From positions 1 through 51,091 of the forward strand of contig CACKRM010000005.1 in NCBI GenBank assembly GCA_902602655.1: DNA of 51,091 nt, in the 5' to 3' direction. Position numbers and translations under genes: made by a program. Position 1 is the stretch's first letter; each line of letters opens with the position of its first letter. This document shows positions 1-51,091 of this stretch, piece after piece. The notes beneath the pieces were generated by a model. The model had not been told where the DNA came from. It saw only the letters and a program-made list of their open reading frames with translations, and searched no databases. Source of the stretch: an uncultured Pelagibacteraceae bacterium (GTDB taxonomy: Bacteria; Pseudomonadota; Alphaproteobacteria; Pelagibacterales; Pelagibacteraceae).

Positions 1-590
1 CCGAAGAAAATGCTTTTGTCCATGTTTCAGGTCATCCAAATAGAGAAGATTTAAAAGATATGTATAAATGGGTGAGGCCTAAATGTGTGATCCCAGTCCA
101 TGGTGAGCACAGACATATGATTGAACATATAAATTTTGCAAAAGAAATGCAGATACCTCAAACTTTAAGAATAGAAAATGGAGATATTATTCAACTTGCA
201 CCAGGAAACGCTCCCCAAATTATTGATAAAGCACCTTCAGGAAAAATTTATTTAGACGGCTCAATAAGCGTAGCAGAAGATTCAAAATCAATCAAAGAAC
301 GTAAAAATCTATCTTTAAATGGTTACCTTGAAGTGACTTTAATTGTTACTAACAATGGAAAAATAAAAAAGCCAATAATTTCCTTCAAGGGCATACCAGA
401 ACATGAGATTAACGAGACATTTGTTTTTGACATGGAAGATGAAATAGCAAATATATGTAGAACTTTTTCATTACAAAACAAGAATCAAGAGAAAAATTTA
501 ATAGAGATGCTCAAGCAAAACTGTAGGAAAATTGTAAAGAATAAAACCGGAAAAAAACCATTTACCAACATTAACATTGCAAGAATTTAA
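1..590 (+). CDS. rnj: Ribonuclease J, C-terminal part (5' end outside window)
   Basis: The frame is open from the first bases of the window, so the gene starts upstream and only about 195 C-terminal residues are visible. The segment beginning HVSGHPNREDL and continuing to IPVHGEHRHM is the conserved end of the metallo-beta-lactamase/beta-CASP core of RNase J, including the PVHGE motif with a metal-binding histidine. About 130 residues of the C-terminal region follow. RNase J enzymes process and degrade RNA in the cytoplasm by endonucleolytic and 5'-3' exonucleolytic cleavage, and many alphaproteobacteria carry one. The internal ATG at 60 is not a real start because the conserved motif begins before it. 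proS follows after a 56 nt gap. Confidence 0.85.
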   Translation, partial: EENAFVHVSGHPNREDLKDMYKWVRPKCVIPVHGEHRHMIEHINFAKEMQIPQTLRIENGDIIQLAPGNAPQIIDKAPSGKIYLDGSISVAEDSKSIKERKNLSLNGYLEVTLIVTNNGKIKKPIISFKGIPEHEINETFVFDMEDEIANICRTFSLQNKNQEKNLIEMLKQNCRKIVKNKTGKKPFTNINIARI

Positions 591-646
591 TTGGAATGTA
601 GTATATTAAAAAGACAATTATTAATTTAATTCATGGAGTTTTAAAG

Positions 647-1960
647 ATGTTACTGTCAAGACTTTTTGTTCCTATCACGAAAGACCTTCCATCTGATGCC
701 AAGATTAAATCTCATCAATTGATGTTGAGATCAGGAATGATAAGACAGTCTTCAGCTGGTATTTATTCTTGGTTACCGCTTGGCTTCAAAATTATGAAGA
801 AAATTGAGCAAATTGTAAGAGAAGAACAAAATAATATAGGAGCGCAGGAGATGCTGATGCCTACAATTCAATCAGCTGAGATTTGGAAAGAAAGTGGTAG
901 ATATAAGGATTATGGGGATGAGATGCTTAGAATCAAAGACAGACAAGGAAGAGAAATGTTATACGGACCAACCAATGAAGAATTAATTACTGAAATTTTT
1001 AGATCAAGTGTCAAATCTTATAAATCTCTTCCACAGCTTCTATATCATATTCAATGGAAATTTAGAGATGAAATGAGACCTAGGTTTGGAGTTATGAGAT
1101 GTAGAGAATTTTTTATGAAAGATGCATATTCATTTGATTTAGACGAATACTCAGCAAAAACATCATACAATAAAATGTTTTTTGCTTATCTCAAGACTTT
1201 TGAGAGACTTAGCTTAAAGGCTATACCGATGGCAGCAGACACAGGACCAATCGGAGGAGACCTTTCACACGAATTTATAATTTTAGCTGACACAGGGGAG
1301 AGCAAAATATATGCAGATAAAAAAATATTTGAAATAAATTTAAAAAAGTTTGAATTTAGTAAATCTTCTTTAGAAGATATGAGAAAAGAATTTTCCTCCT
1401 TTTATGCTGTGACAGATGAAAAATTTGTAAAAAAAGATTTTGATAAAAAAGTGTCAAAAGCAAATCAAATTATTACAACAGGTATCGAAGTTGGGCATAT
1501 ATTTTATTTTGGAGACAAATACTCCAAACCTCTTAACTGCATGATAGACTCAAAGGAAGGAAAAAAAACATCAATTAAAATGGGATCTTATGGTATCGGT
1601 GTTTCAAGATTGGTCGGAGCTATTATTGAAGCAAAATATTTAAACAACGTGATGAAGTGGCCTAAATCCATTTCACCTTATGATGTAGTAATTATCCCTA
1701 ATATCAGCAAAAATAATATTGAAAACCTAAATAAAGCTGAAAAAGTTTATAATGATCTAAAAAAACAAAATGTTGACGCATTGTTAGATGATGTTGATGA
1801 AAATATGTCGGCAAAATTCAAAAAACACGATCTTTTAGGTATACCTTACCAAATAATTATTGGTTCAAAATCATCAGGGGATAAGTTTGAGTTTAAAGAA
1901 GTTGGTGAAGAAAGTCAGATTTTAAAACTCAATGAAATAAAAGACAAACTCAAAAAATAA
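647..1960 (+). CDS. proS: Prolyl-tRNA synthetase (short alphaproteobacterial type)
   Basis: This cytoplasmic class II synthetase charges tRNA-Pro with proline. The N-terminus (MLLSRLFVPITKDLPSDAKI) is typical of ProS. Class II motif 2 lies in the stretch FRDEMRPRFGVMRCREFFMK near residues 140-160, and motif 3 is GSYGIGVSRLVGA near residue 310. An anticodon-binding domain fills the last ~100 residues. At 437 residues it has the short form usual in alphaproteobacteria, which lacks the large editing insertion found in the ~570-residue E. coli enzyme. The ATG is preceded by GGAG at a normal distance. The downstream permease gene starts 1 nt after the stop, so proS probably heads a proS-lolC-lolD-dnaE unit, an order I know from other alphaproteobacteria. 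Confidence 0.96.
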   Translation: MLLSRLFVPITKDLPSDAKIKSHQLMLRSGMIRQSSAGIYSWLPLGFKIMKKIEQIVREEQNNIGAQEMLMPTIQSAEIWKESGRYKDYGDEMLRIKDRQGREMLYGPTNEELITEIFRSSVKSYKSLPQLLYHIQWKFRDEMRPRFGVMRCREFFMKDAYSFDLDEYSAKTSYNKMFFAYLKTFERLSLKAIPMAADTGPIGGDLSHEFIILADTGESKIYADKKIFEINLKKFEFSKSSLEDMRKEFSSFYAVTDEKFVKKDFDKKVSKANQIITTGIEVGHIFYFGDKYSKPLNCMIDSKEGKKTSIKMGSYGIGVSRLVGAIIEAKYLNNVMKWPKSISPYDVVIIPNISKNNIENLNKAEKVYNDLKKQNVDALLDDVDENMSAKFKKHDLLGIPYQIIIGSKSSGDKFEFKEVGEESQILKLNEIKDKLKK

Positions 1961-1961
1961 A

Positions 1962-3194
1962 TTGTTTACAAAAGCAGAAAGATTAATCTCATTTAGAAAT
2001 CTTAAACCTAAAAAAAAGGAAGGTTTTTTAAAGGTCATTTCTGCCTTTTCTTTTTTAGGCATCATGCTTGGTGTAGCAATATTGATAATAGTAATGTCAG
2101 TTATGAATGGTTTTAGAACTGATTTAACCAACAAAATTCTTGGGTTTAACCCTCATATTGTAATTCAACCTTATGAACAAGGCATAGATGAGATCTTTAA
2201 AAATAATTTAAAAAAAAAATATAAAAATTTAAAATTTTCTGAATCTTACAATGGAGAAGGGGTTGTCATGACAAATAATACAGTTAAAGGAATTCTTATT
2301 AAAGGAATTAAATCAGAAAAACTAGATAATTATCTATTTATAAAAGAAAAATTAATTGAAGGAAGTTTTGATAATTTTACAAAAGATAGAATCATTTTAG
2401 GTAAAGAATTAGCTATTAGTTTAGATTTAAAAATTGGAGATCAAATAAACTTAATGTCATCTACTTTTGTTGGCACGCCCTTAGGGGCTTTACCTAAACA
2501 ACAGACATTTATTATAGCAGGAGTTTTTAATAGTGGTTTTTATGAATTTGATCAAAACGTTGTTTTTTTGAATTTAGAAGACTCTTTGTCTTTTTTTGAA
2601 AAAACAAAAAAAGATATAAACTTAGATATTACTTTAAAAGATCCTTTAGATGCCGACTTTTTTAAAAAAGAGATAGAAGAAAATAATGAAAATTTTTACG
2701 TATACTCATGGACAGATTTAAATAGATCTTTTTTTGACGCCTTAAAGGTTGAAAGGAATGTTATGTTCATAATCCTTACTTTAATAATTATTGTTGCCGC
2801 GTTTAATATTATATCAGGTTTAAATATTTTGATTAAAAACAAAACTAAGGAAATTGCAATATTAAGAACTTTAGGTTTAAGCAAATTATCAATAACTAAA
2901 TCTTTTTTTTTAACAGGTTTTACGATAGGTCTTTTTGCTACTATAACTGGAGTTATTCTCGGTGTTTCTTTTTCATTTTATATTGAAGAAATAAGAGTAT
3001 TTATATCAACACTTTTTAATTTAGAAATATTTCCTGCAGAAATTTATTTTTTAGACGAAATGCCAAGTGAAATCAGTTTCTTTTCGATTGCTACAATATT
3101 TTTATTTTCATTAGCTATTTCAGCTTTGGCATCTTTAATACCAGCAATGGTTATATCTAAAATGGAAATAACAAAAGCTTTAAAATATGAATAA
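1962..3194 (+). CDS. lolC: Lipoprotein-releasing ABC transporter permease (LolC/LolE family)
   Basis: This inner-membrane permease extracts lipoproteins for transfer to the outer membrane. The N-terminal region (AERLISFRNLKPKKKEGFLKV) leads into a first membrane helix near residues 25-47. A periplasmic domain of about 200 residues follows, then three C-terminal helices near residues 268-293, 315-340 and 372-398, which is the LolC/E/MacB-type fold. The length of 410 is normal for the family. The start is TTG, 1 nt after the proS stop; no better ATG lies upstream. The stop overlaps lolD by 8 nt. Only one permease gene is present, so the transporter may use a homodimer as in LolF-type systems (inference). 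Confidence 0.9.
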   Translation: MFTKAERLISFRNLKPKKKEGFLKVISAFSFLGIMLGVAILIIVMSVMNGFRTDLTNKILGFNPHIVIQPYEQGIDEIFKNNLKKKYKNLKFSESYNGEGVVMTNNTVKGILIKGIKSEKLDNYLFIKEKLIEGSFDNFTKDRIILGKELAISLDLKIGDQINLMSSTFVGTPLGALPKQQTFIIAGVFNSGFYEFDQNVVFLNLEDSLSFFEKTKKDINLDITLKDPLDADFFKKEIEENNENFYVYSWTDLNRSFFDALKVERNVMFIILTLIIIVAAFNIISGLNILIKNKTKEIAILRTLGLSKLSITKSFFLTGFTIGLFATITGVILGVSFSFYIEEIRVFISTLFNLEIFPAEIYFLDEMPSEISFFSIATIFLFSLAISALASLIPAMVISKMEITKALKYE

Positions 3195-3867
3195 TTTGAT
3201 TGAAATAAAAAAAATAAAAAAAACATTTAATCATAAAAATGGTTTAATTGAAGTTTTTAAAAACGTTAGCTTAAATATTAGAGCTGGTGAGCTAGTAGCT
3301 TTAATTGGACCTTCAGGCTCAGGAAAATCTTCATTTTTACAAATCGTATCTCTTCTTGACAACCCAACTACAGGAAAAATAATTTTATTTGGAAAAAACT
3401 CAAAAAATTTGAACGATAATCAAAAAAATCAAATTAGAAGAAAAAAAATTTCAATAATTTTTCAAAACAACAATTTGCTATCTGACTTTAACACATTAGA
3501 AAACGTAACAATGCCACTTATTATTAGAGGAGAGAATCAGAAATCAGCTGAAAAAAAAGCAAAAGAAATCTTAGAAATAGTAAAATTGACTGATAGGGTT
3601 AATCATTTCCCTAGTGAATTATCCGGAGGAGAACAACAGAGAGTTGCAATTGCAAGATCTTTAATAGCTGAAACGGATTTGATTTTAGCAGATGAGCCAA
3701 CTGGAAATTTAGATTTTAAAACATCACTTGATGTATTTTCTTATTTTGTAAAATTAAAGAAATTAAAAAAAACTGTAATTTTTGCAACTCACAATAGAGA
3801 GCTGGCTAAAAAAGCTGATTACAAGTTGAGTATTTTAAATGGTAATATAAAAAGAGTTAATGTCTGA
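3187..3867 (+). CDS. lolD: Lipoprotein-releasing system ATP-binding protein LolD
   Basis: This is the ABC ATPase that powers lipoprotein release by the adjacent permease. The Walker A motif GPSGSGKSS lies near residues 41-49, the signature LSGGEQQRVAIAR near residues 141-153, and Walker B LILADEPTGNLD directly after, followed by the switch histidine in FATHN. At 226 residues it is a single nucleotide-binding domain of the MacB/LolD subfamily. Its ATG lies inside the end of the permease gene (8 nt overlap) and its own stop overlaps the dnaE start by 8 nt. Translational coupling of all three genes is therefore likely. Confidence 0.93.
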   Translation: MNNLIEIKKIKKTFNHKNGLIEVFKNVSLNIRAGELVALIGPSGSGKSSFLQIVSLLDNPTTGKIILFGKNSKNLNDNQKNQIRRKKISIIFQNNNLLSDFNTLENVTMPLIIRGENQKSAEKKAKEILEIVKLTDRVNHFPSELSGGEQQRVAIARSLIAETDLILADEPTGNLDFKTSLDVFSYFVKLKKLKKTVIFATHNRELAKKADYKLSILNGNIKRVNV

Positions 3868-6800
3868 TGTTTTTTCAAATTTTAAAATTCATACGCCATA
3901 TTCAATTTGCGAAGGCGCAGTTAAAATTGAAGAGCTAGCTAATTTTTGCAAAGAAAATAAATTACAATCCGTTGGTATATGTGACAGCCTAAATTTATGT
4001 GGCGCAATGGAATTTGCAGAAAAAATAAGCAAAGCAGGATCCCAGCCTATAATTGGTACGCAAATTAATTTCAAACTAGGTGACAACTCAGGGAAACTTC
4101 CTTTATTTGCTATGACTGAGTTAGGCTATAAGAATTTAACGAAACTATCTTCAAAAAGCTATTTACAATCTGAAGATAAAGACCAGCCATGCTGCAGTTT
4201 AACCGATTTAGAAAAATTAAATGAAGATTTAATTGTTTTATCAGGTGGCCATAGAGATTTTTTTGGTAATTTATTTAAAAAAAATAAATTAAAGCAAATT
4301 GAAGAAACATTATTGAAACTAAGAGAGGTTTTTAAAAATAGAATATATTTGGAGATTCAAAGGCACAACGAACCAGGGGAACTAAGCTATGAAAGATTCA
4401 TAATAAACCAGTCTCAAAGTATCGAAATTCCTCTTATTGCTTCACAAGAAGTTTATTACTTAAAACAGGATATGTTCGACGCTCATGATGCTCTAATATG
4501 TATAAAAGAAAAAAATTTTGTAGATGACAATAAAAGGCTTAAATATAGCAAAGAACATTTTTTAAAAAAATCTAATGATCTTAAACTTTTATTTAAAGAT
4601 ATTCCTGAAGCATTAGAAAACAATTATAATTTTCCCTTCAGATTTAGTTATAAACCTAAAAAAAACCCACCAGTACTACCAACACTTTCATTATCGAAAA
4701 ACTCAACACTTGAGGAAGAACTAATCAAACAAACACAACAAGGACTTGAAAAAAGATTAAAAGATGATCAGAAAAAAATTAATTCAAAAGACGTGTATAT
4801 TGACAGACTCAAACATGAACTAAATATTATTAAAAAAATGAATTATGAAGGTTATTTTTTAATCGTATCTGACTATATAAAGTGGGCTAAAATGAATAAC
4901 ATACCAGTAGGTCCTGGTAGAGGGTCTGGTGCAGGATCACTTGTAGCATACTGTTTAGATATTACTGATCTTGATCCAATAGAATTTAATTTAATTTTCG
5001 AAAGATTCCTCAATCCCGATAGAATTTCGATGCCTGACTTTGATATAGATTTTTGTGAGGAAAAAAGAGATCAAGTTTTTGAGTATCTTAAATCTAAATA
5101 TAATAATGGAGTAGCTCACATAATTACCTTTGGTAAATTAAAAGCAAGAATGGCTTTAAGAGACGTGGGTAGGGTTTTAGGTCTTAGCTATGGACATGTA
5201 GACAGAATTTGTAAAATGATACCTTTTGATCCTTCGAGACCGCTTACCCTTCAAGAATCTATTGATAGAGAACCAAGATTTCAAGAAGAAATTAAAAAAA
5301 ATAATAAAGTTGAAAAATTATTAAACCTTTCACTTAAGCTAGAAGGTTTAAACAGAAATATGGCAACTCATGCTGCGGGGGTCGTTATAGCAGGAGAAAA
5401 ACTTTCTGAGCAAGTTCCTTTATACAAGGATAATAGTTCAAATTTTTTTCTTCCCTCAACCCAGTTTGATATGCACTCTTCCGAGGATGCAGGCTTAGTT
5501 AAATTTGATATTTTAGGTTTAAAAACATTAACAGTTATAGATAAAACATTGAAAATGCTATCCCAAAAAAATATTAAGCTGGATATTACAAAAATTAATT
5601 TACAAGATAAAAAAATTTTTAATTTATTATCTACTGGTGAAACTACAGGGCTATTCCAACTTGAAAGTACAGGAGTAAGAGAGTCTCTTAAGCAAATGAA
5701 ACCAAACAAATTTGAGGATATAATTGCCTTAGTAGCATTATACAGACCAGGACCAATGAACAACATTCCAATTTATAACGATTGTAAAAATGGTATAAAA
5801 AAAACCCGATTATATACATCCAGTAATTGAAAATATTCTTAAACCAACTTACGGAATAATAATTTACCAGGAACAAGTAATGCAAATTGCTCAATCTTTG
5901 GCAGGTTTTACCGCTGGAGAAGCAGACCTTTTGCGTAGAGCAATGGGTAAGAAAAAAAGAAAAGAACTTGAGAAACAGAAAGAGAGATTTATAAATGGCG
6001 CTGTTAAAAACGGGATAAAGAAAGATTTAGCAAGTTTTATTTTTACAAAAATAGAACCTTTTGCTGAATATGGTTTTAATAAAAGCCATGCAGCGGCATA
6101 TGCCTTAATAGCCTACCAAACTGCATATCTAAAAACATACCACAAAGAAGATTTTATCGCTGCTACTATGCAAACAGAGTTAAGTAGCACAAATAAATTA
6201 AGAGAATTTGTAGAAGAATTAAAAAAACTCAAAGTAAATGTAATCAAGCCTTGCATTAATGATTGTTATGCAGATTTTAGGGCCGAGAAAAATAAAATTT
6301 TTTATTCATTAGCGGCAATTAAGAGTGTTGGTTTTGAGGCTATTTCAAATGTTGTAAAAGAGAGAGAACAAAACGGAAAATTTAAATCAATTAATGATTT
6401 TATCAAAAGAACAGATCCAAAAAATGTTAACAAATTACAACTAGAGGGCCTAGTTAAAGCAGGAGCTTTTGATTGTATAGAAAAAAATAGAAAAAAAATT
6501 TTTCTATCAATTCCTAAGATCATCATTGCAATAAAAAATTTTAATGATGATAAGATAAATAATCAAAGTAGTTTATTTGAGAATATGGAAGAAATTAACA
6601 ATAAACCTTTTGAATTTGAAACAAATGATAGTTGGACAAAAAAGGAACTTTTATCTCAAGAGTTTTCTTCTTTAGGATTTTACATGTCAGATCATCCTCT
6701 TAATGAATACAAATCAATTTTTGATCATTTAAAAATAAAATCTTACAAAGATTTTTTAAACAATGAAGAAAAAGAATCTCAAGTAGCTGGGACAATAATG

Positions 6801-7250
6801 TCTATACAAGAGAAAAAAAGTTCAAAAGGAACCCCTTTTGCGATAATTAAATTTACAGATATAAGTGGCGAATTTGAACTTTTCCTTTTTTCTGAATTAT
6901 TAACAAAAAATCGAGATAAGCTTAAAGAATCTAGTTCATTCATTTTAACTTTGCACAAAGACTTATCAGTCGGCGATAAAATCCAAAGGAGAATAAATAT
7001 AAGAAAAATTTTAGATATATCGGATGTAGTAAACAATTCTTATAAAAATGTATCAATAGAACTTAATAATGGCGCTAACCTAGATGAACTGAAAGAAACC
7101 CTTAAAGAAGAGGGCAAAACAGCAATTAAAATAATTGTTAAAAATAATAATAAGAAATTAATATTTGAACTTGAAAAAGCCCGAAAATTTAACTTTTCAT
7201 TATTCAATCATATTAAAAACATGGAAAATGTGAAAAAAATCAGCTTTTAG
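3860..7250 (+). CDS. dnaE: DNA polymerase III alpha subunit, reading frame broken by an apparent 1-nt insertion
   Basis: This is the replicative polymerase catalytic subunit. The first part (3860 to about 5804) holds the PHP domain (start FKIHTPYSICEGA) and the palm domain with PGRGSGAGSLVAY and the catalytic PDFDIDF acidic triad. The second part (to 7250) continues with IAQSLAGFTAGEADLLRRAM, the fingers, the tandem HhH region and an OB fold. The frame breaks at the A8 run 5797-5804; removing one A restores a continuous protein of about 1129 residues, normal for DnaE. As written, translation stops at 5830. PHP metal ligands look partly lost (CDSLN where TDHGN is usual), so proofreading must come from elsewhere. 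A base-call error is the simplest explanation; slippage-rescued expression is the alternative. Confidence 0.9.
5797..5804 (+). other. Frameshift site in dnaE: run of eight A
   Basis: After GGT AT the sequence has eight A before CCC. Seven A would give GGT ATA AAA AAA CCC GAT TAT and continue the conserved DnaE sequence (KKPDYIHPVIENILKPTYG). Eight A give a short out-of-frame tail ending at 5830. Homopolymer A runs are a common place both for sequencing indels and for polymerase slippage in AT-rich genomes. Confidence 0.85.
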
Positions 7251-7254
7251 CGAC

Positions 7255-7283
7255 TTGATTTTAATCAATTTTAATTATATCAA
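7255..7283 (+). promoter_or_regulatory. Candidate sigma-70 promoter for rpsB
   Basis: TTGATT at 7255-7260 is followed after 17 nt by TATCAA at 7278-7283; the overlapping TATATC at 7276-7281 is an alternative -10. Transcription would start near 7288-7290, just before the base-paired elements of the rpsB leader. The assignment rests on spacing and similarity only. Confidence 0.4.
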
Positions 7284-7296
7284 AGTTTGATTTCGC

Positions 7297-7374
7297 ACAC
7301 AGCTATAAGGGTTAAATTCCCTACCGGTCCAAAGTGAAATGGAAAAGCTGTGGTGGATTTAACCGGAAAAATAT
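7297..7374 (+). promoter_or_regulatory. Candidate structured S2 (rpsB) mRNA leader with pseudoknot potential
   Basis: Two long complementary pairs interlock in the gap before rpsB. CACAGCT (7298-7304) pairs perfectly with AGCTGTG (7346-7352). GGTTAAATTC (7310-7319) pairs with GGATTTAACC (7355-7364) over ten positions including one G-U. The order A-B-A'-B' defines a pseudoknot. An alternative small hairpin, AGGG (7308-7311) with CCCT (7319-7322), competes with the second helix. That helix ends next to the GGA ribosome-binding element (7365-7367), so folding could limit rpsB translation. The stretch is clearly more GC-rich than neighbouring gaps. Structured leaders before S2 genes have been described in Ca. 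Pelagibacter (Meyer et al. 2009, from memory); identity with that motif is inferred. Confidence 0.7.
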
Positions 7375-8217
7375 ATGAACGTACCTGAAGTAAATATTAA
7401 ACAACTTTTAGAAGCCGGAGTGCATCTCGGTCATAAAACGCTGAGGTGGAATCCAAAAATGAGCAAATATATTTTTGGTGAAAAAAACTCAATTCACATT
7501 ATTGATTTAACCCAAACAGTAGTTTTCCTACAAAATGCTCTAAAAGAAGTTCATAAATGTATTGCAAGTGGCGGAAAGTTATTAATAGTTTCTACAAAAA
7601 AACAAGCTTCAGAGCAAGTTAGTAACTTAGCAAAAGAAACAGATCAATATTTTGTAAATTATAGATGGTTAGGTGGTATGTTAACCAATTGGAGCACCAT
7701 TCAAAATTCAATTAAGAGAATGAAACTACTAGATGAACAATTATCCAAGGATGATATTGGTTTTACAAAAAAAGAAATTTTAAAACTTGGTAAAGAAAGA
7801 GACAAACTCAAAAGATCATTAGGCGGTATTGCTGAAATGAAAAAAGTCCCTGAAATGATATTCATTATAGATACTAATATAGAATCTCTTGCGGTAAAAG
7901 AAGCTATCAAATTAAAGATTCCTATCGTGGCAGTTCTTGACACAAATTCTGATCCAACGGATATAAAATTTCCTATTCCCGGCAATGATGACGCAAGAAG
8001 ATCAATTAATTTGTACTGTGATTTACTGAAAAGCACTATAATGGAAGCAAGCAAACTTGCTCCAAAAAAGGCAGAACCAGAAAAAAAATCAGCTAAGTTT
8101 AAAACAGTAATAGTAGACAACAAGGCTGTAGTGATTCCAAAAAAAAGAGAAGATAAAGAGAAAAAGGTGGTAAAAAAAGCTACAAAAAAAACTAAAGAGA
8201 AAAAATCGATTAATTAA
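7375..8217 (+). CDS. rpsB: 30S ribosomal protein S2
   Basis: S2 binds the small ribosomal subunit. The N-terminus MNVPEVNIKQLLEAGVHLGHKTLRWNPKM and the segment NYRWLGGMLTNWSTI near residues 95-109 are family hallmarks, as are KVPEMIFIIDTN and the IPIVAVLDTNSDP segment. At 280 residues it is longer than E. coli S2 (about 240). The extra length is a lysine-rich C-terminal tail from about residue 225, an extension seen in several alphaproteobacteria. The ATG follows GGAAAAATAT, and the leader upstream is probably an autoregulatory structure. tsf follows after 12 nt, the usual rpsB-tsf pair. Confidence 0.97.
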   Translation: MNVPEVNIKQLLEAGVHLGHKTLRWNPKMSKYIFGEKNSIHIIDLTQTVVFLQNALKEVHKCIASGGKLLIVSTKKQASEQVSNLAKETDQYFVNYRWLGGMLTNWSTIQNSIKRMKLLDEQLSKDDIGFTKKEILKLGKERDKLKRSLGGIAEMKKVPEMIFIIDTNIESLAVKEAIKLKIPIVAVLDTNSDPTDIKFPIPGNDDARRSINLYCDLLKSTIMEASKLAPKKAEPEKKSAKFKTVIVDNKAVVIPKKREDKEKKVVKKATKKTKEKKSIN

Positions 8218-8229
8218 TTTCTATCTCGC

Positions 8230-9093
8230 ATGTCAAATAAAAATCTTCTAGACAACATAAAAAAACTAAGAGAACTAACTGGAGTTGGTTTTAAAGATTG
8301 TAAAATTGCAATTGATGAAAACGGAGGAGATCTTGACAAGTCCGTAGAATTTTTAAGAAAAAAAGGAATTGCTAAAGCTTCAAAGAAAATGAGCAGAACA
8401 GCTTCTGAAGGTTTGGTTTTAGTTAAGAATGATCAAGGAAAAATTTCAATTATAGAGATAAATAGTGAAACAGATTTTGTTGCAAAAAATAAAGACTTTA
8501 TTTCTTTCTGTAAAGAAATTTCAGAAATTAATTTTTCTTGTAAAGGTGATTTAGAAAAATTGAAAAAACAAAATATGAAAAATAAATCTTCTGTTGAAAG
8601 TAATTTAATTGATTTAATTTCAAAAATAGGAGAAAAAATAACAATTAGAAGAGCAAGTTATTTTGACGACTCAAAAGGAAAAAACTATTTTTATATTCAT
8701 AACTCTATCGAGAAAAATATTGGAAAGATTATTTCAGTTGTAACGTTGTCAAATATGAATAATGAAAATAACGATCTTGGTAATAAAGTTGCTATGCATA
8801 TTGCAGCGTCAAGTCCTTTAGCAATTGAAAAGAACGGTATAGACAAAAAAATTCTAGATAAGGAGATGGAAATTATAAAGGCAGAGCTTACAAATTCAGG
8901 AAAAAAACCTGAGATGATTGACAAGATTGCTAACGGAAAAATAAACAAATTTATTTCAGATAATACTTTACTAAATCAAGTTTGGATAATGGATCCAAAA
9001 AAAAAAGTATTAGATATTCTTATTGACAACTCTAAACAAAGCAAAGTGGAGGTTATAAATTTTATCAGGTATAAAGTTGGAGAAGGTGTTTAA
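8230..9093 (+). CDS. tsf: Translation elongation factor Ts
   Basis: EF-Ts is the nucleotide exchange factor that regenerates EF-Tu-GTP in the cytoplasm. The N-terminal UBA-like domain holds the signature LRELTGVGFKDCKIAI (residues ~13-28). The core domain contains the conserved INSETDFVAKN segment near residue 80, which contacts EF-Tu, and the later MHIAASSPLA motif is also present. The length of 287 is normal. It sits between rpsB and frr with gaps of 12 and 3 nt. In most proteobacteria pyrH lies between tsf and frr; it is absent here, so UMP kinase must be encoded elsewhere (inference). Confidence 0.96.
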   Translation: MSNKNLLDNIKKLRELTGVGFKDCKIAIDENGGDLDKSVEFLRKKGIAKASKKMSRTASEGLVLVKNDQGKISIIEINSETDFVAKNKDFISFCKEISEINFSCKGDLEKLKKQNMKNKSSVESNLIDLISKIGEKITIRRASYFDDSKGKNYFYIHNSIEKNIGKIISVVTLSNMNNENNDLGNKVAMHIAASSPLAIEKNGIDKKILDKEMEIIKAELTNSGKKPEMIDKIANGKINKFISDNTLLNQVWIMDPKKKVLDILIDNSKQSKVEVINFIRYKVGEGV

Positions 9094-9096
9094 AAA

Positions 9097-9657
9097 ATGA
9101 GTACAAATTTTGACGAAAAAAGTTACCAACAAAAAATGGAAAAAACAATAATATCTCTAAAAAGAGATTTGTCTTCCCTAAGAACTGGTAGAGCAAATTC
9201 TTCAATGTTGGATACTATAAAAGTTGAGGTCTACGGGCAACAAATGCCAATAAATCAATTAGCTACAGTTAGCGTTCCTGAAGCAAGATTAATTTCAGTA
9301 CAGGTTTGGGATCAGACAAATGTTAATTTAATTGATACTGCAATAAAAAAATCTGATCTCGGCGTTAACCCCCAAATTGATGGACAAATTTTACGAATTA
9401 GAATTCCAGATTTAACAGAGGAAAGGAGAAAAGAACTAATTAAAGTTTTAAAAAATATGGGAGAAAAAAGTAAAATTTCAGTTAGAAATATTAGGAGAGA
9501 TGGCAATGAAGATGTCAAAAAATTATTAAAAGATAAAAAAATTAGTGAAGATGACAACAAAATCTTTGAAAAAAATATACAAAAAATTACTGACGATAAA
9601 ATCTCAAATATTGATGAAATCTTAAAATCAAAAGAAAAAGAAATCTTACAAATATGA
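9097..9657 (+). CDS. frr: Ribosome recycling factor
   Basis: RRF, acting with EF-G, splits post-termination ribosomes. The protein is 186 residues, the normal length. It contains the family motifs LRTGRANSSMLD (about residues 27-38), VEVYGQQMPINQLATVSVPEAR and the C-terminal helix pattern RNIRRDGNEDVKKL. The gene starts 3 nt after tsf and its TGA stop overlaps the uppS ATG (ATGA), so the three genes are probably co-translated in an operon driven from the rpsB promoter. Confidence 0.96.
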   Translation: MSTNFDEKSYQQKMEKTIISLKRDLSSLRTGRANSSMLDTIKVEVYGQQMPINQLATVSVPEARLISVQVWDQTNVNLIDTAIKKSDLGVNPQIDGQILRIRIPDLTEERRKELIKVLKNMGEKSKISVRNIRRDGNEDVKKLLKDKKISEDDNKIFEKNIQKITDDKISNIDEILKSKEKEILQI

Positions 9658-10331
9658 ACAAACTTAACCATATTGCCTTTATCATGGATGGTAATGGCAG
9701 ATGGGGAAAAAAAAGAGGGAGAAATAGAAAGTTTGGACATATAAATGGAGTTAAAACCGTTCAAAAAATTGTTAAATCAGCTATTAAATTAAAAATTCCA
9801 TTTGTAACTTTTTATGTTTTTTCTACTGAGAATTGGAAAAGACCAAAGAGTGAAATTTCCTTTTTATTTAAATTGGTAAATTCTTACTTTAAAAAAGAAA
9901 TCAAAAATGTAACAGAAAACAAAATTAAAATTAATATATTAGGAAAAACAGAATTATTACCTAAAAATTTGAAAAAAACATTAAAGGAAACTATTAAAAA
10001 AACAAAAAAAAACAATAAATTAGTGGTAAATTTAGCTTTGAATTACGGATCGAAAAGCGAATTAGTTGATGCGTTTAATAAAATTAAAAAAAGTAAAAAG
10101 AAAAATTCAATTTCTCAAATAGAAAAAAATCTTTACACTAAAAACATACCCAACCCAGATATACTTGTTCGGACAGGTGGCCAAAAAAGATTAAGTAACT
10201 TTATGTTATGGCAACTGGCTTATGCAGAACTTTATTTTCTTGAAAAATTATGGCCTGATTTTAATGAGAATGACCTTAAAAGAATTATTAAAGATTTTAG
10301 ATTCGTTAAAAGAAATTTTGGTAAAATATGA
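9654..10331 (+). CDS. uppS: Isoprenyl transferase (undecaprenyl diphosphate synthase)
   Basis: A cis-prenyltransferase that makes the C55 lipid carrier precursor for peptidoglycan and surface glycans. HIAFIMDGNGRWGKKRG (residues 6-22) includes the catalytic Asp12, and VTFYVFSTENWKRP is the second hallmark. The C-terminal block is VRTGGQKRLSNFMLWQ, then AYAELYF. The position usually occupied by Glu in RTGGE is Gln177 here; in E. coli the equivalent Glu198 is conserved, so this is a mild oddity. The length of 225 is normal to slightly short. The ATGA overlap at the 3' end couples it to a DUF4422 gene; cdsA, the usual neighbour, is missing. Confidence 0.93.
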   Translation: MNKLNHIAFIMDGNGRWGKKRGRNRKFGHINGVKTVQKIVKSAIKLKIPFVTFYVFSTENWKRPKSEISFLFKLVNSYFKKEIKNVTENKIKINILGKTELLPKNLKKTLKETIKKTKKNNKLVVNLALNYGSKSELVDAFNKIKKSKKKNSISQIEKNLYTKNIPNPDILVRTGGQKRLSNFMLWQLAYAELYFLEKLWPDFNENDLKRIIKDFRFVKRNFGKI

Positions 10332-11143
10332 AAAATATTTCTTTATTTTGTTTAAGTTTAAATCCTGCTCATCTAAATAAAATTAAAAACTTAGGTTTTT
10401 TACCAGTTGGTCTTGGAAATTCAAATTTTTCAAATGAATGGTTAAGAGATAATACGGGGCAAAATATTTCACAAAAAAATAATTTTTATGGTGAATATAC
10501 TTTTCATTATTGGCTATGGAAAAATAGAATGAATGAACTTAGTGAAGATTGGATTGGATTTTGTCAATATAGAAAATTTTGGTCTTTAACAAAATTTAAT
10601 AATAAAGATTTAACTTTTGAAAATTTTAAAAAAAATATTTTAAAAAACATCCCTAAAGAATTAGACAATTATGAAAGTATAATTGGCGAGCCTTTTTTTG
10701 TTAACCAATTTCGATTTACAAAGTTTATTAAGAGAAATTTTTACAAAATGATATCCAATCCAAGTTTAATTTTTCTTAAACATAAAAGAAATATTAGGTT
10801 TCATTTTGATATGTGGCATGGAGATGGAAATTTAGAAAAGGCTATAAATCTATTGGAAAAAAACGAAAAGGATGATTTTGTTAATTTTGTAAACAAAAAT
10901 GTTTCTTTTAATCCGCATAACATGTTTATTTGTAAATCTAAAAAGACCTTAAAAAAATATTATGAATCAGTTTTTCCTTGGCTTGAAAAATGTGAAAAAG
11001 AATTTGGATTTGATAATTTGGAAGGTTATGGAATGAAAAGAATATACGGTTTTTTAGCAGAGAGATATATGTCTTACTGGTTTCAAAAATATACTAAATA
11101 TAAAACTCTACCAATTATCTTTAAAGACTTATCTGATTTTTAA
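10328..11143 (+). CDS. DUF4422-type putative glycosyltransferase
   Basis: I recognise the DUF4422 pattern: a GEYTFHYWLWKN block near residues 55-66, then DWIGFCQYRKFW near 75-86, NPHNMFICKS near 195, and the C-terminal YGMKRIYGFLAERYMSYW. Members occur in capsule and LPS clusters and are thought to be glycosyltransferases; the donor and acceptor cannot be read from sequence. The protein has 271 residues with no signal peptide or membrane span. Its ATG overlaps the uppS stop by 4 nt, which ties it to the translation of the lipid-carrier enzyme. It opens a surface-sugar island extending to 15389. Confidence 0.72.
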   Translation: MKNISLFCLSLNPAHLNKIKNLGFLPVGLGNSNFSNEWLRDNTGQNISQKNNFYGEYTFHYWLWKNRMNELSEDWIGFCQYRKFWSLTKFNNKDLTFENFKKNILKNIPKELDNYESIIGEPFFVNQFRFTKFIKRNFYKMISNPSLIFLKHKRNIRFHFDMWHGDGNLEKAINLLEKNEKDDFVNFVNKNVSFNPHNMFICKSKKTLKKYYESVFPWLEKCEKEFGFDNLEGYGMKRIYGFLAERYMSYWFQKYTKYKTLPIIFKDLSDF

Positions 11144-11680
11144 TTATAATTTTTTATTTATCTTACAAAATTTTTTAAACGTCATTAATTTTTTATCTTT
11201 TTTTGATATCTTCGGTTTTTTATTTGGCCATTTAATTCTCAGGTCTTTGTCATTCCAAATAATTCCATTTTCAAAGTTTGGTTTATAATAATTTGAAAGT
11301 TTGTAGTAGACTATATTTAATTTATCATAACTGTAGTATGCGTGGGCAAATCCTTCCGGTATATATAAACTTAAACAATTTTTATCAGATAAAATTATTT
11401 TAAAAACTTTTCCAAATGTTCTAGAATTGTTTCTTAAATCTATTACACAATCTAAAATTTTTCCTTTTAAAACGCTTACAAATTTTGCTTGTTTAAATTT
11501 AGTTTGAAAATGGAAACCTCTTAAAACATTCTTTTTTGAGCTAGTGCAGTATTCAAATATAAAATTATTATAATTTACAATTTTTTGATTATGAGTTTCT
11601 CTCAAACTGCCTCTGAAATCAAAATTATTTTTTTGCTTTATTATTTTTAAACCTTTGAATTTAGTATTTATAACTTTCAT
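11144..11680 (-). CDS. dTDP-4-dehydrorhamnose 3,5-epimerase-like protein (RmlC family)
   Basis: A cupin-fold sugar-nucleotide epimerase. Visible family features are FDFRGSLRETH (residues 20-30), NVLRGFHFQ with the putative base His57, VDLRNNSRTFGKVF in reduced form, YIPEGFAHAYYS (106-117) and ENGIIWNDKDLRIKWP with the acidic partner. A tyrosine pair at 131-132 sits where RmlC has its general acid. The length of 178 fits. The start lies inside the end of the RmlD-like gene (4 nt overlap), third in a minus-strand rfbB, rmlD-like, rmlC-like operon. Because rmlA is absent and the reductase is short, the final sugar may not be L-rhamnose; the exact epimerisation is uncertain. Confidence 0.8.
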   Translation of the reverse strand: MKVINTKFKGLKIIKQKNNFDFRGSLRETHNQKIVNYNNFIFEYCTSSKKNVLRGFHFQTKFKQAKFVSVLKGKILDCVIDLRNNSRTFGKVFKIILSDKNCLSLYIPEGFAHAYYSYDKLNIVYYKLSNYYKPNFENGIIWNDKDLRIKWPNKKPKISKKDKKLMTFKKFCKINKKL

Positions 11681-12378
11681 AACTTTATTATTTTTTTTAA
11701 TTTTATTAAGTTCATATCTTGTCGCTTAGGGAATTCGCCTTTTGAAAATTTTTTTTTAATTAATTTCAAGTCTTTTTTAACAAAATTATAGATAGTTTGG
11801 CTCTGACCACCTAAATTAATTACTCCATTTTTATTTAAAATTTTCATAATAATTTTTGGTAAATTTTCATGATAGATAAAATTTGATTTCACATTTGCGT
11901 ATGCGCGTTTATGAATAAAAGGTCTCTCAGTCATACATACTCGTAAGATTAATGATTTTTTATACATTTGAACTGCTGCTTCACCACCAAGTTTTGACCA
12001 ACCATAATTGTTCCACGGAAGAACAGGATCAGTTTCTTTGTAATTTCCCTTGGTTCCTGGATAAACGTAACTTGAAGAAATATAAATAATTTTAATTTTT
12101 TGCTTAGAGCATTCGCTAACTAAATTGCATGTCCCGACAATATTTAAGTTAATACTCTTCTCTATATTTTTATCGTGCAAATTCATGGGTCTAGACAACC
12201 CCGCGATATGAATTAGATATTTTGGTTTAATCTTTTTTAAGTATTTACTTATCGATGTTGTATTTCTTATATCTAAATTTTTTTTATTCGGGAAAAAAAT
12301 ATTATAGTTTGTTTTAATTTTTTTAAAATAAGATCCAAATCTTCCTGAGCCACCAGTTATAACTATTTTTTTTTTCAT
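11677..12378 (-). CDS. NAD(P)-dependent sugar-nucleotide reductase (RmlD-like extended SDR)
   Basis: An extended short-chain dehydrogenase of the RmlD type, expected to reduce a 4-keto sugar nucleotide. The Rossmann motif is VITGGSGRFGS (residues 6-16), followed by HIAGLSRPM near 57 and SSSYVYPGTKGNYKETDP near 101-118. The catalytic YGWSK is at 125-129. At 233 residues it is shorter than typical RmlD (about 290), mainly in the C-terminal substrate domain. It overlaps both neighbours by 4 nt. Likely product: a dTDP-6-deoxyhexose for a surface glycan. Substrate assignment is inference. Confidence 0.75.
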   Translation of the reverse strand: MKKKIVITGGSGRFGSYFKKIKTNYNIFFPNKKNLDIRNTTSISKYLKKIKPKYLIHIAGLSRPMNLHDKNIEKSINLNIVGTCNLVSECSKQKIKIIYISSSYVYPGTKGNYKETDPVLPWNNYGWSKLGGEAAVQMYKKSLILRVCMTERPFIHKRAYANVKSNFIYHENLPKIIMKILNKNGVINLGGQSQTIYNFVKKDLKLIKKKFSKGEFPKRQDMNLIKLKKIIKL

Positions 12379-13406
12379 TTCTTTAAACCGAACCTTTTGA
12401 TTATATCTTTCCTTGAAATTTTTTTAAAATAATTAATATTTTTCAGATACCAGTCAAAAGTTTGTTTAATACCATTAGAAATTGATGTTTTATGTTTCCA
12501 ATTAAGTTTTTTACTTATTTTACTCGAATTTAATGAATATCTTACGTCATGACCTGGTCTATCGTGTACAAATTTTACCTTGACATTTTTTCCTAATTTA
12601 ATTTTATTTTTTTTTGCTTCTAATAAAAGTTTTTTTATTATGCTTAAATTATTAAATTTTATACCGCTTCCGATATTATAACTTTCTCCAATTTTCCCCT
12701 TTAAAAAAATTTTTAATAAAGCTTCACAAGTATCATTCACAAAGATCCATTCACGGACATTTTTACCCTTACCGTACACAGGAAGATTTTTATTATTTAT
12801 AATATTAAATATCATTTTTGGAATAAATTTTTCTGGAAATTGATTTGGACCATAATTGTTACAAGGGTTGGCGATAAGGGTTTTTAAACCATATGTTTTT
12901 GCGTATGCTTTAACTATTTGGTCAGCAGCAGCTTTAGAAGCAGAATAGGGAGAACTTGGATTGTAGTTGAACTTTTCACTGGCAGATAGATTTTTATCAA
13001 TATCACCATAAACTTCGTCGGTGGATACATGAAGTAATTTTAAGTTGAGCTTGTAATTTCTTTTTAAAACTCTAATTAACTCAAGAATATTATATGTGCC
13101 AAAAATATTTGTTGAAATAAATATTTTTGAAGAGTCTATTGATCTATCAACATGAGTTTCCGCTGCTAGATTTAAAATACCAACAGGCTTGTACTTTAAA
13201 ATTATTTTTAAAAATTTACTTTTATTATTAATATTTAATTTAAAAAAACGATATCTTTTATTTTTTTTAAAGCTTTTTACATTGTATGGGTTTGCAGAAT
13301 AACCTGATTTATCAATGTTAATTACAAAATATTTTTTTTTTAATAAAAGATTGATTAGATTGCTTCCTATAAATCCAGATCCTCCAGTAACAACGATTTT
13401 TTTCAT
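12375..13406 (-). CDS. rfbB: dTDP-glucose 4,6-dehydratase
   Basis: Converts dTDP-glucose to dTDP-4-keto-6-deoxyglucose, the first committed step to deoxysugars. The NAD-binding motif VTGGSGFIGSNL is at residues 6-17, the dehydratase signature STDEVYG at 128-134 (Thr/Asp/Glu catalytic set) and YSASK at 154-158. NPCNNYGPNQFPEKFIP, REWIFVNDTCEAL and HDRPGHDVRYSL complete the family pattern. At 343 residues it has full length. It is the first gene of a three-gene minus-strand unit transcribed away from a GT2 gene across a 78 nt gap. The nucleotidylyltransferase RmlA that would supply dTDP-glucose is not in this window. Confidence 0.92.
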   Translation of the reverse strand: MKKIVVTGGSGFIGSNLINLLLKKKYFVINIDKSGYSANPYNVKSFKKNKRYRFFKLNINNKSKFLKIILKYKPVGILNLAAETHVDRSIDSSKIFISTNIFGTYNILELIRVLKRNYKLNLKLLHVSTDEVYGDIDKNLSASEKFNYNPSSPYSASKAAADQIVKAYAKTYGLKTLIANPCNNYGPNQFPEKFIPKMIFNIINNKNLPVYGKGKNVREWIFVNDTCEALLKIFLKGKIGESYNIGSGIKFNNLSIIKKLLLEAKKNKIKLGKNVKVKFVHDRPGHDVRYSLNSSKISKKLNWKHKTSISNGIKQTFDWYLKNINYFKKISRKDIIKRFGLKK

Positions 13407-13484
13407 ATTTATTTTACAAACAAGGTATGATCAAATATATTCATTTTTAAAAGAAATATCTTTTAAAATCAATTAGTATAATTT

Positions 13485-14333
13485 ATGTCATATCACGATA
13501 TAACTGTTGTAATAACCACTTTTAAAAGTGAGAGTAAAATTTATGATTGTTTAAATTCCATTAATCCTAGTGTAAAAATTATAGTTATTGAAAATTCAAA
13601 CAATTTAAAATTTAAAGAAAAACTTGAAATTGAATATCCAAATCTCAAATGTTATTTAGCAGGTGAAAATTTAGGGTATGCTAAAGGCAATAATTTTGGT
13701 CTTGCAAAAGTTCAATCAAAATTTGCATTAATAATTAACCCTGACGCACGTTTAGGCGACTCAGCTCTGGAAAATTTCTTCAAGTCTTGTAAAGCAAAAC
13801 AAGATTTTGCAATCATAAGCCCTTTTATACAAGAGCGAAATGACAACAATATTAACAATCAATTGGAAAAAAAAGATCTAGTAGAAGTTGACAACGTTAA
13901 AGGTTTTGCAATGTTTCTTAATATAGAGCAATTCAGGGATGTAGGCTATTTTGATGATAATTTTTTTATATACTTTGAAGAAATAGATTTATGTCGGAGA
14001 ATAAAAAAAAAGAAAAAAAAAATTTATCTTGATCCTTCAATTAAAATTTTCCATGCCGGTGGACAATCTCACGATGTTGATATTAATTTTGAAATGGAGC
14101 TCTCTAGAAACTGGCACTGGATGTGGTCTACTTTCTATTATCACAAAAAATACAAAGGTTATTTAATTGCATTAATTATGGTTTTTCCAAAATTAATTTC
14201 AGCTTTTTTTAAAACGATTTTTTATACATTTACTTTTAGTAAAGAAAAAAAATTAATTTATTTTCAGAGAGCATCTGGTCTTACAAATGCAATATTATGC
14301 AAAAAATCATGGTATCGACCAAAAGTTTATTAA
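13485..14333 (+). CDS. Family 2 glycosyltransferase
   Basis: A GT-A fold inverting glycosyltransferase similar to rhamnosyltransferases. The N-terminus DITVVITTFKSESKIYDCL, then GENLGYAKGNNFGL (60-73), a metal-binding INPDARLG (84-91) and the acceptor-site block FFIYFEEIDLCRRI (160-173) are diagnostic. A hydrophobic segment near residues 227-250 may anchor it to the inner membrane. A K6 run at 174-179 comes from an A-rich codon tract. It diverges from rfbB and probably uses a sugar made by the neighbouring Rml-like enzymes, but that link is inferred from position. Confidence 0.85.
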   Translation: MSYHDITVVITTFKSESKIYDCLNSINPSVKIIVIENSNNLKFKEKLEIEYPNLKCYLAGENLGYAKGNNFGLAKVQSKFALIINPDARLGDSALENFFKSCKAKQDFAIISPFIQERNDNNINNQLEKKDLVEVDNVKGFAMFLNIEQFRDVGYFDDNFFIYFEEIDLCRRIKKKKKKIYLDPSIKIFHAGGQSHDVDINFEMELSRNWHWMWSTFYYHKKYKGYLIALIMVFPKLISAFFKTIFYTFTFSKEKKLIYFQRASGLTNAILCKKSWYRPKVY

Positions 14334-14372
14334 TAATATTGATTTATTCTAATTATGGTATAGATATTTGCC

Positions 14373-15389
14373 ATGTCTCAAAAAACTTATAAAGTTTTAG
14401 TTACCGGAACAGCAGGTTTTCTTGGCTCACATTTATCAGAACAATTAGCAAATATGGGGCACAAAGTTTTAGGAATAGATAATATGATTGGTGGGTATGA
14501 AGACAACGTTCCAAAAAATATTGAATTTTCAAAAATAGATTGTTGCGATTTAGAAAAAGTTCAAAAAATTATGAAGGGAGTTGATATAGTCTATCACTGT
14601 GCTGCTACAGCTCATGAAGGTCTTTCAGTTTTTTCTCCTTTTGAAATTACAAAAAATAATTACTTAGCGTCGGTATCTATTTTTTCAGCTGCAATACAGG
14701 AAAAAGTAAAAAGAATAATTTTTTGCTCTTCCATGGCTAGGTATGGATCACAAAAAACTCCTTTTAAAGAGGAAATGAATCCAAAGCCTGTCGATCCTTA
14801 TGCAATATCAAAAGTAGCTGCAGAAGAAGTTTTGATTAACTTATGCGAATTAAATAATGTTGAGTGGGTTATTGCTGTTCCACACAATATAATCGGGCCA
14901 AGACAAAAATATGACGATCCATTCAGAAACGTTGTTTCAATAATGATTAATAGAATGTTACAAGGTAAAGCTCCAATTATTTATGGAGATGGCGAACAAA
15001 AAAGATGTTTCTCTTATATTGATGACTGTTTAAGTTGTTTGATACCAATGTTAGACCAAACTGATTTAAACAAACAGATAATAAATATTGGGCCTGATGA
15101 AGAGTTTGTCACAATTAACAAGGTAGCAGAAATTTGTTCAAATATAACGGGAAGTAATTTAAAACCTATTTATAAAAAAGACAGACCAAGAGAGGTAAAA
15201 CACGCCTCTTGCTCAGCTGACAAAGCTAGAAAACTACTTAATTACAAAACAACAGTAAATTTACATGAAGGAGTAAAGAAGACTTTTGATTATATCAAAA
15301 AAAGAGGAACCAAGCCTTTTGAATATAATATAAAATTAGAAATTAATAATGATCTAACACCTGAAACTTGGAAAAAAAAAGAAATATAA
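14373..15389 (+). CDS. NAD-dependent sugar-nucleotide epimerase/dehydratase
   Basis: An extended SDR related to UDP-glucose/UDP-GlcNAc 4-epimerases. GTAGFLGSHL (12-21) binds NAD, YHCAATAHEG lies near 74-83, and SSMARYGS leads to the catalytic YAISK at 143-147. IIYGDGEQKRCFSYIDD and the C-terminal RPREVKHASCSADKARKLL are typical of this group. The length of 338 is normal. It follows the GT2 gene by 39 nt and closes the surface-sugar island. Whether it acts on UDP-Glc, UDP-GlcNAc or another nucleotide sugar cannot be decided from sequence. It meets apt tail to tail with only 2 nt between the stops. Confidence 0.82.
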   Translation: MSQKTYKVLVTGTAGFLGSHLSEQLANMGHKVLGIDNMIGGYEDNVPKNIEFSKIDCCDLEKVQKIMKGVDIVYHCAATAHEGLSVFSPFEITKNNYLASVSIFSAAIQEKVKRIIFCSSMARYGSQKTPFKEEMNPKPVDPYAISKVAAEEVLINLCELNNVEWVIAVPHNIIGPRQKYDDPFRNVVSIMINRMLQGKAPIIYGDGEQKRCFSYIDDCLSCLIPMLDQTDLNKQIINIGPDEEFVTINKVAEICSNITGSNLKPIYKKDRPREVKHASCSADKARKLLNYKTTVNLHEGVKKTFDYIKKRGTKPFEYNIKLEINNDLTPETWKKKEI

Positions 15390-15391
15390 AA

Positions 15392-15919
15392 TTAGTGACC
15401 AGGAAATTTCATAATACTTTCAACAAAATATCCTTTGTCTCTAAGTGTTTTTTCACCATCTAAGTCAAATAAGTTTATAACAAAAATAAATCCAGCTACC
15501 TTTCCGCCTGACATTTCAACTAACTTTGCCGCCGCATCAGCTGTTCCCCCAGTTGCTATCAAATCATCAACAATCAAGATCTTTTCATTTTTTGAGATGG
15601 AGTCTTTATGAACCTCAATTGTAGCTTCCCCATATTCTAATGTGAAATCAACGGAGTGTCTTTCAGCCGGAAGCTTGTTTTTTTTTCTTAAAAGCACAAG
15701 TGGTTTTTTACTTAAGTATGATACAGCTGATGCAAAAATAAAACCTCTTGATTCAATAGCAGATATTTTATCAAATTCTACTTTTTGAGCTATTTCTTTA
15801 ATTTTTTCTATAGTGGAATTAAATGCATCAGGATCTTTTATTAACGTTGTAATATCTCTGAATAAAATTCCCTTTTTTGGATAATCAGGTATTGATCTTA
15901 TGTACTTTTTTAAATCCAT
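15392..15919 (-). CDS. apt: Adenine phosphoribosyltransferase
   Basis: Salvages adenine plus PRPP to AMP. The start region MDLKKYIRSIPDYPKKGILFRDIT is classic Apt, followed by ESRGFIFA, the KKNKLPA loop and the PRPP-binding motif ILIVDDLIATGGTADAA near residues 121-137. I chose the ATG at 15919 (175 residues); an in-frame TTG at 15931 would add four residues that the family lacks. It diverges from mtnP, whose reaction releases adenine, so the pair forms an adenine-recovery unit around a shared short promoter region of about 43 nt. Confidence 0.94.
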   Translation of the reverse strand: MDLKKYIRSIPDYPKKGILFRDITTLIKDPDAFNSTIEKIKEIAQKVEFDKISAIESRGFIFASAVSYLSKKPLVLLRKKNKLPAERHSVDFTLEYGEATIEVHKDSISKNEKILIVDDLIATGGTADAAAKLVEMSGGKVAGFIFVINLFDLDGEKTLRDKGYFVESIMKFPGH

Positions 15920-15962
15920 ATTTAGCTTCAATATCTAACAAAAAAGGATTAATAATTAAATC

Positions 15963-16844
15963 ATGAAAAAAAGAAAATTGGGAATAATTGGTGGAAGTGG
16001 ATTATACAATATTGAAGGTTTTGAGAACCAAAAATGGAAAAAAGTAAAAACAGCCTGGGGAGAACCCTCTGGAAAGATACTTACAGCAACTTATGGGGGA
16101 GAAGAAATTTGTTTTTTGGCAAGGCACGGTCAAGGCCATAAAATAAACCCAACTAAAATAAATTATAGAGCCAACATAGATGCTATGAAAAGACAGGGCA
16201 TAACTGATATTATTTCAGTTTCTGCAGTTGGTTCATTACAGGAGCATTTAAGACCAGGATCATTTGTTGTTATTGACCAATTTATTGACAGGACTTTTGC
16301 AAGAGAAAAAAGTTTTTTTGATGAAGAAATTGTCGCGCATGTTTCAATGGCAAAACCTGTAAGCCCTTGTCTCATAAAGTGTTGTGAGTCTGCTCTAGTT
16401 AAATCTAATATTAATCATCAAGTTGGAGGAGTCTATTTAGTTATGGAAGGTCCTCAATTTTCAAGTTTAGCAGAGTCAAAACTTTACAGAACTTGGAAAG
16501 CTGATGTGATTGGAATGACAAACATGCCTGAAGCTAAATTAGCTAGAGAAGCAGAAATAAGGTACTGTACTGTTGCGATGGTAACTGACTTTGACTGTTG
16601 GCATCCAGATCATGACGAAGTAGATGTACCAACTGTTATTAAAACTTTAAAACAAAATTCTGATAATGCTCAAAAAATGATTAAAGAAATTATAAAAACA
16701 TTTAATTCATTTTCTCCGAAAAATGATCCAGCTAATGATTGTTTAGATGCCGCAATTATTACTGCTCCAAGGTTTAGAACTAAAAAAACAATTACTAAAT
16801 TAAGAATTATTGCAGGAAGGGTGCTTAAAAAAAAAGTTAGATGA
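15963..16844 (+). CDS. mtnP: S-methyl-5'-thioadenosine phosphorylase
   Basis: Phosphorolyses MTA to adenine and 5-methylthioribose-1-phosphate. Family motifs: LGIIGGSGLYNIEGFE (6-21), the phosphate-binding ARHGQGH with its histidine, NYRANIDAMK, SVSAVGSL, and the purine/ribose block MEGPQFSSLAESKLYRTW followed by VIGMTNMPEAKLARE. The length of 293 fits. It is the first gene of a tight five-gene unit (mtnP, mtnA, hydrolase, aldolase, speD-speE); its stop overlaps mtnA by 4 nt. The substrate MTA is the by-product of the aminopropyl transfer expected of the fusion protein at the end of the operon. Confidence 0.95.
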   Translation: MKKRKLGIIGGSGLYNIEGFENQKWKKVKTAWGEPSGKILTATYGGEEICFLARHGQGHKINPTKINYRANIDAMKRQGITDIISVSAVGSLQEHLRPGSFVVIDQFIDRTFAREKSFFDEEIVAHVSMAKPVSPCLIKCCESALVKSNINHQVGGVYLVMEGPQFSSLAESKLYRTWKADVIGMTNMPEAKLAREAEIRYCTVAMVTDFDCWHPDHDEVDVPTVIKTLKQNSDNAQKMIKEIIKTFNSFSPKNDPANDCLDAAIITAPRFRTKKTITKLRIIAGRVLKKKVR

Positions 16845-17911
16845 AAATTAACGATAAACCTTATAAAACAATTTGGTTTGAAAATAATATAGTAAAAATA
16901 ATAGATCAAACAAAGCTTCCACATCAATTTACTATTAAAAGTTTAAAAACTGTTGAAGACGCAATTAATGCAATAAAAAAAATGGAAGTTAGAGGAGCCC
17001 CTTTAATTGGTGCAACAGCTGCTTTTGGTTTAGTTTTAGCAATTATAGAAAACAAAGATCAAAATTTTATTAAAAAATCTAGCGAAAATTTAGTTAAATC
17101 TAGGCCAACCGCTATTAATCTTAAATGGGCATTGGACAGAGTGAATAAAAGAATTTCGGGTACAAATAGCAAAAATATTTTTCAGGTAGCTCTCGAAGAA
17201 GCACGTGCAATCTGTGAGGAAGATATAAAATTTTGCAAAAATATAGGTTTAAATGGTCTAAAGATAATTGAAGAAATAACAAATAAAAAAAAAGATAAAA
17301 TAAATATTTTAACACATTGTAACGCTGGGTGGCTTGCAACGATTGACTGGGGCACTGCAACATCTCCAATTTATCAAGCTCATCGTAAAGGTATTAAAGT
17401 TCATGTTTGGGTAGATGAAACAAGACCCAGAAACCAAGGTGCTAACTTAACTTCTTACGAATTAAATGAAGAAGGAATTTCAAACACAGTAATTGCTGAC
17501 AATGCTGGAGGAATTTTAATGCAAAGAGGACAGGTTGATATGTGCATTGTGGGAACTGATCGAACTTTATCTAATGGTGATGTTTGTAATAAAATTGGAA
17601 CTTATTTAAAAGCTTTGTCTGCGAAAGACAATAATGTTCCATTTTATGTTGCCTTGCCAAGCTCAACAATTGATTGGAATATTAAAAATCATAAAGAAAT
17701 ACCTATCGAAGAAAGAAATTCAGATGAACTGTCTCATGTTGAAGGAGTAGACAAAGATAATAAAATAACAAAAGTAAGAATTTACCCACAAAAAAGTAAG
17801 TCATTAAACCTAGCCTTTGATGTTACACCTGCTAAACTAGTTACGGGATTAATTACAGAAAAAGGAATTTGCGAGGCATCGGAAAAAGGATTGAAAGGAT
17901 TATTTAAATGA
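16841..17911 (+). CDS. mtnA: S-methyl-5-thioribose-1-phosphate isomerase
   Basis: Isomerises methylthioribose-1-phosphate to methylthioribulose-1-phosphate. EVRGAPLIGATAAFG (about 49-63) begins the conserved core. The catalytic cysteine sits in THCNAGWLAT at residue 160 and the catalytic aspartate in GTDRT at residue 240, the positions known in characterised MtnA. NAGGILMQRG and NGDVCNKIGTY are also present. The length of 356 is normal. It overlaps mtnP and the following hydrolase gene by 4 nt each. No mtnB, mtnC, mtnD or mtnK is nearby, so the product is probably not routed through the classical methionine salvage steps. Confidence 0.95.
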   Translation: MKINDKPYKTIWFENNIVKIIDQTKLPHQFTIKSLKTVEDAINAIKKMEVRGAPLIGATAAFGLVLAIIENKDQNFIKKSSENLVKSRPTAINLKWALDRVNKRISGTNSKNIFQVALEEARAICEEDIKFCKNIGLNGLKIIEEITNKKKDKINILTHCNAGWLATIDWGTATSPIYQAHRKGIKVHVWVDETRPRNQGANLTSYELNEEGISNTVIADNAGGILMQRGQVDMCIVGTDRTLSNGDVCNKIGTYLKALSAKDNNVPFYVALPSSTIDWNIKNHKEIPIEERNSDELSHVEGVDKDNKITKVRIYPQKSKSLNLAFDVTPAKLVTGLITEKGICEASEKGLKGLFK

Positions 17912-19038
17912 AAAAAATAATATTAATTTTATTTTCAGTTTTATTTTCAACTAGCCTATTAGCTCATTCACCCCCGCAATTTAATTCAAAAGACAATTGC
18001 AGAAAGAAATTATCAATGCTTCAAGCTATCTCCAAATTAAAAGGTTATGATGGAGGTGAAATAGTAAAATTTAATTCATATACTGGATTTGACCAAAGAA
18101 CTGTTTTGATAGACGGTCATTTGAATAATCCTATTGAAATTACTGGATATCTTAGATTGCCAAAAGGAACAGCCAAAGTTCCTATAGTAATTTACACCCA
18201 CAGCAGTGGAGGACCTGGAGATTATGTTTGGGATGATTTTGTATATCATGCTGCACAAAATCTTCTGAAAGAAGGCATCGGCGTTATGTATATTGACAAT
18301 TTTTGCCCAAGAGGTGCTAGGTCTACATGGAGAGATCAATCTAAAGTTCCTTTAATAAATGGAGCAATCGACGCACTTATGGCTTTAAAATTTTTACAAT
18401 CTCATCCTAGATCTAACGGGAAATTTGGAACAACCGGTCATTCGAGAGGTGGGACTAATTCTTTTTTTATGGCAGATGTTAAACTTACATCTAAGTTTCT
18501 TAGCGGTACAAAAGGCTTTGATGCAATCCTTCCAGAAGCTGCCGAATGTAGAATGGCTGGGTTTTTTGCTAAACCAGAATTAACATCGAATACAACAATG
18601 CTTGTGGTACACGGCGGTGCAGACGATTATACTTTAGCAAAGTTTTGCAAGGAGCACGCTGAGAGAATTAAAGCTCCACCAGGTAAAGTAAAGGTTGATA
18701 TTAAAGAGGGCTGGTATCATATTTGGCATCATGGCGGAAAACCCTGGAGAGAAAAAATGGCAATGACTCTTCACGATTGTCCTGATTTTTACGTTGATAA
18801 CGAAGGTAGGTTTACCAATCCCACCTGGGAGGAGTGGATGGTAAATAAACACAAAGTTTACCCTTCAGTGGAAGCATTTTATGAAATGGCGCAAAAGGAT
18901 CCAAGAAAAGCATGGAAATCTGGTTTTAAAATTATGAAAAAAGAAAAATGTATTTCTAAAGGCGTCACTCTAGGTGGAGATAATGCTGAAGTTTATATGC
19001 CTCAATTTATTAATTTCTTTAAAAATAATTTATTATAG
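17908..19038 (+). CDS. Secreted alpha/beta hydrolase (dienelactone-hydrolase-like) inside the MTA operon
   Basis: A 376-residue alpha/beta hydrolase with a clear signal peptide (MKKIILILFSVLFSTSLLA, likely cut before His20), so it should be periplasmic. The nucleophile elbow is GHSRGG (177-182, Ser179). Plausible partners are Asp239/Asp240 in VHGGADDY and a histidine in YHIWHHGG (270-277). Cys31, Cys133 and other cysteines could form disulfides. It overlaps mtnA by 4 nt and the aldolase by 1 nt, so it is co-translated with cytoplasmic MTA-handling enzymes, which is unexpected. Similar proteins are labelled dienelactone hydrolase or acyl esterase; the substrate is unknown and I do not assign one. 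Confidence 0.8.
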   Translation: MKKIILILFSVLFSTSLLAHSPPQFNSKDNCRKKLSMLQAISKLKGYDGGEIVKFNSYTGFDQRTVLIDGHLNNPIEITGYLRLPKGTAKVPIVIYTHSSGGPGDYVWDDFVYHAAQNLLKEGIGVMYIDNFCPRGARSTWRDQSKVPLINGAIDALMALKFLQSHPRSNGKFGTTGHSRGGTNSFFMADVKLTSKFLSGTKGFDAILPEAAECRMAGFFAKPELTSNTTMLVVHGGADDYTLAKFCKEHAERIKAPPGKVKVDIKEGWYHIWHHGGKPWREKMAMTLHDCPDFYVDNEGRFTNPTWEEWMVNKHKVYPSVEAFYEMAQKDPRKAWKSGFKIMKKEKCISKGVTLGGDNAEVYMPQFINFFKNNLL

Positions 19039-19682
19039 TGAGTAAATTAAGAGCTGAAGTAATAAAATATTCCAAAAAATTAAATATAACTAATTTATCA
19101 GCCTTAAGATCAGGAAATATTTCTATAAGAGCAAAGGAAAAAGGAGTTGATGGATTTTACATTACACCATCCGGCAGAAAGTATTCATCTTTAAAACCTA
19201 AAGATATTATCTTTGTATCTCTAAAAGGAATCTATGATAAAAAAAAGGGCAAACCTTCATCCGAGTGGAGATTCCATCAAGATATTTATGTGAATAAAAA
19301 AAAAGCAAAAGCGATAGTGCATGCTCATTCTACCTGTGCTACAGCTGTTTCCACTCACCAAAAAAACATTCCTGCGTTTCACTACATGGTTGCAGTTGCT
19401 GGTGGCGAAGATATAAAATGTAGTAAATACGCAACTTTTGGAACAAAAAATCTCTCAAGAAATATTATTAAAGCTTTAAAAAATAGATCAGCATGTTTGA
19501 TTGCTAATCACGGTCAAGTTGCTTTTGGAGAAAATTTAGAAAAGACTTTTGAGCTTGCTCAAGAGATCGAAAATATTTGCCATCAATATATAAATACCCT
19601 AAGAATTGGAATACCCAAGATTCTTTCAAAAAAAGAAATGAGAATTATCTTGGAAAAATTTAAGAATTATAAAACGGAATAA
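19038..19682 (+). CDS. Class II aldolase, FucA-like; candidate methylthioribulose-1-phosphate aldolase
   Basis: Zinc-dependent class II aldolase of the L-fuculose-1-phosphate type. SGNIS (25-29) and TPSGRKY (43-49) form the phosphate-site loops. Catalytic Glu76 is in PSSEWRFH; the zinc ligands are His95 and His97 in VHAHS and His158 in NHGQ. These correspond to FucA Glu73, His92, His94 and His155 with a constant offset of three. The PSSEWRFH signature favours aldolase over MtnB dehydratase. The start is GTG, overlapping the hydrolase stop. Directly downstream of mtnP and mtnA, its likely substrate is methylthioribulose-1-phosphate, giving DHAP and 2-(methylthio)acetaldehyde (MTA-DHAP shunt); this is inference from context. 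Confidence 0.8.
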   Translation: MSKLRAEVIKYSKKLNITNLSALRSGNISIRAKEKGVDGFYITPSGRKYSSLKPKDIIFVSLKGIYDKKKGKPSSEWRFHQDIYVNKKKAKAIVHAHSTCATAVSTHQKNIPAFHYMVAVAGGEDIKCSKYATFGTKNLSRNIIKALKNRSACLIANHGQVAFGENLEKTFELAQEIENICHQYINTLRIGIPKILSKKEMRIILEKFKNYKTE

Positions 19683-19686
19683 AAAT

Positions 19687-20727
19687 ATGCTTAAAGTTGG
19701 AGAACACATTACTATTGATTTTCTTGGGGTAAAAAAAGATTATTCACCCTCTTTCTATGAAAAAATTATCTACAAAATTGCAAAGTCAGCAAAAGTGCAA
19801 ATTCTTAATGTAAACAGCCACAAGTTTGAACCCCAAGGCTTTACATTAGTTGCTTTGTTATCTGAGAGTCATATGAGTTTTCATACTTTTCCTGAAAGAG
19901 GTGTAATAAGTTTTGATTTTTTTACTTGCGGGAAAGTACATCCGAAGATTGCTTTGAAAATATTACGAAAAGAAATACAACATGATAGAGTTGTAACAAA
20001 TACTTTTGATAGAAGTAGCGTAAGTTTATATGACGATATTTATAGTACCCCAGGTCAAAAAAAATATTATGTTGTAAAAGATGTTTTGGAAAGATTGACT
20101 ACCAAAGTTGGACAATACGTAGAAATTTTAAATTTAGAAGAGTTTGGAAATGCATTGTTCATTGATCATGAGATTCAAGTTGCTGAAAAAGATGAGAAAA
20201 TTTACAGCTCAAATTTTTTTAAATCTAGTTATGATTTAAGTAAAAAAAATTCAAATGTTGCAATAATTGGCGGTGGTGACGGAGGCGTAGCAAGGGTTTG
20301 TTTAGAAAATAACGCTGATTACATTGACTGGTATGAGCTTGATCCTGAGATAGTAGATATTTGTTACAAACATCTTCCGAAAATTTGTTCAAAAGTAAAA
20401 AAAAGTAATAAAGTAAAGGGATATTGGGGAGATGCGTTTGAAAGTATAAAATCAATTGAAAATTCTAAATATGATAAGATTTTTGTAGATTTAAATGATG
20501 ATCAGTATTGCATAGATCTTGCTAGAAAAAATATGAAAGGTTTAAAAAGGATTTTAAAAAAAGGGGGTGTTATAACTGCCCAAGTGGGAAGCCAAGATAA
20601 AAAACCAAAACAAGTAAATAATTGGTGCAAGGTGCTAGAAAAAAATTTTGGAAACGTCACTTTATCAAAAGCTCATATCCCAAGTTTTGATTGTAATTGG
20701 AATTTTGCCTCTTCAGTCATGAAATAA
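19687..20727 (+). CDS. Fused S-adenosylmethionine decarboxylase and spermidine synthase-like aminopropyltransferase
   Basis: Two domains in 346 residues. Residues 1-125 are a bacterial SpeD: the self-cleavage site Glu60-Ser61 in LSESHMSFHTFPE, His66, and Cys81 in FFTCG as the proton donor, so a pyruvoyl cofactor can form. Residues 126-346 are SpeE-like: GGGDGG (195-200) and ELDP (217-220) bind the AdoMet derivative. The usual YHE motif reads YSS (near 173-175) and the usual DSTDP reads DLNDD (268-272), so the amine-acceptor site is divergent. SpeD-SpeE fusions are known in some bacteria. The gene lies 4 nt after the aldolase, closing the MTA operon. Product could be spermidine or another aminopropylated amine. 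Confidence 0.88.
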   Translation: MLKVGEHITIDFLGVKKDYSPSFYEKIIYKIAKSAKVQILNVNSHKFEPQGFTLVALLSESHMSFHTFPERGVISFDFFTCGKVHPKIALKILRKEIQHDRVVTNTFDRSSVSLYDDIYSTPGQKKYYVVKDVLERLTTKVGQYVEILNLEEFGNALFIDHEIQVAEKDEKIYSSNFFKSSYDLSKKNSNVAIIGGGDGGVARVCLENNADYIDWYELDPEIVDICYKHLPKICSKVKKSNKVKGYWGDAFESIKSIENSKYDKIFVDLNDDQYCIDLARKNMKGLKRILKKGGVITAQVGSQDKKPKQVNNWCKVLEKNFGNVTLSKAHIPSFDCNWNFASSVMK

Positions 20728-20792
20728 CCTTTATCTATCTGATTAATTAATCCCTAGCATATTCTATCTTTTTATTTACAATAGGGAGAAAT

Positions 20793-20798
20793 AGGAGG
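20793..20798 (+). promoter_or_regulatory. Strong Shine-Dalgarno AGGAGG
   Basis: A full AGGAGG lies 4 nt before the ATG at 20803 and 10 nt before an in-frame ATG at 20809. Most genes here have weak ribosome-binding sites, so this suggests high expression of the binding protein. An upstream 6-nt inverted repeat, TCCCTA (20751-20756) and TAGGGA (20782-20787), could fold the 5' leader next to this site. The 75 nt gap holds no gene. Confidence 0.65.
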
Positions 20799-20802
20799 AT
20801 GT

Positions 20803-21630
20803 ATGAGAATGTTAAACAAAACACTTATCTCTTTTATTGCTTTGTTTTTTTTATTGATTGGAAATTCTTACTCCGACAATATAAAAATTGGTACTGAAGG
20901 AGCTTACCCACCGTGGAACGCAAAAGATGCTTCTGGTAAACTTATAGGTTTCGAAGTAGATCTTGCATTTGAGCTATGTAAAATAATGGGTCATAGCTGC
21001 AGTATAGTTGAACAAGATTGGGACGGCATGATACCAGCTCTACAATCTGGAAAATTTGATGCCATAATGGCAGGGATGTCCATTACAGATGAGAGAAAGA
21101 AAAAAATTAATTTCTCACAAGGTTATGCTGATGAAGTTGCTTCATTTGCGGTAGTCAAAGGATCAAAAATTAAACCTAGAACTGTAAAATCAATAAATCT
21201 TAATGAAATTGACTCAGCAGATCAAAAAACATTAGATGCTCTAAAAAAAGCCTTCGAGGGAAAAATCATCGGAGTGCAGACAGGGACTATTCATCAAAAT
21301 TTTTTAAAGTCGGGACAAATAGGAAAGGTTAATGTTTGGACTTACAAAACCCAAGATGAAGTTAACTTAGATCTAGCTGCAGGTAGAATAGACGCAGCTT
21401 TAGCCGCTGCTGTAGCTTTTGAGGATTATAACTCTAAGGCAGGTAACGTTCTAAATTTGGTAGGCCCTACTTTTTCTGGTGGCACTTTTGGAAGTGGTGT
21501 AGGCGTTGGTATAAGAAAAAATGACAGTCAATTACTAAATGATTTTAATTCTTCAATTGATACAGCGAGAAAAAAAGGAATAATTAAAAAACTTGCAATC
21601 AAGCATTTTGGCTTCGATGCTTCTATGTAA
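20803..21630 (+). CDS. Polar amino acid ABC transporter, periplasmic binding protein (HisJ/LAO/octopine type)
   Basis: Type II periplasmic binding protein for cationic or polar amino acids. The signal peptide is in residues 1-25 with likely cleavage after SYS. The mature N-terminus has IGTEGAYPPWNAKDASGKLIGFEVDL, then QDWDGMIPALQSGKFDAIMAGMSIT, which are hallmarks of the lysine/arginine/ornithine-octopine subfamily. The C-terminal lobe carries GVGVGIRKND. The length of 275 is normal. The strong ribosome-binding site and the hairpin after its stop fit a protein made in excess over the membrane subunits. The ligand is probably a basic amino acid or an opine-like derivative; exact specificity is not readable. 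Confidence 0.9.
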   Translation: MRMLNKTLISFIALFFLLIGNSYSDNIKIGTEGAYPPWNAKDASGKLIGFEVDLAFELCKIMGHSCSIVEQDWDGMIPALQSGKFDAIMAGMSITDERKKKINFSQGYADEVASFAVVKGSKIKPRTVKSINLNEIDSADQKTLDALKKAFEGKIIGVQTGTIHQNFLKSGQIGKVNVWTYKTQDEVNLDLAAGRIDAALAAAVAFEDYNSKAGNVLNLVGPTFSGGTFGSGVGVGIRKNDSQLLNDFNSSIDTARKKGIIKKLAIKHFGFDASM

Positions 21631-21639
21631 ATAAATTTT

Positions 21640-21665
21640 TCAGGCGATAATTTTTTATCGCCTGA
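21640..21665 (+). terminator. Intercistronic stem-loop between binding-protein and permease genes
   Basis: TCAGGCGATAA (21640-21650) pairs perfectly with TTATCGCCTGA (21655-21665) around a TTTT loop, giving an 11-bp stem. It is unusually GC-rich for this genome. It starts 9 nt after the binding-protein stop and ends 7 nt before the permease ATG. No U-run follows, so it is more likely a partial terminator or an mRNA 3'-stabilising hairpin than a full terminator. Confidence 0.75.
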
Positions 21666-21672
21666 TTAACTT

Positions 21673-22362
21673 ATGGAACTATTAATATTCGGTGACAAAG
21701 GTTGGGGAGATGAGCTTTTTTACGCAACGCTTATGACAATAAGCGTAGCTATAACGGCTTTCTTAATAGGTTTCTTTTTTGCTTTCATTTTTGTACCAGT
21801 TAAACTATCCAAAAACAAAATACTTAAATTTATTGGCAATACATACACAACTGTCTTCAGAGGAGTTCCTGAACTTCTTATAATATATCTATTTTTTTTT
21901 GGTGGAAGTGGTGCAGTAATGTACGTAGCTAAAATTTTTGGATATAATGAATATATTGAAATTAATGCCTTTCTTACTGGAGCTCTTTCAATAGGATTAA
22001 TATCTGGAGCTTATTCGACAGAAGTTTTTAGAGGAGCAATTTTATCAATTGGTAGCGGGCAATTTGAAGGCGCAAAGTCATTAGGACTAAAAAAAATAAC
22101 TTATTTTATTTATGTTATTTTGCCCCAGGTACTTAGACTGGCTATACCTAATTTAGGTAATGTTTGGCAGATAACACTTAAAGATACAGCGCTTATTTCA
22201 GTTACAGGATTAGTGGAAATTATGAGACAATCTTATATTGCTGCTGGATCAACCAGAAATCCTTTATTTTTTTATATTTTTGCTGCGGTCATTTATTTAA
22301 TTTTAACCACTTTTAGTTTGAAATTTTTCAACAAGTTAGAAAGAAAATACAATTTTTCATAA
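21673..22362 (+). CDS. Polar amino acid ABC transporter permease (HisQ-like)
   Basis: Inner-membrane subunit of the importer. About five hydrophobic segments are visible, with the N-terminal GDELFYATLMTISVAITAFLI region and the central block YTTVFRGVPELLIIYLFFFG typical of the HisMQ family. The EAA loop reads EGAKSLGLKKITYFIYVILPQVLRLAIPNLGN (about residues 135-166), which docks the ATPase. The length of 229 is normal. It follows the binding protein after a 42 nt gap filled by a stem-loop and precedes the second permease by 3 nt. No ATP-binding partner gene is in this cluster. Confidence 0.9.
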   Translation: MELLIFGDKGWGDELFYATLMTISVAITAFLIGFFFAFIFVPVKLSKNKILKFIGNTYTTVFRGVPELLIIYLFFFGGSGAVMYVAKIFGYNEYIEINAFLTGALSIGLISGAYSTEVFRGAILSIGSGQFEGAKSLGLKKITYFIYVILPQVLRLAIPNLGNVWQITLKDTALISVTGLVEIMRQSYIAAGSTRNPLFFYIFAAVIYLILTTFSLKFFNKLERKYNFS

Positions 22363-22365
22363 TAT

Positions 22366-23043
22366 ATGAATTTAATGATAGAAAAAATTCCTGAACTATT
22401 AAATGCTACAATATTAACTATACAGCTAACTCTCTTTTCATTAATTGTTGGTATCTTTTTAGGACTTTTTTTCGCAATTCTCAGACTTAATAAAAATAAA
22501 GTTGTAAGTGGATTCTCTTACTATTATTCATTTATTTTCAGAGGAACACCACTTTTAGTACAACTTTTTATAATTTATTTTGGTTTAGCCCAACTAGAAT
22601 TTATAAGAGAGTCATTTTTATGGACTGTTTTAAAAAAACCTTTTTGGTGTGCAATAATTGCATTTGCTTTGAATACCGGAGCATACACAGCTGAAATATT
22701 TAGGTCAGGTTTTGAAAAAGTAGACAAACAATTAATAGATGCAGCAAAATCATTGGGGATGTCAAAATATAATACATTTTATAAAATTATTCTTCCAGTC
22801 GGTCTTAAAAGATCTATACCAGCTTATGGAAATGAAATGATATTGATGCTTAAAGGAACTTCTTTAGCAAGCACTGTAACTTTAATCGATTTAACTGGAG
22901 CTGCAAAATATATTATTTCCACACATTTCAATCCAGTTGAAGTCTTTATATTTACTGGGAGTATCTATTTATTTTTTACTTTTTTAATCCATAATTTTAT
23001 TAAATTTATAGAAAAAAAAACCAATTATATTTATAAAACTTAA
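22366..23043 (+). CDS. Polar amino acid ABC transporter permease (HisM-like)
   Basis: Second inner-membrane subunit. It has five or so membrane segments, the family block YYYSFIFRGTPLLVQLFIIYFGL near residues 50-72, and the ATPase-docking EAA loop DAAKSLGMSKYNTFYKIILPVGLKRSIPAYGNE near residues 125-157. The length of 225 is normal. Paired with the HisQ-like gene it would form the heterodimeric pore. The next gene is on the opposite strand 15 nt later, so the operon ends here without an ATPase; a shared HisP/GlnQ-type ATPase encoded elsewhere is required (inference). Confidence 0.9.
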   Translation: MNLMIEKIPELLNATILTIQLTLFSLIVGIFLGLFFAILRLNKNKVVSGFSYYYSFIFRGTPLLVQLFIIYFGLAQLEFIRESFLWTVLKKPFWCAIIAFALNTGAYTAEIFRSGFEKVDKQLIDAAKSLGMSKYNTFYKIILPVGLKRSIPAYGNEMILMLKGTSLASTVTLIDLTGAAKYIISTHFNPVEVFIFTGSIYLFFTFLIHNFIKFIEKKTNYIYKT

Positions 23044-23058
23044 ATTAAGAAAGATTGT

Positions 23059-23454
23059 TTAATAATGAGACTTAACTTCACTTATATTTGAGCCTAAAAG
23101 CTGGTTTATTTTTAGCTTCAATTTTGATCTTTGGTCATTAAGTTTGTAAACATTTCGAGAGAGTTCAATAAAATTTTTATCAAATTTTTTTTCTTTTTCT
23201 GCTATTCTTTTTTCATCTTCTATTTTCCATAATTTTTTGTTTACGTTTAAGAGCTCCATAAAAATGCTATCAAGGCTTGAATTTGAGACAATTGTATCAT
23301 TATAAGTTTTTTTTAGAGAAGAAAGCTCTTTATTTACGTCAACTAACTTACTTTCGTCATTAATTTTTTCTTTTTTTATTTCCAGAATTGTAATTTTATC
23401 AACTAATTCACCAGCGGAAATTTCCGCAAAAATCTTATTTAATTTGGCATTCAT
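23059..23454 (-). CDS. DUF6165 family protein
   Basis: A small cytoplasmic protein of 131 residues. The pattern EISAGELVDKITILEIKKEKI near residues 10-30, LLNVNKKLWKIEDEKRIAE near 67-85, FDKNFIELSRNVYKLNDQRSKLKLKIN near 91-117 and a terminal GSNISEVKSHY matches what I recall as DUF6165. It is mostly alpha-helical with coiled-coil character. Members often sit beside glycosyltransferase family 9 genes, as here, where it diverges from a GT9 gene across 43 nt. A role in surface polysaccharide assembly is plausible but no activity is established. Confidence 0.7.
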   Translation of the reverse strand: MNAKLNKIFAEISAGELVDKITILEIKKEKINDESKLVDVNKELSSLKKTYNDTIVSNSSLDSIFMELLNVNKKLWKIEDEKRIAEKEKKFDKNFIELSRNVYKLNDQRSKLKLKINQLLGSNISEVKSHY

Positions 23455-23497
23455 TATTTTTTGGTAATATTTACATAAAATATATAGAGTTAAAAGA

Positions 23498-24433
23498 ATG
23501 TCAAATATTTTAATTATTAAACATGGGTCTTTAGGTGACCTTATTCAAGCTAACGGAGCCATTGAAGATATAAAAAATTCTTTTCAAGACTCCAAGGTTC
23601 TTTTGTTAACTTCCTCAAGTTATGCTTATCTGATGTCCCATTGCCCTTATATAGATGGCGTTTTAATAGACAAGAGACTTCCAAGGTGGAATATATTTTA
23701 TTTATTAAATTTAAAAAAAATTTTGTCAAAATATAATTTTTCACATGTTTTTGATTTACAGAACTCTAGAAGAACTAATTTTTACAGAAAATTTATACTT
23801 CCAAATTGCCAGTGGTCTTCAACTGACACAACTCTAGAACCAGGTAAAAGTAAAAAAGATTTTGACAAAGAGCCTGTTCTTGACAGAATGAAAATACAAT
23901 TAGAAAAAAGTGGCATCAGTACAAATAAAATTAAAAAAATTAACTTATCTTGGTCTTTCGTTAATATTGAAAAATTAATTAAACAATACACAAATGGAGA
24001 ATATATTTTGATTTTTCCTTTTTGTTCAAAAAGAAATTTAAATAAAAAATGGCCATATTTTAAAGATTTAGTGAAAGAACTTAAGCAGCTATACAAGAAT
24101 AAATATTCTATTTTAGTGGCTCCTGGAGTTGACGAAGTGGATGAAGCAAAATCTTTAAATGCCAAAGTAGTTTTAAATGAAAATAATAAACCTATTAATT
24201 TAAATTATTTGATAACTTTAATTGAAAAATCTTCTTTTGTAATATCAAATGACACAGGCCCAGCTCACATAGCATCTCATTTAAATAAAAAGGGAATTTC
24301 TCTATTCGGTAGCCACACTTCTCCTGAAAAAATTAGTATTAAAAGTGAAAAATTTAAAACCATTGTAAATGAAAATCTCAAAAAATTAACTGTAAATACT
24401 GTTTTAAGCGAAATTAAGAAAAATCTAAATTAA
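23498..24433 (+). CDS. Family 9 glycosyltransferase (heptosyltransferase-like)
   Basis: GT-B fold transferase of the ADP-heptose:LPS heptosyltransferase family. The N-terminus ILIIKHGSLGDLIQANGAIEDIK (3-25) and the C-terminal donor-site block FVISNDTGPAHIASHLNKKGISLFG (about 247-271) with SPEKI are diagnostic. The length of 311 is near normal. It probably adds a sugar to lipid A core or another surface glycan; donor identity is unknown. It diverges from the DUF6165 gene and its end overlaps the convergent GT4 gene by 9 nt. Confidence 0.85.
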   Translation: MSNILIIKHGSLGDLIQANGAIEDIKNSFQDSKVLLLTSSSYAYLMSHCPYIDGVLIDKRLPRWNIFYLLNLKKILSKYNFSHVFDLQNSRRTNFYRKFILPNCQWSSTDTTLEPGKSKKDFDKEPVLDRMKIQLEKSGISTNKIKKINLSWSFVNIEKLIKQYTNGEYILIFPFCSKRNLNKKWPYFKDLVKELKQLYKNKYSILVAPGVDEVDEAKSLNAKVVLNENNKPINLNYLITLIEKSSFVISNDTGPAHIASHLNKKGISLFGSHTSPEKISIKSEKFKTIVNENLKKLTVNTVLSEIKKNLN

Positions 24434-25516
24434 ATTTAAATATTTTTTAATTATTTTTTTCCATTTAAAATCATTAGAAAATTCTAAAGCATTAGTCCCA
24501 TATGTTTTGTAATTCTCATTCTCAAAAAATTTAATAACACTATCGTGTATAGAATTAAGATTATTTCCGTCACATAAAAATCCAGTTTCGCCATCCTTGA
24601 TAGCATCCTCAGCACCACCATCTTTTCCACCTATTGATCCTTTACCGTAACATCCTGCTTCAATGAAAGATATACCAAAACCTTCAACAGATTTTTTATA
24701 AATGATCGAAGGCATTAAAAATAAGTCAGAATTTTTTAAAAGAGCTGCTTTTAATTGCTCCTCAATTTTATTGTAGAAAAGGACCTCATTACCTAAATTA
24801 AGTTCTTTTTTAAGTTTTTGTAAATTTTTTTTTTCTTCACCTTCACCAATAGAAATATACTTTATATTGGGAAATCTTGATTTTAAATTTTTAATACACA
24901 TTAAAATATTTTGGTGACTTTTTCTTTTATCAAGCCTAGCTATAGTAATAATTCTAGGGAATGAATCTTTGAATATTTCTTTTGCCCTTTCATCATATTC
25001 AGATTTTACTTCAATAGGATAATTTGAACCAGGATGTATAATATGAATTTTATTTGCATCAACACCTGTGGAGATAGCTAATTTTTTTGTAAATCTTGAA
25101 TTAGAAATTATATATTTTGCTTTACTCAAAGATTTAATCATTCTTTTATTTAAGCTGGTTTCCTTAGGGTGGTTAATTTCTTTTGAGTGTATTAGACAGA
25201 AAGTTGGTATATTTTCTATGTAATTTTTATTCAAATTTTCTAAACTTTTCCAGTGATCAAAAAATAAAGCTCTTACATTGTTGTTTTTTATGTATTCATT
25301 AATTAAATTTGCTTTTCTATATTTTTTAAAAAATTTAAAACCAGAAACTCTCACGATTTCTAAACTGGAATTCTTATCATAACTATCGGATTCAGGAAAA
25401 GAGTCAGCAAATATTTTTACTGGTCCATGATTATTAAGTGCAATAGCTAATCCCTCAATAAGATTTTGGATGCCACCGATGTCAGGTGGAAAATTTCTAG
25501 TTGATATAACAAACAT
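24425..25516 (-). CDS. Family 4 glycosyltransferase
   Basis: GT-B retaining glycosyltransferase. The glycine-rich N-terminal loop is STRNFPPDIGGIQNLIEGLA (5-24), followed in the middle by IITIARLDKRKSHQNIL and ISIGEGEEKKNLQKL. The conserved EX7E region EGFGISFIEAGCYGKGSIGGKDGGAEDAI (near 276-304) binds the nucleotide sugar. The length of 363 is normal. Its start codon overlaps the stop of the upstream thioredoxin-like gene by 1 nt, and its 3' end overlaps the GT9 gene tail to tail. Likely part of the same envelope glycan pathway; the linkage made is unknown. Confidence 0.87.
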   Translation of the reverse strand: MFVISTRNFPPDIGGIQNLIEGLAIALNNHGPVKIFADSFPESDSYDKNSSLEIVRVSGFKFFKKYRKANLINEYIKNNNVRALFFDHWKSLENLNKNYIENIPTFCLIHSKEINHPKETSLNKRMIKSLSKAKYIISNSRFTKKLAISTGVDANKIHIIHPGSNYPIEVKSEYDERAKEIFKDSFPRIITIARLDKRKSHQNILMCIKNLKSRFPNIKYISIGEGEEKKNLQKLKKELNLGNEVLFYNKIEEQLKAALLKNSDLFLMPSIIYKKSVEGFGISFIEAGCYGKGSIGGKDGGAEDAIKDGETGFLCDGNNLNSIHDSVIKFFENENYKTYGTNALEFSNDFKWKKIIKKYLNLI

Positions 25517-26070
25517 TAATTAACCCACTTAATATTACATCCCATACTTGGAATTTGATTTCTTGGACCTTTACCAGTTTTTGAAATTAATTTCATAGCT
25601 AAGAATAACTCACTTTCCCCTTCTTTTACTGGCTTTAAATCTTTTAATTCTCTCATCCGCCCTCTGTACTGAAGTTCTAACTGATTATTATAACCAAAAA
25701 AATCAGGAGTGCAGACGGCTCCAAATTTTTTTGCTATTTCTTGAGTCTCATCTATTAGATAAGGAAAACTAAATTTATTTTTTTTAGAAAACTCTATCAT
25801 TTTATTAAAAGAATCATCAGGATAATTTATTGTGTCATTGGACATTATTGCTACTGAATTTATACCTTCTGTTTTAAGTAAACTAGTATCTTTAACAATA
25901 TCTTTAATAATAGCTTTAACATAAGGACAATGATTGCAGATAAACATTATTAAAGTCCCTTTTTTGCCTCTTATTTTATCAAGAGTAATTAGTTCGTTGT
26001 TTGTAGATTTTAATTGAAAATTTTCAGCTTTTTTACCGAAATCACAAATTGGTGTTTTAGTTAAGACCAT
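25516..26070 (-). CDS. Thioredoxin-like (redoxin) family protein
   Basis: A 184-residue AhpC/TSA-type thioredoxin-fold protein without signal peptide. The redox motif is CNHCPYV (Cys45, Cys48), a signature of a widespread cytoplasmic thioredoxin family protein subgroup. FGAVCTPDFFGYN near residues 113-125 contains the cis-proline-type segment. The function is probably thiol-disulfide exchange or peroxide reduction. It overlaps the downstream GT4 gene by 1 nt and diverges from the gamma-carbonic anhydrase gene over 41 nt. No known link with the glycosyltransferase is evident; co-transcription may be incidental. Confidence 0.82.
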   Translation of the reverse strand: MVLTKTPICDFGKKAENFQLKSTNNELITLDKIRGKKGTLIMFICNHCPYVKAIIKDIVKDTSLLKTEGINSVAIMSNDTINYPDDSFNKMIEFSKKNKFSFPYLIDETQEIAKKFGAVCTPDFFGYNNQLELQYRGRMRELKDLKPVKEGESELFLAMKLISKTGKGPRNQIPSMGCNIKWVN

Positions 26071-26111
26071 AATATATTATAAAAGAATTAATTACATATT
26101 AAAGCAATTTT

Positions 26112-26615
26112 ATGATTTATGATTTTAAAGGCCATACTCCAAAATTAGATCCTTATAGCTGGGTAGCACCTAATGCAGTAATCATTGGCAAGGTAGAGTT
26201 GAAAAAAGATTCAAACATATGGTTTAATGCTACACTTAGAGGTGATGTAGAACCCATTATTGTAGGAGAAGGATCAAACATACAAGATGGAAGCGTCGTA
26301 CACACAGATCCGGGCTGTCCAGCCACAATTGGGAAAAATGTTACGGTAGGACATTTAGTAATGCTTCATGGATGTATTATTGAAGATGATTGCTTAATTG
26401 GAATAGGAAGTACAATTTTAAACAAAGCTAAGATCGGAAAGAATTCAATTATTGGCGCAAATGCACTTGTAACAGAAAATAAGATAATCCCAGAAAGATC
26501 TTTGGTTCTTGGAAGTCCAGGAAAAATTGTAAGACAAGTTACAGACAAAGAGATTCAAGACATAAAAGAAAACGCAAAACATTATGTTGAAAATTACAAA
26601 AAATATAAAAAGTAA
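26112..26615 (+). CDS. Gamma-carbonic anhydrase family protein (YrdA/PaaY-like)
   Basis: A left-handed beta-helix protein of 167 residues built from hexapeptide repeats. The probable zinc-binding histidines lie in VVHTDPG and VGHLVMLHGC (residues about 64-92), with RGDVEPIIVGEGSNIQDGS before them; these match the gamma-carbonic anhydrase/PaaY pattern. It may hydrate CO2 or act as a thioesterase-type protein as some homologues do. It meets the next gene tail to tail with 1 nt between the stops. Confidence 0.88.
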   Translation: MIYDFKGHTPKLDPYSWVAPNAVIIGKVELKKDSNIWFNATLRGDVEPIIVGEGSNIQDGSVVHTDPGCPATIGKNVTVGHLVMLHGCIIEDDCLIGIGSTILNKAKIGKNSIIGANALVTENKIIPERSLVLGSPGKIVRQVTDKEIQDIKENAKHYVENYKKYKK

Positions 26616-26616
26616 A

Positions 26617-27228
26617 CTAAGGAACAAGCCAAGTAAATTTTTTTGATCCATTTAAATTAATTAAAGCTCTTCGATGACCTTTTGCTGCTAAGTAAAGCCA
26701 CTCAATACTTTTAATCTTACATTTTATTACACAGAAATTTTTGTAACCAAGCTCACTTTCTTCTTTTGTAAAATCAAAGTTATCATATTTACCATCTAAG
26801 CCTGATGTTGGCTTATCAGATTCAGTACCGGGTCTATAAGTAACCAAATAACACTTTCTACTAACGTGTCCTGTTTTTTCCCAAGATTCTTTTGTAATAG
26901 CATTGTCAAAGTTCACTTCACATTTAGCTTTAATTCTCAGCTGAATTTTTTCTTCTTTACCATAGAATAGAATTGAACAATTTGGATTTTTTTTTATTTT
27001 ATCTATTTTGGAGGATCTAATATCACTGTGATATTGAATAAAATTATTTTGTTGGTCTGCTTTTCTTAAAACTACAACACGTCCATCTAAGTCTTTATCA
27101 TTTCCACAAATAAAAACTGGAGTTCTAAATTCAGACGATCTATCCGACACAGCTTTGGTTAAAAGATCCCAAATTTTTCTTTCTATTTCTTTTGGATTTT
27201 CGTAATAATTTACAACTTGTTTAGACAC
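26617..27228 (-). CDS. Pyridoxamine 5'-phosphate oxidase-related flavin protein
   Basis: A 203-residue split-barrel FMN-binding protein. RTPVFICGNDKDLDGRVVVLRKADQQNNFIQYHSDIRSSKIDKIKKNPNC resembles the flavin-binding half of PNPOx, and ESELGYKNFCVIKCKIKSIEWLYLAAKGHRRAL is the C-terminal half of the Alr4036/PNPOx-related group. It lacks the classic PdxH C-terminal WQG...RLHDR pattern, so true PNP oxidase activity is not assured. It lies 3 nt downstream of the dehydrogenase gene on the same strand, probably in one transcript. Confidence 0.72.
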   Translation of the reverse strand: MSKQVVNYYENPKEIERKIWDLLTKAVSDRSSEFRTPVFICGNDKDLDGRVVVLRKADQQNNFIQYHSDIRSSKIDKIKKNPNCSILFYGKEEKIQLRIKAKCEVNFDNAITKESWEKTGHVSRKCYLVTYRPGTESDKPTSGLDGKYDNFDFTKEESELGYKNFCVIKCKIKSIEWLYLAAKGHRRALINLNGSKKFTWLVP

Positions 27229-27231
27229 AAC

Positions 27232-28101
27232 TTACTTTCTAAATCTTTTTATTAAGCTAGAAGTATCCCATCTCTGTCCACCCATTTTTTGTACTTCTTC
27301 GTAATATTCATCAATAATTTTCGTGATAGGTAGTGGTGAATTATTCTTTTTAGCTTCATCCATCGCTATTTTTAAATCTTTTCTCATCCAGTCTACTGCG
27401 AAGCCATAATCAAACTTATCTTCTATCATTGTTTTATGTCTATTTTCCATTTGCCAAGATTGCGCAGCACCTTTCGATATTACTTCAATAACATTACGCA
27501 TATTTAAACCTGCATTCATCCCAAAATTAATAGCTTCAGATAATCCTTGAACTAATCCAGCTATACAAATTTGATTAACCATTTTAGTTAATTGACCACT
27601 TCCTGAGGGTCCAAGTAATTTAATTTTTTTACTATAACAATCTATAATAGGCTCAGCTTTTTTAAATGGAACTTCATCTCCACCAATCATTACAGTTAAT
27701 GTCCCACCCTCGGCTCCTGCTTGGCCTCCAGATATTGGCGCATCTAAGAAATCGAATTTTCTTTTTTTTGCTTCTTTGTAAAGCTCCCGCGCAATATTAG
27801 CAGAAGCCGTAGTGTTATCAACATAGACCGAACCTTCCTTGGCAGTTTTAAAAAGTCCTTTTTCACCCAAAGAAACATCTCTTAGATCATCGTCATTTCC
27901 AACACACGTAAAAATAAAATCACAGTCTTTAGCTGCATCCATTGGCGTTTCAGCTAGTTGACCTTTATTTTCTTTAATCCATTTTTCTGCTTTAGACTTA
28001 GTTCTATTATAAACAGTTACATTATGACCAGCTTTTGATATATAACCAGCCATAGGGTAACCCATAACACCTAAACCTATGAAAGCAACTTTACAACTCA
28101 T
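27232..28101 (-). CDS. Beta-hydroxyacid dehydrogenase (3-hydroxyisobutyrate / tartronate semialdehyde reductase family)
   Basis: NAD(P)-dependent dehydrogenase of 289 residues. The Rossmann motif is FIGLGVMGYPMAGYISKAGH (8-27), the substrate-binding FLDAPISGGQAGAEGGTLTVMIGG lies near 115-138 and the catalytic lysine sits in LTKMVNQICIAG. The C-terminal KDLKIAMDEAK completes the family pattern. The exact substrate (3-hydroxyisobutyrate, tartronate semialdehyde or a related compound) is open. Its start codon is only 2 nt from the start codon of the divergent MFS gene, so each promoter must lie inside the other gene or the transcripts are leaderless. Confidence 0.88.
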   Translation of the reverse strand: MSCKVAFIGLGVMGYPMAGYISKAGHNVTVYNRTKSKAEKWIKENKGQLAETPMDAAKDCDFIFTCVGNDDDLRDVSLGEKGLFKTAKEGSVYVDNTTASANIARELYKEAKKRKFDFLDAPISGGQAGAEGGTLTVMIGGDEVPFKKAEPIIDCYSKKIKLLGPSGSGQLTKMVNQICIAGLVQGLSEAINFGMNAGLNMRNVIEVISKGAAQSWQMENRHKTMIEDKFDYGFAVDWMRKDLKIAMDEAKKNNSPLPITKIIDEYYEEVQKMGGQRWDTSSLIKRFRK

Positions 28102-28103
28102 AA

Positions 28104-29327
28104 ATGATTAACCTTAGTTTAAATAAAAAAATTATTATTTTCGGATTTATTTTTACATTTTTTTCAAGTTTTGGACAGAGTTTTTTTCTAGGTCTGTTTA
28201 ATCCAAGCATTAGAAACGACTTAAATATTTCACATGGACAATTTGGCTCAATTTATGCACTTGCAACGATTTGCTCAAGTTTGACACTCATTTGGTTTGG
28301 GAAAAAAATCGATGAATATAAGTTATTAAACTACTCAATGATTGTTGTTTTTTTATTATTTCTCTCAAGTTTCTTTTTCTCATTTATAAATAACTTATAT
28401 TTACTAATTTTTGGAATTTTTTTGATGAGATTTTCAGGACAGGGTTTGATGTCACACACTTCTTCAACTGCAATTTCAAGATATTTTAATAGGAGACGCG
28501 GAAAAGCTTTAAGCACTATATGGTTTGGTTTATCTTCTGCTGAATTTATTTTACCAATTTTAATTATTTTTCTTTTATCATTTTTATCTTGGAGATTGAT
28601 TTGGCAATTTATCTCTTTAGGAATTTTGATAATTTTACCAATGGTAATTTTTTTAACAGTTAAAGATATAACTCTTGACTCAAGAGAAAAAATAAATTTA
28701 AAAAAAAAAGTTTTTGATGAGAATATTAAGCATTGGAAAAGGTCTGAAGTTATCAAAGATTTTAAATTTTATATAATATCATTAAATATGTTAGCCATGC
28801 CTTGGATAGTGACTGGAATTTTTGTATATCAATCATTTATATCAGACTCTAAAAATTGGGACCTTTATATAATTCCAAAATCTTTTATGGCTTATTCAAT
28901 AGCATCAATCTTTACTCTTATAGCCTCAGGTTTTTTGGTAGACAAATATACTAGCAGAAAGTTGATTAAATTTATCAACATTCCTTTATTAATTGGTTTA
29001 ATATTTTTATATTTTTTTAATCAACCAATTTATGCTTATATTTTTTTCTGTCTTGTAGGCATTTCTAATGGGCTGGCTAACGTTTTAGGTTCTTCAACTT
29101 GGGCAGAAATTTATGGGGTAAAATTTATAGGAGGAATTAAGGCATTGACGACTGCTTTGATGGTTTTTTCAACTGCTTTTGGGACCGCTGTTTTTGGTTA
29201 TTTAATAGATTTAAGGCTAAGTATCGAGCTAATCTCTCTTATTTGCATTTTTTACATTGTGGTCTCGCTACTGATGTTATTAATGATAAGTAATAAAATT
29301 AACCCAGTAAGTTTAAAAAAAGCTTGA
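28104..29327 (+). CDS. Major facilitator superfamily transporter
   Basis: Integral inner-membrane carrier of 407 residues with about twelve hydrophobic segments in two bundles separated by a charged loop near residues 195-215 (REKINLKKKVFDENIKHWKRSE). MFS features include GKKIDEYKL after the second helix, an RRGKALSTIWFG segment near residue 130, and GFLVDKYTSRKL after helix 8. The substrate is unknown; the divergent hydroxyacid dehydrogenase hints at a monocarboxylate (inference). Its stop lies within the -35 region of the rpoZ promoter. Confidence 0.85.
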   Translation: MINLSLNKKIIIFGFIFTFFSSFGQSFFLGLFNPSIRNDLNISHGQFGSIYALATICSSLTLIWFGKKIDEYKLLNYSMIVVFLLFLSSFFFSFINNLYLLIFGIFLMRFSGQGLMSHTSSTAISRYFNRRRGKALSTIWFGLSSAEFILPILIIFLLSFLSWRLIWQFISLGILIILPMVIFLTVKDITLDSREKINLKKKVFDENIKHWKRSEVIKDFKFYIISLNMLAMPWIVTGIFVYQSFISDSKNWDLYIIPKSFMAYSIASIFTLIASGFLVDKYTSRKLIKFINIPLLIGLIFLYFFNQPIYAYIFFCLVGISNGLANVLGSSTWAEIYGVKFIGGIKALTTALMVFSTAFGTAVFGYLIDLRLSIELISLICIFYIVVSLLMLLMISNKINPVSLKKA

Positions 29328-29353
29328 TTTTTTCTAATTAAATGAAATATAAA
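29324..29353 (+). promoter_or_regulatory. Candidate sigma-70 promoter for rpoZ
   Basis: TTGATT at 29324-29329 and TATAAA at 29348-29353 are separated by 18 nt. The -10 ends 8 nt before the ATG, so the transcript would carry almost no 5' leader. The -35 overlaps the stop codon of the MFS gene. Confidence 0.45.
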
Positions 29354-29361
29354 CCATCAGC

Positions 29362-29823
29362 ATGGCTAGAATAACAGTAGAAGATTGTTTGGAAAAAGTT
29401 GAAAATCAATATGATTTAGTACTATTAGCCAAAGAAAGAACTACACAACTTAACTCAGGATCTCCAATGCTTGTTGAAGAAGATAATGACAAAAGAACAA
29501 TCATATCTTTAAGAGAAATAGGAGATGGAAAAATTTCTGTTCAAGACTTAAAAAAGGAAGCTATAACTAGATTAAGAAAAGAACCTGATGAAAAAATAGA
29601 AGAGGAAGAGACAGAAGAGGAGGAAAATGATGATTTTGAAAACTTGTACAAAGGACAAATTTCAAAAAGTGGTGTTGCAATTCTCCCTTCAAAAAGAACT
29701 AGAAGAATTCCTGAAGTAAAAAAAACCCAGACATCTGAAAAAGATTTACCAAAAGAAACTTCCAAAGAAGAGCCGTTAGAACTAAAAGAGGAAGTAGCTC
29801 CATCTTTAGAAGAAAAAAAATAA
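29362..29823 (+). CDS. rpoZ: RNA polymerase omega subunit
   Basis: Omega helps assemble RNA polymerase by binding beta'. MARITVEDCLEKVENQYDLVLLAKERTTQL at the N-terminus and KRTIISLREIGDGKI near residues 44-58 match the family. Only about the first 85 residues are the conserved domain. The remaining ~70 residues form a highly charged tail with a Glu-rich stretch near residues 78-90 and a second basic/acidic part, giving 153 residues against about 90 in E. coli. The tail is probably disordered. dusA begins directly after its stop. Confidence 0.9.
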   Translation: MARITVEDCLEKVENQYDLVLLAKERTTQLNSGSPMLVEEDNDKRTIISLREIGDGKISVQDLKKEAITRLRKEPDEKIEEEETEEEENDDFENLYKGQISKSGVAILPSKRTRRIPEVKKTQTSEKDLPKETSKEEPLELKEEVAPSLEEKK

Positions 29824-30813
29824 TTGAAAATTAATCGAAAAGTCAGCGTTGCTCCTATGATGGATTGTACGGATCGACATGAAAGATTTTTTTTACGATT
29901 ATTAAGCAAGAATGTAATGTTATATACCGAAATGGTAGCAACTAAATCAGCAATTCATGGAGATAGAAAAAAAATTTTAGATTTTAAAGAGATAGAAAAA
30001 CCCCTTGCTTTACAAGTGGGAGGATCTGATAAAAAAGAATTATCAGCGGTCTGCAAGATAGCTGAAGACATGGGCTACGATGAGGTTAATATTAACTTAG
30101 GTTGCCCAAGTAAAAAAGTTCAAAAAAACAAATTTGGTGCATGTCTTATAAAAGAACCCGAATTAGTTGCAGAGTGCATTAACACGATGGTAAATTCTTG
30201 TAAAATACCTGTAACGGCAAAAACAAGAATTGGATTTGATGATGTTGAAAATTTTGAATATTTAGACTCCTTTGTAAAAAAGATTTTAAAAGCAGGTTGT
30301 AAAACTATTATTTTACATGCTAGAAAAGCTATTTTAAAAGGGCTTACTCCAAAGGAAAACTTAAGAATACCTAAATTAAACTATCCACTTGTTTATGAAA
30401 TTAAAAAAGCAAATAAAAATTCAGAAATTATTATTAATGGTGGAATTACTAAATGTTCAGAAATCAAAAAACACTTGCAACGTTGCGACGGCGTTATGAT
30501 TGGAAGAGCTATATATCAAAATCCCTATTTTCTAGCAGATATCGAGAAAGAAATTTTTAACAATAAACAAGTTCTCTCACGATCAGAAATAGCTGAAAAA
30601 TTAGTTGATTATGTTAAAGATGAAATAAAAAAAGGTACTAGAGTGAATCAAATTATGAGACACACAGTTGGTTTATACCACGGACAAAATGGAGCGAATA
30701 AATGGAAGAGGTTTTTAAGCGATAATATGATGGCTAGAGATTCAGATTTTCAAAAAGTTAATCATATAATGCAAATTGCGCAAAACAACGAAAAGGCAAA
30801 TGAGACTGCTTGA
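29824..30813 (+). CDS. dusA: tRNA-dihydrouridine synthase A
   Basis: FMN enzyme that reduces uridines in the tRNA D-loop. SVAPMMDCTDRHERFFLRLLS (8-28), LYTEMVATKSAIHGD and NINLGCPSKKVQKNKFGACLI (near 95-115, with the catalytic Cys in GCPS) mark the DusA branch. The C-terminal block RVNQIMRHTVGLYHGQNGANKWKRFLS is specific to DusA. The length of 329 is normal. The start is TTG immediately after the rpoZ stop, and the end overlaps the next gene by 4 nt, so it depends on the rpoZ transcript. Confidence 0.93.
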   Translation: MKINRKVSVAPMMDCTDRHERFFLRLLSKNVMLYTEMVATKSAIHGDRKKILDFKEIEKPLALQVGGSDKKELSAVCKIAEDMGYDEVNINLGCPSKKVQKNKFGACLIKEPELVAECINTMVNSCKIPVTAKTRIGFDDVENFEYLDSFVKKILKAGCKTIILHARKAILKGLTPKENLRIPKLNYPLVYEIKKANKNSEIIINGGITKCSEIKKHLQRCDGVMIGRAIYQNPYFLADIEKEIFNNKQVLSRSEIAEKLVDYVKDEIKKGTRVNQIMRHTVGLYHGQNGANKWKRFLSDNMMARDSDFQKVNHIMQIAQNNEKANETA

Positions 30814-31646
30814 TGATAGAAAATTTTGAATTGAGTCAAATTTTAATTTTAACTTTTGTTATGGCTTTAACAGCTTTACCTGCTGGATTTTTTGCAGGTT
30901 TTTTTGGCATAGGTGGTGGGTTAATTACAGTTCCATTTTTATTCTATATTTTTAACTCATTTGGCATTGATCAAACTTACTTGATGCATCTGGCTGTGGG
31001 TACATCATTTTCAATAATTATTCCAACATCAACAGTTTCTGTTATGACACACCACCAACATAATGCGGTAGATTTTAAAGTGGTTAAAGATTACGGAATT
31101 TTCGTTATTTCAGGCGTAATATTAGGAACCATATTTGCCGCTAGTTTAAAAACAAAACCATTAATATTATTCTTCTCGGTAGTAGTTTTTATCCTAGCTT
31201 TCTATTTATTGTTTCTAAAAGAGAAAGAAAAAGACTTAAAAGTTAGTATGGGTTTTACTTCAAAAATTATAAGTGGATTAATTACAGGATTTATCTCAGC
31301 TCCAATGGGAATAGGAGGGGCAGTTATGAACGTTCCTATTTTAAAGTTTTTTGGTTATCCTATTAATAAGGCAATAGGAAGTGCAGCGGCAATAGGCTTT
31401 GTGATAGCTTTATTTGGTGCTATTGGTTTTTTTGTATCAGGGACTTATTTAAATGCAAATTTACCACTTAGTTTAGGTTTTATAAATATTCCAGCATTTT
31501 TAATATTTGTACCAATCACGACATTTATGGCTCGTTTAGGTGCAAAAACTAGTCACAAAGTTGAAAAAAAAAAATTAACAAAATATTTTGGTTTTTTTTT
31601 AGTAATTATTGGTTCAAAATTTTTATTTGATTATTTTCAATTATAA
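30810..31646 (+). CDS. TauE/SafE family membrane permease
   Basis: A 278-residue inner-membrane protein with about eight helices. GFFGIGGGLITVPFLFYIF near residues 30-48 and the internal repeat APMGIGGAVMNVPILKFFG near 160-178 are the two glycine-rich re-entrant motifs of TauE/SafE (DUF81) exporters. The family moves sulfonates, sulfite, sulfoacetate or related anions. Given SAR11's dependence on reduced sulfur a sulfur anion is attractive, but the sequence does not show it. The ATG overlaps the dusA stop. The stop abuts the stop of the convergent phosphohexomutase gene with no spacer. Confidence 0.85.
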   Translation: MMIENFELSQILILTFVMALTALPAGFFAGFFGIGGGLITVPFLFYIFNSFGIDQTYLMHLAVGTSFSIIIPTSTVSVMTHHQHNAVDFKVVKDYGIFVISGVILGTIFAASLKTKPLILFFSVVVFILAFYLLFLKEKEKDLKVSMGFTSKIISGLITGFISAPMGIGGAVMNVPILKFFGYPINKAIGSAAAIGFVIALFGAIGFFVSGTYLNANLPLSLGFINIPAFLIFVPITTFMARLGAKTSHKVEKKKLTKYFGFFLVIIGSKFLFDYFQL

Positions 31647-33089
31647 TTAGATCTTTTGATCGTAATCACCAATCTCCCCAGTTTTTTGCAGAAGATCATC
31701 TATAAAAGTAAAAATATTTTTTTTTCTTTCTTCTGAAGTTGGGCTTTCAGTAACAACAACTAAGGAAGGTTTATTAGAAGATGCTCTAATGAGTCCCCAA
31801 GATCCATCAGATAAAGTAAATCTAACTCCATTTACAGTTAAAATTTCCTTTATTTTCATTTCATCAATTTTTACGTTTTTATTCTTTAAATTTTTTATTT
31901 TATTAACAACTTGATCTACAACTTGATATTTTTTTTCATCAGCGCAATAAGGGGCCATAGTAGGTGACTGATAAGTTAAGGGAAGCTCATTTATTATTTG
32001 ATTCATTTTTTTATTTTCATTATTTAAAAGATGGCAGACTTGAATTGCAGAATTAATTCCATCATCGAAACCATAACCTATTGGTGTATTAAAAAAGAAA
32101 TGGCCACTTTTCTCAAAGCCAGCTAGCGCCCTTTCTTGGTTTACTTTTCTTTTAATATGAGAATGACCAGTTTTCCAATAGATTGTTTTACACTTATTTC
32201 TTTGTAAAATCTCATCAATTTTGAACAAACCAGTCGATTTGACATCGACGATAAATTTTACATTAGGGTGTTGTTTTGAAAGATTTCTAGCAATTAACAA
32301 ACCTACTTTATCTGAAAAAATTTCATTTCCATTATTATCAATAACTCCTACACGATCACCGTCACCATCGAAACCAAATCCTATATCTGCATTATTTTCT
32401 TTAACTGTTTTAGAGATAACTTTTAACATTTTAAGATCTTCGGGATTTGGATTGTATTTCGGGAATGTCCAATCTAAATTGCAATCAAGTTCTATAACTT
32501 CACAACCAATATTCTTAAGAATTTCAGGAGCGAACACACCAGCTGTTCCATTACCACATGCTACTACAGCTTTAATTTTTTTTTTTAGTTTATTTTTTTT
32601 AACTAAATCTTGAATATAAACTTCTTTAAAATTGTTAATTACCTTATTAGATCCTTTTCCTGTAATAAATTTTTTTTTAAGCGTAATTTCTTTAAGCTCA
32701 TTCATTTCATTAGCACCGTGCGTCAACCCTTTTTTGATCCCCATTTTTACACCCGTCCAACCGTTCTCGTTATGACTTGCGGTTACCATTGCTATTGCAT
32801 CTGAGTTTAAATTAAATTGAGCAAAATAAACTGTAGGGGAAAGCGATAGACCGATATCCTCAGTATTACATCCGGTAGAAATTAAACCTTTGGTTAAAGC
32901 CTTCTTAATTTTTTCACTATAAGACCTATAATCATGACCCACTATTACTTTTGGATTACTTTTCTTTGTATGATTAATTATTTGAGACCCAAGACCCTTT
33001 CCTAAATCAGTGATTCCCTCTATATCGATGTCTTTGTTAAAGACCCATCTAGCATCGTATTCTCTAAAACCGTTTGGATTGATTTTCAT
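31647..33089 (-). CDS. manB: Phosphomannomutase/phosphoglucomutase
   Basis: Alpha-D-phosphohexomutase that interconverts hexose-1- and hexose-6-phosphates for surface sugars. The phosphoserine loop is MVTASHNENGW (near residue 100), the metal site GFDGDGDRVGVI near 240-251, the sugar-specificity loop GFEKSGHFFF near 315-325 and the phosphate site in the C-terminal domain (RASSNKPSLVVVTES). The length of 480 is normal for bifunctional AlgC-type enzymes. It diverges from nrdA, sharing the 189 nt regulatory gap. It could supply precursors to the glycan genes in this window. Confidence 0.92.
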   Translation of the reverse strand: MKINPNGFREYDARWVFNKDIDIEGITDLGKGLGSQIINHTKKSNPKVIVGHDYRSYSEKIKKALTKGLISTGCNTEDIGLSLSPTVYFAQFNLNSDAIAMVTASHNENGWTGVKMGIKKGLTHGANEMNELKEITLKKKFITGKGSNKVINNFKEVYIQDLVKKNKLKKKIKAVVACGNGTAGVFAPEILKNIGCEVIELDCNLDWTFPKYNPNPEDLKMLKVISKTVKENNADIGFGFDGDGDRVGVIDNNGNEIFSDKVGLLIARNLSKQHPNVKFIVDVKSTGLFKIDEILQRNKCKTIYWKTGHSHIKRKVNQERALAGFEKSGHFFFNTPIGYGFDDGINSAIQVCHLLNNENKKMNQIINELPLTYQSPTMAPYCADEKKYQVVDQVVNKIKNLKNKNVKIDEMKIKEILTVNGVRFTLSDGSWGLIRASSNKPSLVVVTESPTSEERKKNIFTFIDDLLQKTGEIGDYDQKI

Positions 33090-33152
33090 TAGTTATAAGT
33101 ACTAAAGAATATAGTATTTCATTATCAAATGTTTATTAACAAAACTTTCCAC

Positions 33153-33185
33153 TTGCAATTTTTTTTAAATGTTCTTATAATGTTC
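33153..33185 (+). promoter_or_regulatory. nrdAB promoter with overlapping LexA-type (SOS) box
   Basis: TTGCAA (33153-33158) and a perfect TATAAT (33176-33181) are spaced by 17 nt. The direct repeat GTTC-N7-GTTC at 33171-33185 covers the -10 element; this is the alphaproteobacterial LexA operator pattern. Repressor binding there would block RNA polymerase, suggesting DNA-damage induction of ribonucleotide reductase. The start would be near 33188, leaving a leader of about 90 nt before the ATG at 33279. Confidence 0.7.
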
Positions 33186-33228
33186 TATTGATGTTAAGGT
33201 TTATGTAGTATATTAACATAATTGTAAC

Positions 33229-33243
33229 ACAACATATAGTTGT
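33229..33243 (+). promoter_or_regulatory. Candidate NrdR-type operator
   Basis: The sequence has arms ACAAC and GTTGT flanking ATATA, resembling the NrdR box (ACACWATATATWGTGT) in its centre and symmetry but matching only about 10 of 16 positions. It lies in the nrdA leader. A convincing second box at helical spacing was not found, so the call is weak. Confidence 0.35.
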
Positions 33244-33278
33244 TAATAAATAATAAAGTCAATAAACACGTAATAAAT

Positions 33279-35237
33279 ATGAATAAAAACGTCAGTTTGG
33301 CAATAGAAAAAGCTGTGAATAGCATCTCAAAGGCTACAGGCAGTATTAATAGTAATTCAAAAATTCAACAATCAAATAAGCCAGACCTTTTTTCTTTAAG
33401 CGGAGAAACAGAGCTGTTTCAGAATGAAAAGGGTATAACTATAAAAATTGATAGATCTAAAGACTCTAGACTAACAGATTTTGGCAAAGCAACTTTAGCA
33501 GACAGATATGTTGGTCAAAATGAGTCGTTCCAAGATTTATTTGCTAGAGTAGCTAGCACATATGCAGATGACAATCTTCACGCTCAAAGACTTTATAATT
33601 ATATAAGCAATTTATGGTTTATGCCATCAACACCTGTTCTTTCTAATGGAGGAACAGAAAGAGGTTTACCCATCTCATGTTTTTTAAATGAAGCAGGCGA
33701 TAGTCTAGAAGGTATCACAAGTCTTTGGGAAGAAAATGTTTGGTTAGCCGCTAGAGGCGGGGGTATCGGAAGTTATTGGGGTAATCTAAGATCAATTGGC
33801 GAAAAAATTGGTAAAGTTGGGAAAACATCAGGAATAATTCCTTTTATTAAAGTTATGGACTCATTGACCTTAGCAATTAGCCAAGGTTCTTTAAGAAGAG
33901 GCTCAGCCGCTTGCTATTTACAAATTGACCATCCTGAAATCGAAGAGTTTATTGAAATGAGAAGACCTACAGGTGGTGACGTTAATAGGAGATCGTTGAA
34001 CTTACATCATGGAGTTTTAGTTACAGATGAGTTCATGAGAGCTGTTGAAACAGGAGGTCAATGGGCATTAAGAAGTCCATATGATGGAACAGTTCAATCA
34101 ACTATTCCTGCAAGAAATTTATGGATTAGACTTTTGACCGCTAGAGTTGAAACAGGTGAGCCTTATATTATTTACATTGATACGGTTAACAGACAAATAC
34201 CTCAGCATCATAAGTTAGCAGGACTAAAAGTCAAAACATCTAATTTGTGTAGTGAGATAACTTTACCAACGGGATTAGATAATCAAGGCAAAGAAAGAAC
34301 AGCAGTATGCTGTTTGTCTTCTTTAAATTTAGAAACTTATGATGAATGGAAAGACGAGCCTAGGTTTGTCGAAGACGTAATGAGATTTTTAGATAATGTA
34401 ATGAGTGATTTTATAAATAAAGCTCCTGATAGTTTTAATAATGCGAAGTATTCTGCGATGAGAGAAAGAAGCGTTGGTTTAGGAGTAATGGGATTACACT
34501 CATACTTCCAATATAAAAATATTCCATTTGGTTCGGTTATGAGTAAAATATGGAATAAAAAAATATTTAAACATATACAAGAACAAGCAGATAAAGCCTC
34601 AGTTAAACTTGCAGAAGAGAGAGGTGCATGTCCAGATGCCGAAGAATACGATATCAAAGAAAGATTTTCTAACAAGACTGCAATTGCGCCAACGGCTTCA
34701 ATCTCAATAATTTGTGGTGGTGCATCACCTGGTATAGAACCTATAGCAGCAAATAGTTACACGCACAAAACTTTGTCAGGATCATATAACGTTAGAAACA
34801 AATACCTTGCAAAAGTTCTAGACAAGTATGAAAAAAATAATGACGAAATTTGGTCTAGTATAACAACTAATCAAGGTTCTGTTTCACATTTAGATTTTTT
34901 AACTGAGAATGAGAAGGATACTTTCAAAACCGCTTTTGAAATTGATCAAAAATGGATAGTTGAACTTGGAGCAGACAGAACGCCACATATATCACAAGCC
35001 CAATCTGTTAACGTATTTGTTCCAGCTGATATACACAAGAAAGAGCTACACAATATTCATTTTCAGGCATGGAAAAAAGGTCTTAAAAGCCTTTATTATT
35101 GCAGATCTAAATCTATTCAGAGAGCTGAAAACATTAATCAAGGATCTTCAACAGATGTGACAAAAAATGTTTATAAAAACAACAAAGAATCAAATAAAGA
35201 TGAAAATGAATATGAAGAGTGTCTATCATGTCAGTAA
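33279..35237 (+). CDS. nrdA: Ribonucleoside-diphosphate reductase, large (alpha) subunit
   Basis: Makes deoxynucleotides from NDPs with NrdB. I chose the ATG at 33279 (652 residues) because the longer frame from a TTG at 33240 would start inside a likely operator. In this numbering Cys134 (LPISCF) and Cys324 with Asn322 and Glu326 (SNLCSEI) form the active site, AVCCLSSLNLE holds the second redox Cys, and the tail ends CLSCQ (648-652) for re-reduction. The N-terminus lacks an ATP-cone domain. IAPTASISIICGGASPGIEP is a further family motif. nrdB overlaps its 3' end. The promoter carries a LexA-type box. Confidence 0.94.
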   Translation: MNKNVSLAIEKAVNSISKATGSINSNSKIQQSNKPDLFSLSGETELFQNEKGITIKIDRSKDSRLTDFGKATLADRYVGQNESFQDLFARVASTYADDNLHAQRLYNYISNLWFMPSTPVLSNGGTERGLPISCFLNEAGDSLEGITSLWEENVWLAARGGGIGSYWGNLRSIGEKIGKVGKTSGIIPFIKVMDSLTLAISQGSLRRGSAACYLQIDHPEIEEFIEMRRPTGGDVNRRSLNLHHGVLVTDEFMRAVETGGQWALRSPYDGTVQSTIPARNLWIRLLTARVETGEPYIIYIDTVNRQIPQHHKLAGLKVKTSNLCSEITLPTGLDNQGKERTAVCCLSSLNLETYDEWKDEPRFVEDVMRFLDNVMSDFINKAPDSFNNAKYSAMRERSVGLGVMGLHSYFQYKNIPFGSVMSKIWNKKIFKHIQEQADKASVKLAEERGACPDAEEYDIKERFSNKTAIAPTASISIICGGASPGIEPIAANSYTHKTLSGSYNVRNKYLAKVLDKYEKNNDEIWSSITTNQGSVSHLDFLTENEKDTFKTAFEIDQKWIVELGADRTPHISQAQSVNVFVPADIHKKELHNIHFQAWKKGLKSLYYCRSKSIQRAENINQGSSTDVTKNVYKNNKESNKDENEYEECLSCQ

Positions 35238-36232
35238 TTAAAAAAATTAAGCCAGCAAACGAAAATAAAAATATGGGATTATTGGTTGAAAACCCAGTTT
35301 ACAAGCCATTTAGATATCCTTGGTGTTATGATGCTTGGCTTACACAACAAAGAATCCATTGGTTACCCGAAGAAGTTCCTTTAGGAGATGATGTACGTGA
35401 TTGGCAGAAAAACCTCTCTCAAGCTGAAAAAAATTTGCTTACTCAAATATTTAGATTTTTTACTCAGGCCGATGTTGAAGTTAACAATTGTTATTTAAGA
35501 CACTACACAACCGTTTTCAAACCAACTGAGGTATTGATGATGATGACAGCTTTTGCTGCGATGGAGACAGTTCATATAGCTGCATACTCACATCTTCTTG
35601 ATACCATAGGAATGCCAGAGTCAGAATATTCAGCTTTTATGAAATATAAAGAAATGAAAGACAAGTATGATTACATGCAAGGCTTTAATGTTAATTCAAA
35701 GGCAGATATAGCTAAAACGGTTGCAGTTTTTAGTGCTTTCACAGAAGGGCTACAATTGTTTGCAAGTTTTGCAATTCTTTTAAACTTTCCAAGATTTAAT
35801 AAAATGAAAGGAATGGGACAAATAGTTACGTGGTCTGTAAGAGACGAAACACTTCATTGTAATTCTATGATTAGACTTTTTAAAGCTTTTGTAAAAGAAA
35901 ATCCTGAGATTTGGAACGACAAATTAAAAAAAGAAATTTATGAAGCTTGTGAAAAAATAATTTCTCATGAAGATGCTTTCATTGATCTAGCATTTCAAAT
36001 GGGCCCGATACAAGGACTAACTGCTGATCAAGTTAAAAAATATATTAGATGGATTGGAGATAGAAGATTAATGCAACTAGGTCTTAATCCAATTTACAAA
36101 GTTAAAACAAACCCACTAACATGGTTAGACACAATGCTTAACGCAGTTGAACATATGAACTTTTTTGAAGGAAGAGCAACTGAATATTCAAAAGCTTCAA
36201 CAAAGGGTACTTGGGCAGAAGCCTTTTCTTAA
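35228..36232 (+). CDS. nrdB: Ribonucleoside-diphosphate reductase, small (beta) subunit
   Basis: Carries the metal/tyrosyl-radical cofactor of class I ribonucleotide reductase. Using the ATG at 35228 (334 residues; a GTG at 35219 is the alternative), the ligands are Asp82 (TQADVEV), Glu113 and His116 (METVH), Glu173 (TEGLQ), Glu207 and His210 (DETLH). Tyr120 is at the radical position, so this is a tyrosyl-radical type and not the class Ic type that lacks it. There is no N-terminal ATP-cone either. The start lies 10 nt inside nrdA, indicating coupling. Confidence 0.93.
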   Translation: MSVIKKIKPANENKNMGLLVENPVYKPFRYPWCYDAWLTQQRIHWLPEEVPLGDDVRDWQKNLSQAEKNLLTQIFRFFTQADVEVNNCYLRHYTTVFKPTEVLMMMTAFAAMETVHIAAYSHLLDTIGMPESEYSAFMKYKEMKDKYDYMQGFNVNSKADIAKTVAVFSAFTEGLQLFASFAILLNFPRFNKMKGMGQIVTWSVRDETLHCNSMIRLFKAFVKENPEIWNDKLKKEIYEACEKIISHEDAFIDLAFQMGPIQGLTADQVKKYIRWIGDRRLMQLGLNPIYKVKTNPLTWLDTMLNAVEHMNFFEGRATEYSKASTKGTWAEAFS

Positions 36233-36236
36233 GAAA

Positions 36237-37361
36237 CTATCTTATATTTAAAGCCAACACCTCTCTATGCTCACTTCCTTTGTATTTAGACAAAGGTCTT
36301 ATAAGCTTGTTAGCATTGTGTTGTTCCATTATGTGTGCTGACCAACCTGTAATTCGCGCCATAACAAAAACTGGAGTAAAGAAATCTGTGTCAATTCCCA
36401 TTAAATGATAAGTTGGCCCACAAGGATAATCTACGTTGGGATGAATGTTTTTTCTTTCAAGCATGGTTTTTTCCAAAACGTCATACATTTTTGGATATTT
36501 ATTATTTTTAACAAGCTCTGCTACTTTTAAAAAATATTTTTTCATAGTAGGGACTCTTGAATCACCACTTCTATAAACTCTATGACCAAAGCCCATAATA
36601 ACTTTTTTCTTGTTAAGAGCGTTATTTATCCAAGTTTGAGCATTTTCAGGTTTTTTAATTTCTTTAAACATGTGCATAACAGCTTCATTAGCGCCACCAT
36701 GTAAAGGTCCTTTAAGACTAGCGATAGCCCCAGTAATTGCTCCATGCATATCTGACAAACTGCTTGTGATAGTTCTAGCAGTAAAAGTTGATACATTAAA
36801 ACTGTGTTCTGCATAAAGTATCATAGAAACGTCAAAGGCTTTTACAATTTCTTTATTAGGAACTTTACCAAACATCATATTAAAAAAATTTTCTGAATAA
36901 GATAATTTTTTATTTGGTGGAATAATTTTTTTACCTTTTCTTACTCTAAAATAAGCTGCAACAGCAGTCGGTGTTTGTGCAAAAATTCTCATTGCTTTTC
37001 TCATATTTGCTTTAGGAGAATTATCTCGTGTATCTTTATCTTCTAGCCCCATCAAGCTAACTGCAGTTCTTATAGCATCCATTGGGTGTGCTTTTTTAGG
37101 CATACTTTTAATGTCGTTAATAATTTGTTTGGAGAGCTTACGATTATCTCTCTCGTTTTTAATAAATTTTTTTAATTCTTTTTGTTTTGGAAGTTCGCCA
37201 TTTAAAACAAGATAAGCAACTTCTTCAAAAATACATTTTTTGCACAGGTCTTGTACTTTATAACCTCTATAAGTTAATGAGTTTATTTCAGGCATAACTT
37301 GTGAAATGGTAGTCTCATCAACTACTATTCCCATTAATCCTTTTTTTACTTCTTCACTCAT
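36237..37361 (-). CDS. prpC: 2-Methylcitrate synthase / citrate synthase family
   Basis: Condenses propionyl-CoA (or acetyl-CoA) with oxaloacetate. Family residues include the EHSFNVSTFTARTITSS block near 189-205, the substrate histidine in LKGPLHGGANEAVMHMF near 222-238 and GFGHRVYRSGDSRVPTMK near 270-287. The length of 374 fits the short PrpC/citrate synthase II group rather than the ~430-residue hexameric citrate synthase. It shares 1 nt with the upstream prpB stop (TAATG), which supports the methylcitrate-cycle role. prpD is not in the window, so the dehydratase step must be encoded elsewhere. Confidence 0.87.
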   Translation of the reverse strand: MSEEVKKGLMGIVVDETTISQVMPEINSLTYRGYKVQDLCKKCIFEEVAYLVLNGELPKQKELKKFIKNERDNRKLSKQIINDIKSMPKKAHPMDAIRTAVSLMGLEDKDTRDNSPKANMRKAMRIFAQTPTAVAAYFRVRKGKKIIPPNKKLSYSENFFNMMFGKVPNKEIVKAFDVSMILYAEHSFNVSTFTARTITSSLSDMHGAITGAIASLKGPLHGGANEAVMHMFKEIKKPENAQTWINNALNKKKVIMGFGHRVYRSGDSRVPTMKKYFLKVAELVKNNKYPKMYDVLEKTMLERKNIHPNVDYPCGPTYHLMGIDTDFFTPVFVMARITGWSAHIMEQHNANKLIRPLSKYKGSEHREVLALNIR

Positions 37362-38257
37362 TATTCATGTCCCTCTGTAGAAAAATCTGTAATTTTTTTG
37401 CCGGGAATATTGTATTTTTTATATTCTACAAGTTCATACAGCCTTTTTCTTGTTTGCATTTTATCTATAATATTATTTTGATGGCCGTCAACAAAAATTG
37501 ATTTAAGTCCATCCTCAACACTTTTCATTGCTATTCTTTGCGTGGTTACTGGATAAATTACCAAATTATAGCCTAAATTTTGTAACTCTTTATTAGTTAA
37601 TAATTTTGATTTTCCAAATTCAGTCATATTAGCTAACAAATATTTTTTAGAATTTTTCCTTATTATTTCAAATTCTTTTTCGTTTTTCATTGCTTCTGGA
37701 AAAATCATATCTGCGCCCGCATCCTCATAAGCTTTAATTCTATCAATAGTTTTATCTATCCCTTCAACAGTATTTGCATCTGTTCTTACTATTATTAAAA
37801 AATTTTTATCTCTTCTTGTATTAACCGCTTTTTTAATTTTCTTTACCATATCACTTTTTGAAATAACTTCTTTATTATCTAAATGACCGCACCTTTTCTC
37901 ATCTATTTGGTCTTCTATATGACAACCTGCTAGACCCTTTTCTTCAAAAGTGGAAATAGTTTTTTCACAATCTTTGAAACCAGTATCCGCATCTACTATT
38001 GATGGCAAGTCTGTTGCTTTAGCAATTTGATTTGATCTATAACTCACATGATCTAAAGTTGTTAATCCTATATCAGGTATACCAAGATCATTTGCCATTA
38101 CACCTCCAGAAATGTAAATTCCATCGAAACCGATTTCAGCTATTAATTTAGCACAAAGAGGGTTATAAGCTCCTGGGAATCTAAGCAACTTATTTTTTTT
38201 TAAATTTTCAACAAAATCTTTTCTTTTTTCTGCGTAATTCTTTTTTGTAAAATGCAT
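37361..38257 (-). CDS. prpB: 2-Methylisocitrate lyase (isocitrate lyase/PEP mutase family)
   Basis: Cleaves 2-methylisocitrate to pyruvate and succinate. The active-site loop is KRCGH (121-125, Cys123), Mg-binding VDADTGF lies at 88-94, and the start of the barrel LLRFPGAYNPLCAKL is typical. GAGDADMIFPEA appears here as DAGADMIFPEA. The length of 298 is normal. Followed directly by prpC. An apparent promoter places the transcription start at or next to the ATG. Propionyl-CoA in SAR11 can come from DMSP-derived acrylate, branched amino acids or odd-chain acids (family knowledge, not shown here). Confidence 0.88.
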   Translation of the reverse strand: MHFTKKNYAEKRKDFVENLKKNKLLRFPGAYNPLCAKLIAEIGFDGIYISGGVMANDLGIPDIGLTTLDHVSYRSNQIAKATDLPSIVDADTGFKDCEKTISTFEEKGLAGCHIEDQIDEKRCGHLDNKEVISKSDMVKKIKKAVNTRRDKNFLIIVRTDANTVEGIDKTIDRIKAYEDAGADMIFPEAMKNEKEFEIIRKNSKKYLLANMTEFGKSKLLTNKELQNLGYNLVIYPVTTQRIAMKSVEDGLKSIFVDGHQNNIIDKMQTRKRLYELVEYKKYNIPGKKITDFSTEGHE

Positions 38258-38262
38258 AATTT

Positions 38263-38291
38263 TTTATATTAAACCACTTATATAAAAGCAA
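38263..38291 (-). promoter_or_regulatory. Candidate promoter for prpBC
   Basis: On the minus strand TTGCTT (38286-38291) and TATAAA (38263-38268) are spaced by 17 nt. The -10 ends only 5 nt before the prpB ATG at 38257, so the transcript would be leaderless or nearly so. The site lies just past and slightly inside the 37 nt gap after the LysE gene. Confidence 0.45.
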
Positions 38292-38294
38292 AGA

Positions 38295-38894
38295 TTATTT
38301 TATAAGTATGACTATTGCGGTTAATATCAATAAAATTGCCAAAATATACTCAATGAATTTTTTTATTTTGTTGTTTTTTATAAATAGTCTTAAAGTATTG
38401 CCAAAAATAGCCCATAAACAAATTGATGGAAAACAAACTAAGGCAGCTGTAATTGTAAGAAAAGCAGTTGCAACAACAAGATTTTCTTCAGTTGGAAAAA
38501 AAGCAGATACTACTGTAAAGGCTATTGTCCAAGCCTTTGGATTTATAAATTGAAAAGCTGCAGCTTCATATAATTTTAAGGGCCTACCTGACTCTTTTTT
38601 AGTAATACTAAAAGATCCAATTATAGTCCAGCTCAGATAAATAAGATAAAAAAAACAGAGGATCTTCAAATAAAATTGAATTTCTGGAAATTTTAAAAAC
38701 AAATTACCAAGCCCAAAACAGACGAGCGATATTTGTACTAAGTGTCCCGAAGGTATGCCAATTAAATGAGGAAGAGTTCTAACGAAACCAAACTTCATAC
38801 CCGAAGCTGTTAACATTGCATTATTAGGACCGGGTGTCACAAACATTATAAAATAATAAGTAACAAGAGCTGACAGAAGAGAAAAACTTATCAT
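38295..38894 (-). CDS. LysE/RhtB family exporter
   Basis: A 199-residue membrane protein with about six hydrophobic helices. The N-terminal YYFIMFVTPGPNNAMLTASGMKFGFVRTLPHLIGI (residues 13-47) is the LysE family signature, and AAAFQFINPKAWTIAFTVVS near 110-130 is the second. It probably exports an amino acid or derivative by proton exchange. Its start overlaps the gph stop by 4 nt. Its own product bears no obvious relation to the prp genes downstream, from which it is separated by 37 nt. Confidence 0.87.
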   Translation of the reverse strand: MISFSLLSALVTYYFIMFVTPGPNNAMLTASGMKFGFVRTLPHLIGIPSGHLVQISLVCFGLGNLFLKFPEIQFYLKILCFFYLIYLSWTIIGSFSITKKESGRPLKLYEAAAFQFINPKAWTIAFTVVSAFFPTEENLVVATAFLTITAALVCFPSICLWAIFGNTLRLFIKNNKIKKFIEYILAILLILTAIVILIK

Positions 38895-39553
38895 AGCAAC
38901 TTCTCAATAATTTTTTCAAAACCAATAAAATTATTTATTAAAATTTTATGTGGAATATCCTCTGGCTTTTTTTCCGTATATCCATCTTTTACTAAAACAA
39001 AAGGAATTTTGGCATTTGATGCAGAAACCGAGTCTACTTCACTATCTCCAACCATAATTGTTTTTTTTAAATCACCTCCAACAATCTCCACAACATCTGT
39101 TAAATGTCTTGGATCAGGTTTATTAAAAGAGAAGGTGTCACAACCAGCCACATATTCAAAAAAATCAAATAATTTTAGTTTTTTTAGAAGATCAATTGCT
39201 AATCTCTCCTGCTTATTTGTGCAAACTCCCATAGAAATATTTTTTGATTTTGCCCAATTTAAAAAATCTTTTACACCTTTAATTGGTTTACTTCCTCGAT
39301 TAATATTTTTACTGTAATAATCTAAAAATTCACTTACCATTTCTTTTTTCATACTTTCATCGGTTATTTGTTTTTTAAATGATCTTTGCATCATTACCCA
39401 AGCACCTCTACTTGCTAGATTTTTAATATCTTTGAGATCTTTGGTATTAAAATTGAATTTTTTCATAACATGATTATGTGCCCCCATCAGATCAGGTGCT
39501 GTATCAACTAAAGTACCGTCTAAATCAAAAAGAATTGTGAAATTTTGAGTCAT
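38891..39553 (-). CDS. gph: Phosphoglycolate phosphatase-like HAD hydrolase
   Basis: HAD-superfamily phosphatase of 220 residues. The nucleophile motif is LFDLDGTLVDT (Asp10, Asp12), the motif II threonine lies in GVCTNKQERL, and motifs III/IV in FNKPDPRHL and MVGDSEVDSVSA. The cap domain carries GSKPIKGVKDFLNW. The phosphoglycolate assignment follows the family and the gph-glmU-glmS order seen in alphaproteobacteria; related substrates are possible. It diverges from the GlmU-like gene over 72 nt. Confidence 0.82.
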   Translation of the reverse strand: MTQNFTILFDLDGTLVDTAPDLMGAHNHVMKKFNFNTKDLKDIKNLASRGAWVMMQRSFKKQITDESMKKEMVSEFLDYYSKNINRGSKPIKGVKDFLNWAKSKNISMGVCTNKQERLAIDLLKKLKLFDFFEYVAGCDTFSFNKPDPRHLTDVVEIVGGDLKKTIMVGDSEVDSVSASNAKIPFVLVKDGYTEKKPEDIPHKILINNFIGFEKIIEKLL

Positions 39554-39625
39554 TATTATTAAGTATTAAAAAGAAATATTTTGTGAGTTATGTCATCACA
39601 TTTTCTAATGTAAAGAGAATTTTTA

Positions 39626-40276
39626 ATGATTACAAATACAAAAATTAAAAAAGTTAATTCATTTAGACTTTCTCAAGCAAGACTTCGAAATAAAGCTTTG
39701 ACGAAAGGAGTAAATTTAATTGCTCCTGAAACCATTTTTTTATCAAAAGATACAAAGTTTGGAAAAAATATAACAATCGAACCTTACGTGGTGATAGGGT
39801 CTAAAGTCATAATTGGAAACAACGTAGTCCTAAAATCTTTCAGTCATATTGAGGGAGCTAAAATAAAAAACAATGTTTCCGTTGGACCTTTTGCTCGAGT
39901 TAGACCTGGAACAAAATTAGAGTCTGGAACTAGAATAGGGAATTTTGTTGAAACAAAAAATTCAAAAATAGATTCTAATTCAAAAGTAAGTCATTTGTCT
40001 TATATAGGAGATGCAAAAGTTGGGAAAAATTCTAATATTGGAGCTGGAACAATTACTTGCAATTATGATGGCGTTAAAAAAAGTAAAACAATAATTTCAG
40101 ATAATGTTTTTATTGGATCAAACACAGCACTTGTTGCTCCAATTAAAATAGGTAAAAATTCAGTTGTTGGAGCTGGTTCTACAATTACTAAAAATGTTAA
40201 AAAAGACTCATTATCTTTAACACGAGCAAAACAAATTAATGTGCTCAAATATAAAAAAAAGAAAAGAAAAAAATAA
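39626..40276 (+). CDS. GlmU C-terminal domain only: glucosamine-1-phosphate N-acetyltransferase-like, uridylyltransferase half absent
   Basis: A 216-residue left-handed beta-helix that matches only the acetyltransferase half of GlmU. It begins with the inter-domain helix ([20 protein letters not shown]) and runs through [48 protein letters not shown] and [13 protein letters not shown], then [15 protein letters not shown]. The usual ~230-residue nucleotidyltransferase domain with LAAGxGTRM is missing, and the 72 nt upstream cannot hold it. It may be a genuine single-domain acetyltransferase with the UTP step done by another protein. It overlaps glmS by 1 nt (TAATG), and a lysine run ends the protein. 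Confidence 0.88.
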
Positions 40277-42093
40277 TGTGTGGAATAATTGGGATAGCAA
40301 GTAACAAATCGGTTTCAACAAATATTATAAACTCATTGAAAAAATTAGAGTATAGGGGCTATGACTCAGCTGGGCTTGCCACTTTAAACAAAAATGAGAT
40401 TAATGAAAAAAAATGTTCAGGAAGAGTAGAACAACTTGAAAAAATACTTTTTAAATCACCAACAGAAGGAAATCTTGGAATAGGCCACGTAAGGTGGGCC
40501 ACACATGGAATTCCTAATGAAGTAAATGCACACCCTCATTCAAGCGAAATAGTTTCAGTAGTTCACAATGGAATTATAGAAAATTCAACTGAACTAAAAA
40601 ATCAATTAGAAAAAAAAGGGAAAAAATTTAAATCGCAAACAGATACAGAAGTAATAACTCTTTTGTTAACTGAAGAATTGAAAACAAAAAATCCATTACA
40701 GGCAGTCCAAGACACTTTGGCTAAGCTAGAAGGAAGTTTTGCTCTTGGAATTATTTTTAAAAACTTTAATAACATTATAATAGGGGCAAGAAGAGGTAGT
40801 CCTTTGGCAGTAGGATACTCAAATAATGAAAATTATCTTGGTTCAGATTCTTATGCATTAAAATCGATGACTAATAAGATTTCTTATTTAGATGATGGAG
40901 ATATTTGCTTATTAACAAAGGATAAAGTTGAGTTTTATGATCTTAAGAAAAACAAGATAAATAAAAAAGTCTTAATTTTATCAGAGGATAAAAATATTGC
41001 TCAAAAAGGTGATTATAAAAATTTTATGTCAAAGGAAATTTTTGAACAACCTATCACCACAAAAAATTGTATTAATGAATATATTGATAAAGAAAGAGAT
41101 GAAATAAATTTTTTTAATTTTCCTTTAGATCCCAAAGATATCAATAAAATTGTTTTGATAGGTTGTGGAACTGCTTACCATTCTTGTCTTGTAGCAAAAT
41201 ATTGGTTTGAGAATTTTACATCTTTACCAGTCGAGACAGATGTTGCGTCTGAGTTTAGATATAGAAATTTAAGATTTAACAAGAAAAATTTGTATATTTT
41301 TGTTTCACAATCTGGCGAAACAGCAGATACATCTGCAGCTCTTGATTTATGCAAAAAAAACGGTGCGAAAACTTGCTCAATAGTAAATGTGGTTGAAAGC
41401 ACTATTGCAAGAAATTCGGATTGGACTTTACCAATACATGCAGGTCCTGAAATTGGAGTGGCTTCTACTAAAGCCTTTATAGGGCAAATGTTATTATTAT
41501 ACATTCTTGCATTGAAAATTTCTTTCTTGAGAAATGACTTAGAAAAAAAAGATTATCAATTAAAAATAAAGAATCTCAAAAAACTACCTGATTTATTAAC
41601 AAAATGCTTAAAATCAGAAGACAAGATACAACTCGTTGCAAAAGATTTTTTAGAAGCAAAAGGTTCAATGTTTTTAGGCAGAGGACTTTCTTTTCCAATA
41701 GCATTAGAAGGAGCTTTAAAACTGAAAGAACTATCTTATTTACATGCTGAAGGTTATCCGGCAGGTGAAATGAAACACGGCCCACTTGCTCTAATTGAAA
41801 ATGGACTTCCAGTAATTATCGTTTGTCCCAATGATAAATATTTCCATAAAACAGTTTCCAATATGCAAGAGGTTATTGCTAGAGGAGGAAAAATTTTACT
41901 TATAACAGATAGTAACGACAGTGTTATAAATGAGAATATTAGATTTACAATTAATTTACCAAAAATTGATGAGTCCTTAACTCCTTTTTTAAGCACAATA
42001 CCACTTCAATTACTGGCCTATCATGTTGCTCTATTGAAAAAGTGCGATATAGACAAACCTAGAAACTTAGCTAAGTCTGTAACAGTTGAATAA
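40276..42093 (+). CDS. glmS: Glutamine--fructose-6-phosphate aminotransferase
   Basis: Makes glucosamine-6-phosphate, the first hexosamine-pathway step. The N-terminal glutaminase starts MCGIIGIA with nucleophile Cys2, followed by RGYDSAGLA, GIGHVRWATHG and SQTDTEVI. The two SIS domains carry IVLIGCGTAYHSC (near 293-305), FVSQSGETADTSAAL, STKAFIGQM and FLGRGLSFPIALEGALKLKELSYLHAEGYPAGEMKHGPLALI. The C-terminus DKPRNLAKSVTVE is the usual isomerase end. The length of 605 is normal. It follows the GlmU half immediately, so both act in the same route to UDP-GlcNAc. Confidence 0.97.
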   Translation: MCGIIGIASNKSVSTNIINSLKKLEYRGYDSAGLATLNKNEINEKKCSGRVEQLEKILFKSPTEGNLGIGHVRWATHGIPNEVNAHPHSSEIVSVVHNGIIENSTELKNQLEKKGKKFKSQTDTEVITLLLTEELKTKNPLQAVQDTLAKLEGSFALGIIFKNFNNIIIGARRGSPLAVGYSNNENYLGSDSYALKSMTNKISYLDDGDICLLTKDKVEFYDLKKNKINKKVLILSEDKNIAQKGDYKNFMSKEIFEQPITTKNCINEYIDKERDEINFFNFPLDPKDINKIVLIGCGTAYHSCLVAKYWFENFTSLPVETDVASEFRYRNLRFNKKNLYIFVSQSGETADTSAALDLCKKNGAKTCSIVNVVESTIARNSDWTLPIHAGPEIGVASTKAFIGQMLLLYILALKISFLRNDLEKKDYQLKIKNLKKLPDLLTKCLKSEDKIQLVAKDFLEAKGSMFLGRGLSFPIALEGALKLKELSYLHAEGYPAGEMKHGPLALIENGLPVIIVCPNDKYFHKTVSNMQEVIARGGKILLITDSNDSVINENIRFTINLPKIDESLTPFLSTIPLQLLAYHVALLKKCDIDKPRNLAKSVTVE

Positions 42094-42131
42094 AATTCAA
42101 TTATACTATAAATATCACTTAAGAGTTGAAT

Positions 42132-43508
42132 ATGAAAAAATGGACTTTAAATAGTTGGAAAAATTATCCTGCAAAACATCTTCCGAAGTATGAAGATGAA
42201 AAAGAGTTAAACATGGTCTTGGGTAAAATTAAAAAATACCCTCCTTTGGTCTTTGCTGGCGAAACTCGTTCCTTAAAAAAATCTTTAGCAGAAGTTGTTA
42301 AAGGTAAGGCTTTTCTATTACAAGGAGGAGACTGTGCAGAAAGCTTTGCAGAGTTCAATCCAGATAATATTAGAGATACTTTTAAGGCAATATTACAAAT
42401 GTCTTTAGTATTAACACATTCCGCTTCTTTGCCAGTTGTAAAAATTGGAAGAATAGCAGGTCAATTTTCTAAACCAAGAAGTTCACCCATTGAAAAAAAA
42501 GATGGAAGAGAGTTACCAAGTTATTTAGGCGACAATATTAACGGAATGGAATTTACTGAAAAAGCAAGAATACCAGATCCCAAAAGATTGTTTAGAGCTT
42601 ACTCCCAGTCAGCATCAACTTTAAATTTAATAAGAGCTTTTTCTCAGGGTGGCTTTGCTGATTTAAGACAAGTTCACTTATGGAACCTAGGTTTTATTAA
42701 TAAAAAAACAAAAGGAAAATATAAAGAGATAGAAGATAAAATTAGTGATGCTTTAGCTTTTATGGAAGCGTGTGGAGTTAACCCTGAAAACAACAGAAGA
42801 TTAAGAACTGTTAATTTTTATACTTCCCATGAGGCATTACTTCTTCCGTTCGAAGAAGCCATGACAAGAGTAGACTCAACTACTGGTGAACATCATGACA
42901 CTTCAGCTCACTTTGTTTGGATTGGAGATAGAACTAGACAAATTGATGGTGCCCATGTTGAATTTTGTAAAGGTATAAAAAATCCTTTAGGTTTAAAATG
43001 TGGACCAACTTTAAAAGCTGATGAGCTAATAAAACTTTGTAATATTTTAAACCCAAACAATGAAGCTGGAAGACTTACTTTGATATCTAGATTTGGTGCA
43101 GATAACGCTGAGAAGTTTCTGCCTAAACTTATTAAGGCTATTAAAAAAGAGGGCTTAAATGTAATTTGGTCATGTGACCCCATGCATGGTAATACAATCA
43201 AAGCAGCAAGTGGTTTGAAAACAAGACCGTTTGACAGTGTCCTCAAAGAGGTAAAGAACGTATTTGGAATACATCAGGCTGAAGGTAGTTATGCCGGTGG
43301 TCTTCATGTTGAAATGACAGGTCAAGATGTGACAGAATGTACAGGTGGAGCACAGAAAATTTCTGAAAAGGAACTATCTAATAGATATAGAACACATTGT
43401 GACCCTAGACTAAATGCAAGCCAAGCTTTAGAGCTAGCTTTTCTAATTTCTGACGAAATAAAGAAAAATTCAACATATTCAAAAAATATTATTCAAGCGG
43501 CGTCTTAA
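42132..43508 (+). CDS. 3-Deoxy-7-phosphoheptulonate synthase, class II
   Basis: First enzyme of the shikimate pathway, joining PEP and erythrose-4-phosphate. The plant-type class II pattern is clear: PPLVFAGETRSLKK, FLLQGGDCAESF (about 58-69, metal-binding Cys), GRIAGQFSKPRSSPIE, WIGDRTRQIDGAHVEF, KCGPTLKADEL and VIWSCDPMHGNT, ending in GGLHVEMTGQDVTECTGG. I prefer the ATG at 42132 over a TTG at 42126; this gives 458 residues, normal for the class. A TATAAA at 42107-42112 could be its -10. A large inverted repeat overlaps its stop codon. Confidence 0.94.
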   Translation: MKKWTLNSWKNYPAKHLPKYEDEKELNMVLGKIKKYPPLVFAGETRSLKKSLAEVVKGKAFLLQGGDCAESFAEFNPDNIRDTFKAILQMSLVLTHSASLPVVKIGRIAGQFSKPRSSPIEKKDGRELPSYLGDNINGMEFTEKARIPDPKRLFRAYSQSASTLNLIRAFSQGGFADLRQVHLWNLGFINKKTKGKYKEIEDKISDALAFMEACGVNPENNRRLRTVNFYTSHEALLLPFEEAMTRVDSTTGEHHDTSAHFVWIGDRTRQIDGAHVEFCKGIKNPLGLKCGPTLKADELIKLCNILNPNNEAGRLTLISRFGADNAEKFLPKLIKAIKKEGLNVIWSCDPMHGNTIKAASGLKTRPFDSVLKEVKNVFGIHQAEGSYAGGLHVEMTGQDVTECTGGAQKISEKELSNRYRTHCDPRLNASQALELAFLISDEIKKNSTYSKNIIQAAS

Positions 43509-43532
43509 TAATTATTATATAATTATTAAGAC
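43502..43532 (+). repeat. 31-nt near-perfect palindrome at the end of the DAHP synthase gene
   Basis: GTCTTAATAATTAT (43502-43515) and ATAATTATTAAGAC (43519-43532) are exact reverse complements around a 3-nt centre. It covers the last codons and stop of the DAHP synthase gene. The RNA would form a 14-bp AT-rich stem, but no U-run follows, so it could be a weak terminator, a processing site or an operator. Confidence 0.65.
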
Positions 43533-43535
43533 AGA

Positions 43536-43549
43536 ATCCTGAAAAGGAT
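43536..43549 (+). promoter_or_regulatory. Small GAAA-tetraloop hairpin before nadE
   Basis: ATCCT (43536-43540) pairs with AGGAT (43545-43549) across a GAAA loop, directly after the long palindrome and just before AGGAG (43550-43554), 13 nt from the nadE ATG. A GNRA loop next to a ribosome-binding element suggests a structured leader, but nothing in it matches a riboswitch I know. Confidence 0.35.
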
Positions 43550-43567
43550 AGGAGAAGTTTATTAATT

Positions 43568-44314
43568 ATGAATGTAAAAAAAAGAACAGAAATTATAATA
43601 AAGTGGATCGATAATTATTGTAAATCTATGCCATTTACCCCAAAGGCGTTAGTTGTGGGAGTGTCTGGAGGGATAGACTCATCAGTAGTAAGCACTTTAA
43701 GCGCTATGACTGGGAGAAAAACTATTGTTTTAAGTATGCCAATTAAACAAATTAAATCTCAGCATGATTTAAGTTTGAAGCATGGAAAATGGTTGTCTTC
43801 TAAATTTAAAAATGTTGAATATAATTTAATAGAATTAGAAAATTTATTTAATACTTTTAAAGAAACATTAAGTAAATTTGATGACGAACATGGACTGGCA
43901 AATTCAAGAGCACGCCTAAGAATGTCAACGTTATATCAAGTGGCTGCAGCTAATTCAGGTATAGTCGTTGGAACTGGGAACAAAGTAGAAGATTTTGGTG
44001 TAGGTTTTTATACTAAATATGGCGATGGAGGTGTGGACATATCTCCTATTGCAGATTGTACAAAAACCCAAGTTTGGGAAATGGGCCAATACCTCGGGAT
44101 ATCCAATGAAATTATAAACGCTGAACCAACTGATGGTTTGTGGGATGATGGCAGATCAGATGTAAAACAACTTGGTATGTCTTACAAAGACTTAGAAAAA
44201 GCTATGCTAGATACAAAAGATAAAAACTACAAAAATTATTTAGAAATTCGAAAAAAAAATCTTCATAAAATGGAGCCAATACCAGTGTGTAAATTTGACA
44301 ATGAAAAATCTTAA
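43568..44314 (+). CDS. nadE: NAD+ synthase (ammonia-dependent type)
   Basis: Amidates nicotinate adenine dinucleotide to NAD. The ATP-pyrophosphatase P-loop is VVGVSGGIDSSVVSTL (29-44). Further motifs are NSRARLRMSTLYQVAA near 116-131, VVGTGNKVEDFGVGFYTKYGDGGVDISPIAD near 138-168, and the C-terminal EPTDGLWDDGRSDVKQLGMSY. With 248 residues there is only the synthetase domain and no N-terminal glutaminase, so ammonia is the likely direct donor. The cysS start lies inside its 3' end. Confidence 0.93.
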   Translation: MNVKKRTEIIIKWIDNYCKSMPFTPKALVVGVSGGIDSSVVSTLSAMTGRKTIVLSMPIKQIKSQHDLSLKHGKWLSSKFKNVEYNLIELENLFNTFKETLSKFDDEHGLANSRARLRMSTLYQVAAANSGIVVGTGNKVEDFGVGFYTKYGDGGVDISPIADCTKTQVWEMGQYLGISNEIINAEPTDGLWDDGRSDVKQLGMSYKDLEKAMLDTKDKNYKNYLEIRKKNLHKMEPIPVCKFDNEKS

Positions 44315-45656
44315 AATCTCAAATACATTAACTAAAGCTAAAGAGTTATTTACACCAATAAATCCAAAAAATGTAACAATTTATGCCTGCGGACCAACAG
44401 TTTATGATGATCCCCATGTTGGAAATGCTAGATCATTAGTTGTTTTTGATCTTCTCTTTAGGGTTTTGCGAAAAATTTACGGAGATAATAATGTAACGTA
44501 TGTGAGAAACATTACCGATGTTGATGACAAGATAATTGATATAGCAAAAGAGAAAAAATTATCCATTGAAAATATTACTAAAGAAGTTACAAAACAATTT
44601 CACTTAGCTTGTAAAAATTTAAATTGTTTAATCCCAACGGTTGAACCTAAAGCAACATCACATATCGAAGAGATGATAAAAATGACAGAATCATTAATAA
44701 AAAAAGGTTATGCTTATATTAATGAAGGCCATGTTTTTTTTGCTGTTTCTTCATTTAAAAATTATGGAAAGCTCTCTAATAAAAATTTAGAAGAACTTAA
44801 AGCTGGTTCTAGAGTAGAAGTTTCTAAATTAAAAAATAACCCTTTAGACTTTGTGCTTTGGAAACCTTCCGAAGATAAAGATCCTGGTTGGGACTCGCCC
44901 TGGAGCAGAGGTCGACCTGGTTGGCATTTAGAATGTTCAGTAATGAGTGAAAAATATTTAGGAAAAAAGTTTGATATACATGGCGGTGGTCTTGATTTAG
45001 TTTTTCCACATCATGAAAATGAAATAGCTCAATCATGTTCTAATAACTCTTCGGATAAAATGGCCAATTATTGGGTTCATAATGGATTTTTAACTATGGA
45101 AAAAGAAAAAATGTCAAAGTCATTAGGAAATGTTGTAAGTATAAGTAGTGCTGTAAAAGAGCATAATGGACAAGTAGTAAGACTTGCACTTTTAAGCTCT
45201 CATTACAAGCAACCTCTAGATTGGAATAAATCAATATTATCTCAATGTAAAAGTACTCTCAACAAATGGTACAATTTATACTCTGAAAAATTTAATATTA
45301 ATGAGAATTTGGAATGTTTTGATTATCTTTTAGACGATCTTAATACACCAAATTATATAAAAAGTTTACATGAACTTTACAACGAAGCTATAAACGGAAA
45401 TAATAAAAAAAGAGATACTTTTAATGCTGCATGTCGCTTAATAGGGCTATTTAATGTAAATAAAATAGAATGGGAGAAAAGCAAAAAAGGGTCAATAAAA
45501 ATTCCTGAAAAGTTAATTCAATCAAAAATAAATGAAAGACTTTTAGCTAGAGAAAAAGGAGATTTCAAGCTTGCAGATAAAATAAGAGATGAGTTATTGA
45601 ACGAAGGTATTTTAATTGAGGACAAAAAAGGAAAAACAGAATGGAAATATAAGTGA
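44301..45656 (+). CDS. cysS: Cysteinyl-tRNA synthetase
   Basis: Class I synthetase charging tRNA-Cys. The HIGH region reads YACGPTVYDDPHVGNARS (near 24-41, PHVG), with the zinc-site Cys in the preceding YACG. PGWHLECSVMS, then HGGGLDLVFPHHENEIAQ near 230-247, are zinc-binding motifs, and KMSKS is in EKEKMSKSLGN. I chose the ATG at 44301 (451 residues); a TTG at 44295 would add two residues. It overlaps nadE by 14 nt and cimA by 4 nt, so this is a continuous translationally coupled run. Confidence 0.96.
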   Translation: MKNLKISNTLTKAKELFTPINPKNVTIYACGPTVYDDPHVGNARSLVVFDLLFRVLRKIYGDNNVTYVRNITDVDDKIIDIAKEKKLSIENITKEVTKQFHLACKNLNCLIPTVEPKATSHIEEMIKMTESLIKKGYAYINEGHVFFAVSSFKNYGKLSNKNLEELKAGSRVEVSKLKNNPLDFVLWKPSEDKDPGWDSPWSRGRPGWHLECSVMSEKYLGKKFDIHGGGLDLVFPHHENEIAQSCSNNSSDKMANYWVHNGFLTMEKEKMSKSLGNVVSISSAVKEHNGQVVRLALLSSHYKQPLDWNKSILSQCKSTLNKWYNLYSEKFNINENLECFDYLLDDLNTPNYIKSLHELYNEAINGNNKKRDTFNAACRLIGLFNVNKIEWEKSKKGSIKIPEKLIQSKINERLLAREKGDFKLADKIRDELLNEGILIEDKKGKTEWKYK

Positions 45657-47257
45657 AAAAAGAAAAAATATATATATTTGATACAACATTAAGAGATGGA
45701 GCACAGACAGAGGGTGTAGATTTTTCTGTAGATGATAAAAACAAAATTGCAAAAATTTTATCTAAAATAGGTGTAGATTATGTAGAGGGTGGATGGCCAG
45801 GGGCAAATCCTATTGATACAGAATTTTTTGACAAATCACCCAATCTTGGTGACACTAAATTCACAGCATTTGGTATGACAAAAAAAAACGGTATAAGCGC
45901 GGAAAATGATCCTAATTTAGCTTCGTTAGTTAATGCCGATTGTAAAACTGTTTGCGTAGTAGGAAAAACTTGGGATTTCCAAGTAAATACGGCACTTGGT
46001 ATCAAGAATGATGAAAATTTAAAAAATATAAAAGAAACTGCCAAACATTTTGTAAAAAATAAAAAAGAATTTTTATTTGACGCAGAACATTTTTTTGACG
46101 GATTTAAAAGCAATCCAAAATACGCAATTGATTGTTTAAAACAAGCTTATGACGAGGGTGCTAGATGGTTAGTTCTTTGTGACACAAATGGTGGAACATT
46201 ACCTAATGAAGTAAGTGATATAGTTTACAAAGTTTCAAAAATTATACCTGGAAAAAATTTAGGTATTCATGCACATAATGACACAGAAAATGCAGTTAGC
46301 AACTCATTAGCTGCAATTTTAGCTGGAGCGAGACAAATTCAAGGAACAATTAATGGATTAGGAGAGAGATGTGGGAATGCTAATTTAATGTCAATAATTC
46401 CAACTCTAATTTTAAAAAAGACTTTTAGTAATGATTATGAATTAAATCTTAAAAAGGAAAAACTTTCATCTTTAACGGAGTGTTCTAGATTTTTAGATGA
46501 AATATTAAATAGGAAACCAAACAAAAATATGGCCTATGTAGGAGCTTCAGCTTTTTCTCACAAAGGAGGTTTGCATGTTTCAGCAGTTAAAAAAAATCCC
46601 AAAACTTATGAACATATAGATCCAAAATTAGTCGGCAATCACAGAAACATAATTGTTTCAAATCAAGCAGGAAGATCTAACATTATATCCAGGTTGGAAA
46701 ACTATGGAGTAAAAATAAATTCTAAAGATCCAAAAATACAAAAAATTTTAGATGAAGTTAAAGGCAGAGAGTTTAGTGGATATTCTTATGATGGAGCAGA
46801 TGCTTCCTTCGAACTTTTAGCAAATAAACTTTTAGGAAAATTGCCTGAATATCTTAAAGTAAAAAGTTATAATGTTAATGTTCAAAAATCAGATGAAATA
46901 AAAACTTCAGCAGAAGTAACATTTTTAATTGACGGGAATGAGATTAAATGCTCAGGTTCAGGTAACGGACCGGTTAATGCATTGGATAATGCTATTAGGT
47001 CTAACTTTAGAAGAGTTGAAAAATATTATAAATATTTTTCAGATCTTAAACTTTTAGATTATAAAGTAAGAATATTGAACACGGGAACAGGAGCAACTAC
47101 TCGAGTTTTAATAGAAAGCACTGATAAGACTGGTAAGAGCTGGTTTACAATTGGCGTTTCACAAAACATAATAGAAGCTTCATTTAAAGCTTTAATTGAT
47201 AGTTTAGAATATAAACTTTTCAAAGAAAAGGCACCGGCAAACATTCATGAAAAGTAA
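45653..47257 (+). CDS. cimA: (R)-citramalate synthase
   Basis: Condenses pyruvate with acetyl-CoA to citramalate, giving 2-oxobutyrate for isoleucine without threonine deaminase. IYIFDTTLRDGAQTEGVDFSVDDK (6-29) and YVEGGWPGANPID (43-55) distinguish CimA from LeuA. AHNDTENAVSNSLAAILAGARQIQGTINGLGERCGNANL is the metal-binding region. The C-terminal ~150 residues form the regulatory LeuA dimer domain (feedback inhibition by isoleucine in the family). The length of 534 is normal. The start is GTG overlapping the cysS stop; trmJ overlaps the end by 11 nt. Confidence 0.92.
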   Translation: MKKEKIYIFDTTLRDGAQTEGVDFSVDDKNKIAKILSKIGVDYVEGGWPGANPIDTEFFDKSPNLGDTKFTAFGMTKKNGISAENDPNLASLVNADCKTVCVVGKTWDFQVNTALGIKNDENLKNIKETAKHFVKNKKEFLFDAEHFFDGFKSNPKYAIDCLKQAYDEGARWLVLCDTNGGTLPNEVSDIVYKVSKIIPGKNLGIHAHNDTENAVSNSLAAILAGARQIQGTINGLGERCGNANLMSIIPTLILKKTFSNDYELNLKKEKLSSLTECSRFLDEILNRKPNKNMAYVGASAFSHKGGLHVSAVKKNPKTYEHIDPKLVGNHRNIIVSNQAGRSNIISRLENYGVKINSKDPKIQKILDEVKGREFSGYSYDGADASFELLANKLLGKLPEYLKVKSYNVNVQKSDEIKTSAEVTFLIDGNEIKCSGSGNGPVNALDNAIRSNFRRVEKYYKYFSDLKLLDYKVRILNTGTGATTRVLIESTDKTGKSWFTIGVSQNIIEASFKALIDSLEYKLFKEKAPANIHEK

Positions 47258-47972
47258 TTTTAGTTTTGTTCTTATTAAACCCCAACTTGGTGAAAATATT
47301 GGTTCATGCGCAAGAGTTTTAAAAAATTTTGGTTTCTCAAAATTGAATATAGTTAAACCAAAACATGGTTGGCCTAACAAAAAAGCTCGGGTTACTTCAG
47401 TAGGAGCTTATGATATTTTACAAAAAGTCAAAGTATATAGAAATACTATAGACTCATTAAAAAAAAGTGATTTGGTATTTTCAACAACTGCAAGAAAAAG
47501 AGATATAAATAAAAAACATATTTCAATGAAAAGTTTTAAAAATTTTATTAAAAAAAACTATAAGAAAAAGATATGTATTATGTTCGGTCAAGAGTCCTCA
47601 GGTTTATCTAACGAAGATCTGTCTTTCTCAAATTCTATAATTCAAATACCAACTTCAAAAAACTTCAGCTCTATGAACTTATCACACGCAATGGCTGTAG
47701 TATGTTACGAGATTTTTAAAACTTTAAACCCTAGTATTTTTAATAAAGAGAGCAAAATTCTAAAAAAACCTTCAAAAAACTCTATTGTAAAATTTTTAAT
47801 TCATTTAAACTTTCTTTTAGAACAAAAAAATTTTTTTGTTCCCAAAGAGAAGAAAAGAGCAATGTTACTGAATATAAACAATCTATTTTATCGTTTTGAA
47901 CCTAGTAACAAAGAATTGAGGCTTTTAGCCAGTATTATAAGTAGTTTGTCAAAAAAAAATATTAATGCATAA
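47247..47972 (+). CDS. tRNA/rRNA 2'-O-methyltransferase (TrmJ/SpoU family)
   Basis: SPOUT-class AdoMet methyltransferase. The N-terminal motif 1 is FVLIKPQLGENIGSCARVLKNFGF (7-30), then STTARKRD near 78, motif 2 IMFGQESSGLSNEDL near 110-124 and motif 3 IQIPTSKNFSSMNLSHAMAVVCYE near 131-154 (trefoil knot). TrmJ modifies position 32 of tRNAs; LasT-like relatives are an alternative. The length of 241 is normal. It overlaps cimA by 11 nt and its stop abuts the -35 of the rpsD promoter. Confidence 0.86.
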   Translation: MKSNFSFVLIKPQLGENIGSCARVLKNFGFSKLNIVKPKHGWPNKKARVTSVGAYDILQKVKVYRNTIDSLKKSDLVFSTTARKRDINKKHISMKSFKNFIKKNYKKKICIMFGQESSGLSNEDLSFSNSIIQIPTSKNFSSMNLSHAMAVVCYEIFKTLNPSIFNKESKILKKPSKNSIVKFLIHLNFLLEQKNFFVPKEKKRAMLLNINNLFYRFEPSNKELRLLASIISSLSKKNINA

Positions 47973-48000
47973 TTGACATTAGTTACTGAAATCTTATAAA
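47973..48000 (+). promoter_or_regulatory. Near-consensus sigma-70 promoter for rpsD
   Basis: TTGACA (47973-47978) and TATAAA (47995-48000) are 16 nt apart. This is the best promoter match I found in the window, as expected for a ribosomal protein gene. The predicted start near 48007 leaves only about 10 nt before the ATG. Confidence 0.65.
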
Positions 48001-48016
48001 AACACTTTCATAAATA

Positions 48017-48634
48017 ATGACAAAAAGAATAAAATCTAAACACAAAGTAGATAGAAGACTAAAAGTAAACTTATGGGGAAGGCCTAAAAGTCCATTTAAT
48101 ACAAGAGCATACCCTCCTGGACAACACGGACAAAGCAGAAAAGGAAAACCAACAGACTATGGGGTTCAACTTATCGCAAAGCAAAAACTTAAATCATATT
48201 ATGGAAATATCAATGAAAGACAGTTTCGAAACATTTACAGAAAAGCAATTAAAAAAAGAGGTGACACAACCGAAAATCTAATAGCTCTATTAGAGAGGCG
48301 TTTAGATACAATTGTATATAGAGGTAAATTTGCACCTACAGTATTTGCTGCGAGACAATTAATTAATCATGGACACATTAAAGTAAATAAGAAGAAAGTG
48401 AACGTTTCAAGTTATCTTGTTAAAGAAACAGATGTTATAGAAGTAAAAGATAAATCAAAAAAATTAAACATTATAGAAGGTTCTTTATCAAACAAGGAAA
48501 GAGATGTTCCAGAATATATTCAATCAGACAGTAAAAATAAATCTGTTAAATTAGTTAGAGTTCCAAAATTCGCTGAAGTCCCGTATCCTGTAATAATGGA
48601 ACCGAGTCTAGTAATTGAATATTATTCAAGATAA
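48017..48634 (+). CDS. rpsD: 30S ribosomal protein S4
   Basis: Primary 16S rRNA-binding protein of the small subunit. Family features: [26 protein letters not shown] near residues 13-38, [23 protein letters not shown] near 54-76, and the S4 RNA-binding domain [35 protein letters not shown] near 91-125. The length of 205 is normal. It has its own strong promoter and stands alone rather than in the alpha operon, as in alphaproteobacteria. It converges on grxD with 3 nt between stops. Confidence 0.97.
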
Positions 48635-48637
48635 AAA

Positions 48638-48955
48638 TTAAATTAAAGATTTTTCAGACAAGATTTTTTTAAGTTCACCTTTTTCAAACATTTCTTTAAC
48701 AATATCACAGCCACCGACAAACTCTCCATTTATATAAAGCTGAGGAATTGTTGGCCAATCACTATAATCTTTAATTCCTTGTCTTAAATTTGGATCTTCA
48801 AGTACGTTAACACCTTTAAAATTTACATTTAAGTGTTTTAAAATATTAGAAACAGCCATTGAAAATCCACATTGAGGAGCTTCAGGAGTACCCTTCATAA
48901 ACAAACAAACATTATTTGCTTTTACTGTAGCCTCAATTTTATCTTTTATGTCCAT
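48638..48955 (-). CDS. grxD: Monothiol glutaredoxin, Grx4/GrxD family
   Basis: Small protein that carries and delivers [2Fe-2S] clusters. The monothiol CGFS site is in KGTPEAPQCGFSMAV (22-36), followed by WPTIPQLYINGEFVGGCDIVKEM (68-90) for glutathione binding. The length of 105 is typical. It lies 7 nt after purL on the same strand. In many alphaproteobacteria bolA sits beside grxD in this locus; no bolA is present between the two genes here. Confidence 0.93.
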   Translation of the reverse strand: MDIKDKIEATVKANNVCLFMKGTPEAPQCGFSMAVSNILKHLNVNFKGVNVLEDPNLRQGIKDYSDWPTIPQLYINGEFVGGCDIVKEMFEKGELKKILSEKSLI

Positions 48956-48962
48956 ATAATTA

Positions 48963-51091
48963 TTAATAGTTATGATACCATTGATTGTTAATTTTATATA
49001 GATCTTTTATATTTAATTTAAATTCACCATTAAGTTCAATAAAGTCTTTCTGAACAATTCCTAATAGTTCACTATAGATATTATTTTCCTTTAAAATCTT
49101 GTTAATTTTACTAATATTTTTTTCTTCAACCTCAATAAGATATCTTCCTTGGTCTTCACCAAAAAAATACTCAAATATGTTTGAGAGTTTTTTTGGCTTA
49201 TTTATTTTTAGACCAAATTCTGAATTTATGGACATTTCACAAATACCTAGTAATATTCCACCGACTGAGACATCGTGTACAGATGTCACAAGTCCTTTTT
49301 CAATTATTTTTGCTACAAATTCTCCATTATTTTTTTCGTTAATTAAATTAATTTCAGGAGGAGGGCCTTCAGTTATTGAATATATTTCTTTATAAAAAAC
49401 ACTTTGATGCAGATGACCAAACGTTTTTCCAATTACAAAAAGTTGATTGCCCTCCTTTTTAAGTAAATGATTTTTAACATTTTTTAGTTTTGAGACCAAG
49501 CCTATCCCGCCAATTACAGGAGTTGGAAAAATATTTTTTTTGTTAGTTCCGTTGTAAAAAGAAACATTTCCCGAAACTACTGGAAAATCTAAAAATTCAC
49601 AGGCTTTTTTAATTCCTTGTATTGACTCAGCAAATTCACCCATGATCTCTGGATTTTCAGGGTTTCCAAAATTTAGACAATTAGTTATTGCAATAGGTTT
49701 AGAACCAGCGGAAATTAAATTTCTCCAAGTCTCACATACTATCTGCGTTCCACCAGTAAGTGGATGTGATTTACTATAGTTTGCAGAAGAATCTACTGTG
49801 ACTGCTATTGCTTTTTCTTTTCCATGAATTCTAATAATAGCCGCATCAGAACCTGATCTTTGAATTGTATCTGTCATTACCATTTGATCATATTGGTCTG
49901 TTATCCAGCTTTTATTTGATTCATTCGGAGATGATAAAATCTCTATTAAAGCTTTATCCATTTTAACTTTTTTTAAATCTTTAATATGAATATTTTTACT
50001 TGGAAACTTTTTTTTTACCCATTTTCTATCGTACATAGGAGCTTTATTTGCTAAAGCTTCAATAGGTATTTCTCCTACAACTTCCTTTTTAAATTTTAAA
50101 GTTAAATTATTAGTGTCAGTCGTTTTTCCAATTACTACAAAATCTAGATCCCATTTAGAAAAAATTTTTCTTGCATTTTCTTCTTTTCCATCTTCAAGAA
50201 TAATAAGCATCCTTTCCTGACTTTCTGAAAGCATCATCTCGTAAGGAGTCATGTTTTCCTCCCTGCAAGGCACGTAGTCTAAAATTAATTCAATGCCTAA
50301 ATTTCCTTTTGATGCCATTTCTACACTTGAAGAAGTTAAACCTGCTGCTCCCATGTCTTGAATTGATATTATTGAATTGTCTTTCATAAGTTCTAGACAA
50401 GCCTCCATTAATAACTTTTCAGTAAAAGGATCTCCAACTTGAACGGTGGGTTTTTTTTCTACGGAATTTTCATCAAATTCAGCTGAAGCCATAGAAGCTC
50501 CATGAATACCATCTCTACCGGTTTTAGATCCTACATAAACAACAGATTTATTTAATCCTTTAGCTTTTGAATAGAATATTTTATTTTTTTTTACATGACC
50601 TACAGCCATAGCGTTAACTAGTATATTTTCGTTGTATGTATTGTTAAATTTGGTTTCACCAGCAACCGTGGGAATTCCAATACAATTACCATAACCACCT
50701 ATTCCTGACACAACGCCATGTAAAAGATTTCTAGTAGATTTATTTTTAGGCGAGCCGAAATGTATTGAATTCAAAAGCGCGATTGGTCTTGCACCCATTG
50801 TAAAAACGTCTCTTAAAATGCCACCAACTCCTGTTGCGGCCCCCTGATACGGTTCAATAAAAGAAGGATGATTGTGACTCTCTATTTTAAAAACAATTGC
50901 ATCGTCCTCTCCTATGTCAATAACACCAGCATTTTCACCAGGACCTTGTATTACATTTTTATTTTTTGTCGGCAATTCTTTCAAATGGATTCTTGAAGAT
51001 TTGTAGGAACAATGCTCGTTCCACATTGCAGAAAAAACTGCAAGCTCTAATAAATTAGGCTCTCTTTTTAACAATTTTTTTATTTCAATAA
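48963..51091 (-). CDS. purL: Phosphoribosylformylglycinamidine synthase II (5' end outside window)
   Basis: Fourth step of de novo purine synthesis (FGAR to FGAM), small-PurL type. The frame stays open to the window edge, reading [12 protein letters not shown] before the TTG at 51074, which matches the usual PurL N-terminus, so about 20 residues lie outside. [14 protein letters not shown] holds the active-site His. [43 protein letters not shown] and [18 protein letters not shown] follow, and the second half repeats the AIRS-like fold ([23 protein letters not shown]). The visible ~709 residues fit the 730-residue small form that works with PurQ and PurS. Confidence 0.96.

Follow-up and report, generated by a model that had tools for sequence, protein, structure and literature searches.

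A predicted LexA operator on the core promoter of nrdAB in SAR11 bacteria

The nrdAB locus and its promoter

The window, by which we mean the whole stretch of 51,091 nucleotides analysed here, comes from a SAR11-type (Pelagibacteraceae) assembly (G000; 724,480 bases in 26 contigs, around 62% complete), and the named records nearest to it are Pelagibacteraceae. Its forward strand carries nrdA (33279..35237), which Pfam and NCBIfam both identify as encoding the alpha subunit of ribonucleoside-diphosphate reductase (652 residues), and nrdB (35219..36232), encoding the beta subunit (337 residues as called). The start of nrdB overlaps the end of nrdA, from which the two genes would appear to form one operon. 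The reductase is of class I type according to both databases, and Pfam detects no ATP-cone domain in the alpha subunit. On the minus strand lies a divergent phosphomannomutase/phosphoglucomutase-like gene (31647..33089), a plasmid relative of which, at 54% identity, is annotated as phosphomannomutase/phosphoglucomutase. The intergenic region common to this gene and nrdA measures 189 nt, from the start of the former at 33089 to the ATG of the latter at 33279.

Within this gap, a promoter scan places TTGCAA-N17-TATAAT at 33153-33181 on the forward strand, with 10 of 12 matches to the consensus. Its -35 hexamer TTGCAA (33153..33158) is conserved at 85-99% per column and its -10 hexamer TATAAT (33176..33181) at 97-100%. 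The -10 hexamer is contained within a GTTC-N7-GTTC box, GTTCTTATAATGTTC (33171..33185, forward strand), which has no mismatch, lies about 100 nt 5' of nrdA and has its centre, position 33178, on the hexamer. An earlier sequence-only reading of this DNA had described just such an arrangement, a TTGCAA-N17-TATAAT promoter with a perfect repeat centred on its -10, and both the coordinates and the lack of mismatches bear it out. Directly 3' of the box is a conserved TATTGAT (33186..33192, forward strand; columns 91-99% conserved) which, judging from its spacing to the promoter, probably surrounds the transcription start.

Further downstream, in the 5' untranslated stretch, an NrdR-like palindrome, ACACAACATATAGTTGT (33227..33243, forward strand), shows roughly the promoter's degree of conservation, except in one column that holds A or G. 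A second candidate promoter in this part of the region (33213-33240, TTAACA-N16-TATAGT) is considered doubtful, since A and G are about equally frequent at the second position of its -10. No structured RNA was matched in the 5' region (32900-33500) at the Rfam gathering threshold.

Conservation of the box

The GTTC-N7-GTTC pattern is, we take it, the known alphaproteobacterial LexA operator or SOS motif. In the window considered alone, a single such box at nrdA is not above chance: two exact matches were found where 0.92 were expected, two or more appeared in 20 of 100 shuffles, and the second match, at 23761, sits within an open frame. Counting the motif across whole genomes was also tried as a test of enrichment and proved uninformative. 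The window's own genome has nine matches against 13 for a reversed-pattern control, only 7 of the 61 genomes have more matches than the control, and in five genomes 52 of 68 matches fall within open frames of at least 100 residues.

It is the conservation of the box across the nrdA upstreams of relatives that shows it to be real and above chance. We compared the nrdA loci of the best 80 of 581 relatives together with those of the window's own genus; 106 loci gave 92 distinct upstreams, after omission of one locus that begins at residue 34 (L162) and one fragment (L099). The absence of the repeat from the nrdA promoters of close relatives had been named in the sequence-only reading as the outcome that would speak against SOS control; instead, the exact box is present in all 92 distinct upstreams of these close Pelagibacteraceae relatives, beginning 96-108 nt ahead of the start codon, and all eight half-site columns are invariant. 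The sequences, being from close relatives, are not independent. Pairwise identity of the upstreams ranges from 0.51 to 1.00 with a median of 0.81, and the columns of the aligned stretch agree with the window's sequence at a mean of 0.76. When every 4+7+4 arrangement of columns in the aligned 185 nt is considered, only 2 of 171 are fully invariant, namely the LexA box and its own one-base shift. Since the sampled upstreams come from close relatives, the breadth of conservation that they establish for the exact box is that of genus to family, not class.

LexA and RecA in SAR11

Both lexA and recA are present in the window's genome, as SOS-type control demands and as the earlier reading had proposed to check. 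The lexA gene (C2:13528-14196) scores over the NCBIfam cut-off and, so far from being missing, has an exact GTTC-N7-GTTC just upstream. The lexA model matches in 58 of 61 genomes, in 44 of them over the cut-off. Among the 30 best-scoring loci of the 58 genomes with a match, every one has the exact box, which begins 33-48 nt ahead of the matched start and is so placed as to suggest that lexA is autoregulated through an operator on its own upstream. The residues needed for self-cleavage are also kept: the Ala-Gly cleavage site is found at 30 of the 30 loci, the strict Ser pattern at 27 and the Lys pattern at 28, and the five exceptions show conservative variants. Weaker second matches to the lexA model look UmuD-like and, at the one locus examined in full (L182), the gene is followed by a umuC-like gene.

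A recA match was obtained in 49 of 61 genomes, and all eight Pelagibacteraceae recA loci examined carry GTACACATTTTGTTC, a form of the box with one mismatch. In a sister family, the exact box precedes recA at 19 of 21 loci evaluated and a one-mismatch box at 20 of 21; one miss is located where its contig ends, and the count excludes a 22nd locus (L063) with too little upstream sequence.

Promoters that carry the box

Five genomes (G000, G021, G034, G006 and G010) contain the 68 exact matches mentioned above, 16 of which lie outside open frames of at least 100 residues. These 16 comprise five at lexA, four at nrdA, four at umuD and three others, the 15-mers of the last three not recurring among the five genomes; the G010 assembly has no nrdA match. 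A comparison between orthologues served as an unbiased test. Simple longest-frame gene calls on the joined stretches of G021 and G034 yielded 885 reciprocal best pairs, of which the 334 whose upstream sequences reach 30 nt or more in both genomes were used. The exact box with a spacer of seven precedes five genes in both genomes: lexA, umuD, nrdA and the divergent neighbours of the latter two, that is, three promoter regions, those of lexA, umuDC and nrdAB. Control spacers (N3-N6 and N8-N12) each gave zero or one gene with a box in both. Such a set is what would be expected of a LexA regulon. When one mismatch is allowed, a spacing of seven is no better than the others (11 genes against 3-13). 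A lone one-mismatch case must therefore be backed by evidence of its own; the recA box is credited because it is widely conserved. No uvr gene was recognised among the 11 genes listed in this comparison.

The spacer comparison bears also on the possibility that the repeat at nrdA is a chance occurrence with no regulator behind it. About one match is indeed expected at the size and composition of the window, but the box is invariant in 92 sequences whose upstreams differ by up to half, and the excess of exact boxes is seen at spacer seven only. Already contradicted by these two observations, a chance origin strikes us as highly improbable.

Other instances of the box deserve mention in their own right. 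In the SAR11 umuDC operon (L182:1520-3014, and L191), the exact box starts 19 nt before the umuD ATG and directly follows a TATAAA that could be a -10 hexamer. The gene mraZ, which usually heads the cell-division cluster, is preceded in 27 of the 30 best-scoring loci by a LexA-like box altered in one half (L404-L433; the gene itself is at G021:C2:103834-104295 and in relatives). It reads GTTC-N7-GTAC in 26 cases and GTTC-N7-GTGC in one, starts about 116-131 nt upstream within variable flanks, and is lacking in the window's own genome (L428). This mraZ box may represent a link from the SOS response to cell division.

Wider distribution of the nrdA box

A strict 22-base pattern of the promoter, allowing at most two mismatches, was sought in 298 genomes of the family and found in 75. 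Most of these, 57 of 67, belong to the window's genus, where two of the ten genomes without the pattern (G007 and G010) have no nrdA match at all. In other genera the frequencies are 10/14 (g172), 3/3 (g173), 1/5 (g175), 2/6 (g5), 1/1 (g176), 0/1 (g177), 0/1 (g178), 0/5 (g179) and 1/195 (g174). At least one of the g5 matches, that in G158, is not at nrdA, while the nrdA box of the same genome is exact within different flanks; the pattern is therefore too strict to show absence of the box. The G158 match away from nrdA (G158:C1:499034-499055), in a single-contig genome from another genus of the family, is promoter-like and includes an exact GTTC-N7-GTTC. As for g174, a large and well-completed genus which probably includes strain HTCC1062, the scarcity of the pattern means either that the flanks differ or that the box is missing there.

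At the level of the class, 77 of 190 genomes have a strong NrdA match, and upstreams were examined for 69 of the 76 beyond the window's own. The exact box with a spacer of seven precedes nrdA in 13 of these 69 other genomes, leaving 56 without it; it occurs in 10 of the 29 most similar and 3 of the remaining 40. Other spacers gave at most one instance in each set (N4-N10 for the similar set, N3-N12 for the remainder). Among the 13, G158 belongs to the same family, G105 has the identical 15-mer and, in three cases (L376, L397 and L454), the box falls within the open frame, before the part that was matched, and its placement with respect to the start codon is unsure. Judged by its predicted operator, control of nrdA by LexA seems to be patchy across the class as a whole and general within the window's SAR11 genus.

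Among plasmid-borne alphaproteobacterial nrdA genes, 1 of 10 named copies, that of Qipengyuania citrea, has the exact box. On this plasmid (L477) nrdA stands beside Ku and ligD genes, and the box starts 66 nt before it. None of the 26 plasmid nrdA matches is a SAR11 record. In the search for an HTCC1062-type nrdA promoter, the gene neighbouring nrdA had no relative in viral contigs, none in phages and, in plasmids, only copies below 60% identity. Phage records that encode a relative of the window's NrdA number 810, including 27 named Pelagibacter phages. In a sister family (f2; L100, L101 and others) the NrdA query meets only a class II-like reductase of around 1200 residues; at two of its class II nrdJ loci (L100 and L101, from 23 genomes), no exact or one-mismatch box lies in the 400 nt that precede the start or the open-frame start.

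NrdR as a second regulator

The palindrome ACACAACATATAGTTGT scores 13 of 16 against an NrdR consensus, a score reached by 6 of 500 mononucleotide shuffles. In each of the 92 upstreams the best match to this consensus scores 12-15 of 16, the second-best being weak and variable in spacing; in the window, a weaker element at around 33202-33217 may be the partner of the palindrome. NrdR itself is matched in 50 of 61 genomes and in 16 of the 16 good ones, with no match in the window's own 62% complete assembly. The conserved NrdR-like palindrome suggests a second layer of control over nrdAB.

It could be asked whether this is in fact the main layer, the GTTC repeat being merely a conserved feature of the promoter and any induction following indirectly from dNTP depletion, as in gammaproteobacteria. 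The palindrome downstream and the frequency of NrdR among these genomes would agree with this, as would published accounts in which damage induction of nrdAB in Escherichia coli, Vibrio cholerae and Acinetobacter baylyi is reported to be independent of LexA or RecA (PMC2500167; PMC5963079; PMC3978071). A bare promoter, however, does not need both GTTC halves, yet they are invariant in 92 of 92 upstreams, and lexA and umuDC have this motif at identical spacing, as does recA in the one-mismatch form. Furthermore, the two regulators can act together. We consider predominant control by NrdR unlikely.

Expression of nrdAB during phage infection

Published RNA-seq of strain HTCC1062 infected by phage HTVC027P reports host nrdA up 3.12-8.87 fold and nrdB 2.53-5.83 fold at 9-15 h (PMC12753301). 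The genes recA, lexA, umuD and umuC, termed a complete SOS response system by the authors, are upregulated in the same infection, and three excinuclease subunits are induced too (PMC12753301). The rise in host nrdAB is explained there as a supply for phage replication, section 14 of the article making no appeal to LexA; another phage, HTVC022P, encodes its own nrdAB (PMC12753301). In a study of iron limitation, lexA, recA and mucA mark one late cluster, and the term 'nrd' is absent from the main text (PMC2864753). The RNA-seq results fit LexA control of nrdAB, with the proviso that this support crosses a genus boundary, HTCC1062 being probably a member of g174. Against such a reading, the rise of nrdAB in phage infection could have some other cause.

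The same data help to decide which gene the box serves. Its situation in a common intergenic region, with 81 nt between it and the start codon of the divergent phosphomannomutase-like gene, might point to that gene in place of nrdAB. Three observations speak otherwise: the centre of the box coincides with the -10 of a promoter directed towards nrdA, boxes precede nrdA elsewhere in the class at different distances, and the infection that raises the SOS genes raises nrdAB itself as well (PMC12753301). That the box works for the divergent gene and not for nrdAB thus appears very unlikely, although LexA bound there could also touch that gene.

A model for LexA control of nrdAB

SOS-type control of nrdAB, the central proposal of the sequence-only reading, is supported by these results: lexA and recA are present, exact boxes at lexA, umuDC and nrdAB are common to two related genomes, and the nrdA box is conserved in 92 of 92 upstreams. 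We propose, with a probability of roughly 0.84, that GTTCTTATAATGTTC is a LexA operator on the nrdAB core promoter, which LexA would occlude and RecA-triggered cleavage would free. The proposal starts from what can be observed, namely the box, its overlap with the promoter, its conservation, the boxes at lexA, recA and umuDC in this or related genomes and the self-cleavage residues of LexA. Binding of LexA to the box, the strength of the repression, the operon structure and the action of NrdR are predictions that follow from it.

In undamaged cells, a LexA dimer lying across the -10 would keep RNA polymerase off and hold nrdAB at a basal level. Single-stranded DNA would activate RecA, whereupon LexA would cleave itself and nrdAB would be derepressed along with lexA, recA and umuDC, making more dNTPs available for repair and for synthesis by Pol V. 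NrdR would probably serve as a separate, dNTP-sensing brake acting through the downstream palindrome. Read in this way, this SAR11 bacterium probably makes more DNA precursors upon DNA damage or phage attack. The open-licence literature that we searched yielded no experiment on LexA binding to nrdA, or on induction of nrdA by damage, in SAR11.

If the model is right, dNTP supply is coupled to error-prone repair, and LexA control offers a simple reason why a phage without nrdAB raises host nrdAB along with the SOS genes. More tentatively, and with considerable doubt, SAR11 might have retained a near-minimal SOS regulon of lexA, recA, umuDC, nrdAB and, in most of the genomes examined, the mraZ cell-division cluster, in which dNTP synthesis is wired directly to LexA; phages without nrdAB may then profit by triggering it, and the presence or absence of nrdAB in a phage would reflect whether it triggers the SOS response of its host.

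Comparison with known systems

SAR11 bacteria rank with the most abundant cell lineages of the ocean and have few regulators, so that each circuit they retain is informative. The operator at nrdAB is of a known type, and no report that LexA controls nrdAB, whether in SAR11 or in other alphaproteobacteria, was recognised in the open-licence literature, consulted mostly as titles and abstracts; we therefore regard nrdAB as a new target of a known type of LexA regulon.

The predicted regulon resembles the alphaproteobacterial SOS regulon in that half-sites and spacing are equal, the boxes overlap or abut core promoters, and the box is exact at lexA and has one mismatch at recA. It differs in that nrdAB is one of the three promoter regions with an exact box common to the two genomes compared, and the set found here is very small, consisting of lexA, umuDC and nrdAB together with recA and its mismatched box. 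The likeness to the NrdR regulon lies in the NrdR-like palindrome near the SAR11 nrdA promoter and the presence of NrdR in most relatives, but a partner box with the usual spacing is not established and NrdR was not found in the 62% complete assembly.

As regards induction, the nearest parallels are Escherichia coli, Vibrio cholerae and Acinetobacter baylyi, whose nrdAB rises after DNA damage. The route, however, is reported to be LexA- or RecA-independent there: damage induction of nrdAB is so reported for E. coli (PMC2500167), the V. cholerae report describes no binding of LexA to the nrdA promoter in EMSA (PMC5963079), and in A. baylyi induction of nrdA is stated to need neither recA nor umuDAb (PMC3978071). 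SAR11, in contrast, has a predicted LexA site on the promoter itself, and direct LexA control of ribonucleotide reductase would set it apart from the gammaproteobacterial models.
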